Below are positions 1 through 64,000 of a DNA stretch of 64,000 bases, piece after piece (position 1 is the stretch's first letter; every line of letters begins with the position of its first letter). The stretch comes from Erodium maritimum (taxonomy: Eukaryota > Streptophyta > Magnoliopsida > Geraniales > Geraniaceae), in NCBI GenBank assembly GCA_963921825.1, contig OY997591.1, positions 14,875,515 through 14,939,514 of the forward strand, in the 5' to 3' direction. Under the pieces are notes generated by a model. It was given only the letters and a program-made list of their open reading frames with translations, did no database searches and was not told where the DNA came from. A program made the position numbers and the translations under genes.

Positions 1-261
1 CAAGACAATGAAACTGAGGGCGGCCATAAACACCTTCGCACAACAAGGTAATGATACTCTAGTTGAAGCATGAGAGAGATTTTGGGGTTTCCTGAGAAAG
101 TATCCCCGTCATGTAATTCCTTGTGGTTATACATGCAGACTTTCTACTTTGGGTTAAATGATCAAGGAGCTCAATTAGATTCTGCAACAAATGGATCTTT
201 TGTGAAAACATAACACCTGAAGAAACTAGGCACAATGAGTGTAGTTGACTCCTTGATGATG
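1..261 (+). mobile_element. Ty3/gypsy gag-like fossil fragment
   Basis: Plus-strand reading of about 60-210 resembles the Retrotrans_gag core of plant Athila/Tat-type Ty3/gypsy elements (EA-ERF--FLRKYP-H-IPCG, then a TFYNGL-like stretch). It is decayed, with several breaks. The left end is outside the window; on the right it is cut off where LINE reverse-transcriptase sequence begins. The integrase-type fragment at 2700-4339 probably belongs to the same fossil. Confidence 0.55.
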
Positions 262-2565
262 AAAAAAAACTAGACATTAGAAAGGCTTAAGACAGTGTGG
301 AGTGGTCCTTTATATTGTCCATGATGGGGGCGTACGATTTTAGTCCTTATTGGAGGGCGTTCATATTGGCATGTCTTTAGTTCATTCAGTACTCGGTCAG
401 TTCGAGGAGGAAGAGGACAAGATTGTTCATCGCGGGGCGAGGGATCTGTCATGGTAGCCCCACTATGTTTCTATATATTCCTCTTCTATATGGAAGGGTA
501 GTCTAGGATGTTGGGACATGCTGATAGGGAAGAGAGGATACATGGTTGTGTTGTGGCTCGGGAAGTACTAGTGGGGTCCTTATTTTCACCGACCGGAAGG
601 AAGGATTTCACATATATTTTTCACCGACGACTGCTACATATTCTGTCGGGCGGTCAACTGGAGGTAGAGCAGCTATATACTATACTCACCACATTTGGCA
701 ATCTTTCTTGCCATGCTATCAAAAAAGGAAAATCCCTCTATATATTTTTCAACACAAACACCGCCCCTGCTACTCGTTTGTTATGTTGTGCTACACTTGG
801 TATACAGGAAATATCCAGAAAATCTATGTATTTGGGTGTCCCCAATATGTTATTATAAATAAAGGCCAAAGCATGCAATCTATTTGCGATCGTCTTTTAA
901 AAACATTGCAGGTTGGGACGGCCAATTCCTGTTCGCGGGAGGGAAAGAAGTTATGGTCCAGTCTATGATGCATGCCCTCCCAATATACGCGATAAGTGTG
1001 TTTCTCTTACCGAAAGATGTGGTGACTAAGATACATGTGTCCCTCGCCAAGTATTAGTAGGAGAGTAGCTATTTGGATACGAAGCCTATCATATGGAAAG
1101 ACTAAGTGAAGATGTGCCAACCAAAAGATGAGGGGGGTTGGGATTTTGAGATATGAATGACATGAACTTGGCTCTCCTCGTCAAGATGGGGTGTGGATTC
1201 CTTTCCAAGCAAAACAGTCTGGTGGAGAGGGTGTTTAAGGTCAAGCACTACCAGACGAGGATTTTCTTAATGCGGATGGGGGAGAAACCCAAGCTACATT
1301 TGGTCGGGGGTCTGGGTTACACAAGAGCTGTTGCGTAGTGGCCTTCGAAGGACGATAGGGGATTGTAGTACAACGTTGGTGGGTGGGGTATTGTTGTTAC
1401 TAGGGGAAACCATGTGTATTCTTACGGATATAAATGGGGTACATGGACTGAAGATGCAGGAGCTGGTCGTGGAGGGGTGGGGAATGAAACCCGATCAGAC
1501 TAAGGGAGTTATTACTCTCGTAACTGGTCGAAGACATCCTCTAAGTGCCTCCACCAACAATGGGGAGAAGGGATATATGGTATCGGACTCTCAACCTCAG
1601 TGATAGTTACACATGTAAGGAGGGGTACAGTGATTGGCTCATGGTAGGTGGACGCCCATGAGGGTGCAACAGTTTAGACAATGATCTAGGACTTGGACAT
1701 ATAACCCCAGATTAAGGTGTTCCTATGGAGGGTCATTTCAGGTACTTTGCAGGTGGTAGTCAATCTACGGACAAAGTGGTTTCGATTCCGGTAGAGTGCT
1801 CGTGTACAAGATGAGTCGGGAGTCCACTTCTCACCTCCTACTATATTTCCCTTTTGCCTAGGAGGTGTGGGCCCGAGCGCACATGGGAATTGCAATCCTT
1901 CTTGAGTAGACTGTTTTGGACTAGTGGTCTCTGGTCATGGAGCACCCGAATATAACATTTAAGGCCTTGATGGCAATGATAGTTTGGTAAATATTGAAGG
2001 GACGCCCACCTCACCCACATCACTCTTACCCCAACCTAGCCTCGTTAGACGGACACCTGGTGGACCCCCTCCTCCCTCTAGGTTGGATTATAAGAAATAT
2101 AGACGAAGTCGTCTTCTCAAATACACACAAAATGGAATGGAGTATGATAGATGGAGATTTCTAGAGGGAAGGAATGACATCCTCCTAGGAGTACATGAGG
2201 TAGAAATTGTGGAGGCCACTATGATCCGGATGGCTCTATTTTGGGTGTGACGGATTGGGAATACCTGGGTTTTTGTCCAGAGTGATGCCCAGTATATTGT
2301 GGGATGAATCCTGGGGAGGATACCTCTATCTCCCAGGTAGGACGAATTTTAGAGGAAAGTCGAGATCTTTTATTATTTCTCGAGAATGTTCACCTCGAGT
2401 ATGTGACTTGGACAACTAACGGTGCCGGTCACTAACTAGTCGGGGAGGCCCATTCCGTGCCTGTTCTATCGTGGTCTGAGTTTGTAATACAGATGCATTT
2501 TTATGTACTTTACGAGCTTTTAAATGGAATCCTACGTCTCCACATTTCAAAAAATCCTAAGATAC
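262..2565 (+). mobile_element. LINE (L1-type) ORF2 remnant: RT, C-terminal region, RNase H
   Basis: In shifting plus-strand frames the order matches ORF2 of plant L1 elements. Around 270-500 is the RT palm start (DSVEWSFILSMMGAYDFSPYW, read with breaks, then a GCPLSP-like segment). Around 640-850 is the region before the YLGVP motif (QLEVEQLYTILTTFGNLS, then YLGVPNMLL). About 925-1340 holds the C-terminal stretch (VMVQSMMHALPIYAISVFLLP, then NLALLVKMGCGFLSKQNSLV). 2140-2480 resembles the RNase H tail (EA--IRMALFWV). It ends in an A-rich 3' end near 2552-2560. No frame is open over more than about 140 codons and there are many stops and frameshifts. The 5' part (endonuclease, ORF1) is missing, as in a 5'-truncated copy. 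It splits a Ty3/gypsy fossil. I found no convincing target duplication. Confidence 0.75.
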
Positions 2566-3046
2566 GGTGAGGAAAAAGTGGTGTAAAAGTGTTTACATGG
2601 ATAAAGCATGTTAGTACTGATAACACGTGCTTTAAAATTGGTGCGCATGATCATGTCATTCAAGAGAATTTTCATAAGTGGATTCAATATTCTTTTTGAA
2701 GCGTGTTTAGTTGAAAGCCTTAATGGATTACTTGCATGATTTTCATAAGTATATATGAGATGATGCTTTATTGTTTAAGGTTTGTGCAGATCATTCTTAA
2801 TAGGTGTGTCTCAAGCTCAGAAATACAAAATATTCTCTATTACTTTCATGGAGGAGAAGTGGGGGGCACTTTTGCGCTACCAGAATCGCAAGGTGATAAA
2901 ATCAGGTTTCCATTGGCTCACTATTTTTAAGGACGCATATGTCTTTGCCAAGTTATTTGATATGTGTCAGCAGACATGTAACGTATCTAAGTGGTAGGAG
3001 ATGCCAATGAACATCTACATTGAGGTAGAACTATTTGACTTATGAG

Positions 3047-3100
3047 GGATTGATTTCATGGTACCCTTTCTATGGTCGAATAATAATGAATATATTATTA
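3047..3100 (+). repeat. Left copy of 54-bp direct repeat flanking the 3101 element
   Basis: This 54-bp stretch abuts the left end of the inverted-repeat element and recurs directly at its right end (3565-3618) with a single mismatch. It has the topology of a target-site duplication but is far longer than the 2-11 bp usual for DNA transposons. It lies in integrase-like fossil sequence. Confidence 0.9.
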
Positions 3101-3564
3101 GGGTTAATTCCACCTCAGTACTCTAAATCTTTCATATTCATTTAGAGTACCCTAAATCTTTTTTGTGTCACCTCAGTACCCTAAATCTTTCATATTTCAT
3201 TTAGAGTACCCTAAATTTTTTTTGTGTCACCTCAGTACCCTAAAATTTTATTAATTCCATTTTAGTACTCTAAACTTTCATTAATTTCATTTTAGTACAC
3301 ACCGTTAACTCTACCATAAATTTGGTTGTTGGTGAGGGGTAGTATGGTCATTTTACCTGTTTTGGATGAAAAATCATATGTAAAGTTAACGGTGGGTACT
3401 AAATGGGAATTAATGAAAGTTTAGGGTACCGAGGTGACACAAAAAAGATTTAGGGTACTCTAAATGAATTAATGAAAGTTTAGGGTACTGAGGTGACACA
3501 AAAAATATTTAGGGTACTCTAAATGAAATATGAAAGATTTAGGGTACTGAGGTGGAATTATCCC
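3101..3564. mobile_element. Long-TIR non-autonomous DNA element (464 bp), flanked by 54-bp repeats
   Basis: Termini are inverted: left gggttaattccacctcagta, right the complement with one change. The TIR carries on as a phrase (cagtaccctaaatctttcat) repeated two or three times at each side, so the element can fold end to end over most of its length. The centre has TTAACGG-type words and an aggggtagtatggtcatttt motif that resembles the inner parts of the elements at 4349, 24135 and 39638. There is no coding capacity. The flanks are 54-bp direct repeats (3047-3100 and 3565-3618). By structure it belongs with the MITE/Mutator-like long-TIR elements; the superfamily is inferred. Confidence 0.8.
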
Positions 3565-3618
3565 GGATTGATTTCATGGTACCCTTTCTATGGTCGAATA
3601 ATAATAAATATATTATTA
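3565..3618 (+). repeat. Right copy of 54-bp direct repeat
   Basis: Second copy of the 54-bp repeat. It begins immediately after the element's last base and differs from the left copy at one base (a for g near its right end). Confidence 0.9.
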
Positions 3619-4348
3619 TATCAGTGGACTATATGCCTAAGTGGGTAGAGACCATGGCACTGCCTACTAATGACGACAAACCGGTGTGTGCATTTTTAAA
3701 GAAAAAACATTTTCTCCCTGTTAATTTATTGTGCCCAGGACACTTACTAGTGATGGTGGCAAGCATTCTTGTACCAAATTCTTTTGGAAAATCTTAGTTA
3801 GTTATAGAGTCACCCATCGACTTGGCATACCATATCACCACGATCTAATGATCAAGTAGAAGTGTCAAATAGAGAATTGAAGAGTATGTTGAAAAAGACC
3901 GTCAGTGCGATTAGGAAAAACTAGTCTACCAGGCTTGATATTGCTCTTTGGGTATAGATAATTGCTTTAGAAACATTTATTGGTTATTCACTTTATAGGA
4001 TAGTATATGGTAAATCGTGTTACCTTCCTGTTGAGTTAGACTTAACCTCTTTGCTTTATAACGCTAGGCTGAAGCTCATATCCGACAAGCTCGTTTTAAA
4101 GTGGAGTGGTCCATACCAAGTGACTAAGGCGCTTTCTAAGAGAGCCTTCAAGATCACCAACGACAAACAAGAACGGTTTGGGGAAATGACTAGAGAGTGA
4201 AGCACTATTATGGTCGGATGATTAGGAATGAGGAAGTATTCTTCCTACAAAAGCTCGAGTGTGAGGTTTAGTGTCGCCTTAGAGTTGGGTCATCAACATT
4301 AAACGAAGGCACTTCTTGGGAGGAAACTCTAGGTTTTGTTTACTTAAA

Positions 4349-5872
4349 GGGTTATTTACGATTCGGTACCCAAATGTTTCGTCCACGAACGATATGGTAC
4401 CCTTATGAATTTTTTTTCCAATTTGGTACCTTAAGTTTCGTCCACGAACGATTTGGGTTAACGGGGTTAAAAAACTAATAGGCCAAAGTGAAAAGACCAT
4501 TTTACCCTTTATCATTTTAGTTGACTTTTGACTTAAGTGTCAAAAGACTGTTGTACCCTTTTACTAGATTTAATTTCATTAACATTTTAATGAATTATTA
4601 ATAAAATCATTAATTTCTTTATCAAGTCTTATTTATTTTACTTTTTGAAATTTTAATAAATTCAATTATTTTACTTTTAAAAAAATCATTTTAATTTTAA
4701 AAAAACAGAATTTATATCTATATAATAATTAAATACATAAAAATCATTAATCAAACTAATTAAATAATATAATAAACAACTTTACCTAATTATAATAAAC
4801 AAAAAATTAAAAAAAAAACCCTATAACAAAATCTAACCTAACACACCCTGCATATCAAACCTACACACTAAAACGGATTTTATATCATCTTCTTTCTTGA
4901 GACCACAACGACGCCAATCTACTACTCCTTCCTTCGCCTTTGTTCGTGAGCTCCGACGAGAAAATGTCAAGGCCAGGCGAGACCACGGCAAGGCCAAGTG
5001 AGACCACGACAAGACGAGATGAGATCGCCGCTCGTTCTCCCCCTTCCACCGCCGCTCGTTCTCTTCTTTCCGACAACCTGGTTCGGGAGAAGAACACAAA
5101 GGGTGACCTAGTTCGAGAAATTTTCAGATCTAGTTCGAGCCTCAACTACAAATCTGAAAATTTTAAAACTTTGTGGAATAGTGTTTCAAATCTAGTTCGT
5201 CCCTCGATTTATGTTTCTGATTTTTAATATTGAAACTGGGTGGAATGGTGTTGAACGATGGGGTTGATTTGGATGAAGCAGGGGTTGATTTGGAAATGGT
5301 AGAACATGAACGTGGGGTTGATTTGAAGCTGGATCATTGTTCAATTTTAGGATGAGGTTGATTGTAAATTGTAGAACGATGATGAAGATGAAGTGTTTTT
5401 TCTGTAATTAATTAATAATATAAAAATAAAATTAATAAAGAAATAAAAGTATAAAAAAGAAATTTCGAAATTATTAACAAAAAAAATTAATTTTGTGAAA
5501 TTTAAACTAAAATAAATTATTAATGGAAAATAAAGGAATTGAAAAAAAATAGTATAATATTTTTTATGTATTTTTTATTTTTTATTATTAAATAGTATAA
5601 TATTAATTTAATTTATTATTATTAAACAAGGGTAAAATGGTAATTTCATATGTACAATTTATAAGGCTATAATAAGGAAGGGTAGAATCGTCACTTCACA
5701 CTCCACTTAACTGCACATGACTGATTTGGAGGAATACTCCATTAGTTTTCTAACGGAATATGTCAATTCCGTCCGTGGACAAATCATTTGGGTACCAAAT
5801 TGGTCATTTGAAACATAAGGGTACCATATCGTTTGTGGACGAAATATTTGGGTACCAAATCGTAAATAACCC
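4349..5872. mobile_element. Mutator-like long-TIR element (1524 bp), perfect 9-bp TSD
   Basis: Both ends read gggttatttacgatt(c/t)ggtac in inverted orientation, and TIR similarity extends at least 50 bp through cgtccac(g/a)aacgatatggt. It is flanked by a perfect 9-bp duplication, ttacttaaa (4340-4348 and 5873-5881), the size typical of Mutator-like elements. The core is AT-rich (T/A runs at 4560-4810 and 5400-5620) around a GC-richer island at about 4840-5230. The island has short open frames rich in Ser/Arg and could be captured host DNA, but I do not recognise it. No transposase was seen, so the element is non-autonomous. The subterminal parts carry ttaacggggttaa and gggtaaaatggtaattt words shared with the similar elements in this window. 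Confidence 0.85.
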
Positions 5873-5881
5873 TTACTTAAA

Positions 5882-7740
5882 TATGGATTTAATTTTAGTA
5901 TTTTTATTCTGCTCTATATTTGGATGCAAGTAGGTCGGGAATAAAAAAAATGGGAGTTCTCAAGACAAAAACCTGGTATGTGCCGGACCCAGATCCGCTT
6001 CATGCAGCCAACCATACCGGACCTAGTCACATTTTGGGCATGAGGGGGCCAAAAAATAGAGGCGTTTGGAGAAATATATGATTTTATTCCCGATTGGGCC
6101 GTAACCCGTGTTGAGCCCAATACAACCTCGTGCAACAAGCAATGCCGAACCCAATCATAGTATGTTCATAAGGCGAGCGAAAAATAGAGGAACCTGAGAG
6201 AATGTACCCCCTCAGGTGTGATCCATGCTGAACCCTAACACAATATGTGCACCGCTTCGCGCCGACCCAATTGTCCTCTTATTATGTTGTTTTCTGGATT
6301 TTCCCTTTATCCTTCAAATCTCTAAAACCTCATAAGTCTTTTCCTATCTCCTATTTCCTAACGCCTCCTCCTCCAACTTCAGCATTTCCTCTCGGAAGAA
6401 CCTTTATAGCCACATCTACCTTCCCTCACACACATGCCTCCACAACTACTCATCTCCACAACACCACATCAACTCTCATATCTACTATGAAACCCATTTC
6501 ACACAAAACATCCCAACACATCCCTAACCACCTCCAAGAACCTAGCTTTAGCGATAACTAAGGGGAAATTTTTAGGACAGGAACGGAGAAGAAGTAGTGC
6601 TCATCCATCGCAGACCCATTCACCCTTCGAGCGTCAGGATGTCGCAAACCCAATTGCTCCTCATGAGCCAGACCGTTGTGGATCAAGGCACCGGTTCATG
6701 CTCCGTCTCGTGTTGGGCCCATGCGCAATCCATCTCTAGCTCCGTTCCAGCTCCACAAACTTTAACTCATGTTAGTGAGTCTCAACGTCTTTTCCAAGAG
6801 CAGAGGAAAACACCCCCGCAGCCTAGTCATCGAGGCAAATAATGAACCTGAGCCAAGTGGATCAAGAGCCTGGGTATGCGACCAAGATACATTGGGGAAA
6901 CCGAGAAATACACCAACTCTAGAACGGCCCGTCCAACAACCACCAGCTCAATCACAATATCTAAGGACTAGGGCTTCCAACCCCAAGATAGGTACACTGA
7001 ATGGACCTTACTTAATTTTTTATAATGGTACTCATATGGATCACCTAAAAGTACATTTAGAGAGAGAGAGAGAGAGAGATTTTGCTCAACCGGTTCGCCA
7101 ATTAGGGTTTTATCCATGAAACCCTCGAGACGACTTTTTTGAGCAAATTAGTTTGGTTGATTATTCGAACCTTACACATTGGCACCCCCAACTTCAGTTT
7201 GTTTTCCTTTATATGTTTAGGATTTATAAGCGAACCTTTGAGTGGCATGTAGATTTTCTCCATATATAGGGCCTATCTTCTACGCTAAGTGTGTGAAAAA
7301 TATGGACTACCAGCAAGACCCACCTCAGTAGGCGGGTCGATTTGTATCATTTAATTTCTCCATTTTTTGCATGCTTGTTGCGTGTCTAACCGATACTATG
7401 ATGTTTCAGCAGTGCTCATTTTTTTTTTGTTATGGAGAACACTTCATTTCATGTTTATTTTATTTCTTGTACTTTTGTCGTGTGTTACTTTTTTTAGTTT
7501 GTGTCTCGCATAAGCTCTACCTATATGTGGTTTCTGGAGCAATACTTGAGTGGAATTTGTGGCCGCTCGCTTTGTCAAGCTAACATCGTCAAACAAATGT
7601 GTTAGTTGGTAGGCACCACAGGATCCTCATCAAGATGCAAGCCACACTATAATCCTTCGAATTGTTGTATCTCTTTCATCTATGTGTTACATTCACTCTA
7701 TTCGCTGTTTTCATCTTATCTATCATTTGGTGGATGTTAA
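5882..7740. other. Unassigned region, probably 3' part of the Ty3/gypsy fossil
   Basis: Sequence resumes after the 4349 element where the pol fossil left off. It contains short Pro/Thr/Ser-rich frames (6247-6561, 6597-6842, 6769-7119), a (GA)n run at about 7058-7079 and a T-rich stretch near 7420. Athila/Tat-type elements carry extra coding-like sequence downstream of pol, which would fit, but I see no diagnostic motif. No host gene could be supported here. Confidence 0.3.
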
Positions 7741-7761
7741 GCAATCGACTTATTATTTAGC

Positions 7762-7779
7762 AAGTCGATTAGTCTTGAT
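7762..7779 (+). repeat. Left target-site duplication (18 bp) of the 7780 retroposon
   Basis: aagtcgattagtcttgat occurs here and again, without change, at 8191-8208 just after the insertion's A-tail. Confidence 0.9.
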
Positions 7780-8190
7780 ATCAATAGTTTGGCTTAGGCT
7801 TTCGTAAGCCTCCCTATTTGCGCTTCATGGTAGTCAAACTCGAGTAGCTAGACCCCTTTTTTTCAAGATAAATCAGGACTTCATGGTGGTCAATACGGGT
7901 TCCAGACTCTGTTTCATTTTTAGCTTCTTTTCTTGTGTGGTGTTTGTTTTCATCTGTATTTTTGGGTTGTATGGTTGAAAGTTTTTGGTTGTAGGTGTTG
8001 TTGATTGTTATTTAGGGTCTGCTTTCCCCTCTTGAATGTTTTGGGGGTTGTCTTTGATTTTGGGTTGTAGGTCTTGCTGGGTGTTCTTCAGGGTTTGTAT
8101 ACCCTTTTTGGAGTCTATAGCTGGATTCATTCGTTCACTCATCTTCCTTCTCATAAGAGGTTTAATATAAATTTGTCTTGGTGATAAAAA
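7780..8190 (+). mobile_element. Short non-LTR retroposon (411 bp) with perfect 18-bp TSD
   Basis: The inserted segment ends in an A-tail (gtgataaaaaaa) directly before the right duplication, so it was copied in the plus orientation. The last part (ggtttaatataaatttgtct) looks like the 3' end of plant LINEs. I saw no convincing pol III A box; a weak B-box-like ggttccagactc lies near 7898. A 5'-truncated LINE 3' end is the likeliest identity, with a SINE as alternative. The unmutated duplication suggests a fairly recent insertion. Confidence 0.75.
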
Positions 8191-8306
8191 AAGTCGATTA
8201 GTCTTGATTGTGTTAAGATTCAATGACAGAGAACTTGTTATATTTGTGAGTTCAGCTCAAATACAAATACTAACTTGAATAAATACGGAGGTGAATTTAT
8301 ATTAAA

Positions 8307-9579
8307 TTTTTTTGCGCAAAAGTTGCAATATTTTTATATCGAAGAAGCCATTACATTACCGTGCATCGAGGAACAGGCTCCTCAACCACAAAAAGGACAG
8401 ATTAGATGAACAATGGTTCTTTCATCCTTGTAAAACCATAACCGTCACAAGCGGTATTTTGACGCCTCATGGGCAGGGACAGAATACGAAAAAGGGGAAG
8501 GGGGTGCCGGAAATCCTGAAGGATCTCAACAGTGGTGATGGTGGGAGGCAAAACATCTTCATGGGACCCCTCCCAAGGCCAGTCCCCGATGCTCATCCAG
8601 CCTCTCATTCCTCCTGGCGGGGTTGCTTCCCCGCCCTGACCTGCTCCTCCCGAGGTGCTCCAGTTGTCGACCTCTTGAGTGATCTAGTGCCCTCTCTAAA
8701 TACTCTAGCAAGTGTTGGAGACCCGCCAGGGAAGCCTGAAGGTCCGAGCCTAAGTCAGCCGAGGGTGGAGCGACTTGCTCTATGTCCAAGTGTTGCGATC
8801 GATCCCGCGTCATTCCTCTCGGGGTCACGAGGCACGTCGGGATGAAGGGTATCTTGTCCTGATCGGGGAGGAAACGGCCTAACCCCAGAGCCACCCACTG
8901 GCGTCTTAGGAAGTTCCCCCATGGGTGCCTTCCCCTAGGCCGGATCTCGCTGTAGCGGCGGTGCCCTACTAGGGCTAGAACCTGACGCAGTCACAGCCCT
9001 AACCCATGCACCCGGAGTTAGGGGAACTAGGGCAGACTCGTGTCGCGAGGGTGAAGTAACCCTATCTGGTGCACCACCATAGAGAGGATGAGCTAAGACC
9101 AAGTTTGGAGGAGGGCCTGATGATGGCGTAACCCTAGAAATCGCGCCACCCTGGAAGGGAAGAGCCATAGCGAGGTCATGGCTACTTGGGGGGGGGGGGG
9201 GGTTGTGAAATAGGGTTTGGAGGGGTATGGCTAGGAGACAACACGTCTCGGCTTGGCGACCAGGGCCGGAAGGCTGGTCCCTAGGAGAAGAAGACCCCAT
9301 CCAAGACCGCTCTCAGATTAGGGAGTATCGGCGTTGGCAACAGAGGTGGGGAGGTAGTGGGAGCCAGAGTCGGCTTGGGTTTCCTCCTTCGACGGCTCGT
9401 ATCCCCAACACCATGGGCAGTCTGCAGGGGACAAGACAATGCAAGGGGAACATCACTAATCAGAGGTACGACATCAGCTACGGGCGAAATCACCGCATAA
9501 AATATGTCGACGGTAGGGATAGAGAGCACCATAGCTTTTGTGCGGTTAGGACTAGGAGAGGATCTAAAAATTGAGAGAG
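8307..9579 (-). mobile_element. LINE-derived insertion, minus strand, no RT
   Basis: A T-run at about 8307-8313 marks the 3' end of a minus-strand element. The body is GC-rich, and minus-strand frames at 8559-8894 and 8935-9300 are Pro/Arg/Gly-rich, like 5'-UTR/ORF1 leader sequence of the LINEs in this window. The flanks gtgaatttatat(t)aaa (8291-8306) and gtgaatttatat (9585-9596) look like its target duplication. A G-run lies at about 9188-9201. No DUF4283 domain, zinc knuckle, endonuclease or RT was recognised. The element is degraded. Confidence 0.55.
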
Positions 9580-9596
9580 TTTTTGTGAATTTATAT
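9580..9596 (+). repeat. Left 17-bp target-site duplication of the 9597 LINE
   Basis: tttttgtgaatttatat is repeated exactly at 12005-12021. It also overlaps the right-hand duplication of the neighbouring insertion at 8307-9579. Confidence 0.85.
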
Positions 9597-9980
9597 TTTT
9601 TTTGAAACGGTTAACCGAAGACTTTCATTAATACCAAAAGGTAATCAAACAAGACAGGGCGTGACCGCCCTGGGTTGCAAATGTATGTCCGAGCCGACCG
9701 TAGTAGGCCCAGCGCTCATGGACCCATAATAATAGCCTACTTGAAATCGTAGGCAAAAACTCAAGACAACTCCTTACTAGCGTCTCAAAACAGCGAGACA
9801 TAAAGTGAAAAGTCCTAATCAGCGCAATAAATAAATTGTTCCAGAAATAATGCAAATAACGAGAAAGCAGATAAGAAAACTGTGTTGTTGTTGCAGGCTG
9901 CCCGGGACCTCCCAGCACTGGCTGTCCCGGGTCTGTAGGTATAGTCCGATATCGACTCCACCCACCCCTGTCGGGTCGGT

Positions 9981-11690
9981 TCATTCCTGCATAGGAGGCT
10001 GCTTTGCCTCCGCCTGCTCCTCCCTGTCCCCCTCAGTGTTAGCTGGCTGGTTGATGTCTGGTGGGTGGGTCGGATGATCCAACAACTTCTTTGATCCCGG
10101 TGGTCGAGCATACGACGACCCGCTCGTAGTCTTCAGGGATGACTTCTTGGCCCTCCCCCGGATGGACCCCGCTTTCCCTAAAGCTTCTTGGAAATCTTTC
10201 TCCTTCCCCGCCCGAGTCCCTACAGAGTCTGTGGGCTCGACAGGAGTAGGAGGATTTCCAGTAGGGTGGAAGTTAGCCAGGTTGTCAGGCTTTATGAATC
10301 CCGGTGGCCCTCCACCGGCTCGGCCCCCTCCACCCTGTATCACATTGATTACCCCTCCTGAGGTAATCATAGCCAGATTGTCAAACTTCGAAGGAACGTC
10401 TGCAGCAGAGAAACCATCCCCCATGACGACCTCATTGGAGTGTATCACAGGGTTCAGGGATAGCCCATTCATGAGATCATCAACAGCTGAATGTGCCAAT
10501 GAAGGGGGTGTATGCCAGACCGTCTTCAACAAACGATCCACATCCATCTGCCTTGGTACCAGGATAGTCGTGTCGTATCGGACCTCCTCCCGGCTATACC
10601 CGGAAAATGAGTCGTACACCCCATAATTCGATGTGTCATCATCCCAATAATTCGATGTGTCATCATCCCACACCTGCGACAGAGGTCCGTGAGCCTCTCG
10701 TATTGCAGCTTAATCAGCGAAGAGGAAGCAGTGCCTGGGAACCTGAGGCGGAGTCGTCTCTGGAGAGGCCGGTTCAACTCCATCCGCACCCGCAACCATA
10801 AGAACAAGTCGTCCCGCCGGACATAGGGAATTGGGGCCGACACCACCTGAGTACCAATGTTATCTGCAATCAGACCGCGGACTTGCGGATTCCTGGCCCC
10901 CATCGGGACATTCAGTGCCCGGGCCCCAAGCTCGATGTGACTGAACACAATCTCATTTGCCTGGACATATGGCCTGAGGGGTTCCAGCAGTACAGGGAAA
11001 CCCTTGAAGATCCAAGGACCCCTATGGCGGATATTCTCCATCGTTGCAACGGACGGGAAGTGATATCCCGTGACCTCCGAGGACATGTACTCAACCTGAA
11101 TGTCATCCACCTTCCATTTCTGCAGCATCATTGCGCAGACAGCATTCTGATTGTTAATCTGATCCCCTACAACCCGGGCTGCTAGGGAGAACTGATAAGT
11201 TCCCTTGGTGAATGCCAGGACCGCTTCCTCCGGGACCACCACCTCGCCGTCGTCATCCTCCCAGTCCGGAACCGGGGAGATACGGACCGAGCTCGCCTCC
11301 CCCTGGCGCGCAATATGCCCATAGCTACTTGACGACCGAGTACTCGATCCCGCTGCATGGCCTACCGAAGGACGATATCTGGCCACGGCCGCCAGAGATT
11401 GTGGTCGAGGAAGGAGCGACGGTTCCAAATGACCTCCCCCTGCCCCCGGCGGACTCCGTCCCTGACCCGAGTGGGGCTGCGGAGCCACTAAGGCTAGGGT
11501 TCCGTCCGGCTCCCCACCTGGCTTATCCTTCAAGGTGAGAGGGTCGACCGTTCGACGGTGATCAGGTGGAGGATGAAGGAGGGCATCGGAGGGAGCAGCA
11601 CGAATGTGACATCAGGCAAAAACCTCGCCAGAGCAGGAGACTGTGGCTGTTGAGACTCGGCGACGGGTTGGATCTTATCGGTAGCTTCCA
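9981..11690 (-). pseudogene. LINE ORF1 (DUF4283 + CCHC knuckle), frameshifted
   Basis: ORF1 starts near 11690 (MEATDKIQPVAESQQ). It changes frame near 11530 into a 335-codon frame (11533-10526) and changes again near 10610 into a 230-codon tail frame ending at 9981. The 335-codon part holds the DUF4283 RRM-like domain typical of plant LINE ORF1/gag-like proteins (EEAVLAFTKGTYQFSLAARVVG, then MLQKWKVDDI, GPWIFKGFPVLLEPLRPYVQ and LRVRMELNRPL). It is followed by a zinc-knuckle start (YERLTDLCRRCG). The knuckle is distorted by a perfect 24-bp in-frame tandem duplication (10623-10670) that repeats GMMTHRI. The tail is Gly/Pro/Ser-rich with a basic patch (GRAKKSSLK). The product would bind element RNA. 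About two frameshifts make it non-functional. Confidence 0.8.
10623..10670 (-). repeat. 24-bp tandem duplication inside the zinc knuckle
   Basis: Two identical 24-bp units (10623-10646, 10647-10670). Without one unit the motif would read as a regular CX2CX4HX4C knuckle (CRRCGMMTHRIMGC). With both units the spacing is lengthened by eight residues. Confidence 0.9.
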
Positions 11691-12004
11691 TTTCCGGGAA
11701 AACCAGTCGAGATTCGACCGGATCCGTTGCAGACGAGGACAGGGACGGCAAGGGAGCTAGTTGAGGTCGCCGGACTCACACCGTATGGATGCTGGGACTC
11801 GTGGACCGCACCTCGGGAGCCGGAAGACGACGGTAACAGAGAACAGAGGGAGGTGCAGGGAGGGTCGACGCCAGACAAAGGTAGCGGGGCTCGGGCGGCG
11901 ACGTGTGGGACGTGGGAAGACGGCAACGAGAAGACCCTGGCTAGGGTAAGGAAGGAACCTCTGCAGCAGGGGTAGCGGAGCGTTTTTTCAATTTTACACC
12001 AATT

Positions 12005-12021
12005 TTTTTGTGAATTTATAT
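12005..12021 (+). repeat. Right 17-bp target-site duplication of the 9597 LINE
   Basis: Exact copy of 9580-9596. It is followed by host-like AT-rich sequence. Confidence 0.85.
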
Positions 12022-12881
12022 AAATTGTACACAAACCCGTTACTGTTTGTGTTACTAATATCATAATGATGAAAAATAAAAAGAATTGGGAAGAGACACA
12101 ACATATGGATATATGATAGGGGTGCAATAATTTAACACATATAGGTGCCATCACCATTGACTGAACGTTGTTTTGGAATCTTCTTCGAAGCTGTCTCACT
12201 TGCATGCGCAGTGCCTCCTTCTAGCTACTACTTGCTTCTTTCCCTATCGATGAACTTTTCATTCAACTTATTACGTAACGCTACGTGTCCCTCTCCATAT
12301 CCTGCTCCTGCTTCCTGCCCCAAAGGCAGTACACTGTTCATATCAAATGTAAAGTCCTCCACTCATTATCATGGAATCACATTTCAAGTCCCTCTTCTGT
12401 CCTTTACCCCTACACCCTTTTCATTATTGTCTAATTATTCACATCTTTCATACATAAATCATACCTATTTCTCCACATCTACCATTAGGATTGACATTTT
12501 CTTCTTGTATTTTCTACTTGGATATGCTTATCCAATCAACCTACATTGCCCACACAACAAAACCAAATACAAACATTTCATTCTCACTACACCAATCATT
12601 TCATCAACTCTTGCTACCACCAAACAGCTTTGCTACAACAAAATTAGATATGATCATCAACTCTTGCTACCACCAAACAGCTTTGCTACAACAAAATTAG
12701 ATATGATTATCCACTCGTACCTTTGTTTTTTTACAGAATTGTATTTTTGTTCCCTGGTATGTGAATTGGCATAACCAACAATGTCACTACAACACATATA
12801 ATATAAGTATATATAGACTAATACTCATAGCATGGCTTTAGTCAGGGAGAAAATGGAACATACGATAAATGCTGCTGAGGT
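12022..12881. other. Spacer downstream of the TSR2-like gene
   Basis: AT-rich, C/T-biased sequence that would include the 3' UTR of the minus-strand gene ending at 12882. A long open plus-strand frame (12145-12774) lacks any recognisable domain and is probably chance. A perfect 53-bp tandem duplication lies inside it. Confidence 0.5.
12601..12706 (+). repeat. Perfect 53-bp tandem duplication
   Basis: Two identical 53-bp units (12601-12653 and 12654-12706), starting tcatcaactcttgctaccac. The lack of divergence points to a recent slippage or repair event. Confidence 0.95.
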
Positions 12882-15800
12882 TCAGTTCAGCCTAATTCCT
12901 TCTGCCCCTTTTCTTTCTTCCTGTCCACCCTTCTGCATCTCTGGGATTTGGCTGGTGCTTCCACCAGTCATGTTTGATGTATCATCTTCTTCCATGCTAT
13001 CATCATCATCATCACTATTGCTATAAACCTGGCAGAGGATAGAACAGAGAATAAAACATAAGTCATTGTCGCTACCAATTGCTACCTTTTTAGTACTGTC
13101 ACTAAATAAATATATAGATTCAAGTACGTCGCTCCACTATTGCTCACCAGCATTAGAAACTTAATTGAGCCATTAGGCCCGTAAGGCCGTAACAGATAAC
13201 TGGTTGCAGTTGCTTTCTATGTTCTATCTTCCAAGAACAAAATAATTTACATCTTAATCACACGAAATGTTTAGTTCATAAGATGATGGGGGAGAAGAAA
13301 TACATGAGATGAAAGTAAGTCCTACTCGACGGCCACATACACCTCAGAAAACACCAAGACGGGTCAAAGCATCGACCAAGTGACCGAAGGCTGCATGAAA
13401 TATATATTGAAGAATATAAATGTTAGTCCTAATTATTTAGAAAATAGCTCCATACAAAATAGTAAACCTTACATGTCTGCTAGGCTTAGTACATCTAACA
13501 AGAACTCTATCCACAATTCACATTAAAACATTAATCACCAAAATTGTATTTTACTCAGAAGCTTTATTGCCCCAAATCACATACTATTATAAATGATCCG
13601 GTGTTTCTTTTAATGTCTAACATTGCATCACAGCAAATATTCATATGCAACCCCATATTGTCTTGTACTCAAACAATACTTTGCTGACCCAAGAAAGCAT
13701 TACATAGTACAATACGTAACATGATAGATTGTTTGCTTCACAAGAGAATAAATCAGGGGCATTATTGAGCTGGCTTAAAAGACATCTACCCAACAGACAA
13801 AAAGCCTCATACATTATTAGAAAATACCGATCCCAGTCTTTCTTCACTAACCTCCTTAGATCGATTCTAACAATACCAGACCAATGACATTAACGCAGTA
13901 CCATAGTGCTAGATTCCCATTATTATATTAAAAGATACAACTATTGCAATACATTGCATCAAAAACAGTTCCTAAGAAAATAATCAAGAGCACAAGCTTT
14001 CCATGGAAACTCTTTTTCTACCAATCATTACCTGTTTAGCATTTTGAGCTATTGGCTGAAGATTAGCTTCTCTCTGTTTCTGAGCTGAGTTACTATTACC
14101 TTGAGAACATTCTTCAAGCATAATCATCAATTTTTCTGCCACCTGAATAGCCAAAAAGATCAACAAAGATAAGTAGTCAATGATGTTTTTTACTGTACTG
14201 TGAAACTAGCTAAAAGCAAGCAAGAACAAGTAAGAGTTTGGAACTAGTAAGAGATGCAAGGACTAACCGTCATTATGTTAAAAGCTCAGCGAGTGCAAAT
14301 ACAAGAGATGCAACTTATAGGATAGGCTGATAACACTGATCCTTGCAAACCATTTTAAATTATACTTTCCCCTACAAAAGTTAGTTTCTTCCATATTAAC
14401 TGTATTGTGATGGTCGGGAATGTATACAATGTTTAACATTATCGGACAAAAGCTAGAATTAGACAGCTATGCAATTCTGAGCCCTCAATTATACCAAATG
14501 GTTATTAATAATAACTGAAAATGTAACACAATGGTATACATGGATAAATTAGGCAATTCAAAGTCTATGGTAATTAAAAATATGTATACCTCTTCAATGC
14601 TTCCATCATCAACTTCAGTATTGAGCAAAAACATGGGCTCTTCAAGAACGTTCTCCAAATCCTCAACATCAAGTCGTTCTAAAAGATGGAAAAACATATG
14701 CAACCAGCGACAGTCATACATATCTCAACAGGAAAATAATAAATGCAGCTCTCAACCATAAGTCAGACTCAAAACACAATTGAAACCAGTCAAACATAAA
14801 ACTGCTAATTTCAATTTGTAAAATACTTTTCACTACCAAATATTTTCTGAAGTCTTTATTCTAGAAAACAATCCCCTCAACCTGACACAAATAGAACAAT
14901 AATAACACAAGTAAATATCATCAATTTAAACCATACTACAACATCAATTTCTCAAAAAGCATTACACAAACAGTCAAATATGATCTCATTTCAATTTTGA
15001 AAAAAACCCCAATCATACCATTGGAAAGAGTGTACCATGAGAAGATATCAAAGGTTAAGTTGACCAGGAAAGAGGTGGGAGTTGCAGCCACCCCACCCAT
15101 TCTCAACAGCCATGCGACGGGCCGACCATCTTGACAACACCAAAACTATGTCTTCCCTGCATATGGTTGGATCTCCGAAGTGAGCGGTGGTGGAGGCCCA
15201 CTGCACCCTTTATTTACAACAGCCATTGACCTTTCTATAATCAATAAGGAAAAAAGACGGCAGAGAAAATCATTTTTTAAAAGATATAAAAAAGCTACAT
15301 TAAGTTAGATAGCAATCTAGTTATAGCGAGTTACACACTACAGAGCATTGGAAAAACACAAAATTCCTGAATTAGACAATTGGTAATGGGTACACCAGAA
15401 CATAATTACATAACCCGTATCTTTCATGGGAATGACAGAAAATAAGAGCTGATTATGCCATTGGGAAAACTTCAGTTCCTTTTCTCACATTCTATAAAAG
15501 GTATAGGTGAAAACTGTCAATCACTGTCAATGTCGAATTGGAATTGATTCATCCTGTATAACTTGTAGCACAACAACATTTCTACAATGCACTACAGGAA
15601 GACCTTGTATGGCTACTGAGAACAATAATAATGGCTTCAAAAACTAGCAGTTTTGAAGACCAAGAGTACATCCCTTGTAAACTTGTCAACATTTCCTAAT
15701 TTCATAATAATGTTGGATGAACAAACAGGTAATCAAGCATGACAAATCACAGCAAACAAACAGTCTCCTTATGTCCAACATTATCAAAACCACAATTTCT

Positions 15801-16077
15801 TAGAGAGAACAAAAAAAGACTTCAGCACATTCATGAAAACTAGGTTACTCTTTAGAGAGTATATCATATTGATTTTATAAATCACAGCCCCAAATTTTAA
15901 AAATCCTGATTCTAGACGCCGAAGGCTGAACCTCCAAACTAAATATCATTGTATATCTCCTTTGAAAGAGGAAGATTAAGTTACCGAAAGAGGGGCCGGA
16001 CGGCGGAGAGCAAGACGGCGACGTGGAGAAGGAGATGAGAGCTTCTCACTTGGTGAAGTGTTTGTTTGGATTTTCAT
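12882..16077 (-). pseudogene. TSR2: TSR2-like (WGG domain) ribosome-biogenesis gene, probably disrupted
   Basis: Minus-strand exons recognised from TSR2 (pre-rRNA-processing protein; in yeast it escorts Rps26 into the ribosome). Exon 15019-15200 carries the WGG core (IVLVLSRWSARRMAVENGWGG), then in the next frame FDIFSWYTLSN. Exon 14590-14678 reads ERLDVEDLENVLEEPMFLLN and continues TEVDDGSIEE. Exon 14032-14142 reads VAEKLMIMLEECSQGN, and exon 12882-13028 an acidic tail (VYSNSDDDDDSMEEDDTSNM) ending in a stop. All inner junctions have GT/AG sites and compatible phases. A possible first exon is 15985-16077 (MKIQTNTSPSEK). One frameshift lies in the WGG exon near 15055, a conserved residue pattern in that exon is altered (ARRM for ALQM), and the usual DGW-containing C-terminus is absent. 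I infer a decaying copy, but a sequencing error or a different splice choice could mimic this. It lies head-to-head with the CML at 16248. Confidence 0.65.
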
Positions 16078-16079
16078 GG

Positions 16080-16247
16080 GCTAATTGTCATGGGCCCGCT
16101 TAAATTAATTAATCGGTTATTTGGGTTGGGCCCATATCGAATAACTGAATTATAGGTAAATCAGTTACTAATCCCGTCTCATTTTGTTCCCTTCATCACA
16201 GATCTCAATAATTTTTTTGATCCTCCACTGCACTGTACCCACCGCCA
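16080..16247. promoter_or_regulatory. Shared promoter between TSR2-like gene and CML
   Basis: Only about 170 bp separate the possible TSR2 start codon (16077, minus) from the CML start (16248, plus). The gap holds two GGGCCC-type words (catgggcccgct near 16090 and ttgggcccatat near 16127). These match the TGGGCY 'site II' and GGCCCAWWW elements known from plant growth and ribosome-biogenesis promoters. A bidirectional promoter is an inference from layout and motifs. No clear TATA box faces the CML. Confidence 0.5.
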
Positions 16248-16739
16248 ATGGCCACCGATGAGTCGATCGCGGAGCAGAAACCGCCCGTGCAGATCGATAA
16301 CATGGAAGAGGTCCAGAAGATCTTCAACAGCATGGACACGGACGGCGACGGCTTGATCTCCGCCACCGAGCTCGCGTGCGTCCTCCAGGACCTCGGCGCC
16401 GCCTACGCCTCCGCCGACATCACGGAAGTCATGAATGATCTCGACACCGACCGAGACGGATTCATCAACATCTCGGAATTCGCTAACTTCTGCGGTACCG
16501 GCGACGCTGACGGTGAAGGCGGCGTGTCCGAGCTCCGCGACGCCTTCGAACTGTACGATCAGGACCACAACGGCCTGATCTCCGACGCCGAGCTCCACCT
16601 GGTTCTGAACCGGCTGGGAATCGCCTGCTCTGTGGAAGATTGCGGTCGCAAGATAGCCTCCGTGGATTCCGACGGCGACGGCAATGTTAATTTCGAGGAG
16701 TTCCAGAAGATGATGACCGGTAGCAAGCAATCCGGGTGA
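16248..16739 (+). CDS. Calmodulin-like protein, four EF-hands (CML26/27 type)
   Basis: Intronless 163-residue protein with four canonical EF-hand loops: residues 30-41 (DTDGDGLISATE), 66-77 (DTDRDGFINISE), 104-115 (DQDHNGLISDAE) and 140-151 (DSDGDGNVNFEE). Each has Asp/Asn at positions 1, 3 and 5, Gly at 6 and Glu at 12, so all four should bind calcium. The N-terminal 17 residues are a variable extension. The linker between hands 2 and 3 is a short Gly/Asp-rich loop. The stretch RLGIACSVEDCGRKI and the ending FQKMM resemble Arabidopsis CML26/CML27. There is no signal peptide or lipid-anchor motif, so a cytosolic/nuclear calcium sensor is expected. The start ccaATGGCC has good plant context. 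The codons are GC-rich, unlike the AT-rich flanks. Its nearest paralog is at 29186-29665. Length and motifs are complete and the gene looks functional. Confidence 0.95.
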   Translation: MATDESIAEQKPPVQIDNMEEVQKIFNSMDTDGDGLISATELACVLQDLGAAYASADITEVMNDLDTDRDGFINISEFANFCGTGDADGEGGVSELRDAFELYDQDHNGLISDAELHLVLNRLGIACSVEDCGRKIASVDSDGDGNVNFEEFQKMMTGSKQSG

Positions 16740-17338
16740 TGTGGTCCCATTGAATCTCCCGTGTACGCGCCTACACAGTAATATCGTTAATTCTTCTAGA
16801 ATGACTCTTACTTCTGGTTTTGAATAATAGTTCCAATTTGGAAAAATAATAAAGGAAGTTGTGGCATTTGTGCAACTGTTTGTGTTTCTGGATAGATTAG
16901 CTGGGAAGAGACTTCCACAGAGTCAGCTGAGAATCGATATGTTTGACCAAAACCCGTGTAGGAAATAGAAATCATGCCGTAAATGACCCTAGTTTTCAAC
17001 GATGCTTTTTAGTTTTTTTGTTTTTGTTTTTGGAAAGAGCGATGCTTTTTTTAGTTTGATTCAGTAAAATTCAGCTATAACTATGGTACGAGCACGGTTG
17101 TAAAAATCCCCGTTTAATTTGTTTAGATCCATGTCTATATCTTAGAATTTGTAAAAACGTATGATTTGTCGTCTCGTCTAAGCTTTAAATTTGAAAATCA
17201 TCCGACTTATCATCATGTCTGATTAGTCCGAAACTTGGGACCCTGATTTATAAAATTAGACTTTTAAAATAGAGATGAAAAACTAAGAGACACAATATGG
17301 TTGTAATGGTCTTTAATTTCCTGATAAAAAGAATATGG
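16740..17338. other. 3' flank of first CML, similar to 29666-29985
   Basis: Segments such as aataataaaggaagttgtgg (about 16845) and gtttgaccaaaacccg (about 16939) recur in order downstream of the second CML, so the duplicated block extends at least 200 bp past the stop codon. The rest is AT-rich spacer with no gene seen. Confidence 0.7.
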
Positions 17339-17344
17339 GACGTG

Positions 17345-19700
17345 TCCTTCTTTTTTACCAAAAATTGTAATTTCATTAATTAGACTTCAATCTAACAAAG
17401 AAAGTGCATCAGAGAAACCCTTGACCATAGTAGAAGAGCTACTTCATAGTAGCGAGCCCCTAAGGTCTGTCTACGCATAACTTTGTGACAAAAAAACCTG
17501 AAGCGGCTTGTTGGGGAGCCATAAAGACGAACAAAAAGTAAATAACAATGAAATCGATGTCTGCTGCTCAAGGTCTTGCCTAATTGTTGCATATTCTATA
17601 GAATGCTACCGAACCTACTGACATCAGCTTCCAAGGGAGGCAGAGCTCTTCCCAAGGACTCCTTCCAGGATCAGTCCCTAGAGCATTGTATCCCTTTCAT
17701 TCCTCCATTCGGGCCATCTTCCCGGCCCGGTCTTGATCATCTTGGGGTTCCCCTACATAACCTCGTTGCACCCCCCACCTCCTGACCCACAACTAGACTC
17801 AACTCCAGCTCCAAGTCCAATGTTATCTCTGTGCACAAGCAAGCGTGGGGGTCGGCTCTACTGCCCTTGACAGGTTGGCAAATCACCAAGTTCTTCCAAC
17901 CTAGGTCAACCAGTCGGGGTTGAGAGACCCGCCGAGGGCTCACACCCTGAGGTGCAGTAGCCGAGGATACAATTGGTCCCCTGCCCGGAGACAAGGAAGC
18001 CTGAGGTGTAGAATTCAAGGACACCGATCTGCGGGGAGTTCGATCCTCCCAGTTCATCGTGTACGTCGTCAAGGTGGCAGTCCTTTTGATACTCCAAGAC
18101 GGAGGATTCCAATTTGGGCTTACCCACCAACTCCCAATCACAATCAGCTAGCATGTGACCAATCAGGCCGTAGTTAAAGCAAAAGACGGGGAGTTTGGTA
18201 CAGGTAAGAGTGACACAGATCGGCTCGGGGAATATCGGAATCGGAGCCGGAGCTGAAGGCGAATAAGGCGCTCCACAAGGTACCAAAAGTGGACTTTCAC
18301 TACACCGCCGCGGTAGATCCCCCATTGGTCACACAGGCTCTAGACACATAGTTCTAGAGTCGAGCTGATCGTCTCTCCTGTGGTTTTGGTGCGCACTATC
18401 GGAGGGAGGCCGTAGGCGTACACCCATAAGTATAGGTGGTGCAGGGATGGAGGCTCACTAGGCATGGGGTCCAAATCAGCTAACAGGAGGGGGCGACCGT
18501 CAAAGCACCATGGCTCGTTCCGACGAACCCATGATCGTGTCGCCGCTATCTCGAAGTAAAAACCGAACACCCCCTGCCTGATGTCCTTTATGACCAAACC
18601 CTCAGTCGACTTCCCCCAACCCCGAGAGATTATCCGGAGAAGGGCCTCCTTGTGGGGTGGCTTGGAGGTCCATAGTTTGCCCAGCATGGCAAACTATTTT
18701 TGTGCAAGGACCGACGGGTTCATCGGAAAGTACGAGACTTCAACCACCTCATCTTCCTCCTCATCCAACGAGCAGGCCGAGAGGCCATCTGGGAGATTGA
18801 GTAGATTGGGCTCTAGCGACGCAGGCAACTTCGACGTCTTCAAGGCAGTCCCGGTGTCTTTGGGCTTGAAAGATGTGCGGCGGTGGACCATACCCAGCGG
18901 AGGAGAGAGTAACACCGAAATCGTCGGCACCCGATTACCATTGGGGATGATGATCCCCTCACATAGGTCTTCCATCTTGTTCTGACTTGGTTCCTCCATC
19001 TCCGTATCGATCATGGGGGTCTTCCCGCGATATGGGTCTCTAAACAGTGGAGGTGGTGGGACAGAGACAGGAACCTCCAGAACCTTGCGTAACTTATGGT
19101 TGAAGCTAGGGTTTTGGGCATGAAGGGGCGACTGTCCACCGGATCAGACAAGCTTGGGGAGAATGCTCCCTCCCTCCTGAGGGGATCAAACGGTATGGAC
19201 GACCGCAGAAGCCCCTGTTCCACCCTGGCTCGTAGAGGAATACAGGCCAGAGTAGATGACGTAGTCACCGTCGATTGCAGCATGCCAGGAGCGCGAGGTT
19301 CCGGTGGTAGTTGATGAGCTGAGGCAATCGTTGGAGCCCGAGACGGAGGCGAGGCGACATGATTGATCGTCAGTGATGGAGACGTCAAAACCCTAACAAG
19401 AGAAGACGTTATGGTTTTAGAATTGAGAGGACGGCCCCGTCGTGGCTTCACTAGTGGTTCGGAAGAGCCCAGAGAAAAGGTCGGGGACACCACTGGCGTT
19501 GGAGTCGAGAGAAGACATGTGGAAGAAGAAGGGAATGGACAATATCCCATTTCCAGGGTATGAGTTCATGTGGTGTAGGGGGAAGTAGTAGGGCAGTCGT
19601 GTGGAATCATAGTTGGACATGGCTTTGATCTTTCATGCTCTCTACATGGCTTTCCTTGGATTAGAACTCTGAAATTTTCACGTCTCATCATATTCAGATC
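17345..19700 (-). mobile_element. LINE ORF1 region, minus strand (DUF4283 + degenerate knuckle), no RT
   Basis: A T-rich 3' end near 17349-17356 starts a minus-strand element. Minus frames give an N-terminal region rich in Ser/Pro (19550-19011), then an acidic stretch (LDEEEDEVVEVSYFPMNPSVLA, 19014-18694). Next comes the DUF4283-like domain (EALLRIISRGWGKSTEGLVI, then GVFGFYFEIAATRSWVRRNEPW, then GRPLLLADLDPM, 18687-18340) and a knuckle start (LPVFCFNYGLIGHMLADCDW, 18325-17906) in which the second Cys is replaced by Tyr. Several frame changes show decay. There is no ORF2 on this strand; the RT beyond 19780 runs in the opposite direction. No clean target duplication was found. Confidence 0.7.
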
Positions 19701-19734
19701 CTCCTTACCATTGATGTCTACCCCCACTCTTCTT

Positions 19735-19760
19735 CCCCCCCCCCCCCCCCTCCCACCCCC
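19735..19760 (+). repeat. Homopolymer C run
   Basis: A C-run of about 18 with further C-rich sequence lies at the boundary between two oppositely oriented LINE remnants. Its exact length is error-prone in any assembly. Confidence 0.8.
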
Positions 19761-19779
19761 CGTCGACCCCTTTCCAGAG

Positions 19780-22327
19780 ATCGCGTTTTGAGAATGTGTG
19801 GCATCAGGACTTCAGAATATTGGTAGGATATCTTTCAAGAAAACCTTAACCATGTTCGATGGTGTAAGTAGACCATTTCCATCCTAAATGGTTGCACGGA
19901 TAGAGCCATAATGTATCTTTGGGAAGCTATTCAACGTCAATATGAGGTTGTCTGGGCCGACAAATCCCCAGGACCTGATGGGCTGAACCCGAACTTCTTC
20001 CAACATTACTGGCCAATGGTCCAAGGTGTAGTAATCAGGTGTATCTAACAAACCGTGGTAGATTTTACCTTGGAGATAGCTCTAAACAAGACCACTCTGA
20101 TCTTTCTCCCCAAGAAATCAGATTCTGAATTCGTGACGGATATGGACCGATTGTCCTATGAAATGTTGTCTTTTGGATCCTCTCTAAACTCCTCTCGAAC
20201 ATACTGAAATTGCTCCTATCGGCCATTATAGCCCAACCTCTAGATGTTTGTTTAGGCTCTAGAGGCTGGCTAACGATATCCCCATTTTGTGGGGTCTAGC
20301 TAAGGAGCTCTCATGCCAGGTTGGTCCATCCATGATAATGTTTTTATTTCCTCAAAAATTATTCACTATCTTGGTAGGAAACCCGAGGATGTATGAGATT
20401 CATGGCCCTCAATATCGACATGACAAAGACATACGATAAGGTGGAAAGACTTTTCATCTTGTTAGTAATGCAGAAATTCGGGTTCTCCATCAAGTGGTTG
20501 GCATTGATGAAGGTCTATATGGGGTCAATGTCTTATAAATTTACTTCGAGGGCTGGGAGATGCCCTTCATTATACCGACCAAGGGCATTAGATAGGGTGA
20601 CCAACTCTCCCGTACTTATTTCTTTTATGTATGGAGGTTTTTCCCATATTGATTTCTGAGGCAGAATATGAAGGATTCATCCGTGGACATATTATAGCCA
20701 AGGGCGTCCCCGCCATTACACATATGTTTTTTTACAGAAGATTGTTATATCTTTTATCGAATAACGGTGGAAGAAACTGGTCAAGTCTGGGATATCCTTT
20801 AAACCTTTAGTAATCTCCCCGAGTAACTACTCAATACCCAAAAGCCTTATATATTATTTATCACCAACACCCCTCATCCACTCACCAGGCTTGATGTGAG
20901 GTACTGAACAGTCAAGAAACCTCGAAGGCGTCTATGTATTGAGGTCCCCAATATGGTAGGATATATCCAAAAAACGAGTATGGCGTATTTGAGTGATCGT
21001 GTCCTCACCCTATTCGGTCCTAGGATGGACAATTCCTTTCCTCCATGGGCATTGAGGTCATGATCCGTTATGTCCACTACCCCTTCCACATATGTGAAAT
21101 CGGTCTTCCGCCTACCTAAGAATATCATTAAAAAGATCCACATCGCTCTTGCTAAGTTATGGTGTTACATCTCTTCGGCCACAACCCAACCGATCATTTG
21201 ACAAGATTAGGGGAAATTATGTAAACCTAAGGTTCTATACGACATGGGTTTTTGGAACCTCAATGACACCAATCTAGCCCTATTAGCAAGAAAGTTTGGA
21301 ACCTTATAGCTCATCCGAAGCCATTGATCGCTAGGGTGATCATAGCTAGTACTACCCCAAGGGAGACTTTCTCTTGGAAAAGATTGGTCTAAATCCGAGA
21401 TATATATGGGCCAATGTTTTTTCTACTCAGTGAATGATGAATCACGCCTTAGGCGCACAATTAGATCGAGTTCTAACTCAAAGTTTCTTGACTCCCTGTG
21501 GCTCTTGGAAGAGGATCCAAGGGTCCAAACAAGTCCCTGGCGCTTCTTAACGCCACAATGGCCAACTTAATGGTGATTGATAGTCGCTTTTGGGATATCG
21601 AGCTAATCAGTGACATTTTCGACCATCGAGACCAACATACGGGCGATATTGGGTCTTAGGAAGGATGTGTAACTATTCGAATGAAGCCGTGTATAGATAA
21701 CTACGGGACAAACGAACCCACATTGCACCACCTATAAACACTCTATAGTGAACTAACTTATGATCTATCTTGGCTCCAGGTATTTCTATGGATGGCTCTT
21801 ATAGATTATCTCTAGGTTGCGGATCGACCACATCAGCGCTTTGTTCTCATCTCTCTCATGCTCAATGTGCGGAAATAAGAGGGAAACGATGACTCATATA
21901 CTTATCTAATGCCCATTTGTTAAAGCATGTTGGACTCGACATGGTAGTCTCTTAGAACCACTAGAAAGGCTTACCTTCCCAAGTTGGTGGACCTCGGTTA
22001 CCGTAGGGCTAACAGAGATAGCATCGCATGCAGGCTTGTTTGGCTTTACAGGACCCGGAAGTCACGGAATACTTGTGTCTAAGGTAATATCTACAGCAAT
22101 TGAGGTTGAGTATGCAACTACAAGTAATTGAATAGCCTAGAAGGACGCCTTATCTTAGCGTAGGTCACCCTCGACACTACTTAGGGCCTTTCGTGAAGTC
22201 ATGTGGTCTCTCCCCCCAGCTATAAAAAAGTTAATGTGGGTGGGGGAACGTTTCATGATACTAACAATCGGTTCATGACATTATCTGTCGCTTGAATGCA
22301 CTTCATTCATTTGTGCTAAAAAAATAC
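19780..22327 (+). mobile_element. LINE ORF2 remnant, plus strand (RT to 3' end)
   Basis: The longest open piece (20393-20659) is RT palm: MALNIDMTKTYDKVERLF, then FGFSIKWLALMKVYMGSMSY, then a GDPLSP-equivalent region and FMYGGFSHI. Upstream, about 19860-20330, other frames read like the RT start (GPDGLNPNFFQHYWPM). Downstream, about 21060-21600 resembles the region after RT (IALAKLWCYISS, IWANVF). The element ends in an A-run near 22319-22325. Many stops and frameshifts make it old. It lies head-to-head with the minus-strand ORF1 remnant. Confidence 0.7.
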
Positions 22328-22919
22328 TGTTACACTTTACTAAAATTGATCAGATATTTACGATCCATGCAAAGATAATAACATTGATCACTAATCTGTT
22401 ACACTATAAAATTTAAAGGTAACTCGATGTCATAACCTTGACTTTTTGTTTATTACTAAATCATAACCCAAGCAAAGGTTGGTTCTCATATCATAACATT
22501 GACCACGTTTGTCATTTTCCGTCCTCAAGTTTAACAGTCGTTTACTGAGTAACAAGAAAATTTGATAAGTCAGGGGTTATGATTTGAGAATAAACGAAGG
22601 GTTTACCTTATGACATCAGGTTTTCTCATGATATTTCAAGAATGTTTTAGAGGCACGTGACAAGCATGTGACTGGTATTTTATGGAGTCAGTCACACTTA
22701 ACAGATTTTGATACATTTTAAAATTTAAATTTGTCGAACTTATTGCGGAGAAGAAATCAAATAGAAACCACCTCTTAACGTAAAAACCGTGTGAACCAAT
22801 CCCAAACCATCCAATTTAAGAATGGATGCATGAGACGCAATTGAGTTGTTGACTGAAAAAATAGCATTTTTTTGTAAGTTGTAGGGTTTTTTTATAATAA
22901 AATTATCATATATGTTTTT
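22328..22919. other. AT-rich spacer with a small inverted repeat
   Basis: Around 22430-22625, gatgtcataacc on the left and its inverted counterpart ttatgacatcag on the right enclose repeated tcataac words. This suggests a ~200-bp MITE of the same phrase-repeat style as the larger elements, but its ends are not clean. No gene was seen. Confidence 0.4.
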
Positions 22920-23850
22920 AGCAATTCACAAATTTAATTTTTCCCCCTTTGTTTGAACTCTGATTGGTTTCAAACTAGCGCCAATATTTTTGTTTTTTCA
23001 AGGGGTTTCTATCAAGAATAGTCATGAATATATTTTGAAGCACGAAAAAAAATAGATTGGGGATGATTTAAATATAATTTATATTTGGGTACTTTTTATC
23101 AACATTTTACACTGGTTTTATCAACACTAGAGACTAGGTTTATCACCTCATTTTTAAAAAATCAACATGATTTAATTTTTCCCACTTTGTTTGAACTCCG
23201 ACTGGCTTCAAACTTGCGTCAATATCTTTGTTTTTTTCAAGAGCTTTCTATCAAGATCAGTGGTGAATATGTTTTAAAGAAAGAAAAAAAAAATTATTTT
23301 GGGGATGATATAAAAAGAAATTATATCTGGTAATTTTTATCAACACTTTACTCTTGTTTTATCAACACTGAACACTAGTTTTATCACCTCATTTTCCAAA
23401 ACCAAACATGATTTTTATCACCTCATCACTTGTTTTTTTATGAACACTAAGTACTAGTTTTATCAACTCTAAACACTATGTTTATTACTAAATTACATGT
23501 GTTTTATCACCTCATCACATGTTTTTTTATCAACAATAAACTCTAGTTTATCACACTTATTATCAAATTTGTACACATTTTTTATCACCTCATTAATTAT
23601 TTTTTATCAACATTTAGCACTAGTTAGATACCCTGATATAAAACATTTATTAGTGAAGATTTATCAATATTGAACATTATTTTTATCACCCCGATATAAC
23701 CTTTTATTTTCCTGATTCAAAATATATATTCATGACTGATCTTGATTTAAAGCCCTTGGAAAAAGAAAAATGTTGGTGCAATTTTGAAGCTAATCGGAGT
23801 TGAAACAAAACGGGAATGATTAAAATAGTGAATTGGTGAAGAAAAAAATG
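22920..23850. mobile_element. Inverted-repeat element with internal tandem duplication
   Basis: A ~130-bp segment (about 22930-23060: ttgtttgaactctgattgg, then tcaaggggtttctatcaag) is repeated directly at about 23175-23300. It returns inverted at about 23705-23840 (gaagctaatcggagttgaaa). Between the copies are degenerate repeats of ttttatcacctcat and ttttatcaacact. This is a MITE-like structure without coding capacity. Exact ends and target duplication were not resolved. Confidence 0.55.
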
Positions 23851-24312
23851 GACAATTGTCCACATGACACCATGTTATTACAATTATACTCTTGTTTGTG
23901 TGAAAAGGGAAGAAAGTAGCGTGAATTTTGGGTGAGATTGGGGTGATGATGTGGCATTGTGGTGAATGTTAGATCTTACGAGTGAATGACTAGAATTGAT
24001 TCACATAATTTTTAGGATAACAGAGGTTTCTATTATATTTTTCGTCAATTATTGTTGTGTACAAAAAATAATAGATACGAGTTATGATTTAAGAATTGAT
24101 AAAAGTACCACGAGACTAGACTACATAAAGTTTTGGGAAATTTTCAATTTAATACTCTGACAAACATTTATTTGCAATATAATACCCTAACCTGTTTTTT
24201 TGCATTATAATACCCTGACAAACATTTATTTTCAGTTTGGTACCTGACGTTAAGTTTTATTTTCAATTTCATACCTAACGTTAATTTTCCGTCCGTTTTT
24301 GGACGGAAAATG

Positions 24313-24335
24313 GTCATGTGCGAAGCACATGACCT
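24313..24335. other. Perfect 10-bp-stem hairpin inside the long-TIR element
   Basis: ggtcatgtgc, three bases, gcacatgacc. This is a perfect inverted repeat just inside the left TIR, next to a second, shorter one (ttttccgtcc/ggacggaaaa at about 24286-24310). Confidence 0.9.
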
Positions 24336-24559
24336 TATATTTTCAAAAATACCAGATTTACCCTCGAACTACGATACTCTCATCTTATTACTCTCATATG
24401 CTTCTTCAACCTCCAGCCACTCCGTCTTTCTTTTTTCTTAAACCTTTTTTGCAAACCCAACTCATCACAATAATACTCAGATCATTTTTTTCTCAAACCC
24501 AGACTATCACTCACACATAACACCATTACCCTCTCTCTCTCACCCCTCGCCCAACACCC

Positions 24560-24840
24560 ATCTCTTGCCAAGTTATGGAGGAGCGTCACGGATATGGTCC
24601 TCGCCAAGCAACCATCGGGCTACGATCTCTCCCAGCACCTCGACCACCTCGCCACCGTCTCTCTCAAGATCTCTTCCTCCTCCAAAATCGTTGGCTGCAC
24701 AAACCCCAACGCCCCTAACTGTTCCCAGTCGTGTCCGGATTATGTACTCCAGTACGGCTCTGGCAACACCGTTGGTGGTGGTCCCTGATTTTCTCGTCGT
24801 CCCTAATTTTCTCGCCGGGTGCTCTATTATTTTCACCATG
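24560..24840 (+). pseudogene. Captured fragment of a nepenthesin-like aspartic protease gene
   Basis: Two overlapping plus-strand frames match the N-terminal part of plant A1B aspartic proteases (nepenthesin-like, At3g52500 group). One frame gives ISSSSKIVGCTNPNAPNC, then SQSCPDYVLQYGSGNT. The other continues VVPDFLVVPNFLAGCSIIF, which parallels the family's TVPDFLVGCSIFS. In a real protease this region follows the first DTGS active site; I see no DTG here, so the fragment is partial and frameshifted. It lies inside a long-TIR DNA element, so I infer transduplication of a host exon rather than a resident gene. It is not expected to encode an active enzyme. Confidence 0.7.
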
Positions 24841-26235
24841 GGGGTAATAGATCGATGTGTGTGTTGATTGTGGAAGGAGAAGATTCGATTCGAACAGAGA
24901 AAAGAGGGTTTTTTTTTTTCCAAAGGTGGGATGATGTGTGTTTAATGGGAGGAGTTGATGGAAATTTTCCTCCATTGCAATATCTGAAATGTGTTTCTAG
25001 CATTTGAGTTTTTGCGTTTGAGCTCCAGTGTTTTGTTCCCATGGTAGGCAATGGTAAAGTTGAGTTCAAAAATGAGATTGAAGAACAGAAACAAAAAAAA
25101 TTAAAACTAAAAAAGAAAGAAGATTAAAAGAATTTCTATTTTGAAGATAAAACTATTTTCAATATAAAAACATTTTTTATAAAAATTAAAACTGATTATA
25201 AAATAAAATTGATTTTTTTAAATTAAAAACATATATTTTTTTAAAAAATAAAATTGATTTTAAAAATAAATAAAAGAATTTAAAATAAATAATAATAATA
25301 ATAGAAGAATTTAAAATAAATAAAAAATTAAAAAAATTGATTTTTATTTTAATATAAATTGTAAATTTTAAATTATAATTGATTTTTTTTTAAAAAAAAC
25401 AACGGCATGTGTTGGAAATTTGATTTTTATTGAGGGGCATTTTGGACTTTTTATGCTTTTTTGGATAGGAAGTTAACAGAATAATAACGTTAGGTACCAA
25501 ACTACAAATAAATGTTTGCCAGGATATTATAATGCAAAAAAAAAACAGGTTAGGGTATTATATTGCAAATAAATATTTACTAGGGTATTAAATTAAAATT
25601 TTCACTTAAGTTTTTCCTTAAATTTATGCCATCAAATAAGGAATGTATTTACTTACTAACTAAAAATATACAAAACAAGATTTTTTTTTTTTCCAGAAGA
25701 ACAGAACTATTATTACTTAAATATAAAGTAGATCGATGAGCACATAATTGCACTCATCTTACATGTCATAAAACAAGAAACTAAGAGCATGTGCATCGAT
25801 GGAAAGGAAGAAGGGGGGCGGGAGCGCGGGGAGGGAGGAGTGGGGTTCGGGGTTCGAGGGGGGCACGGTGTGGGGGAGAGAAGATGAGGGGCGGGGGGCA
25901 ATAAAAAATGTCCGACAACGAGACTTAAATGACGACGACGAGTTGTAACGAAATTTCAAGTTTCATTATCCATTTTAATAATTTAATTGTATTTATTAAT
26001 TAGTTTTGTATTTTTTAATTTATGTATTTATTATTTAATTTTATATATATTATTTCTATTTTATTTATTATTTTGTTAATTTAATATGCATTTAAAAAAT
26101 TCAGTAAAACCATGATTAATTATCCAGTCAGCATTTCAGAGGGGCATGAGCCCCTCTGATGCCCCTTGATGTGGAACACTCTCAATTTCAGAGGGACAAG
26201 ATCACATTTCAGAGGGGCTTGAGCCTCAAGCCTCA

Positions 26236-27302
26236 GAGCATCCACAATCATCTCGCCGGCAGCCGGCGAGATGGCGCCGGTGAGATGGTTTAAAGTATTG
26301 TTTTTTAATCATCTCACCATCTCACCGCCAGCGAGCTCTACAGTGGGCTGGCGGGTAGGCACCGGCGAGATGTAAGAAATTTAATTTTTTTTATGTATTT
26401 TTTTATGTAAAAATAGATTTTAAATGGAAAAACAACAAATATTAAGGTCGATAACTAACACCGAATAAAGGAAACAACACAGATAAAAAGAAACTAACAC
26501 CAAGGAAACTAACACCGAATAAAGGAAACTAACAGCTAGGCGTCTCTAAATTTATTCCAGAGATGTTCGACAAGATCGTCCTTCAAACGGTAATGCATAC
26601 GTTCATTTTGCATCCTCTCAGTGTTTCCGAGTATGACATTGGTCGGGACGAAGCCTCCTCGTGCAATATGTGGTTGACTTGGACTACCTTCTTCTGTTTG
26701 TTCACGATACCCGTCGTATGTATGACGTTCAGCCTTAACTATCATATCGTGCAGTATAATGCACACATTCATGACCAAACCGATTGACTTGGGAGCCCAC
26801 AAGCGGCTCGGTTGTTTGATAATGTGAAACCGAGCTTGTAGTACGCCGAAAGCTCGTTCCACATCCTTCCTGCACGCTTCTTGGACTTCAGCATACTTCT
26901 TCTGCTTCGGCGTTGACGGTGGAATTGTTTTTACGAACACTGGCCACGAAGGGTAAATACCGTCAGCAAGATAATAAGGAAGTGTGTAATTATGGTGTGC
27001 GTTTTTTAACATAAAAAACGACGATCAAGGTTATTCTATTGGACGTGTAGATATTTTTTTGGATAATATAGGTGTGCTTTATTTTTCCAAACAAATAGCA
27101 TTGACCAAGAGCATTTTTATTGGACAACAAAGATTTTTTGGAGATAACCCCCTCATCTCGCCGGCGTGAGCTACCAGCGAGAAGTACATAGCCAGCGCAG
27201 CTCGCCAGCGAGCTCCTCGCCTCCTCCTCGCCTGCTCCCCGCCTCCTCCTCGCCGGCGACTTCTCTTCGCTAGCTGCTTCTCGCCCACGACTGTGGGTGC
27301 TC
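26236..27302 (-). mobile_element. Inner PIF/Harbinger element (1067 bp) nested in the outer one
   Basis: The TIRs gagcatccacaatc and, at the right, gactgtgggtgctc are inverted with two differences. They are flanked by TCA on both sides (26233-26235, 27303-27305). Subterminal regions are rich in ctcgccggc/gccggcgag words. It carries the C-terminal part of a Harbinger transposase on the minus strand and nothing recognisable of the N-terminal part, so it is an internally deleted, non-autonomous derivative. Confidence 0.85.
26536..27012 (-). CDS. PIF/Harbinger transposase, C-terminal part (HARBI1-like), open
   Basis: An open frame of 158 codons runs without interruption: YYLADGIYPSWPVFVKTI, then EACRKDVERAFGVLQARFHI, then LHDMIVKAE and a C-terminal HLWNKF. 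These are hallmarks of the DDE_Tnp_4 domain of plant PIF/Harbinger transposases. The Glu in KDVERAFG is the likely third catalytic acid; the two upstream Asp positions are not present. The Met at the start is only the first in the remaining frame, not a native start. The protein cannot be catalytically complete. That it is still open suggests the element is young or was deleted recently. Confidence 0.8.
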   Translation of the reverse strand: MLKNAHHNYTLPYYLADGIYPSWPVFVKTIPPSTPKQKKYAEVQEACRKDVERAFGVLQARFHIIKQPSRLWAPKSIGLVMNVCIILHDMIVKAERHTYDGYREQTEEGSPSQPHIARGGFVPTNVILGNTERMQNERMHYRLKDDLVEHLWNKFRDA

Positions 27303-27339
27303 TCAGGCCTCAAGCCCCTTCGATGTACATGCTCTAACA

Positions 27340-28900
27340 TACTGCAAGAACATGAATTTAAACTTTGCTCTGGACATAGGGGCGGTCGAAGGGGGCATCT
27401 GCGGTAGCATCCTGAGATACCGATACAACATACTTCTACCAAAAGGCACTGGTCGAGCCAACCAAGTGAGGGGGGAATACTGGTGGACTGACATCTCCAC
27501 CGGTAAGTCAGCGTGCGTCGTCCTCCCTAGACTGATAATTTTAGGGCTCCTGAACGCGGGATTGCTGGCTCCGGACTGGTAGGGGAGACTGTTGTCGGCT
27601 GGAGATGGAACCACCGCCATCTAACAGCCAGGAAGGGGGTACAACCGACCAACCCCTTCCTAGGCCTCCTCAGACTCATTCCTGGAGGCGGGGGTACTCG
27701 TGGTCCCCCGACGCTACTGTGTATGATGCCCCATCGGATTCCGTCGAACACTCTAATTCCTCAAGCTCCTTATCCCTCTCTAACCCTGACCGGAGTCCAT
27801 CTGCACGCGACCCGGTCCTGGCCCCACGACTGATACCCGACCCACTATCACGCGATCCAGTCCATCACCCATCCAGCCCTGGTCCACCCCCGGCTCCCAC
27901 GCATGTCCAGTCCCCCGAGCCTTACGCACACCCGCCAGAAGCCCATGGCCCACAGCCCAGGGCAATGCCGATTCCGAAGCAACCCTAGCCGCCACTGACT
28001 CCTTTCCCTTTCTTCGTCGCCATGCCATCTTCTCCGACGACTCCTCCGTCGCCGATGTTGAATCCGATAAGGTGACCCATCCGACCCAGACTCCGGTAAC
28101 AGCTCCCAAAAGGTTGTTTGGCCAAACTCCCAGCCTTTCCTCTACTGCGCACCCAAGTTTCAACCTCCTGTTCCAACTACCTCCCCACGTACTCTACTCA
28201 GCCAAGGACCGGCGACACCACCAACCACTCCCCCAGCAGTGCCGTCGGACGTGGGGCAACATGCCGTGATTCCCCACCCCGGAATCGAGACCTAACCTCC
28301 ATCGATTGAATCCAGAAACCAGTAAAATCACAAATTCAACGACAGAACACACGGACCTGAGGCTCCCCCTGCTCCGTCTCACCGTACAGAGAGCACAACT
28401 TCCTTCCTGCGAAACCACCATAGCATACCAGTACAATACTAAACACCAACTACGTCCAAGACTCCTCCCGGCCGTTCGTTCTTCCGTCCCATGACGGATC
28501 TGGTTGCCTGAGTCCAACCATCGAGCCAACACCTTCCTCGGCTCGACGCTGCACCCACCTTCTCCGATGATCCAACCACCTTTCCCCTGTGTCCCCGCTT
28601 CCCCGACGTCGCACCAAATCTGCAGAGCATCCCTACAACCACACAAACACAAGTGCCAATCAATTGCCTGCAAGAACACACCATGATACCATTCCACAAT
28701 GCTCTTTGGTCCATCATAGACCAATCAAGGAGATCACAGAGATCAAAGCCTTAAACGGCGGCGGCGGAAATCAAACCTTAGCCGCCGACAACAGAGCTCT
28801 GTGTATTTCGGTATATACTTGTTTCGGTGTATTTGAAGAGGCTATTGGGAAGAGTTGTTGTGTTTTCAAGTTACAAAACAAGATCAAGTAGAAGAATAAA
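27340..28900. other. GC-rich unassigned region with Pro-rich frames
   Basis: Plus-strand frames 27605-27988 (Pro/Ser-rich: DPVHHPSSPGPPPAPTHVQS) and 28072-28269 read like the proline-rich tail of a LINE ORF1, and the base composition matches the LINE ORF1 copies in this window. No domain, zinc knuckle or splice pattern supports a gene on either strand. It ends about 290 bp upstream of the second CML. Confidence 0.3.
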
Positions 28901-29092
28901 CGGTAGAGCCTATGTTCAACAATTTATTTCTTCACAATTCAAGATTTGGAAAGATTCCTATAGAAAATTTTGGAATATTTTTTTTAAATAAAAGAAACAT
29001 TCAAAGAGGACGGAATTGTCTTAAAATTAATGGTTGCATAACTGAAAACAAACACGTAATCGATAAGCACTCCTAATTTCTGTATCTAGCTC

Positions 29093-29112
29093 CTCTATAT
29101 ATATACTATACA
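29093..29112 (+). promoter_or_regulatory. TATA box of second CML
   Basis: ctatatatatactatacag lies about 85 bp upstream of the start codon, a normal spacing for a plant TATA box followed by a short 5' leader. Confidence 0.6.
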
Positions 29113-29185
29113 GCCTTAAACGTATTCGTCCACAAGTACTGTACTTCTATTTTCTACATCACAGATCTCAATTTCTTGACCGGCC

Positions 29186-29665
29186 ATGACCACTGCCGAG
29201 TCGATCCCGGAGCAGAAGCCGTCCGTGCAGCTCGAAGACATGGGCGAAGTCCAGAAGGTCTTCAACAGCTTCGACACCAACGGCGACGGCCTGATCTCCG
29301 CCACCGAGCTCGCCAACGTCCTCCAGGTCCTCGGTTCCGCCTACGCCTCCGCCGACATCAAGGCCGTCATGGAGGAGCTCGACACCGACCGCGACGGATT
29401 CATCAACCTCTCCGAGTTCGCCTCCTTCTGTCGCTCCCCCGCCCCCGACGGCGGCGTCTCCGAGCTCCGCGACGCTTTCGATCTCTACGACCAGGACCAC
29501 AACGGCCTGATCTCGGCCGCCGAGCTCCACCTCGTCCTCAACCGGCTCGGCATCTCCTGTTCCGTGGAAGATTGCGGCCGCATGATAGCCCCCGTGGATG
29601 CCGACGGCGACGGCAATGTCAATTTCCAGGAGTTCCAGAAGATGATGACCAACAGCAAGCCGTAA
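29186..29665 (+). CDS. Calmodulin-like protein, four EF-hands (paralog of 16248 gene)
   Basis: Intronless 159-residue protein. EF-hand loops are at residues 30-41 (DTNGDGLISATE), 66-77 (DTDRDGFINLSE), 102-113 (DQDHNGLISAAE) and 138-149 (DADGDGNVNFQE), and all calcium-ligand positions are filled. By hand alignment it is roughly four-fifths identical to the CML at 16248, with most differences in the N-terminal tail and the linker between hands 2 and 3, which is two residues shorter here. C-terminal features (LGISCSVEDCGRMI, PVDADGDGNVNF) are close to Arabidopsis CML26/27. Expected role: cytosolic/nuclear calcium sensor. The 5' leader shares catcacagatctcaat with the other copy, and the 3' flank is also similar, so the two arose by local duplication. 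Promoter sequence upstream of the leader is unrelated (a TATA box here, GGGCCC words there), which suggests different regulation. Confidence 0.95.
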   Translation: MTTAESIPEQKPSVQLEDMGEVQKVFNSFDTNGDGLISATELANVLQVLGSAYASADIKAVMEELDTDRDGFINLSEFASFCRSPAPDGGVSELRDAFDLYDQDHNGLISAAELHLVLNRLGISCSVEDCGRMIAPVDADGDGNVNFQEFQKMMTNSKP

Positions 29666-30089
29666 TACAGATTTGTATCTCCTTTTTCTCTTAGGATTCG
29701 AAATCTAGATCTGATGAATAACTTGTGGACTGATGCTTGATCAAATTTGTAATTGCTACGACCCGTTTAATCCTTTCCAGAATGATTTTTTACTTCTACT
29801 GTCATTGGTAGCTCGAATTTGGAATATTTGGAATATTTGAAATAATAGTAAAGGAAGCTGTGGTATTTGTGTAATTCAGTATGTTTTGAGGGCTAATTGG
29901 AAAGAGCCGAGAATCCAGGGATATGACCGTTAACCATATTTGACCAAAACCCGGTGTGGGAACCACGTGTCACATATTGATAATGCATTTAATGATGCAA
30001 TCGACTAGTGCAGTGCACGTGCCAATCAGTTCAAACATGCCATGCTAACTTCTGACTTTATTTTTGGGGAACTTATGACTTTTGTTTTT
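29666..30089. other. 3' flank of second CML
   Basis: Homologous to the first CML's flank: aataatagtaaaggaagctg at about 29842 and atttgaccaaaacccg at about 29938. No further gene was seen. Confidence 0.65.
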
Positions 30090-31380
30090 AATTAACTTTG
30101 ACAAAAACATTTTTGAGACAGGGACAAATTCAAGAGGTAATTAATGGGCGGACCCTCTCAAGAGGTTGTTCGGCTAAAGAGGGCGCCTCGGACGGTGAAA
30201 TTGTCAACCATTCTCACGAGGTTGTTCGGTTAAAGAGGGCGCATCGGCTTGATATTGTGTCCCGATGCTGCTTCCTATGTCTTCGTTAATAATGTCGTCG
30301 CCTACATGGATACTTGCCTCATGGCCGCTGTCGTCTCGTTCGCTCCTCCAGTTGTCAACAGGGGGCTACCCTATCTTGGGGTGTTGTCAGTTTTCTAATT
30401 AGGATCACCTTGATCGACGGAACCCCTCACTAGACAAACCGGTCATAGAAAGAGACTTCTACCTTCGTCTAATCCCTTACCAGACTCACAGTCTCTTATG
30501 GTGTTAGGGAATCCACCTCCCTTTTTGGTCATATCTAGAGAGGTCTATTCGGCTTATTTTCTGTCTATAGGAATCCTAGGTTTATCGGTGCTCTGCCAAC
30601 CATGTTGCATGGACTATCCCCAGAGATACCAGGCTTGGTTACAACCTCACTTTTTTCATCTCTTGATGATATACATGAAATTTTTGTTGCCTGTTCTTTT
30701 TTTTTTGGACGAGGACCCCATTATTGAGATCCCTTCCACACCGATAGATTATACCTCCTCGATTTGCCTCCTGTATGGGATGAAGGGACGACTACTATCT
30801 AAGAGTTCGTACATCGATGACGTCATGCTCCGCATCATCACAAAGGGATGGTTCCCCTCGGCCGTGGACTTGGTTATCAAAGACCTAGGTCTGGGCGTGT
30901 ACTTTTTCTTCTCGCGCAGGAGGCGAAATACCGAGTTCGGAGGAACAGACCCTAGTGCTTTGGTAGGGGGCCTCTCATTCTTGCTAACATGCCATGTGAC
31001 GGGCTGACCTTACCAAGGATGAATCAGATTCAACTATGTGCTCATGCTTAGACATTCCACCGAAGATGATGGTGGTGGCTACTGACACCACAATGGGAAA
31101 CACACTAGGGGGATGCGTCAATGTGTAGTTTGACAACTAGGGACTCTGTCTGGGGGGACAAGATATGTGTCCGATGATTAGTGGGGATGACTATGGGTCA
31201 AATCCCTCTTTTACATGCACCAATACACGATTCACAAGCAATATAATAGACAATCAAGAACCGGTTGAACCTACAAGGAATAGAGGTATCATTAGTATCT
31301 TTGGTAAAAACACGGGACATGGGTTGCCACTTCCACATCATCGAAAGGGAAAATAAATGATGAAAAGGTAAAAGTTTGTT
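30090..31380 (+). mobile_element. Degenerate LINE ORF1 remnant, plus strand
   Basis: The frame 30498-31007 contains a DUF4283-like segment (GRLLSKSSYIDDVMLRIITK, then DLVIKDLGLGVYFFFS and LVGGLSFLL) parallel to the ORF1 copies at 18340-18687 and 57903-58135. At 30150-30250 a ~28-bp phrase (gaggttgttcgg(c/t)taaag) occurs twice about 65 bp apart. The borders are unclear. Confidence 0.5.
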
Positions 31381-32064
31381 TTGGTCTAGAAAGAAAAAGG
31401 AATTATATACACGCTACCACCTAAGATACATAACTATTGATTCACACAAAGAGTCGATCGATGGTACAAGTAAACACGAATTCCAATTAACTCATGGCAT
31501 GGTTAACGATGGGTAAAGTTAATAAATGGTTTCCTTATGGTCTGAGAACACTTCAATTCTTATGTATGTGATATCATGAAATCAACCACATACTAGCCAC
31601 GAGGAGAGGGACCATTTTTCGAACTGATATGTGCACCATCAATCATCGAAAAAAAACAATAATAATGGGTGTAGTTCTATGATCTTGAGCAAAGCTCTAG
31701 GGGTCTCCATGGGTTAGGCCCCATGACAAAATTTTGGAACCAGTTTGAAGTGATCAGGTTTAAAAAATTTAAGCCACTTCGGTCTTAGGACTAAAAAAGG
31801 ACCTTTGAACCGATCTGTCTGGATTATGGGCCGGTTCGCCGGGTTGGACCAACCCGTCTAAGTTTTTTTTTAAATTGGTTACATTAACAATAAGTAGTAA
31901 CACATATGCTTTCAAATATTTTTTTCGTTTGCCAAAAAATCATGAATTGTCGGGTAGGGGATATCGACACACACCTCTTCCTCTTCTATTGTTGAATTGA
32001 TTACTAAATGGGCCTTAATTGCCTAATTGGGTTTGGGTTCTTGGACTTGTAACATATCTGGGTG
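31381..32064. other. Spacer without recognisable gene
   Basis: AT-rich unique-looking sequence with no ORF, splice pattern or repeat that I can support. It ends at the target duplication of the LTR element at 32065. Confidence 0.5.
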
Positions 32065-32340
32065 TGTCACGCCCCGATTTCAGCGAACCGAACTCGGGAC
32101 GCGAACTTTTAAAAACATGAACACTTGAAACCTGTTTTCAATAAAAGCTTTGACATTTCCATTTACTTCTCAAAATAATAGCATTTACAATACAAAAACG
32201 TCCCAACAAGTGGACAAGGTACAACATCCGTCACTAGACTCAACAAAAGTAAAGACCAGACTCCGCTCCAAGCTCCATGAACTTCAAGAGCTAACCTAGT
32301 CCGTCCGGTGATCAGTACCTGTAGGAAAAGCAGCTAGGGG

Positions 32341-32354
32341 TGAGCGTTCGCTCA
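32341..32354. other. Conserved hairpin + 3'-splice-like site, LTR copy 1
   Basis: tgagcgttcgctca is an inverted repeat. On the minus strand it is followed by a pyrimidine-rich tract and ctacag. The same arrangement occurs at the matching place in the three other copies (45867, 54955, 61900). Confidence 0.8.
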
Positions 32355-32641
32355 CCTCCACGGATAACAGACTGACTATGGCATAATTAGCAGAAAAAGC
32401 CAGTAACACTAAAACCAAACCCAACACCGGGACTACAGTCCCCAACTCAAGTACTCAACTGACCCACAACCCGTCACCTTCCTCAACAGACTCGACACTC
32501 GATAAAAACAGTGTAGACCCAATACAACTATCGACGACCTCCTCAAGGACTCGAACGAAACGACACAACACCAAACAAGATCACAAAGGATCGCACACCA
32601 GCTGCTCAGTAACCAATCTCAATCAGGTCAGGGTTCGACCT

Positions 32642-32929
32642 ATCGCAATTCCTCGACACGAAGTCGGATCAGGCTGTCGACCTTTCAAACTCGCAATTCC
32701 TCGACACTAAGTCAGATCAGGCTGTCGACCTTTAAAACTCGCAATTCCTCGACACTAAGTCGGATCAGGCTGTCGACCTTTAAAACTCGCAATTCATCGA
32801 CACTAAGTCGGATCAGGCTGTCGACCTTTAGAACTCGCAATTCATCGACACTAAGTCGGATCAGGCTGTCGACCTTTAGAACTCGCAATTCATCGACACT
32901 AAGTCGGATCAGGCTGTCGACCTTTAGAA
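32642..32929 (+). repeat. 48-bp minisatellite, six units
   Basis: Six tandem units of 48 bp; the later ones begin ctcgcaattc and contain tcgaca...tgtcga, a 6-bp stem with a 16-nt loop. Units differ by only a few bases. The array lies 577-865 bp from the TGTCACG end of its element. Confidence 0.95.
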
Positions 32930-33079
32930 CTCACCACCCCAGGTAACCACAATCACAATCACAGGCAAGTTCAATCACACAGGCACTCAAGGCCACTCAA
33001 GACACCTCAACAGTCAAGACTCGGGTTCAACAACCCCACGGGCACTCGCTGCCACTCAAGACACCAAATTAAATACACG

Positions 33080-33190
33080 GCTCTCATGGCCACCCCGACT
33101 CAACAATTAAATACGGGCTCTCAAGGCCACCCAAACTCAACAATTAAATACGGGCTCTCAAGGCCACCCAAGCTCAACAATTAAATAAAG
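33080..33190 (+). repeat. 37-bp minisatellite, three units
   Basis: Three near-identical units built on caattaaatacgggctctc followed by aaggccaccc, inside LTR copy 1. Confidence 0.85.
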
Positions 33191-34989
33191 CGCACGACAA
33201 CCTCCGGCATACTCGATGCCTCCAACAGTCCTAAAATCGCTAGTTTCACAAAAAACCTCCGGGCATGGTCATATGCCTCCAGTAATTCAATTATCGCTAA
33301 GTTCTCTGTTCCTACGACACTACTAAGTGTCACATGCCTTTCTCTTAAACGCTACAATCCCGTATCATGCTTTTCTAATAATTAAATAAATCTACTCAAC
33401 CCACGACACCCCGGTGTCACATGCAATTCTACCATTAACTTTCCCTAATCAGGGCCGAGATCCGGCTACTTTTCCCTACCTCGTATACAATCCCAAAAGC
33501 GCTCCAACAACACCCGAAGCACACTCAGTCACTCGCCGAGCTTCCCCTTGCCTCGGTCCGTAGCACGATCTAAAAGAACACAAATTTAAAGTACTTTTAA
33601 ACTAGTACGAGTAAACCGAAAATTAATAAACTTAACGCCCAAACGTAACCCCGACAATGCCGATCACTCCCAAACTTCCCAAATACTCGATATTGCCGAT
33701 AAAGGACCCGTAAGGGCCAGATTCGCCCGACATGGCGAATCTGCCCGGTTTTGGTTAATTGCCTTCCGGGGCTCCAAAAGTCCCCGTTTTCGTTTCTACG
33801 GTCTTAGAATAATTCAAGGAACCCAACGCACTTGACGGAATTGAATTCCGACTTCTAAGTCAATTAATTAACGTTTAAAGTTTCCCAAAACCCGTTAATT
33901 ACAACTTCTCCAATTTAATTCCAAATTTCGATTCGATTAAGGATAAAGTGGTCCGGGGGACGTTTTAAACCACCCGAACATTAAAACCCGAGCAACCGAG
34001 CACGTGGGCCCCACCCAAGAGGCTTGGCCGAGACCCTAGGGTTTGAGGGAGGGGCTCGGCCACCAAGTGGTGGCTGCTGCCACCTCCGGCCAGCCACCAC
34101 ATGGCCGGCCGGCCACCACCCACGGTGGCCGGAGCTCCTCCCGAGCCTCCGGTCACCGGAAAACGTGAAATTTCTCTCCCAAACACCTCTAAAACGTCTC
34201 CAACACCTCTCTAATCTCTACACAACCCTAAACCAAATTTTATAACCAAACCCTAGCTCTTGAAAATAATCGAAACGAGAATCGGTTCGGGTATTACCGT
34301 AGAGGAGAATGAGGGGAACGGGATTGCTCTTTGCTTTGACTCGATCCAAGGGCTCGATCACCAACCCTAGCCCAACCTTCCTTCTTCTCTCTTCTTCTCC
34401 TTCTCCTTCTCTCTCTAAAACCTCTCTTCCTCTTTCTAATTTTTAAAACAAATAACAACTAACTCCAATTCCTTTCCCTTTTACCCTATACTCGGCCAAC
34501 TCACCACATCCACCCAATTTCCCTCCAAAAATTACACCACCATATACTTGACAAGTGTCAAGGTGGGTCCCATACCTTTTGGAAAATATCTAGTTGATAT
34601 TTTCCAATCAGATTCGCGAAAAACGGACGTTTCGGGCCCCGAACGGGCACTTTTCCCAAAAATATTTTAAACTGGACGGGCTTCAAGGAAACGGCCCAAC
34701 TAAGACCGCTACGACGACGACTAAGCTTTTCGGGTCCAAAACGGTCCTCGAATGGACCAAAACGTCGCTCGGGTGACTTTTCCAGCGAAAAATCAATCTT
34801 TCCCAAAATGACCAGGAAGTTGCCCTGAGTCCCCCGTAACTCATTTTAGTCGATAACGGGGTCAACTTAAGTCCGGCATGACCCTCGGGGTCAATTTAAG
34901 TTAAGTTAAGTGTCTGTCTTAAAATTTTTAAATTTTCCTGTTTTTCGCAGGTTTGACTGACGTTGACCAGAAGTGGTTATTACAGGGTG

Positions 34990-35260
34990 GTCTGAGTTAT
35001 GTAGGAAACGAGGTCACGGAACCGCAACTTGGACTGCGCACTCCTGGTTAGGTATTTATGAACCTGTGTCTGTCCCCGTAACCCAAAAGGGTAAACCCAC
35101 TAGGGCCGAGTGTACCGAATTGATCAGGTGGATTAGGTTATGAACCAATTTTGGACACCCCTACAAAGCTCGATCAATCCTCGAACAAGAAATAACAACA
35201 ACGAATACATGTCACTCTCGCTGCCAACTACCACAAGTATAGTGAACTACACCACTTGGC
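34990..35260. other. Sequence flanking LTR copy 1
   Basis: Continues the sequence to the left of 32060 once the LTR and one TSD copy are removed. No gene was recognised. Confidence 0.4.
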
Positions 35261-35261
35261 G

Positions 35262-35690
35262 AATCTACTTAGCTACGTCTAGTTCAACATCCTAATGATC
35301 GAAATGCATCGATCATCAAGGAGAACTAAATAGAGCAATGAATCACAAAGCTCAGGTAATACACAAGCATAAGTAAACTCTAAATAAATAGATGAATCTA
35401 CTTAGTCATACCTAGTTCAACATCTTGAAAATCGAGCACCACCGTTCAAGATGATTACCGATAATCAAGGAGAACTACATAGAGTAACGAATCACGAAAC
35501 TTTGGTAGTACACAAGTATAAGTAAATTCTAAAACACCCACGAATCCACTTAGCCAAGCCTAGTTCAACGTCCTAACTACTGAATGCCATCGATAAATAT
35601 AATCACCGATAGTTAAGGAATACTACATAAAGCATTGAATCACGATATTCTGGTAATACAAAAGCATAAGTAAATTTGATACAAGTGAAT
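35262..35690. repeat. Three degenerate tandem units of ~130-150 bp
   Basis: The block (cttagc(t/c)a, ctagttcaac, tcaaggagaactacatagag, aatcacgaaact, gtaatacacaagcataagta) occurs three times in order at about 35262, 35393 and 35540 with growing divergence. The AT-rich sequence to about 36480 resembles non-coding LTR-element leader sequence, but no family hallmark was found. Confidence 0.7.
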
Positions 35691-37130
35691 CTTAACTCAA
35701 CATTAGATCAAATCATGGATCGCTCAAAACATCGATCTACATAGTGTACACAACACCGTTCGGTCGGCTTGAAACACACAAGAGAATTGAGAAACACAAA
35801 CTAACATATTTCTATCTCGTCAATAGGAAATCAAGACATATAAATGTGGGAAATCCTAGATAAGTTCACTAAATTAACAAAGAATTCATTTTTACCAACC
35901 CTAACCTAGAACTTGATATACACTCAAGAAATAAATAGATAGCACACGAAATCGGGTTCAAAAACAAGAAAATATGAAAACAAAGTAAGAGAATCATGAT
36001 AAACATCGAGTAGCTTAAATATAAATAAGTAACCATATAAGAAATTAGATGCTAATTAAGCTCAAAAAACTCATATCAGGCAATTAGCACCACAAACATC
36101 AAATTAACCATAAAACCATGCATTAACTTAATATAAATCGATATTTACACAATACTCATAACCAAGGATTTAAATCCAAGGTCATGGATTCAAAATTCTA
36201 CACAAACATTCCAAAAACAGCTAGCTTTACAATAAATCTACAACAGGGTAGAGATTAAAACCGGGATTGAGTTGAAAAACTCAATCAAAAACTCCTCTAG
36301 CTTGCAAACCCGCCATCTCTAACTCTCTATGGATTCAACACATGAAAATGGAGAAGATGAAGATGGTGGGAGGATTCATGGATGCTTGAATCCTTCTTGG
36401 ATCGTCTATATTATGCTCGTAGATGGAGCAAAAAAATGGAGAAAAAATAAAATTATGTTTTACAAAACAATTTGTGTAAAAATCTCTTATGTCCTTGTTT
36501 TATAACAAAAAATAGAATAAGAAATTGTTTGATCATTATCCACCATTGCCCGAGAGTTGGAGGAGTCTGAGTTGTTGCGTGTAATCGGGTGCGGAAAACA
36601 CTAACAAAAGAAACATGCGACCAGTTGTGAGGAACGCTAGATCACGTGATCAACCATCAGACGGATACAAATATACGTCACCGTATGCAAGATAAACGTA
36701 CAGATCTGTTCCCAGCAACGATCAACAGATCCTATGGTTGACTAACGCGCAGGTGCACAATATAGAATAGGTAGTGTCAGACGGGAACTGGCCGAGGATA
36801 ATCACGCCACGTGGCCCAATCTGCTGTAACTCTTTGCTTTATTCAACTTTACACTTGTTTCGCTCATTCTCGCTCCATTTGTGCTCCAATCGACCTCGTT
36901 CTTGCGCCAATATTTTTCTTTTATCGAGACCTACAAAACGAGATAAATGATGAATATTTTTTGAAACATTATAAAAAATCTACAATCAAGGGGCTTTAGA
37001 GAAATTATTAATAAACGCAAAAAATATAAAAAGAGACACGAATAAGATAAAAAGATAGGGAACATAATCAAATTAAGTAGATAAAATTTACGCTCATCAT
37101 CTAGTTCTAGCATAATATCGTTAACCCTAA
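35691..37130. other. AT-rich spacer
   Basis: No ORF with a recognisable product. 36290-36420 on the minus strand has a leader-like stretch but no start or domain that I can support. Confidence 0.4.
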
Positions 37131-37136
37131 GGCTCT

Positions 37137-37985
37137 TAATGGTTCTGCGAGTTGAGGCACTTCCTCAACTAGTCCGAGTGACTCTTCAGTATGAACGCCT
37201 TCTGTTGTTCTGCTTTAATTGTGGTTGTTTGTGGCATGCAGCCTACGATTACGTTACACCCTTGCCTAGGACCTCAAGGTTTGATCTTTTCCTTACAGTA
37301 GAAGGTATTGCTAAAGTAAGACATCCAATCAACATGGATTGGAAAGGCTCTACCACCTAGGTGCTTCCCAGAAGCCCCCCCGGGATTATGGACTATACCT
37401 GTTCAGGGACATAATCTAACGTCCAACGTCTAGCCTAAGCCATCAGCACAACTCGGGGCCCTAAGCTCACCTAACCCATCAACTCATCAGGAGAAACCAA
37501 AGAGGGCATGGTTTGGGATATGAGGTTGGTTGTGACAGCCAACGTCCTACTTAACCTAGAAGGCAGGATGGCTACAACATGTTCTCTAGGAGGGTGTACA
37601 TACCCCAAGACCACTATATCTAGGAAGAGGGTGAATGCAGATGAAGACTATACGGAGAATCATGCGAGGCATCGGGTTGCTAGGGAGGATTGACAACCCG
37701 ACCCCTCTTAGGGTTCCTTGACCATATCCAATGTTCCCTACTCCCACCACATACTTTACCCTAACGTCTATGAGTAGCACCAGGTTGAGCCGGGATTGTT
37801 TCTTGATTCACACCTAGATTTCATTTCTTATTGGCATGTAGTCGTTTCGACATAATCGACTATACATCGATTATAATTAGATGATTAAGTGTATGATTTT
37901 CTTTGGATGATCCACTCCCATACTATTCTTCTCCATGTTAATTATGAATATCTAATAAAAATTACACTTTCGCTAAAAAAAAACT
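37137..37985 (+). mobile_element. LINE ORF1 remnant, plus strand: knuckle region to A-tail
   Basis: 37139-37360 reads VRVTLQYERLLLFCFNCGCLWHAAYDY. This is the end of DUF4283 and a zinc knuckle whose last Cys is Tyr, matching the position of LPPFCFNCGLIEHVVHEC at 42469-42687. The sequence ends in an A-run at about 37975-37983 (cgctaaaaaaaaa). Most of ORF1 and all of ORF2 are missing. Confidence 0.6.
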
Positions 37986-38308
37986 TATAGTCATTAGTTT
38001 ATTAGGAATTCCAATGATAAATTTTTACAAACTATCCAAATATACAAAAATTGCATTTTATTCAAAGTTACATACAATCATGTAAACTTGTTTAAATATA
38101 ATTATATAACGATAGCCTCGTGTCATTTCACATCGAAACCAAATATATAGCACTTTTCATCTACAGTCTTTATAAAATCTAACAAAGGCATAGTAAAAAT
38201 TATTTATAATTAGAATGAAAATCAGAACAACATGTAGACTTTTGATCATAGAAAAATTTAATGAAACTAGATAAATGACTACAAATTCAAAATTTTGGAA
38301 CATATTAA

Positions 38309-38324
38309 TACGCATTCGTTACTT
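38309..38324 (+). repeat. Left 16-bp TSD of the 38325 retroposon
   Basis: tacgcattcgttactt, repeated exactly at 39117-39132. Confidence 0.95.
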
Positions 38325-39116
38325 TTTTTTTTGACGAAAAATGGGAGGCATCAATTTTATATATCAATCAACGTGACATACATACAATCTGATGAAAGCG
38401 CACAAGCAAACGATAAAATTACAGACTCCAAACTGGCAAGCCTATAATATAATATTACCGAACTCCTTACTAGAACGCACATAGGACGCCCTAGAACGTG
38501 CAAACACGTGCACGTCAAAAGTGAAACAATGTGCACACCAAATCGTGCCACATAACGGGCACACCAAACGTGCAACTAGCGCACATGAATCATGTAACTA
38601 GTGCACACCCAATCTGCATCAAGTGCAGTTATTGAAAGCTGTAAAACGAAAGGAAAAAGAAAACCTAGCCATCTTCAGAATCGCCACCGTCCAACAAAGG
38701 ACCTTGACCCGAGGAATCCAGAAGACGAACTCCAGATCCCCGGTAAAGGTAACCGTTTAGGCCGGATCTACAGCGTGACGAGTCGTCAGAGCTTCCCACC
38801 ACCGCTCAAACCCACCTTGGCGTGACCGTAGGAACCAAAACAACATCAGCTGGAGACGGGCACGGACGCCGGCCAACGAAGACGACGATAAACCTACGCC
38901 GGCCTTGAGAGGGAAGGGGAAAAAAGGGAACGGGGTACGGGTGGTGGAGTGGGGGGAGGTGGACAAGGGGGAGAGGGCTATGGGAGGAGAAGCGAGCTAT
39001 CACCGACGCCAGCCATGGCTGGTGGCCGTGGCCGTCGCCGGTGATGGCACAAAAGGGGGCGGCGTGAAAAGCTTTTCTAGGGCTTGGACTAGAGAGAAAA
39101 GAGAAAAGGGGCGCAC
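38325..39116 (-). mobile_element. LINE-derived retroposon (792 bp), minus strand, perfect 16-bp TSD
   Basis: A T-run at 38325-38332 gives a minus-strand A-tail, and a 16-bp duplication (38309-38324, 39117-39132) closes both ends. Sense reading begins with a GC-rich, leader-like part (minus frame 38806-39123) and goes on to a T/G-rich 3' part ending ttgatgcctcccatttttcg before the tail. There is no endonuclease, RT, DUF4283 domain or knuckle. It looks like a LINE 5' leader joined to a 3' UTR. Confidence 0.8.
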
Positions 39117-39637
39117 TACGCATTCGTTACTTACTAACACTTCCACTAGTAAAACTCTACAATAAATTTGTCTATATAAAAATGAATAGTTAAAAGATTA
39201 AGAATACACGTAAATATATAGGTGAATCATTAGATTTAGATTTGTGCGGATGGAATGACTTGTCCATAGATTGAAGACTAAAAAACTAGGTACCGTACCG
39301 TTAGTTCCAAGTTTTCGCTTTTTAAATCTGTAACTCGTACCATTGCACCGCATATTAAACTTCATGGTATAATGGTGCTAATAGATTCGTGGATGAGACG
39401 AAATCCAGTTTTTATTTGAACACCTCTAATTTAGAGTGTTTGGAGTGCCTCAATCCATGTTGAGATCGACATCCGTCACATGAGGAGGAAATCAGTCAAT
39501 GTCAATCTCGACTTCACGATGTTTTATTTTCGAGCGTTTGGTAGTCAATGACTGCCTATCACTTGACTAGTAAGTTCATGAAATTTGACTGTTATAAGAA
39601 GTAGCAGTCATTTTCTATATTTTTATTAATAAAAAAA

Positions 39638-41109
39638 GGATAAACTACAAATGCATACCCTTAAGTTTAAAGTTAACTGACGCATCCCCTGAAGTTTCAT
39701 ATATTAATCCAGAACCCCTTCAGTCAGTCATGGTTAGTCATTTTTCTGTCAAATGATGAAAATGCCCCCAACTACCTATCGATATTACACAATTTTTCCA
39801 TTCATTTTCTTTAATTATTTTTAATTCATTTTCTTTAAATATATTATTTTCTTTTTTTCTCATTAATTTATTTTTAAAAAAATTAAATATCAATTTTCAT
39901 TAAAAAAAATCGGTTATTAGTTTTAAAAATCACTTTTATTATTAAAAATCAGATTTTTATTTGAAAAAAATTAGATCGTCATCCTATCCTCTTCCATTTT
40001 CATCTTCATTCTTACTGTCATAATCATTCTTTTTATTTTTACTTCTTTTATTTCTTATTAATTTTGTTCTCTTTCTTTTTTTCCAATCTTTATCATCTGG
40101 GAAAGAAAATGGGAAGACGTGACAAAAATGGATCAAATCCACAAAATTCCAAACAGATCAACAGTATCATTCCTATCTTCAGATCTACACATTTTACGTT
40201 CAAAACCAAATCAGATCTGCAAATGGAAGATGATGAGATGAAAATTTTGGATGTGAAAACGAAAATGAAAATTTCGGATCTGCAAATGAAAGAATGAAAG
40301 TTGAATAACCAGAGCAGATCTGGTTCAAGTGGTGATGGCTTCAGAACACAAAGCTCAGATCAAACCGAGGAAAAACCATCGTTCGCCGTCCCGTCCCTCT
40401 CGTCTTCCTCGCGCAGATCTGGCCGAACTCACAAGGTGGAGAAGTCGAAGCCCGGACCCGAATTCTAGATCTGCGAGCGAGAGAGAGCTCTTGGAGTAAG
40501 AGAACTCACGGGCTTCTCCACCCTTCGCTTCCTCCTTCTTGGCTCCGACGAGCGAGGGCCTTTCTCTGACGTACTCATGAAGAGCAGAAGAAGGTATAAA
40601 AAAATGTTATGGGAGGTGCTGTCAACGACGAAGCCATGGATGGAGGTGTTGTCATGATTGGGCTTCGTGATTTGTAAGGAATAAGGGATAAATAAACATA
40701 AGATAGTGTTTGAATAAAAGGGAGAGAGGGACAAAGGAGGAAGCTCGAGCAAAACCCCCATAACCATGGCCTCTCACAATTTCAGACCCAGAGGGATAAA
40801 CATAAGGTGGAAGGAGGAGTTAAAGCTTTTTTTTTGGATTGGAAGCTCCTGAAACACGAATTGTGAAACATGAATTAGGGGTTTTGTTTTAGTTTTATTT
40901 ATTTATTGTTTATTATTTAAATTTTTATTTATTATTGAATAAGGGCAGTTCGGGTATTTTAACAAAAATTAACAGAAAATTGATGCACTGACTAACGGAA
41001 GGGGTTCTGGGTTAATACATAAAACTTCAGAGTATGCATCAGTTAACTTTCTTCAGGGTATTCATCGGTTAAACGTGCATACTTAAGGGTATGCATTTGT
41101 AGTTTACCC
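39638..41109. mobile_element. Mutator-like long-TIR element (1472 bp)
   Basis: The ends read gg(a/g)taaactacaaatgcata, continuing cccttaagt in inverted orientation, followed by repeated phrases (gttaactgatgcat-type). The flanks ataaaaaaa (39629-39637) and ataaaaaat (41110-41118) match at 8/9, consistent with a 9-bp Mutator-like duplication, though A-rich and thus weak. The interior holds AT-rich arms around a more balanced core (40100-40800) with short Ser/Arg-rich frames that may be captured DNA. The subterminal aagggcagttcgggtatttt resembles motifs of the other long-TIR elements. Confidence 0.75.
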
Positions 41110-41364
41110 ATAAAAAATAGAAAATCTCAAACTATCCTTGTAAAATACGTAATTCATTAATTCCCTTACACATTTATAATTTTCTCCCACAATCATTATT
41201 TTTCTCCCATCATCCAAAATTTAAAACATTTTCTCCTACCCAAACTAATAGATCGGAAAAATAATGAGCGCAATAGGAACGAGATTGATCAAATGTATCA
41301 GTGCATTCGGGTTGAAGCGGTGAGGTATAATAACAAAAAGTTATAATAATTAAGGGAAATTATA
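41110..41364. other. Short AT-rich spacer
   Basis: Could include the 5' part of the Harbinger remnant that follows. No TIR was recognised. Confidence 0.3.
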
Positions 41365-41850
41365 ATGCTTGGAGTAAGATCGTTGTGGAGTGAGCACAAC
41401 CGAAGTTACATGGATCGAGATCGTGTAGATGGTCAGGAACGACTGATGAATGATTACTTTGTCGAGCGTCCGGTTTATGGAAGAGTTGTTCCAATGTTGA
41501 GCTTAAAGGGGACAAGAGCCTTTTTCTCATTTATGGGGGAAATGGAAGAGCATGACGACTACTTGTCCATAAGGCCGACGCTCGAGGACAATCGGGGTTT
41601 TAGTCCACACTTGAAATGAAAGACTGCCCTGAGGATGATAGCTTATGGTTTTTCCGTTAATTTGTTAGGTGAAACATTGCGAATCAGTGCAACAACCATC
41701 CTAAAGCACCTACGTAGGTTTCAAAATGGTGTGATATTAAAATTCAGGTATGAGTATTTGAAACGGTTGAATTTAGATGACATGACACGTTTAATGTGTA
41801 TCAACGAGAAACAGGGATTCTTGTACATTATTGGAAGTCTGCACGGTCAT
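41365..41850 (+). pseudogene. PIF/Harbinger transposase, N-terminal half remnant
   Basis: 41365-41619 reads RLMNDYFVERPVYG, then PTLEDNRGFSPH. After one in-frame stop it continues from 41635 as ALRMIAYGFSVNLLGETLRI, then ILKHLRRFQNGV, EYLKRLNLDDMTRLM and EKQGFLYIIGSLH. These match the N-terminal half of plant HARBI1-like transposases (YNDYF, LSPLQK, AAIRMLAYG, EYLRIGESTA, EYLRRPT and GFPGMLGSIDC). Reading changes to LINE ORF1 at about 41855, just where the first catalytic Asp would lie, so the transposase was cut by a LINE insertion. It does not overlap the C-terminal fragment at 26536 and need not be the same copy. Confidence 0.75.
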
Positions 41851-41854
41851 CTTG

Positions 41855-43110
41855 GCCTTGCTCACTCCGCCACTGGGCATGGTTCATCGTCGACGGGTGT
41901 TCAAACGAAGGAAGTCAGAGCTTCTTCATGGGCAATGGTCGTGTTGGATCCCCTTGAGTCTAAAATGGCTAGTCTCCAAGACGACTTCTCCTCATGCTTG
42001 TTAGAGGAGGAGGATGACCTAGAGGTCGTGGTTCCGTACTCTCCAATAAAGCCCTTCCGATATGGCCCGTCAACAATTTTCCATGATTGGAAAGCTTTGG
42101 ACCTCGAAACCTCCCTGAAAAGAGGTCTTACTCTGAATCATCACCAAAGCTTGGGGGAAATCCGAGGAGGGATTGGCGATTAAGGATATTGGTCTCGGAG
42201 TATTTGGATTCTACTTTGAGTCGGAGTAGGATCGTGCATGTGTTAGGGAAAACGAACCCAGGTGCTTCGATGGGTGGCCGCTTCTGCTAAGAGACTTGAA
42301 CCTGATGGCTAGGGATCCCCACGCCTTAGACCGTCTTTAGCTATGGGTTCACGCTCATGGAATCCCTCCATTGGTACGGACCCGAGCAACGGAGGAGACA
42401 ATTGGATCCGCTCTTGGGCTTTGTGTCGCTGTCCGTATGACCAATGGGGCCTATGTTAGGGAAGGACGGTGAAAGTGATGTTATGGAACCTTGTGGAACG
42501 TCCCATATGCCATCACTTGCTACTACGATTTAGGGACTTTCTCGAACCGGTTCGTGTCTCGCTCACCTACACAAAGCTCCCTCCGTTTTGTTTTAACTGT
42601 GGGCTGATCGAACATGTAGTCCATGAATGTGACCGGGGAGGTGGTTGGTACCCCATGGTTCGATTCGTCGATGTTGGAGTTCAATAAGGATCATAGCGTC
42701 AAGCCATATGCGACTGATTGGGGCCATCAGGGGTCCTGGAGTATACCACCTAGACCAAACCCCGTATCCTTGAGTATTGCACCTAAGGGTACCTTGCTTC
42801 GGGGAAGGGACCTAATTGTAGCCTTGAGTATTGTACCTAACGGTACAAGCCCTCGGGGCCCCATTCGAAAACGGGAAGTGGATCCCGGATGGGTTAATCT
42901 GGTGGTCAGCCAGCTTTCTAGTAGCCAAGAAGCTTAAGCCTCAGGTTTGCCTAGGCACAGAGATAGAATTGGAGCTGCAACTAGAACTGGAGCATGAGTT
43001 GGGGGAGTAAAGAGGGGGTCTGCTGGAGGACCCCGAGATGACCAGGAAAGGGCGAGCGAGAAAGCAACCCCGTCAAGAGGAATGAAAGGAATTCAGTGAT
43101 ATATGGACTA
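41855..43110 (+). mobile_element. LINE ORF1 copy, plus strand, split by LTR copy 2
   Basis: ORF1 order: acidic stretch (SSCLLEEEDDLEVVVPYSPI, about 41990-42050), DUF4283-like part in changing frames (GLAIKDIGLGVFGFYFESE, then RENEPRCFDGWPLLLRDLNL, 42160-42310), and an intact-looking zinc knuckle (LPPFCFNCGLIEHVVHEC, spacing CX2CX4HX4C, about 42580-42630). A Pro/Gly tail follows to about 42960. After the LTR insertion (43111-46150) the LINE resumes at 46156 (gggaggggtccttgg...cctccctt), matching the LINE 3' part near 58838. A few stops and frameshifts break ORF1, and no ORF2 follows. Confidence 0.75.
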
Positions 43111-43316
43111 TGTAAAGACCACCTTGTTTTGAAAAGGTATTATTTTTACAATTTGGAACATTGGGGTAAGTTTCTGCAACAAGGGTTTTGAAAATAAAAA
43201 AAAAGAAAAAAAAAAGGGTTTAGAGCTGACTTGGGGCAGTACGGGCCCAACCCACTTAGTGGGCGAGCCCACGCGCGAGAGTCTGGCCCGTTACCTCGCG
43301 AAGCCCAGACCCGTAG

Positions 43317-43323
43317 TATAAAG
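43317..43323 (+). promoter_or_regulatory. TATA-like box in LTR copy 2
   Basis: tataaag lies about 206 bp from the TGTAAAG end. Copy 3 has a TATA-like centre (cttataag) about 222 bp from its corresponding end. Confidence 0.4.
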
Positions 43324-45136
43324 GGCGTGCGAACCCTAATGGTTCGCTACTGTTCATCGTCTGCCTCCTCGTCTTCTCCCTCTGCGAACCCGACCTCGCC
43401 GAACTTCTCCCTCCGTTCTCTTTCCCTTCCCTTCGTCCGGCTTCACTCTTACCTTCCCCTACCTCTTCTGCTAGATCGAGACCCTATACATCTCCTGTGT
43501 GAGAACCGAGCGTTCGCCGGAGAGTTTAGGTCGGTTCGCGCTCTCCGGGTCTGAATCGACCCTTATCTTCCCCATCATCTTCTTTCCCGACCTCACTTCC
43601 CTCAGATCTCGGTGGTTCCAAGCTCGATTCGAACGGTTTGGTGTTGGAACCACCGCCGGCGACCTCGCTAGCCGTAGATCCGGGGCGAAGTTTGGCTTCT
43701 GGCACCGTGGCTGACACTCTAGCCCTCGTCCAGTCTTTTCCCGAGCTCTCTCCGGCACCTCGCGTTGGGTTCTGGACCTCGCCGCCGCCGGAGACGGTGC
43801 CGGAGTGCACGCACCTTCGCCGGAGCTGAGAGAACTCGGAGACGGGCCTGAACCGGGCTTTGGGCCAAGCCACGTAGTGGGCCAGCTGGTCTTGGGCCGG
43901 AACCCAAGCTCGGGCCAGAGCTTGGGCCGGACGTGGGTCAGGCCCAAGTCTTCGGACTAGGTTCTGATCCGGGTCCGGACCAGGTCTGACTCGGGTCAGA
44001 TCCGGGTCTGGGACCGGATCCGGGTCAGGCGTGGATTCGGGTCTGGATCCGGGTTTGGACCGGGTCTAGACCCGGGTTGAGCCGGATCCGGGTCGACATA
44101 AATTATTAATTAATTTAATAATTATTTTGACTTAAAAATGCTTTATTTAAAGGACGTTTTGGACCTTACGAGGACCTTGGTTATACTGGAACTGAGTATA
44201 CCTTTTTACCTGTTAAACTCAGGCTTGGGCTTCGTCGAGAAGACCGGAGTAAAACCATATTCGGATTTCGGGGACTTCGCCTTGGAAGACGGTGTTGGCC
44301 CGGTCGTCCGCATCTAGAAGATGCCGCCGTGTTATCGACTTGAGGTAGGGAAGTAGCGGATAGCGCTTTAATTACGGATGTCACTAGTATGCATGATTAG
44401 GGTTAATAATAATAATCGGAAAGATCATAGCTTGGCATGTAGGATACGAACAAGTAGCGTAGACGTTTGAACTGTGAATATTTACGATTCGTGTCTTGGG
44501 AATTGTCGTGCTGGTAGATCCGGGCCACGTCGTGCCTGTAGGATTGTCTGCTGAGTGTGCCTTGTGTTGTTTGAACGGCTAATAAGTAACGAACATGAAA
44601 AAGAATAGAATGGAACTAGTGATGCATGCTGATTACCTGTGTGGTTATTTCCTGTTTATTCGATATGTTGAATTGTGGGATAGTTGGGGATTTAATACCG
44701 GTTAAGCCGGCGGGGTTACCCCATGGAGAGTGGAGACGGTAAGTGATGGTAAGTACGTGACGGTTTTGAGTGTGTTTAAGAGTCTAATACGATCTATTCG
44801 TTGTTGCATATCGTGATTGTGTGTGGGAAAGTGTGTCATGTTTGATAATGTGAACCCTTGTTTGTGTTATGACCGGGTGAGTGATAGACCGTCTGTCTGT
44901 GCATTTGTTGAGATGGTCTGGTTGGTATACCGAGACCATCAGTGTTTGTACGGTGTGTTAGTTCCTGTTTTTGGGTGTTCCAAGAGACGGCGTAGCCGGG
45001 GTGGACTTACACGAGAGTTAGATCCGGTGAAGCGTATCGAGGCCAAGGATGGCGGGATCAGTACCCGATGATTCGTGGTCCGGGACGATGGTTGACCGAG
45101 GCGTGTACCGATCTTGTACATATTGCTGAGTAGTAA

Positions 45137-45312
45137 CCCTTCGTCTGTGTGCGGAGGAGTATAATACCCCCACGTCTGTGTGCGTGGAACCCTTCGTCTG
45201 TGTGCGGAGGAGTATAATACCCCACGTCTGTGTGCATGGAACCCTTCGTCTGTGTGCGAAGGAGTACAATACCCCACGTCTGTGTGCGTGGAACCCTTCG
45301 TCTGTGTGCGGA
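45137..45312 (+). repeat. 52-53-bp minisatellite, 3.4 units
   Basis: Each unit has two hairpins with the same loop tctgtgtg: ccttcg...cgaagg (or a variant) and ccacg...cgtgg. It lies about 840-1010 bp from the CGTGATA end. Confidence 0.9.
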
Positions 45313-45866
45313 GTAAGTTATTGGGTTTGATGCTGCATAGTCCGGTACGATAAAAGTGTCGGTGTGCCTCCGATGGTATGACTTATGCTGTTCTACGACA
45401 TCTGTGTGTGTCTTGTCGTGTGCTGTATTCTCATTGGTCGGATATGTGCTTTCGGATGAGTATGTGTAACGTTGTATAAATGGGCAGTAATGGGGAAATG
45501 TGTTGTTGGACTCTGTGCATTGGTTAAGTGTGACTTTGGTCTTGTGAGACTGTTTGGGGACATGGGGGTTGTTGTAACTGTTTCCAGTGTTGTCGTGCAA
45601 GTTCGCACGTGTATCTGTTTACTAAGATAGTCGTGGGCTTGCTTTCTGAGGATTGTTGGGTGATGAGTGTCAAGGGATAGTTGTAGAAAGTGGTCTGGGT
45701 TCGGGTCATTGTGAGTTGGTTCTACGGGTTGTACCCGAGTAAAGGCCAAGTGTTGTTTTGGAGTGACCGTTGTCTGGTTTTAATAATTGTGATTACTAGT
45801 ATGCCCTAATTGGACGGTTACCCGTGGTGATGAACTGTAGTTCAAATCCTTAACTACTTTTCCTAC

Positions 45867-45904
45867 TGAGCGTAAGCTCACCCCCTTACTTTGTGGTGTT
45901 TCAG
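45867..45904 (+). other. Conserved hairpin + 3'-splice-like site, LTR copy 2
   Basis: The stretch ctactgagcgtaagctcacc is followed by a pyrimidine-rich tract and tttcag. The ctactgag part also fits a plant branch-point consensus. It lies 270 bp from the CGTGATA end. Confidence 0.8.
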
Positions 45905-46155
45905 GTGTCGAGCAGGTTTTGTACTAGCAGGATTCTCAAAGCTAGGGAGCTGACGGGGATTCGGGCTAGTGTCTAGAGACGTACTGTTAATTGTTGATTT
46001 ATTCACCGTTTTTTTTTTCGAGCTGCGACTCGCGAGATTGTTTTAAGTTTGAAAACTTGAGCTGAGACTTGTTTGCCTTATTTTCAATAAAATTATCATT
46101 GTTTTAGCTCACGTCTCGAATTCGGTCAAAACCGGATTTGGGGCGTGATAGACTA

Positions 46156-46260
46156 GCTCTGGGAGGGGTCCTTGGTAAGAGCTCTACCTCCCTTTAAAAC
46201 TGATGAATGCAGGTTCAGTCGCACTCTACAGAGTATGCAGCGTTTAGGCAACACCTTGAG
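46156..46260 (+). mobile_element. Continuation of the 41855 LINE after the LTR insertion
   Basis: ctctgggaggggtccttgg followed by ctctacctcccttt parallels cttgggaggggtctct...tcctcccttt downstream of the ORF1 copy at 57903, which shows that the 43111-46150 element split one LINE. Confidence 0.6.
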
Positions 46261-46426
46261 CAGTAATAGTTAGTTTCGTCATAGTTTGGTTTTAACTTGT
46301 CTATATGACTTTTCCAATATCGTTTGTAACGACTCATCTGTCTCAAGTTATTTGTAAAAAGATTTTTTAGGGCTCTGTACAATATAATGATTTTTTTTAT
46401 TTGAATGAAATATATGCATCTTTTAG

Positions 46427-46429
<3 letters not shown>

Positions 46430-46474
<45 letters not shown>

Positions 46475-46489
46475 ATGCATCTTTTAGTA

Positions 46490-46527
<38 letters not shown>
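46430..46527 (+). repeat. Duplicated (TA)n microsatellite
   Basis: Two (TA)n tracts (about 46430-46467 and 46493-46527), each preceded by gaaatatatgcatcttttag. A ~63-bp unit has been duplicated together with its microsatellite. Confidence 0.9.
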
Positions 46528-46532
<5 letters not shown>

Positions 46533-46664
46533 TTGCATTATATTAGTTTAGAAATATTATATTTTTGTTATAACATTCATTAATTTATGCCAGACTCCTT
46601 AAATTTGTGTACACCCTACACCTATTTCCCACGTAAACGGCAAAATTTAACGATTCAACTATGA

Positions 46665-46680
46665 GTATCATGTGAAACTT
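46665..46680 (+). repeat. Left 16-bp TSD of the 46681 LINE
   Basis: gtatcatgtgaaactt, repeated exactly at 52944-52959, outside the nested copia element. Confidence 0.9.
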
Positions 46681-47014
46681 TTTTTTAAAACAAGTAAATG
46701 GGGAAGTGCATTACTGCAAATAAAAAACCATACAAAGTAAGGCGTACAAGCCCTGGGTTCTAAATATTTTTCCGGGCCGACCGTAGCAAGCCCAGCGCTC
46801 ATGGACCCGTAGAAGATAGCCTGCTTTTAATCGCAGACAAAACTCAAGACATCCCCTTACCGACATTTCAAAAGTACTAAACATAAAAAACCTAATCCAG
46901 GAAACGAAAGGAACTAACCAACCAAAACTAAAATAGTAAATAACATAACACAAACTTGAAACTGGTGCTCTGATTGCGGATTTCCCGAGACTTCCCAGCA
47001 TCGGTAGTCCCAGG
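46681..47014 (-). mobile_element. LINE-derived element, minus strand, 3' part (left of copia insertion)
   Basis: A T-run starting in the duplication marks the A-tail of a minus-strand element. The body matches the 3' region of the LINE at 9597-9980 (gggccgaccgtagcaagccc, cagcgctcatggaccc, then a run-up to cttcccagca). The element is split by the copia insertion and resumes at 52186. Together the two halves make only about 1.1 kb. Confidence 0.85.
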
Positions 47015-48702
47015 TGTTAGTCTTAGTGCCCGTAGTTCAATCCTAAATGTCCAAATGTATATATCATCGTTAGCAATAAAATTAAAGCGGCTTTATATTA
47101 CTTATGTGTTGGAGTAATATATCGATGTGTGCTCTGATCTATGCCCACCATGCGAATAGAACCATAGATCGAGATAGATCACACTCGATGGGTCCCTAGT
47201 CAACAAAGCTTCACTAGAAGCGACTAGTATGAAAGATGGCTCTTTATGGCTTACGTTCTGTTAGTCATTGGAATGAGATTCCGGAGTCTGATCATAGATA
47301 TCATGTGGGACATGATATTGGACGACCCGCCCTGAATATGTGCCATAGATTAAGTCATGAACATATTCAGTGTTGTAGCTTGTCATGTATCCTTAGACCA
47401 AGGAGTCTTTGTGATCGTTATGTAGTCAACAACTGAGTTTGACCTGAGCCTAACGTTGTCCGTAACAGGGCTTCCATAACGGCCAGGATTGGCTTGGGGA
47501 CGGGCTACATGAGTGACACGAAAGACGGCTAAGGGATTTATCCCTCATACTAAGGTATGGGAAAGATATCGGTTCTCGGCCACTTGATCGAGAGTGACTG
47601 GAAGAATAGCATGGCCATGCACATGATACTGGGTATCATATCTTCAGTCATCTCACATATCAAGGAACGGTGATTGAGAATAATAAGGATGACGGCTCTA
47701 TGCCTTATCTCAATCAGGATATCGGAGATAAAAGGATAATGACAGGGACGACGGAAAGGTTAGAATCGACAGGGTCGATTCGTTATGTAGTGTCAGGAAA
47801 TACTAAAGTCTCGTTAGTTTCCACTTAAATAGGATCAAGTAAAATGGGATTTTACGTTGATCTATTGACATGCATAAACCTAAGGGTCACACCGGAGGAT
47901 GAAACTCATTGACACATTTACGGAGAATGGCCAAAAGGGAGTTGTCTCGGGACATGACCAAAACTGGGTTTTGGGTCATGTGCCCGTACGTGAATAGGAC
48001 TTTACGGATCGAGACAAGGCTTGGAGTCTTGGGATTGATCGCGTCGGATAATGTTGGACATTTCCGGTATGGAAGGCTTGGAGGCGATGAGCGAATCACG
48101 GGACCTCGTTGGAAATGGCCACGGGCCATGTTCCAAGAGGCCCATGAAAGGCCCATGCAACCAAGGCCCATGGAACTAATTAATCAAGTCTTGATTAATT
48201 AGTACTAAGTAAGCAAGACAAGGATTAAGGTGTTGGTGATTCACCACCTAACCCAATCTTGTCTTGCCATACTTTGTCCTATTTACACCTTACTTGACAC
48301 CATACTTGTCCCATGCCTTTAGTTGGACAAGTATGGGTTTTGTTATGTTTAATTCATCTTTTTTCAACATAACAAACACAAGACAAGAATAGGAAACACA
48401 TTTTCTCTCCCTCTTCCATGGCCATTTCGGGTTTGGCTAGTTTCCACCTCCATGTTTGTGTTCTTGAGTCATCAAAGAGAAGAACTACGTGGCTTTGATT
48501 CCCATGTGGATACGTAGGCGTCTTGGAGACTCAAGCCAATCATTCGTTAACCGGTGTTCTTGTTTTGGTAAGAACTAGTGCTGAATTTTTCTCTTGTGAA
48601 TCCATTCTTTGTTAGTTGTTTCATGGTTTTAATCGTCTCTTGGTTTTCATTGATTTTCCGCTGCGAGTTGGTTCATCTCCAACCCTACCTCGAGACCCAA
48701 CA

Positions 48703-48717
48703 GTGGTATCAGAGCCG
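48703..48717 (+). promoter_or_regulatory. Primer-binding site of the copia element
   Basis: gtggtatcagagccg directly follows the left LTR. It is complementary to the 3' end of initiator-Met tRNA, as is usual for plant Ty1/copia elements. Confidence 0.85.
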
Positions 48718-49860
48718 TGCTACCTTCGGGATTCACAAGACGGTGTTCAAAGTTTCGGTTTTGCTTGAAAGTTTCGTTTTTGGCATGTTGTTTTGCTAAA
48801 TTGATTGATAACATGTGTTAAATTATTGTTTATGGATTTAATGCATGTAAAATGAATTTTTGAAAATTATTTCAAATCTGGAAATTTTGAAAAAAGTTTG
48901 ATTTTTCGGGTCTCGAGAGCGGGACTCTCGGGGAGCCGAAACCGAGACCGAACGGGGATCCGTTGGACGGAGCTAGGCCAAGCATGACCATTGGATGGTT
49001 GATATGCCAAGGCTAAACCGTTTTGTTAGTTATGACGAGTTTGGAACCGTCATGACGAACTCGAAGATCAAATGTTCAAAAGTTTCATTTTTGAACGGTT
49101 TCGATAAACCGAGCATCAAATTTTTTTTTCGAAACTTGGCTATTAATTAAAACCGGAAAATCACATGATGTTTGATAACATGCTTGTTTGATAACACGAT
49201 GTGTGATGTGATGTTGGCATGGTGTACATAATAGCCCCGAGCTCAATTTAATTATTTATCGCTTTTCACGGCCTGCGAGCCGTTAGTGTTAGCGTGTAAT
49301 TATTCTTTCAAGGTGTGGTCGTCGAACCACTTGTTTGTAATATTTATTTATTCCCGACCTGCGAGTCGTGTATTAAATTGTAATATTTTACTCAAGATGA
49401 AGAAAGGGCGAAAAGGTCATTTGGTGGCTTTTCGGGTGTTGGCATCGGCTTGGAGTCGATGGAGCTCAAGAAGCTAGTGGGAGTTAGTTTAGGGGGCTAT
49501 TATGTGCATATTTATCGCTTTATGCTTGGTTTAGTTTATGCATGATTAATTCTATGTGTTTTAGAATTGCATGCTTAACTTTATTTACCGAGCATATCAT
49601 CTCACATGCAAAGATAAAATTGGAATTTTAATCCTTGTGTGTGAGCCCTTAGAATCGTCATTACATTGGATGTAGTTGACGGGTTCGAAGGAAGAATTAC
49701 ATTGGATGTAATTTGAGGCATCATTGCATTTGGAATGTAGTTGATGTGCTCATCGCATCTAGGATGTGTCAAAGTTTTAAACACAACCGGACAAGTAAAA
49801 ACGGGTCATGTCTGATACCTCCCAATTATCAACACCTTACTACCTCCCCGTCCTATGGGT

Positions 49861-49960
49861 GTCGTGCGCATTAGCGGAGCATCCATGGGAAAACGGGGTA
49901 GTAGGTTTGGACGACATATGTGGGTGTCGTGCGCATTAGCGGAGCACCTACATAGTGACG
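49861..49960 (+). repeat. Short direct repeat in copia leader
   Basis: gtgtcgtgcgcattagcgga followed by gca(t/c)c occurs twice about 64 bp apart, in the non-coding leader. Confidence 0.8.
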
Positions 49961-50640
49961 GGCCATAGTTGAAAATTGGTGGACCCGACTACGATTCTCA
50001 GCCTGAGGTTGAGCTAGGGTAACAGATAGGGTAAGCCGTGTACATAAGTGCATACCCTAGCCAAGAGTCACATTGGATGTGATTGGATGGAGTCCTACCT
50101 ACATAGCTCGATTAAGTGGTGAGCATTAGTTTAGCTTAATCGAGTGAATCAAGGATCTTGGTTTCAGATTCTAAAGGTTTAGAATCGATTGTTGGTGTTT
50201 AAGCTTGATCTTCATAAAATTTATTCAGTTTACTGATTGAATTTTATCTGTTGTAGATCAAATGGCAAATTCAGCGAACATTAATAGTTTGTCATTAAAA
50301 ACCATTCTTGACAGGGTCAAGCTAAATGGGACAAACTATTTGGACTGGTACAGAATTTTGAGGATAGTCCTCAAGTCTGAACGCAAAGAATATGTCCTTG
50401 ACAAGGCTGTCTCTAAGACCATATCAGAGTTACATGAAGTGTCATTAACTGCTGAGAAGAATATCTCAGGGATCTGGGATCCAAGGATATTCTGATGGTC
50501 AACAAGGGAATTGGAAGTGGCATGGGCTGGGCCCATGCGCACTTGGAAGGAAAGATGAGACACCTGAGAATGTCTGCTTCTACTGCCAACAGCCTGGTCA
50601 TTGGAACCGGGATTACATGAAGTTCACGGCTGATCTGAAG

Positions 50641-50770
50641 AAGGGCAGTGGGACTGCGCCTTCATCAAATAGCCTGGATGATCTGAAGAAGGGCAGTAAG
50701 ACTGCGCCTTCATCAGGAAACCTGGATGATCTAAGGAAGGGCGGTGGGATCGTGCCTTCATTCGGTATTA
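50641..50770 (+). repeat. Tandem repeat in copia gag tail
   Basis: Three diverging units encode LKKGSGTAPSSNSLDD-like peptides just after the knuckle. Confidence 0.8.
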
Positions 50771-52185
50771 ACTCTATAGAGCTACATCTCTCTACTTCCA
50801 AAGATTCATGGGTATTAGATACCATGACTGAATCTCACACATGCACTAATATATGGTTGCTGAAAGTAGGAGAGATTTGGAAAGCACGAAATGGACCTCA
50901 GAGTTGTGGCAACTGCTGTAGGATCCATGAGTCTTGCTTTGCCAAGAGGCCTTGTCTTAGTATTGTATAATGTATATTGCATACCTACTTTTAGTAGGAA
51001 TATTATATCTGTATCCGTGTTTGACAAGGAAGGATATAATGTTAATATTGGAAATGGAGTTTTCAATGTTCTATGCAATGATATGTTTTATACCAGTACT
51101 GACATGGTTGGAGGATTGTACATATTAGATATGGGTAACAATGCCTCAAGTTCTATATATTCCGTTAATACCAAGAGGTCTAAATCCAACGATTTAAACC
51201 TAACTCTGTTATGGTACTGTCATTTGGGTCGCATAAACAAGAAGCGCCTATCAGCACTTCAGAAGTGCGGGCTTTCAGGTTCATTCGAATTCCATTCGAT
51301 CGATAGGTGCAAGGTTTGTTTGATGGGCAAAATGACTAAAGTGCCCTTTATCGATCGCGATGAAAGGGCGGGTGAATTATTGGGGCTGATACACTCGAAT
51401 GTGTGTAGACCAATAAGTTCACTTGCCAGGAGGGGTTTTAGCTACTTTATCACATTTACTGATGATTACAGTAAATATGGTTATGTCTATTCGGTGAGAC
51501 ATAAGTCTGAAGCTTTTGATAAATTCAAAGAGTTTAAGACTATAGTAGAAAACCACGGGCCATGTTGGAAATGGCCACGGGCCATGTTGGAAATGGCCAC
51601 GGGCCATGTTCCAAGAGGCCCATGAAAGGCCCATGCAACCAAGGCCCATAGAACTAATTAATCAAGTCTTGATTAATTAGTACTAAGTAAGCAAGACAAG
51701 GATTAAGGTGTTGGTGATTCACCACCTAACCCAATCTTGTCTTGCCATACTTTGTCCTATTTACACCTTACTTGACACCATACTTGTCCCATGCCTTTAG
51801 TTGGACAAGTATGGGTTTTGTTATGTTTAATTCATCTTTTTTCAACATAACAAACACAAGACAAGAATAGGAAACACATTTTCTCTCCCTCTTCCATGGC
51901 CATTTCGGGTTTGGCTAGTTTCCACCTCCATGTTTGTGTTCTTGAGTCCTCAAAGAGAAGAACTACGTGGCTTTGATTCCCATGTGGATACGTAGGCGTC
52001 TTGGAGACTCAAGCCAATCATTCGTTAACCGGTGTTCTTGTTTTGGTAAGAACTAGTGCTGAATTTTTCTCTTGTGAATCCATTCTTTGTTAGTTGTTTC
52101 ATGGTTTTAATCGTCTCTTGGTTTTCATTGATTTTCCGCTGCGAGTTGGTTCATCTCCAACCCTACCTCGAGACCCAACACCAGG

Positions 52186-52943
52186 TCTGTGGGTATAGTC
52201 TGTAGTCGGACCCTCCCACCCCCGCCGGGTCTTCTCATTCTGCCGAAGGAGGCCGTAACACCTCCTTCTGTGGATCCTTGAGATGATCCGTCTGCATCGA
52301 ATATTCACCTGCAGTTTCCCATCGGCTATTTGTCCCCTAGGGTTCCATCTGCCTAGATGACCCGGTTCCACCACGAGCTCACCCTCATCCGGCAGAGATT
52401 ATGGCCGAGACGGAGGGACCTGCCTACCCTTTGGGTCTGCACCGATCCCTGTGGTGTGATCGGTTTGGCTCTCAATCATCGGATCGTAAAGCGAGCGGAC
52501 CGGTGCCGGGAGGATGACAGCTATAAGATGAAAGATGGTTGCCAAATCCGACATGGAAACCGATGAGGGGAGGTTCCTGTCCAAAAAACTGGTGGAGGAG
52601 GGTTGGGGCGATGATCGGTAGAGGAGAGCGTCGAAGTGTGGGCGGCGTGAGGCTCATGCGTGGGATCGAGGCCGGTTACAGAGATTCTTGCACGAGAACG
52701 AATCAAGTTGCAAGGGGGGGTAGAGCGATGGTGGAGACGATCGGCTGGTGGCTGCGAGAAACAAACCGTGGCCGAAAAGAAGGGTTGGGTGGTTGTGATG
52801 GATTGGAGGCCATGAAAGTGGGATCGGAGATAATGGAGGCGGTTGGAAAAGGAAGAGTTCAACCCTAAAGAGTTCTTATGCAACCCAAAAGGATTCTCCG
52901 AGAGCAATTTTAGAATAAAACAATACCTAATTATTATGAATAT
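52186..52943 (-). mobile_element. LINE-derived element, minus strand, 5' part (right of copia insertion)
   Basis: Continues the 46681 element: tctgtgggtatagtctgtag parallels tctgtaggtatagtccgat at 9930. On the minus strand there is a short leader (about 52900-52580) and a possible ORF1 start near 52584 (MDRNLPSSVSMSDLATIFHL). That leads directly into the 3' region, with no DUF4283 domain, knuckle or ORF2 between. It ends at the right TSD (52944-52959). Confidence 0.8.
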
Positions 52944-52959
52944 GTATCATGTGAAACTT
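52944..52959 (+). repeat. Right 16-bp TSD of the 46681 LINE
   Basis: Exact copy of 46665-46680. After it the sequence returns to AT-rich spacer. Confidence 0.9.
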
Positions 52960-53600
52960 AATTTATAATATTCTTCAAATTATGGGGCCGTTGTGATTAA
53001 TAACAAAGCATGGCATCAAAAATTGATACTCAAAATACATGATTGTAAAGTGTAGATACGTTGCAAATTATAATTACCAGTGAACCTAGCAACGGTAAGG
53101 TTTGCCTGTTTGCTAACCACGACAAAAAGGAGTCGACAACATGAGAGAGAATCCATCATCGTGTCTATGTAACTATGTCTTCACATGCCACCCCCACCCC
53201 ATAATGCATTTCTGCTTAATTTATACCTAATAAAACTCTTTCCGACATTACTTTGGTTTCCATTTTCTTATCCATTCTTGTCAATGCTCAAATAGGTTCG
53301 TGTATTTGTGAAAATCCGACTTCATTGTCTATACATTTTTTGTTGTGAAGTAGTCTATACATATATTCATAGTATTTGTAACACCACCCAAAAATTTAGG
53401 CTAATGTTTTCAATACAATCTTTAATTTTATTAAGTTACCTATCATCATTTTATTAAGATCATAAACATGAACAAGCGCCATCATTGTTTTGGCGACGTT
53501 TACCTTCTATTAGATTTGTTCGATTCATGTTTTCGTTTTTTCAGCACAACAAGTAACGTTTTGTTGAATTGAAAAGATTAGATCATAAAGTAATGGAAAA
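52960..53600. other. AT-rich spacer
   Basis: No gene or repeat recognised. Confidence 0.5.
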
Positions 53601-54600
53601 TCGTGAAAATGACAAGATATAGTTTCGTTGAGCATCAAAACACTAATCCTATGATTGGATGCTCGGTAAAACCAGGGAGAAAAGAAAGGGTTGGTTCCTT
53701 ATTCATACGTTGAGCGTTACGTGAGATCCAATGGACCTTTCCTGTTTCGACTTGAACTGTCCTACTTTGTCTGAGAAGTCGTCCAAGGAGTAAACTAAGG
53801 AAATGAGGAGGATGGAGAACATGTGAGGAACATTCTATAGAGGCCGGAGTGTGGCTCCTAAAGGACATCCTATGAGGCCCTAAAGCTGTCACGGCAACCA
53901 ACGAGATTTCTTTGCAGGCCTCACTTGTAACCCAACAGGGCCAAACACCCTTCCTTGAGTTAGTATATCCTCTCTCTCCATTCAGGAATTGGTTAGGCCT
54001 CCCAATTCCAAAAAAAAGGAGTAGTGATAGTGGGTCCTTCCTTGGTGGTCGGTGAAATGGCCCTTGAGCTAGCTAAATGGGTGGTCTTCCATCGGTAATT
54101 CAGTAAGCCCAATATCTTCTAGCACATCCTGAAAATCTTTAATCAAATGATTATGGTAGAAATTATCACCCTTGCTCTCGTCCTGAGTAGGGATTCCAAG
54201 AAATCTCTCATGAGTATTCCGGTATTCGACAATCGTTGGGAAAGGAGCTGCATCATGGCCGAAGTACGGTAGCGATCATCCCGACCGGCTTCCCCGTAGA
54301 TGCGTCTGAATCGAAAATGGGCTTTTGGTCCCAAAAATAGGGATAATCCGCCCTGGTGCCCCTCTAATGGGACCCATAAGCCCCTTGATAGCTCAAATTC
54401 CATTGGAGAACAGTAGTATCCCCCAGTTGTTGTTGCAGAGTTTCAGATATGGACATCAAATGAGAGGAGTGTTGTTTAATTACCTACTTCAATTGTTGCC
54501 GATGGAGAAGCGTCGACATGCCTCGGCAATTCCATGTGAGCATCCGAAATGGTAGTACAAGAAGGGGTTCTAATGTTGACGATCGACGAACGGGGTGCGG
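53600..54600 (-). mobile_element. LINE ORF2 endonuclease remnant, minus strand
   Basis: Minus-strand frames from about 54590 read NCRGM near the expected ORF2 start, then (54403-54143) LSRGLWVPLEGHQGGLSLFL and RRIYGEAGRDDRYR. These match the WNCRG, EGRSGGLALLW and TGIYGE-like motifs of plant L1 apurinic endonuclease domains. About 54130-54070 continues with VLEDIGLTELP (compare ...CGLIDLPF...). Several frames are needed and there are many stops. The RT part is absent or unrecognisable beyond about 53600. Confidence 0.65.
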
Positions 54601-54657
54601 TTGAGAGGAGCATTGGCGTCACGATATGGGTGGTTTCTCGAAAAGATGTTGGCTCGG

Positions 54658-54662
54658 CGACC
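54658..54662 (+). repeat. 5-bp TSD of LTR copy 3
   Basis: cgacc, repeated at 57898-57902 after the terminal TTTACA. Confidence 0.85.
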
Positions 54663-54954
54663 TGTCACGCCCCAAATCCGGTATTGACCGGACTCGAGAC
54701 GTGACTTGAAAATAATACAAAATGTAACCACAAAAGGGTCTCAAATCCACTATATAACTCTCCAAGTTTAGTTTCCATCAAAATATCTCAAGTTAAAGTT
54801 ACATAATAAATTCCTTAAACATAAGGTTCGTGACCAACAATAGGACCATAATCGTCTCTAAAGACAAAAGCACCCGGACCCATAGAAGCTCCCGAGCCTC
54901 GAGTCCACTACTCAACAAGCACGTCTGTAAAACAGTCAATAAAACAAATAGGGG

Positions 54955-54968
54955 TGAGCTTGCGCTCA
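54955..54968. other. Conserved hairpin, LTR copy 3
   Basis: tgagcttgcgctca: stem tgagc/gctca. On the minus strand ctactgagc precedes and a T-rich tract with tttacag follows. It lies 292 bp from the TGTCACG end. Confidence 0.8.
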
Positions 54969-55559
54969 GTAGGGGAAATAGATAAACAGTTTAACCTCCA
55001 ATTTAGTAATAAAATAGCTTTAGCATGACAATACATATCACAATTAATACTTTTACTCAAAACGATGTTATAACATAGGCACGATAAGAAAAATATCACA
55101 TTCTTAAGGATAAAGGTCGTTAAGTTTAACAAATAGAAATTCACAGTTTCGTTCGGGCCTCAATGATACGGAGAACTAAGAAGATGTTGAAATACGAAAA
55201 TAAAACGGTTATTTAACGCTTTCAAAGAGTCAGTAACAATCATAGGAAATAAAGTAAACAATGTATTTATTAATAATCAATAGAAGGTAGAGCGTTTAAG
55301 TAATGTCGTGGGACATGAAGTCACCACCCTCCGATCCACATTACTCTTTGTGTCACGTCGGATCCCATACTCCGATCCACAAGATATTCGTGTCATATCA
55401 GATTTTCCCTCGGTCTAGAGGAGGCACATACATCGGGCTACCGGTAACAATCCCTGAGGGACGCTTATCGTCGGGATTCTCGGAAATGCCCCCAAAGGAC
55501 CATATGTCATAGGGAACCAAGGTAATGCTCCCGCAGGACGCATACACTTGGGTGAATCT

Positions 55560-55880
55560 CAAGTAACCATTCCCCGCGGGGTAAACCATCCAACTGCCCC
55601 GCAGGGTCCACCAACCAATTCCCCGCAGGGACCAACAATACCCCACACCGGAATCCTCCACGGTGTAGGTCCAACAACCAATGCCCCGCAGGGTCCAACA
55701 ATACCCCTCACCGGAATCCTCCACGGTGTAGATCCAACAACCAATGCCCCGCAGGGTAAACCATCCCCACACCGGAATCCTCCACGGTGTGGGTACCATA
55801 CCGGACCACCAATAATCGTTCCCGTAAACCATCCCCACACCAGAATCCTCACGGTGTGGGTACCATAACCAATATCCCGC
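55560..55880 (+). repeat. Hairpin minisatellite, ~54-66-bp units, LTR copy 3
   Basis: The unit core ccacaccg-gaatcctcca-cggtgtgg (8-bp stem) or a variant occurs four times, alternating with ccccgcaggg words. It lies about 890-1220 bp from the TGTCACG end. Confidence 0.9.
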
Positions 55881-57664
55881 AGGATCAACCAATCAATTCC
55901 AAGACTCACAAGAGAATAACATACTACACAATCATGGAACAACCGAAGCTCAGCGAATCACAATTCCATCACAACACACCAACGAAATCCGTATACCTTT
56001 ACACTTACCGTTATACTTACCAATCACGATCCATCGGTCCATCGATCACCTGATCGTACCGTTTGGCACAATCAGTCATACTCGATCATCCATTTAATCA
56101 TTCAGTCATTCAAGCATTCATTCAATCATTCAAACATACGATTTAGCTAGTTTCATTAGACTCTTAATTTATCTTAAAACTAAGAAAGAAAGCATGTGAG
56201 GCAAACACAATCAGTCCTATGGCTCAACACGGCCTTCCTACCAGTAAAGTAATTTCCTAAGTATTGAAAGCGAGTTAAGCTAGTTATTCACATCCTACGC
56301 ATGCATACTAGACACGTCCGTTTATTAGTAAAGGAAAAACGATTATTCTAGTGATTCCTACATGTAACTAGACCTTTCCGATTTTATTAACCTAATAGGC
56401 GTACTAAGTATTTAAGTGCACGAGAAGTTTAATATTTCCCCTACCTTGTGGTCTTCCTCTAATACTTCTCCTAGCTGTTGGCGACCGGGCCAACTCCGTC
56501 TTCTCAGGCGAAGTCAACGAAGTACAAGGTCTCGGGTAAAGTCCAAGCCTAGGTTTTAACAGTTAAAACTTACAATCCGTTTCGGTACAGTCCAATTTAA
56601 AATCAGCCGTTGCCTTTCTAACTTGACCGGGTCAAAAGCGGGATTAAACAACGAATCGGTTCGAGCACTCGAGCCCCGAGCATGAAACCTGGTGCACAAT
56701 TCCCGGGGCACGGTTCCCGATGAACAGATCCCGAGGCACGGATTTCGAGGTACGGTTTCGTGGCACGATTCCCAAGGTGACCAATTCCACGTTCCGCTTT
56801 TGTCCCGTTCTAAGTCCGATTTCAATTAAATCCGTTCAAATCCAAAACTATTCTTTTTAATTTCTTTTAATTCAAAACCATTTCTAACACTTTTATAATT
56901 TAATTTCTTTATTCTTTTTGTTCCAACAATTCTTGTTACACAGAAAATCAGATCCAACATGATCCTGTTTCAGTACGCCCAGAAATGTCCAGATCCACAA
57001 AAGTTCGGAAAAGAAGACAAACGGGAAGAAGAATTCGAGATTGAGGAAGAAGACCGGTACGAACTCCGGCCGGCCACCGGCGGCGCCGTTGCCGGCCGAG
57101 GCTCCACGGATCGTGAACTCACCGAGGGGGAAAAGGGCGGCGATGGGGATGGTTGTGGCGCGGTGGAGCACGACGGAGCCCGGCAGGCCCTCGTCCGTCT
57201 CAGATCTGGACAAACCCGAGGGTTTGGGCTCGTTTCGTGCGCGATTGAAGAAGAATAGAGAGGGCGAGGTTAGGGACGATGGTGGTTCGAGAGCACGGAG
57301 GTGGCGGAGGCTACGACGTCGTGAGGGAGACGGCGGTGTTGTGAGCTGGACGAAGAGGAGGTTCTCGCGGTCAGGAACGACGAGGAGCTCGGGAAGCTTC
57401 TCGCCGGAGTGGCGACTTCTCAGGGAGAGACGGCCGTGCAACTCGAAGAGGGAGGGAGGTCGGCGCCGACGAGTTTGACTTCGACGCTGGCTAAGAGGGA
57501 CGGGAAAGGGCTCGGTGGTGGTGGCGTGGGGTTGAACGGAGAAGGAGGTTTGGGGCGACGGTTGTCTGAGGAGAGAGAGGAGGTGGAGAGACGACCGGGA
57601 GGGTAGAGGGAGAGGTCTGGTTGCGCAAGAGAAGAAGAGGAAATGACCGAAACCCTAAACGTAA

Positions 57665-57680
57665 CGCGCTTATAAGCGCG
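57665..57680. other. 16-bp perfect palindrome with TATA-like centre
   Basis: cgcgcttataagcgcg equals its own reverse complement. It sits about 222 bp from the TTTACA end of LTR copy 3, where copy 2 has tataaag. Confidence 0.7.
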
Positions 57681-57902
57681 GGCTAGGCAACGGTTTGGGC
57701 TGGGCCTGGGCACTACGGCCCAACACGAGGAGCTGAAACGGGGCGAGCCTGGCAGGCCGGGTCTGCTAGTCGGGTCCGGTTCAGCCCGGTCCAGTCCCCC
57801 TCTTTTTTTTTCTTTTTCAAAACCACTTGTTGCAAAATTCTACCCCCTCGTTTCAGAATGCAAACTATTACCCTTTTAAAATAAAGCGGGCTTTACACGA
57901 CC

Positions 57903-59125
57903 CCCCGGAAGGAGACCATAGTACGAGTCATTACCAATGCATGGGTCTGTCGGCATCGGGGTTGGTCATTAAGGATATCGCCCCAGGGATGTTTGGTTTC
58001 TACTTCGAGTTCGAGGAGGCTCGTGCATGGGTCCGGGACAACGAACCTTGGTCCTTTGAGGGCCACCCTCTCCTCCTTGGGGATATTGATATGATGGCCA
58101 AAGACCTCCCTGACCTGAATCGCTTACGACTATGAGTTCATACTCATGGCCTCTCACCGCTAGTAAGGACGAAGATAACAAGGATACGATTGGAGCTGCC
58201 ATGGGTGCATGTGTGGAGGTTCCTTGCGATCAATGGGGCCTATGTTGAGGTGTGTCAAAGTTCTCTTCTGGCACTATGTGGACCATCCCCTGTGTCGTAC
58301 TCTAGTGCTGCGATTCAAGGAGTTTTGGGACCCTATCCGGGGATCTCTCACCTACATCAAATCCCCCACATTTTATGGAAATTGTGGGAGGATTGGACGT
58401 GGGCCTTGGACATGTGACTGGGAGGTGCAGGCGTCCCACGTTTTGACACATCGATGTTGGAGTTCCACCGAATTCATAAGAACAAACAGTACGCGACAGA
58501 CTAGACAGCCAAGATAACTCCAATCTCCCCACTTGGTTTTGGGACCTTAATCCCGAACATTGTACCTACAGAACCATTACATTGTGGCAGAAGCCCAATA
58601 GTAACCCTGAACATTGTACCTAACGGTACGCGAGGTTAGGGTGTCGATCCGAGGTAGAAAAACTTGGTGGTCGGCCAACCCTCGGGAAGCATGAAGGATG
58701 AAATCTTGGGAGCACTCCCGATTCGAAGTGCTAGAATGAAGAGGGGTCAGCTGGAGAACCCGGGAAGATCAGACGAAGGTTGGTAAACAGTCTCGCCAGG
58801 AAGAATGAATGGACATCATGACTTCAAGGACTTACCTTGGGAGGGGTCTCTGATAAAAGTCTTTCCTCCCTTTGTTAATGGTGAAGTCAAGTTTGGTTTT
58901 CAACCAAACGGAACGAGTCCTCCCCATAAGATCAAATAGCGCTTAGGTCCCACCTTAAACAGTTTTTATCAGTTTCGTAGCTTTATTTATGTTTGTCTAT
59001 GATTTTTATAAAACAATAGTAGACGGTTCCCTGTCTCGTAGTTATTGTTCGACTCTTTGAAGATTTTGAATATGTGATAATTTTTGTAAGTACTAATGAA
59101 ATCCGTACTTTTAGTTCAAAAAACA
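57903..59125 (+). mobile_element. LINE ORF1 remnant, plus strand, to A-rich 3' end
   Basis: 57940-58135 reads GLVIKDIAPGMFGFYFEFEE, then RDNEPWSFEGHPLLLGDIDM (DUF4283-like). In other frames down to 58430 come the regions before the knuckle, which is not intact. 58560-58830 is the tail, with gaacattgtacctaa occurring twice. The 3' part (cttgggaggggtctctg at about 58838) matches the LINE at 46156, and the element ends in ttcaaaaaacaaag near 59125. No ORF2. Confidence 0.65.
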
Positions 59126-59270
59126 AAGATGCTAAACAGTCTAACCGGTAATAATATCAAAATAGTCAATCCTCGTGACCTCTTTTTACTATAGAAGCAA
59201 TTATGGTAAGCCTAACTCTTCTTTATTTAAGCTAAGGTCCAAAGGAAGGGGTTGAGAGAGCCAGCAAGAG

Positions 59271-60695
59271 ATGAGCATGAGTGATTCAGTAGAAGAAGAG
59301 TGCGATTACCTGTTCAAGGCTGTGTTGATCGGCGACTCAGCCGTCGGGAAATCAAACCTCCTCTGGAGATTTGCTAAAGACGAATTCAGGCTTGATTCCA
59401 AACCCACCATCGGAGTTGAATTCGCCTACCGTAACGTCAAGGTAGCCGACAAGCTCGTCAAGGCTCAGATATGGGACACCGCCGGCCAAGAAAGGTACCA
59501 TCTTCATCTTCTTCACCTTCATAGTATTATTAGATTATTGAACGTCTTGATCATGTATTAAAATTTTAACTATACAAATTAAAAGGGGGATTGAAGAACA
59601 CTGATTAGGGGTTGTAGGTGACATAATTTCGGTGGCGTGTTGTGTGTTTCACCTTTTTCTTTATTTTCCAGCTGATCATGATTAGGCCTCAATAATCGAT
59701 CAAGAAAGTGAAATAGAAGCAAGCTCGAAGTGGGATATTGATAGTGATACACCAACAGTGACTTGATATCCAAGCAAATCATTACTTATGCAACCCAATG
59801 AAATGATATGCTTAAATACTCGACCTTTTAATGTTTCAGTATAATTATTTTTTTAAAATCTAACATGGGTTCAAAATTGTTTTCATTTTTGGGTTCAAAT
59901 TTATATTATATAGATATCATATGTAAAGATATTCATTATGCACCAAATATACGAAAGTGGGTTCACTAACTCTACCTAGGGGAATCCAAGGTCCCCAGTG
60001 TTAATTTCGGAAGTGGAAATCAGAAATAAACTTGTCCAGATAATTGTTACAATACATGGGTATTTATACACTAAAAGATAACTACAATATGAAGGAAGAC
60101 GGAAGGATTTGTGGGATATGTTATGAACTACTCTCATAATTGGTGGTGTTGAGGTGAGCAAAATCAAGAAAATTGGAGAGTCGCAGAGCAAAGTCAAGAT
60201 GGTCAATTCATGTTTTCTAACATCAAGTGTTGCAGGTTTAGAGCAATCACAAGCTCATACTATAGGGGGGCGCTAGGAGCATTACTAGTGTACGACATAA
60301 CGAGGAGAGTCACATTCCACCACGTGAAGAAATGGCTGAGAGAGCTTAGGGAGTTTGGAAAGCCAGACATGGTCATTGTTCTCGTCGGGAACAAGAGCGA
60401 TTTGGGGACTTCCAGAGAAGTTGGTGTCGAAGAAGGAAAGAGTCTCGCGGACGCGGAAGGTCTCTGTTTCGTGGAGACCTCTGCGCTGGAGAGTTCGAAT
60501 GTGGAAGAAGCATTTCTTCAGATGATCGTGAGCATCCATGAATGTGCTGTCCGCAAAAGCTTGGAACCTCAAGTGAATGAAACTATTAATGAAGCGAAGA
60601 CAGCTAGTGTTCTTATTGGAGGGAAAGAAGCTATCCATGTTATTGACCATCAAGTTACTGCAACTAAGCATCAATCCTATTGTTGCTCTAATTGA
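59271..60695 (+). CDS. RABA6-like Rab GTPase (two exons: 59271-59494, 60236-60695)
   Basis: Splicing at AAAG|GTACC and GTTGCAG|GTTT joins ...DTAGQER to [11 protein letters not shown] in phase and gives a 227-residue protein. Motifs: P-loop GDSAVGKS (21-28), switch I TIGVEF (46-51), WDTAGQE (68-74), NKSD (127-130), ETSAL (155-159). The C-terminus CCSN is a Rab geranylgeranylation signal. [20 protein letters not shown] and [18 protein letters not shown] point to the plant RABA6 branch of the Rab11-related RABA group. These act on trans-Golgi/endosomal membranes in secretion and recycling. The intron (741 bp) sits at the position conserved in RABA genes. Trp32 replaces the usual Ser in LLSRF. 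All GTPase motifs are intact, so the gene is probably functional. It is flanked on both sides by LINE remnants and 3-kb LTRs. Confidence 0.93.
59495..60235 (+). other. Intron of the RABA6-like gene
   Basis: 741 bp, GT...AG, AT-rich with a T-rich tract and tgttgcag acceptor. Neither transposon ends nor RNA gene recognised inside. Confidence 0.9.
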
Positions 60696-60949
60696 TTAGA
60701 TGATGGTCTGTTTTTGACAGAAAAATCATGTGTTGGTGTTGTCCGAGGAGGTGTGTAGATATACAATGAGATTTTTAAAGGTTAATCGTTCGGTGAGGTA
60801 GCATAAAGTTAGAGAGTAATGTATGGTGTTACTCGTGTAAGGGGAGAGTATCATGATTGTTTTGGCAGTTCTTTGATTTTGATACATGGTCCTCAAGTTT
60901 TCCCTGCTATTTGTATTGGCGAGGACTTAACTATGTATTTGATGTTGGT
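60696..60949 (+). other. 3' flank of the RABA6-like gene
   Basis: Contains the expected 3' UTR. No canonical poly(A) signal stands out and no other gene was seen. Confidence 0.4.
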
Positions 60950-60997
60950 TACAATTACTATTTGTCCTAGTTGGATAGGAATATGTGTGGATATTAG
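60950..60997 (+). repeat. 48-bp direct repeat, left copy
   Basis: tacaattactatttgtccta... recurs at 61432-61479 with three mismatches. Each copy is followed at once by a T-run and LINE 3'-end sequence. Confidence 0.85.
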
Positions 60998-61431
60998 TTT
61001 TTTTTTTTTTTGAAACGGGAAAGAAGTATTGTATTACGATATCATATCATGCTTACAAAAAGGAACATAACAGTCCCGGATACCAGATTTATGCCCCAAC
61101 CGGCCGTAGCCCGTCAGGTACTCATGGTTCCATACGTGAAGTCTGCTTTGTCTCGCAGATCCAAACTCAAGAGTTCCTCGATCCAACGTTACAAAAAAAA
61201 TAATAAACCAAAGTCCTAAACTTATTTAGCCAAAAGATTATTCGATCTAAAACAGTGAAACCTCCTAGAGAATTAGCCTTTAGTGCAGATTCCCCGAGAC
61301 CTCCCTGCTACAAAAGATTGTTCGGGGTTGAGAGTCCCGATTTCGGGTGCCGAGGAAATAGGCCCCAGCCTACCGTCCCTCCTCCCGGATCCCAGATCCA
61401 TCGAGGGAGCGGACCCATGCCGGCTTTATGG
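60998..61431 (-). mobile_element. LINE 3'-end insertion, minus strand
   Basis: A T-run, then gaaacgggaaagaagtattg, agtcccggataccaga and cccgtcaggtactcatgg. This is the antisense of a LINE 3' UTR like those at 9605 and 46681. It is about 430 bp long, 5'-truncated or internally deleted, without coding domains. Confidence 0.7.
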
Positions 61432-61479
61432 TACAATTATTATTTGTCCTAGTTAGATAGGAATACGTGTGGATATTAG
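61432..61479 (+). repeat. 48-bp direct repeat, right copy
   Basis: Second copy of 60950-60997, three mismatches. Confidence 0.85.
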
Positions 61480-61604
61480 TTTTTTTTTTTGAAACGGGAA
61501 AGAGGTATTGTATTACGATTTCATCTCATGCTTACACGATGGGATATAACAGTCCCGGATACCAGATTTCTATCCCAACCGGTCGTAACCCGTCAGGCGC
61601 ACAT
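61480..61604 (-). mobile_element. Second LINE 3'-end insertion, minus strand, cut by LTR copy 4
   Basis: A T-run, then gaaacgggaaagaggtattg and agtcccggataccaga, nearly the same as 61010-61110. It is interrupted at 61604 by the next LTR element. Confidence 0.7.
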
Positions 61605-61899
61605 TGTCACGCCCCAAATCCGGTTTTGGCCGGACTCGAGACGTGACCTAAGTAACGATAAAATAATAATAATAAAAGGAAATTAAAGAAATATAACTTC
61701 GCATTTTTGTTCCAAATCTCAATAAAATTCCGCGAGTCAAACGCTCAAATTCAAATAAGAAAACAGTGTTTAGTACAAAAACAGAGAGTACGTCTCTACT
61801 AAATGATAACCCACGGACCCTCGACGAGCTACCGAGCTCTGAGACGTCCTCTAAACTGACTCCCCATTGAAACCTGTAAAACAGTAAAAACAGAGGGGG

Positions 61900-61913
61900 T
61901 GAGCTTACGCTCA
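61900..61913. other. Conserved hairpin, LTR copy 4
   Basis: tgagcttacgctca: stem tgagc/gctca. On the minus strand ctactgagcg precedes and a T-rich tract with tttacag follows. It lies 295 bp from the TGTCACG end. Confidence 0.8.
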
Positions 61914-62439
61914 GTAGGAAAAAGTAGTAACGGGAAAGGTCTTCCGTTTCGTCGCCATAATTACTCGATTCATAACACTTATTAATAAACGAGAACAACA
62001 ACCGAAACCAACAAGAGCACAAAAATAACGATGATAGAACCCTATAAACAGTAGGACAATCTTCTACGACCTCGACTACAAACGTCATCCAAACCCGACA
62101 TCATACGGACATAAGAAAGGACACCGGACAGTTCTCAACACCCAACCCTGGGACACTATACTGCTAAGATCATTATGAACATTACTCAGATCCGATATCT
62201 CACAACATAAAACAAGTACCCATGACAATCCGATCACCATGAAAAACTCAACATTTACATTGTACAGTTCGTTGTCGAACACCCATAACGTTACACTCGA
62301 GTCACACAAGAATCACTTAACAGGCATAAGCAACTACAGCGTACGACCTAGTAAACACACACAGTCAATCACTAATAACCATACACACAACAAGTGTTCA
62401 ATAATACGTCGGATCACGCGGCACGGCTCAACCACATCG

Positions 62440-62770
62440 TGCCGGAATACACATCAGTCTTGATGTCTTCCCGGACACACACATCGGGGCAAACAAATAA
62501 CACAATATACCGGAATGCACCGTCGGTCTTCCCGGAACACACATCGGGGTAAACACATAATACAATATACCGGAATGCACCGTCGGTCTTCCCTAAACAC
62601 ACATCGGGGTAAACAAGCAATACAATATACCGGTAACGCACATCGGTCTTCCCGAAACACACATCGGGGTAAACACTATACCGGAAACGCACCTCGGTCT
62701 TCTCGGAAACGCACATCGGGGTAAATCACATAAACAACATACCGGACTGGCACACACCTCGGTCGGGTAT
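62440..62770 (+). repeat. ~60-bp minisatellite, about five units, LTR copy 4
   Basis: Units begin ccggaatgcaccgtcggtct and contain cacacatcggggtaaac. Each can pair ccggaa with ttcccgg; the first unit also has acatca-gtct-tgatgt. It lies about 835-1165 bp from the TGTCACG end. Confidence 0.9.
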
Positions 62771-63496
62771 CTTCCCATAGCATGGGGTACAAGTCACACC
62801 ACACCATATCATGCCAAACATGTCACACCGAACTTATCATACCGTTAAAACTTACCACCATAACTTACCAATCACAACACATCGGTCTATCATTCACCCG
62901 ATCATATCACAAACAATCATTCATATCACATTCATCACATCCATTCATTCAACCATATCACGAGACAACCATTCATATCACATTCATCATAATTCATATA
63001 GCATACTATGATTCTTAAATTGACCAACGAATATACTCTTTATCGACGTTAAGGACTATTAACCACAATCAAACACAACCAACACACAATCCTAAGGCCC
63101 GACATGGCCACATGTGATTCTACAGCACGACAATTCTCATAATTGAAAGCGGTTATTCTAGTGAATCACATCCTTTATGCAAGCTAAGACTCTTCCGGTT
63201 ATTAACATCCTATATGCATACTATTAACATTCTTTAATTTAAAAGCGGAAATTACTACTCTTCCCTACCTCAAGTGCTCTCCAAAAGTTTAGTCAACGCG
63301 AACGCCTAGAAGTCTCCTCCTCCGAGCTCGAGAGTAACGACGTCTAGGATCATAGTTTAATACTAGAATTAATACACAAACAAAGCGGTTTTTAAAGAGA
63401 AAAAAATACTCAAATTTAAATCCCAAAAGGTTCGGTTTTAGGTAACCTTCCTAAAACCCGAAAACGACGAAAAAGGTTCCAAGAACCCAACTTCTG

Positions 63497-63600
63497 ATAT
63501 GTCACGGCTCGGGTCACGGAGCCGTGAGGACCCCCGTCACGGCTTTCGTCACGGAGCCGTGACGTCTTCCGTCACGGTGCCCGTCACGGATCCGTAGCGG
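63497..63600 (+). repeat. Cluster of gtcacgg/ccgtgac inverted words
   Basis: Variants of gtcacggctcc and ggagccgtgac recur about eight times in both orientations within 100 bp, making nested potential hairpins inside LTR copy 4. Confidence 0.8.
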
Positions 63601-64000
63601 GTCTGACTGGTTCCATCCTTCTTCTTTCTCCAGCTCCCTTTTCACGAAAATAAACCTCAAAACCTCTATTTTTAACCTATAAAATCCTCAAAAACAACAA
63701 CATAAACTCCAAAACTCCAATACCCATAATAGGTTTCATCAAATCCACAACAAACCAATTGATTTCTACTTAAATCAATCACTTCTTCTCAAAAACCATC
63801 ATCTAGCAACATAAAGTTTAAAACCTAACTAGTTCAAGTAATTTCCATGGAAACCCATAACCCCAAAGTGAATGAAAGTGGATTGTTAGAGTTTACTTAC
63901 CTTGGAAATGATGAGATGATGAAGATGGTGAAGTTTTTGAGAGGATTTGGTGAAGAAATGGCTTCAAGCTTCCTCTTTTCCTCCCTTTCTTCTTCTTTAA

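Follow-up and report, generated by a model that had tools for sequence, protein, structure and literature searches.

The 54-bp direct repeats that flank a 464-bp inverted-repeat element in the window (the whole stretch of 64,000 nucleotides that was analysed) consist of two parts, an ordinary 9-bp target site duplication (positions 3092-3100 and 3610-3618) and a 45-bp copy of the left flank (3565-3609). The order along the DNA is left flank, target, element, 45-bp copy, target and right flank. The arrangement looks like a one-off repair-type junction, of a kind already known, in an ordinary transposon family, and a new integration mechanism gains no support from the 54-bp flanks. What looks like a target duplication of 54 bp can be a 9-bp duplication accompanied, at one end, by filler that repair has copied in. 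Such a false long duplication is exposed when each junction is scored on its own against the target signature of the family.

The element is exactly 464 bp long and runs from 3101 to 3564. These boundaries were confirmed, because other copies of the family end identically. The termini, GGGTTAATTCC on the left and GGAATTATCCC on the right, form inverted ends. The outer terminal inverted repeats are 38 nt long (3101-3138 on the forward strand and 3527-3564 on the reverse strand) and are 95% complementary to each other. The longer inner arms (3137-3268 and 3396-3527) are 90% complementary, and 59-bp sub-repeats are located inside the inverted ends. The element contains no open reading frame of 90 or more amino acids, and an Rfam scan of the window yielded no match that reached the cut-off. 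Overall, it has the properties of a MITE, being short (464 bp), non-coding, bounded by inverted ends and present in high copy number. Two other pairs of inverted repeats are found in the window, at 4347-4430/5791-5874 and at 24127-24201/25539-25613. Their arms are 75-84 nt long and 1.34-1.36 kb apart, and they are possibly further transposon ends.

Judged by its sequence, the element is read as a MULE-like MITE that is common in the host genome, which comprises 763 Mb in 40 contigs. A genome search with the element found 39 other copies that are 93-96% identical to it among the best 40 candidates scored, and it showed full copies with the same ends. The 21-base end, with at most one mismatch, has 225 forward and 225 reverse matches (450 ends), and the reversed control gave 0 + 0. 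The likeness to MULEs comes from the GGG...CCC termini, the TA-rich targets and a target duplication of about 9 bp, which has no more than one mismatch in 66 of the 74 other copies that could be scored. A Mutator-like element of barley, Hvu_Abermu, is likewise described with termini of the GGG...CCC type and with long inverted repeats, and its targets are also TA-rich and duplicated over 9 bp (PMC9168764). However, Hvu_Abermu is 8,176 bp long, whereas the present family is a non-coding MITE of ~465 bp, and the two are likened by description, not by sequence. The GGG...CCC ends do not match GAG, which is given as the Mutator end consensus in PMC4423477. Matches to the MULE domain are abundant in the genome (at least 150 scored). 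Among the matches listed on contigs C1-C4 (51 ends and 74 MULE places), the nearest family end and MULE are 89.5 kb apart, and no MULE transposase with the ends of the family was found there.

The flanks of 79 other copies were fetched, 39 of which were the best-scoring copies and 40 of which had an exact end on contigs C1-C5 among the matches listed. In five of them (L102, L110, L113, L116 and L136) one end or the other is not recognisable, and these were left out, so that the scoreable set consists of 74 copies with both ends present. The 66 copies with an AT-rich 9-bp duplication of at most one mismatch comprise 35 of the 39 best-scoring copies, where a shift of up to one base was also allowed, and 31 of the 35 scoreable copies of the exact-end set. 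The other eight (L006, L008, L070, L097, L104, L119, L127 and L129) carry degenerate duplications, which contain 2-3 mismatches or are displaced by 1-2 bases. BLAST of the flanks (59 to 150 bases each) detected a repeat abutting both ends in none of the 74 copies, and a long duplication does not recur across the insertions of the family in this set. An ungapped scan of the same copies flagged only L003, and that weakly, with AT-rich repeats of 28 bases at 82% identity beside a perfect 9-bp duplication. Repeated sequence occurs in both flanks of L003, L081 and L098, yet all three have kept perfect 9-bp duplications. With the window copy included, filler-bearing junctions are found in one of 75 scoreable copies. 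The family also has shorter variants (L112, L124, L127, L128 and L129), which are 435-450 bp long compared to the usual 465 bp and have duplications that are still near 9 bp. In L116 the direct target duplication is absent, and the right end stops after GGAATTAT, with the final CCC missing.

In the window copy, the two 54-bp repeats (3047-3100 and 3565-3618) abut the element and are equal at 53 of 54 bases. The sole mismatch is G at 3088 against A at 3606. When window positions 1-3100 were compared by BLAST with positions 3565-10000, the 54-bp repeat was the only match, and its E value of 4e-22 excludes a chance match. The original prediction of a 464-bp element with matching inverted ends between 54-bp flanks that differ by one base is thus borne out by both alignment and BLAST. 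Its description of the flanks as a 54-bp duplication is correct as far as the repeat is concerned, but the last 9 bases are the ordinary target duplication and only 45 bp are extra.

The division into 9 and 45 bp is based on the target preference of the family. A target matrix was constructed using only the 40 full copies with perfect 9-bp duplications, in which the G+C content is 0-2 of 9, and the 992 9-mers of the local joined sequence served as the ranking background. The 9-mer at the left junction, ATATTATTA (3092-3100, forward strand), has a score of 3.61 and ranks 4 of 992; 16 of the 40 true sites have the same score or a lower one. The left end of the MITE therefore sits in a normal target of the family. 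The 9-mer at the right junction, GGATTGATT, which constitutes the first nine bases of 3565-3609, scores -15.2, and none of the 40 true sites is as low. The signature is thus present at the left junction of the window copy and absent from the right one. The left 9-mer recurs at an offset of 45 bp from the element, at 3610-3618 on the forward strand. The intervening 45 bp (3565-3609, forward strand) are a copy of 3047-3091 on the same strand with A at 3606, and they adjoin the MITE precisely at its right terminus, with no shared bases at the junction. Just inside the junction, GAATTAT and GACTTAT match at 6 of 7 positions, a weak similarity that was noticed post hoc and is equalled at 0.6% of local positions.

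The element is hosted by a decayed fragment of an integrase region (2750-4040, forward strand), which is interrupted at 3101-3618 and has relatives in the genome that are ~75% identical. From the domain order, we take this region to be gypsy-type. One relative, L040, encodes the rve (PF00665) and Integrase_H2C2 (PF17921) domains. A Pfam search with the 76-residue open piece of the window's own fossil resulted in one match below the cut-off and no integrase. The relatives were found with each flank separately, with the best 40 candidates scored per flank, and their 58 loci represent 51 distinct copies. All 58 loci align across the site without any deletion within the 54 bp. At the insertion site itself, 56 loci have no insertion, and the other two have insertions of 2 bases and, in L028, of 23 bases; the 54 bp are present once in 57 of the 58 loci. 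In the exception, L028, 23 bp inside the region equivalent to the 54 bp are perfectly duplicated in tandem (2.0 copies, 100%, at about 1824-1869), and the MITE is absent from it. At the position of the mismatch, all 58 loci carry G. The window's right copy, with A at 3606, is therefore the derived one, and the source copy at 3047-3091 has retained the ancestral G at 3088. Among the best 40 candidates per flank there is no allele or close copy of the window locus. Since the nearest relatives are ~75% identical, the pre-insertion state deduced from them corresponds to the ancestral layout rather than to the allele that directly received the MITE.

The age of the repeat was compared with that of the insertion. 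Private substitutions were counted over 63 copies, the window copy included and copies outside 455-470 bp excluded, and the window MITE has 7 of them in 464 bp. If the 54 bp had been duplicated at insertion, 1.6 differences would be expected between the two copies, and one is observed. Duplication at about the time of insertion agrees with this single difference, and the timing does not separate the rival readings.

The MITE was probably inserted normally at one end, while its other end was joined by host repair involving templated synthesis. This reading is favoured because 66 of the 74 other copies have 9-bp duplications and none has a repeat abutting both ends. The original prediction had reasoned that the usual 9-bp flanks elsewhere would point to a one-off repair event, and the tabulation of the flanks turned out in that direction. 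In the proposed course of events, the MULE-like MITE would have entered the old integrase sequence at the target ATATTATTA. Either its left end alone was joined normally, or its right end may have been freed later by incomplete excision. The right-hand target arm could then have been lengthened by repair synthesis templated on the left flank, on the sister chromatid or on the homologue, which would have copied 45 nt past the 9-bp target. If the extended arm was then end-joined to the MITE precisely at its right terminus, the product would mimic a 54-bp target duplication. The extra 45 bp equal the opposite flank but for one base and abut the MITE end, as a repair duplication would, the break being the step that we infer. 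Because these 45 bp start exactly at the MITE terminus, they are suggestive of a free transposon end and not of a random later duplication. The original prediction included a repair-mediated duplication after a failed excision. Repair gives the best fit, but a failed excision is only one possible history, and a failure to complete the insertion is equally possible.

The same product would be obtained if the free right end were ligated to a nick 45 nt off its normal position, followed by gap filling. A doubtful but conceivable form of this is one-ended transposition, in which the transposase joined the left end only, leaving the right end to be ligated 45 nt away, at an off-site nick or on the sister chromatid. 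If this is true, cut-and-paste elements occasionally make false long target duplications, which are misread by annotation. Paired nicks are said, in one report, to yield tandem duplications in plants.

Components of the repair reading have parallels in described systems. In rice, 58 of 94 transposon excisions contained fillers, which were 1-123 bp long (PMC4423477), and junctions of T-DNA in Arabidopsis contain templated end-joining fillers, some of which come from the opposing end of the break (PMC10923293). The window copy resembles them in having extra DNA at a junction, derived in some of those cases from the opposing end, but it differs in that the element has stayed in place, with the filler adjoining one end of it. 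Proximal repair-mediated duplications in human, which bear marks of synthesis-dependent strand annealing (PMC2671141), are also short copies of nearby DNA put in at a break and are attributed to that process. They differ in having been described in vertebrates and, as characterized in that source, in having no tie to a transposon end. In the composite insertions produced by alternative transposition of Ac/Ds (PMC4270019), transposition together with replication and repair duplicates the flanking DNA as well, but the process involves the ends of two elements, the duplications are far larger and normal 8-bp target duplications surround them. Among the titles listed in literature searches on long target duplications, on MITEs of the MULE type that have 9-bp duplications and on insertions that are aberrant or one-ended, none concerned a structure such as the present one. 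Several observations count against repair. Transposon insertions are generally precise and fillers are found at excisions, according to Roffler and Wicker (PMC4423477). Furthermore, filler and target adjoin without any gap, as they also would after a tandem duplication, and L028 demonstrates that such duplications arise in this region without the element.

L028 also makes it more credible that the 54 bp were already in tandem in the host copy, which is the main alternative to the repair reading. The MITE would then have inserted into the final 9 bp of the first of the two units, and the right 9-bp duplicate would have been lost later. One of the 51 distinct copies, L028, carries such an element-free duplication in the same region, tandem repeats of similar unit length are present at other places in the window (units of 53 bp at 12601-12716 and of 61 bp at 46405-46527), and L003, L081 and L098 show that insertion near repeats does happen. 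On the other hand, these three copies retained their 9-bp duplications. Insertion exactly at a tandem junction, one of the explanations in the original prediction, is expected to leave 9 bp repeated directly on either side of the element. Such a repeat is absent, and an additional, exact loss of 9 bp is required. The single-copy state of 57 of the 58 relative loci also speaks against a tandem, although their divergence is too great for a private duplication to be excluded. On balance, a pre-existing tandem is unlikely, with a chance that is small but appreciable.

The other explanations are much less probable. A true 54-nt stagger made by the transposase, with normal strand transfer of both ends at positions 54 nt apart, would account for flanks that agree at 53 of 54 bases and lie precisely where a target duplication should. 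The widely staggered break of the original prediction is nevertheless disfavoured, and it was rejected as the main reading since only the left junction bears the target signature of the family. The right-junction 9-mer falls below all 40 true sites used, and duplications in the 74 other scoreable copies are of ~9 bp, which renders such a stagger very improbable. Recombination or template switching after insertion might have used any of the 450 near-identical ends as a partner. For example, 45 bp, target and MITE could have been duplicated in tandem, with one MITE then exactly lost, or two insertions lying 54 bp from each other could have given rise to a chimera. A history of this kind is hardly to be expected either, because it needs two events or a breakpoint that coincides exactly with the MITE terminus, and the right junction is unlike the target of an independent insertion. 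That the 54 bp were duplicated at the border of the element by an error of assembly is extremely unlikely, as the duplicate carries its own substitution (A at 3606) and the junction lies exactly at the element end, which a random misassembly would hardly choose.

Short tandem duplications are not rare in the window. Tandem repeats with units of 48-61 bp are located at 12601-12716, 46405-46527, 32643-32932 and 45135-45313, and in two of these the unit occurs only about twice. The window also contains longer direct repeats. The pair at 16241-16728 and 29179-29660 is 82-88% identical and ~12.9 kb apart, and the 300-bp repeats at 48101-48400 and 51579-51878 are 99% identical and separated by 3478 bp.
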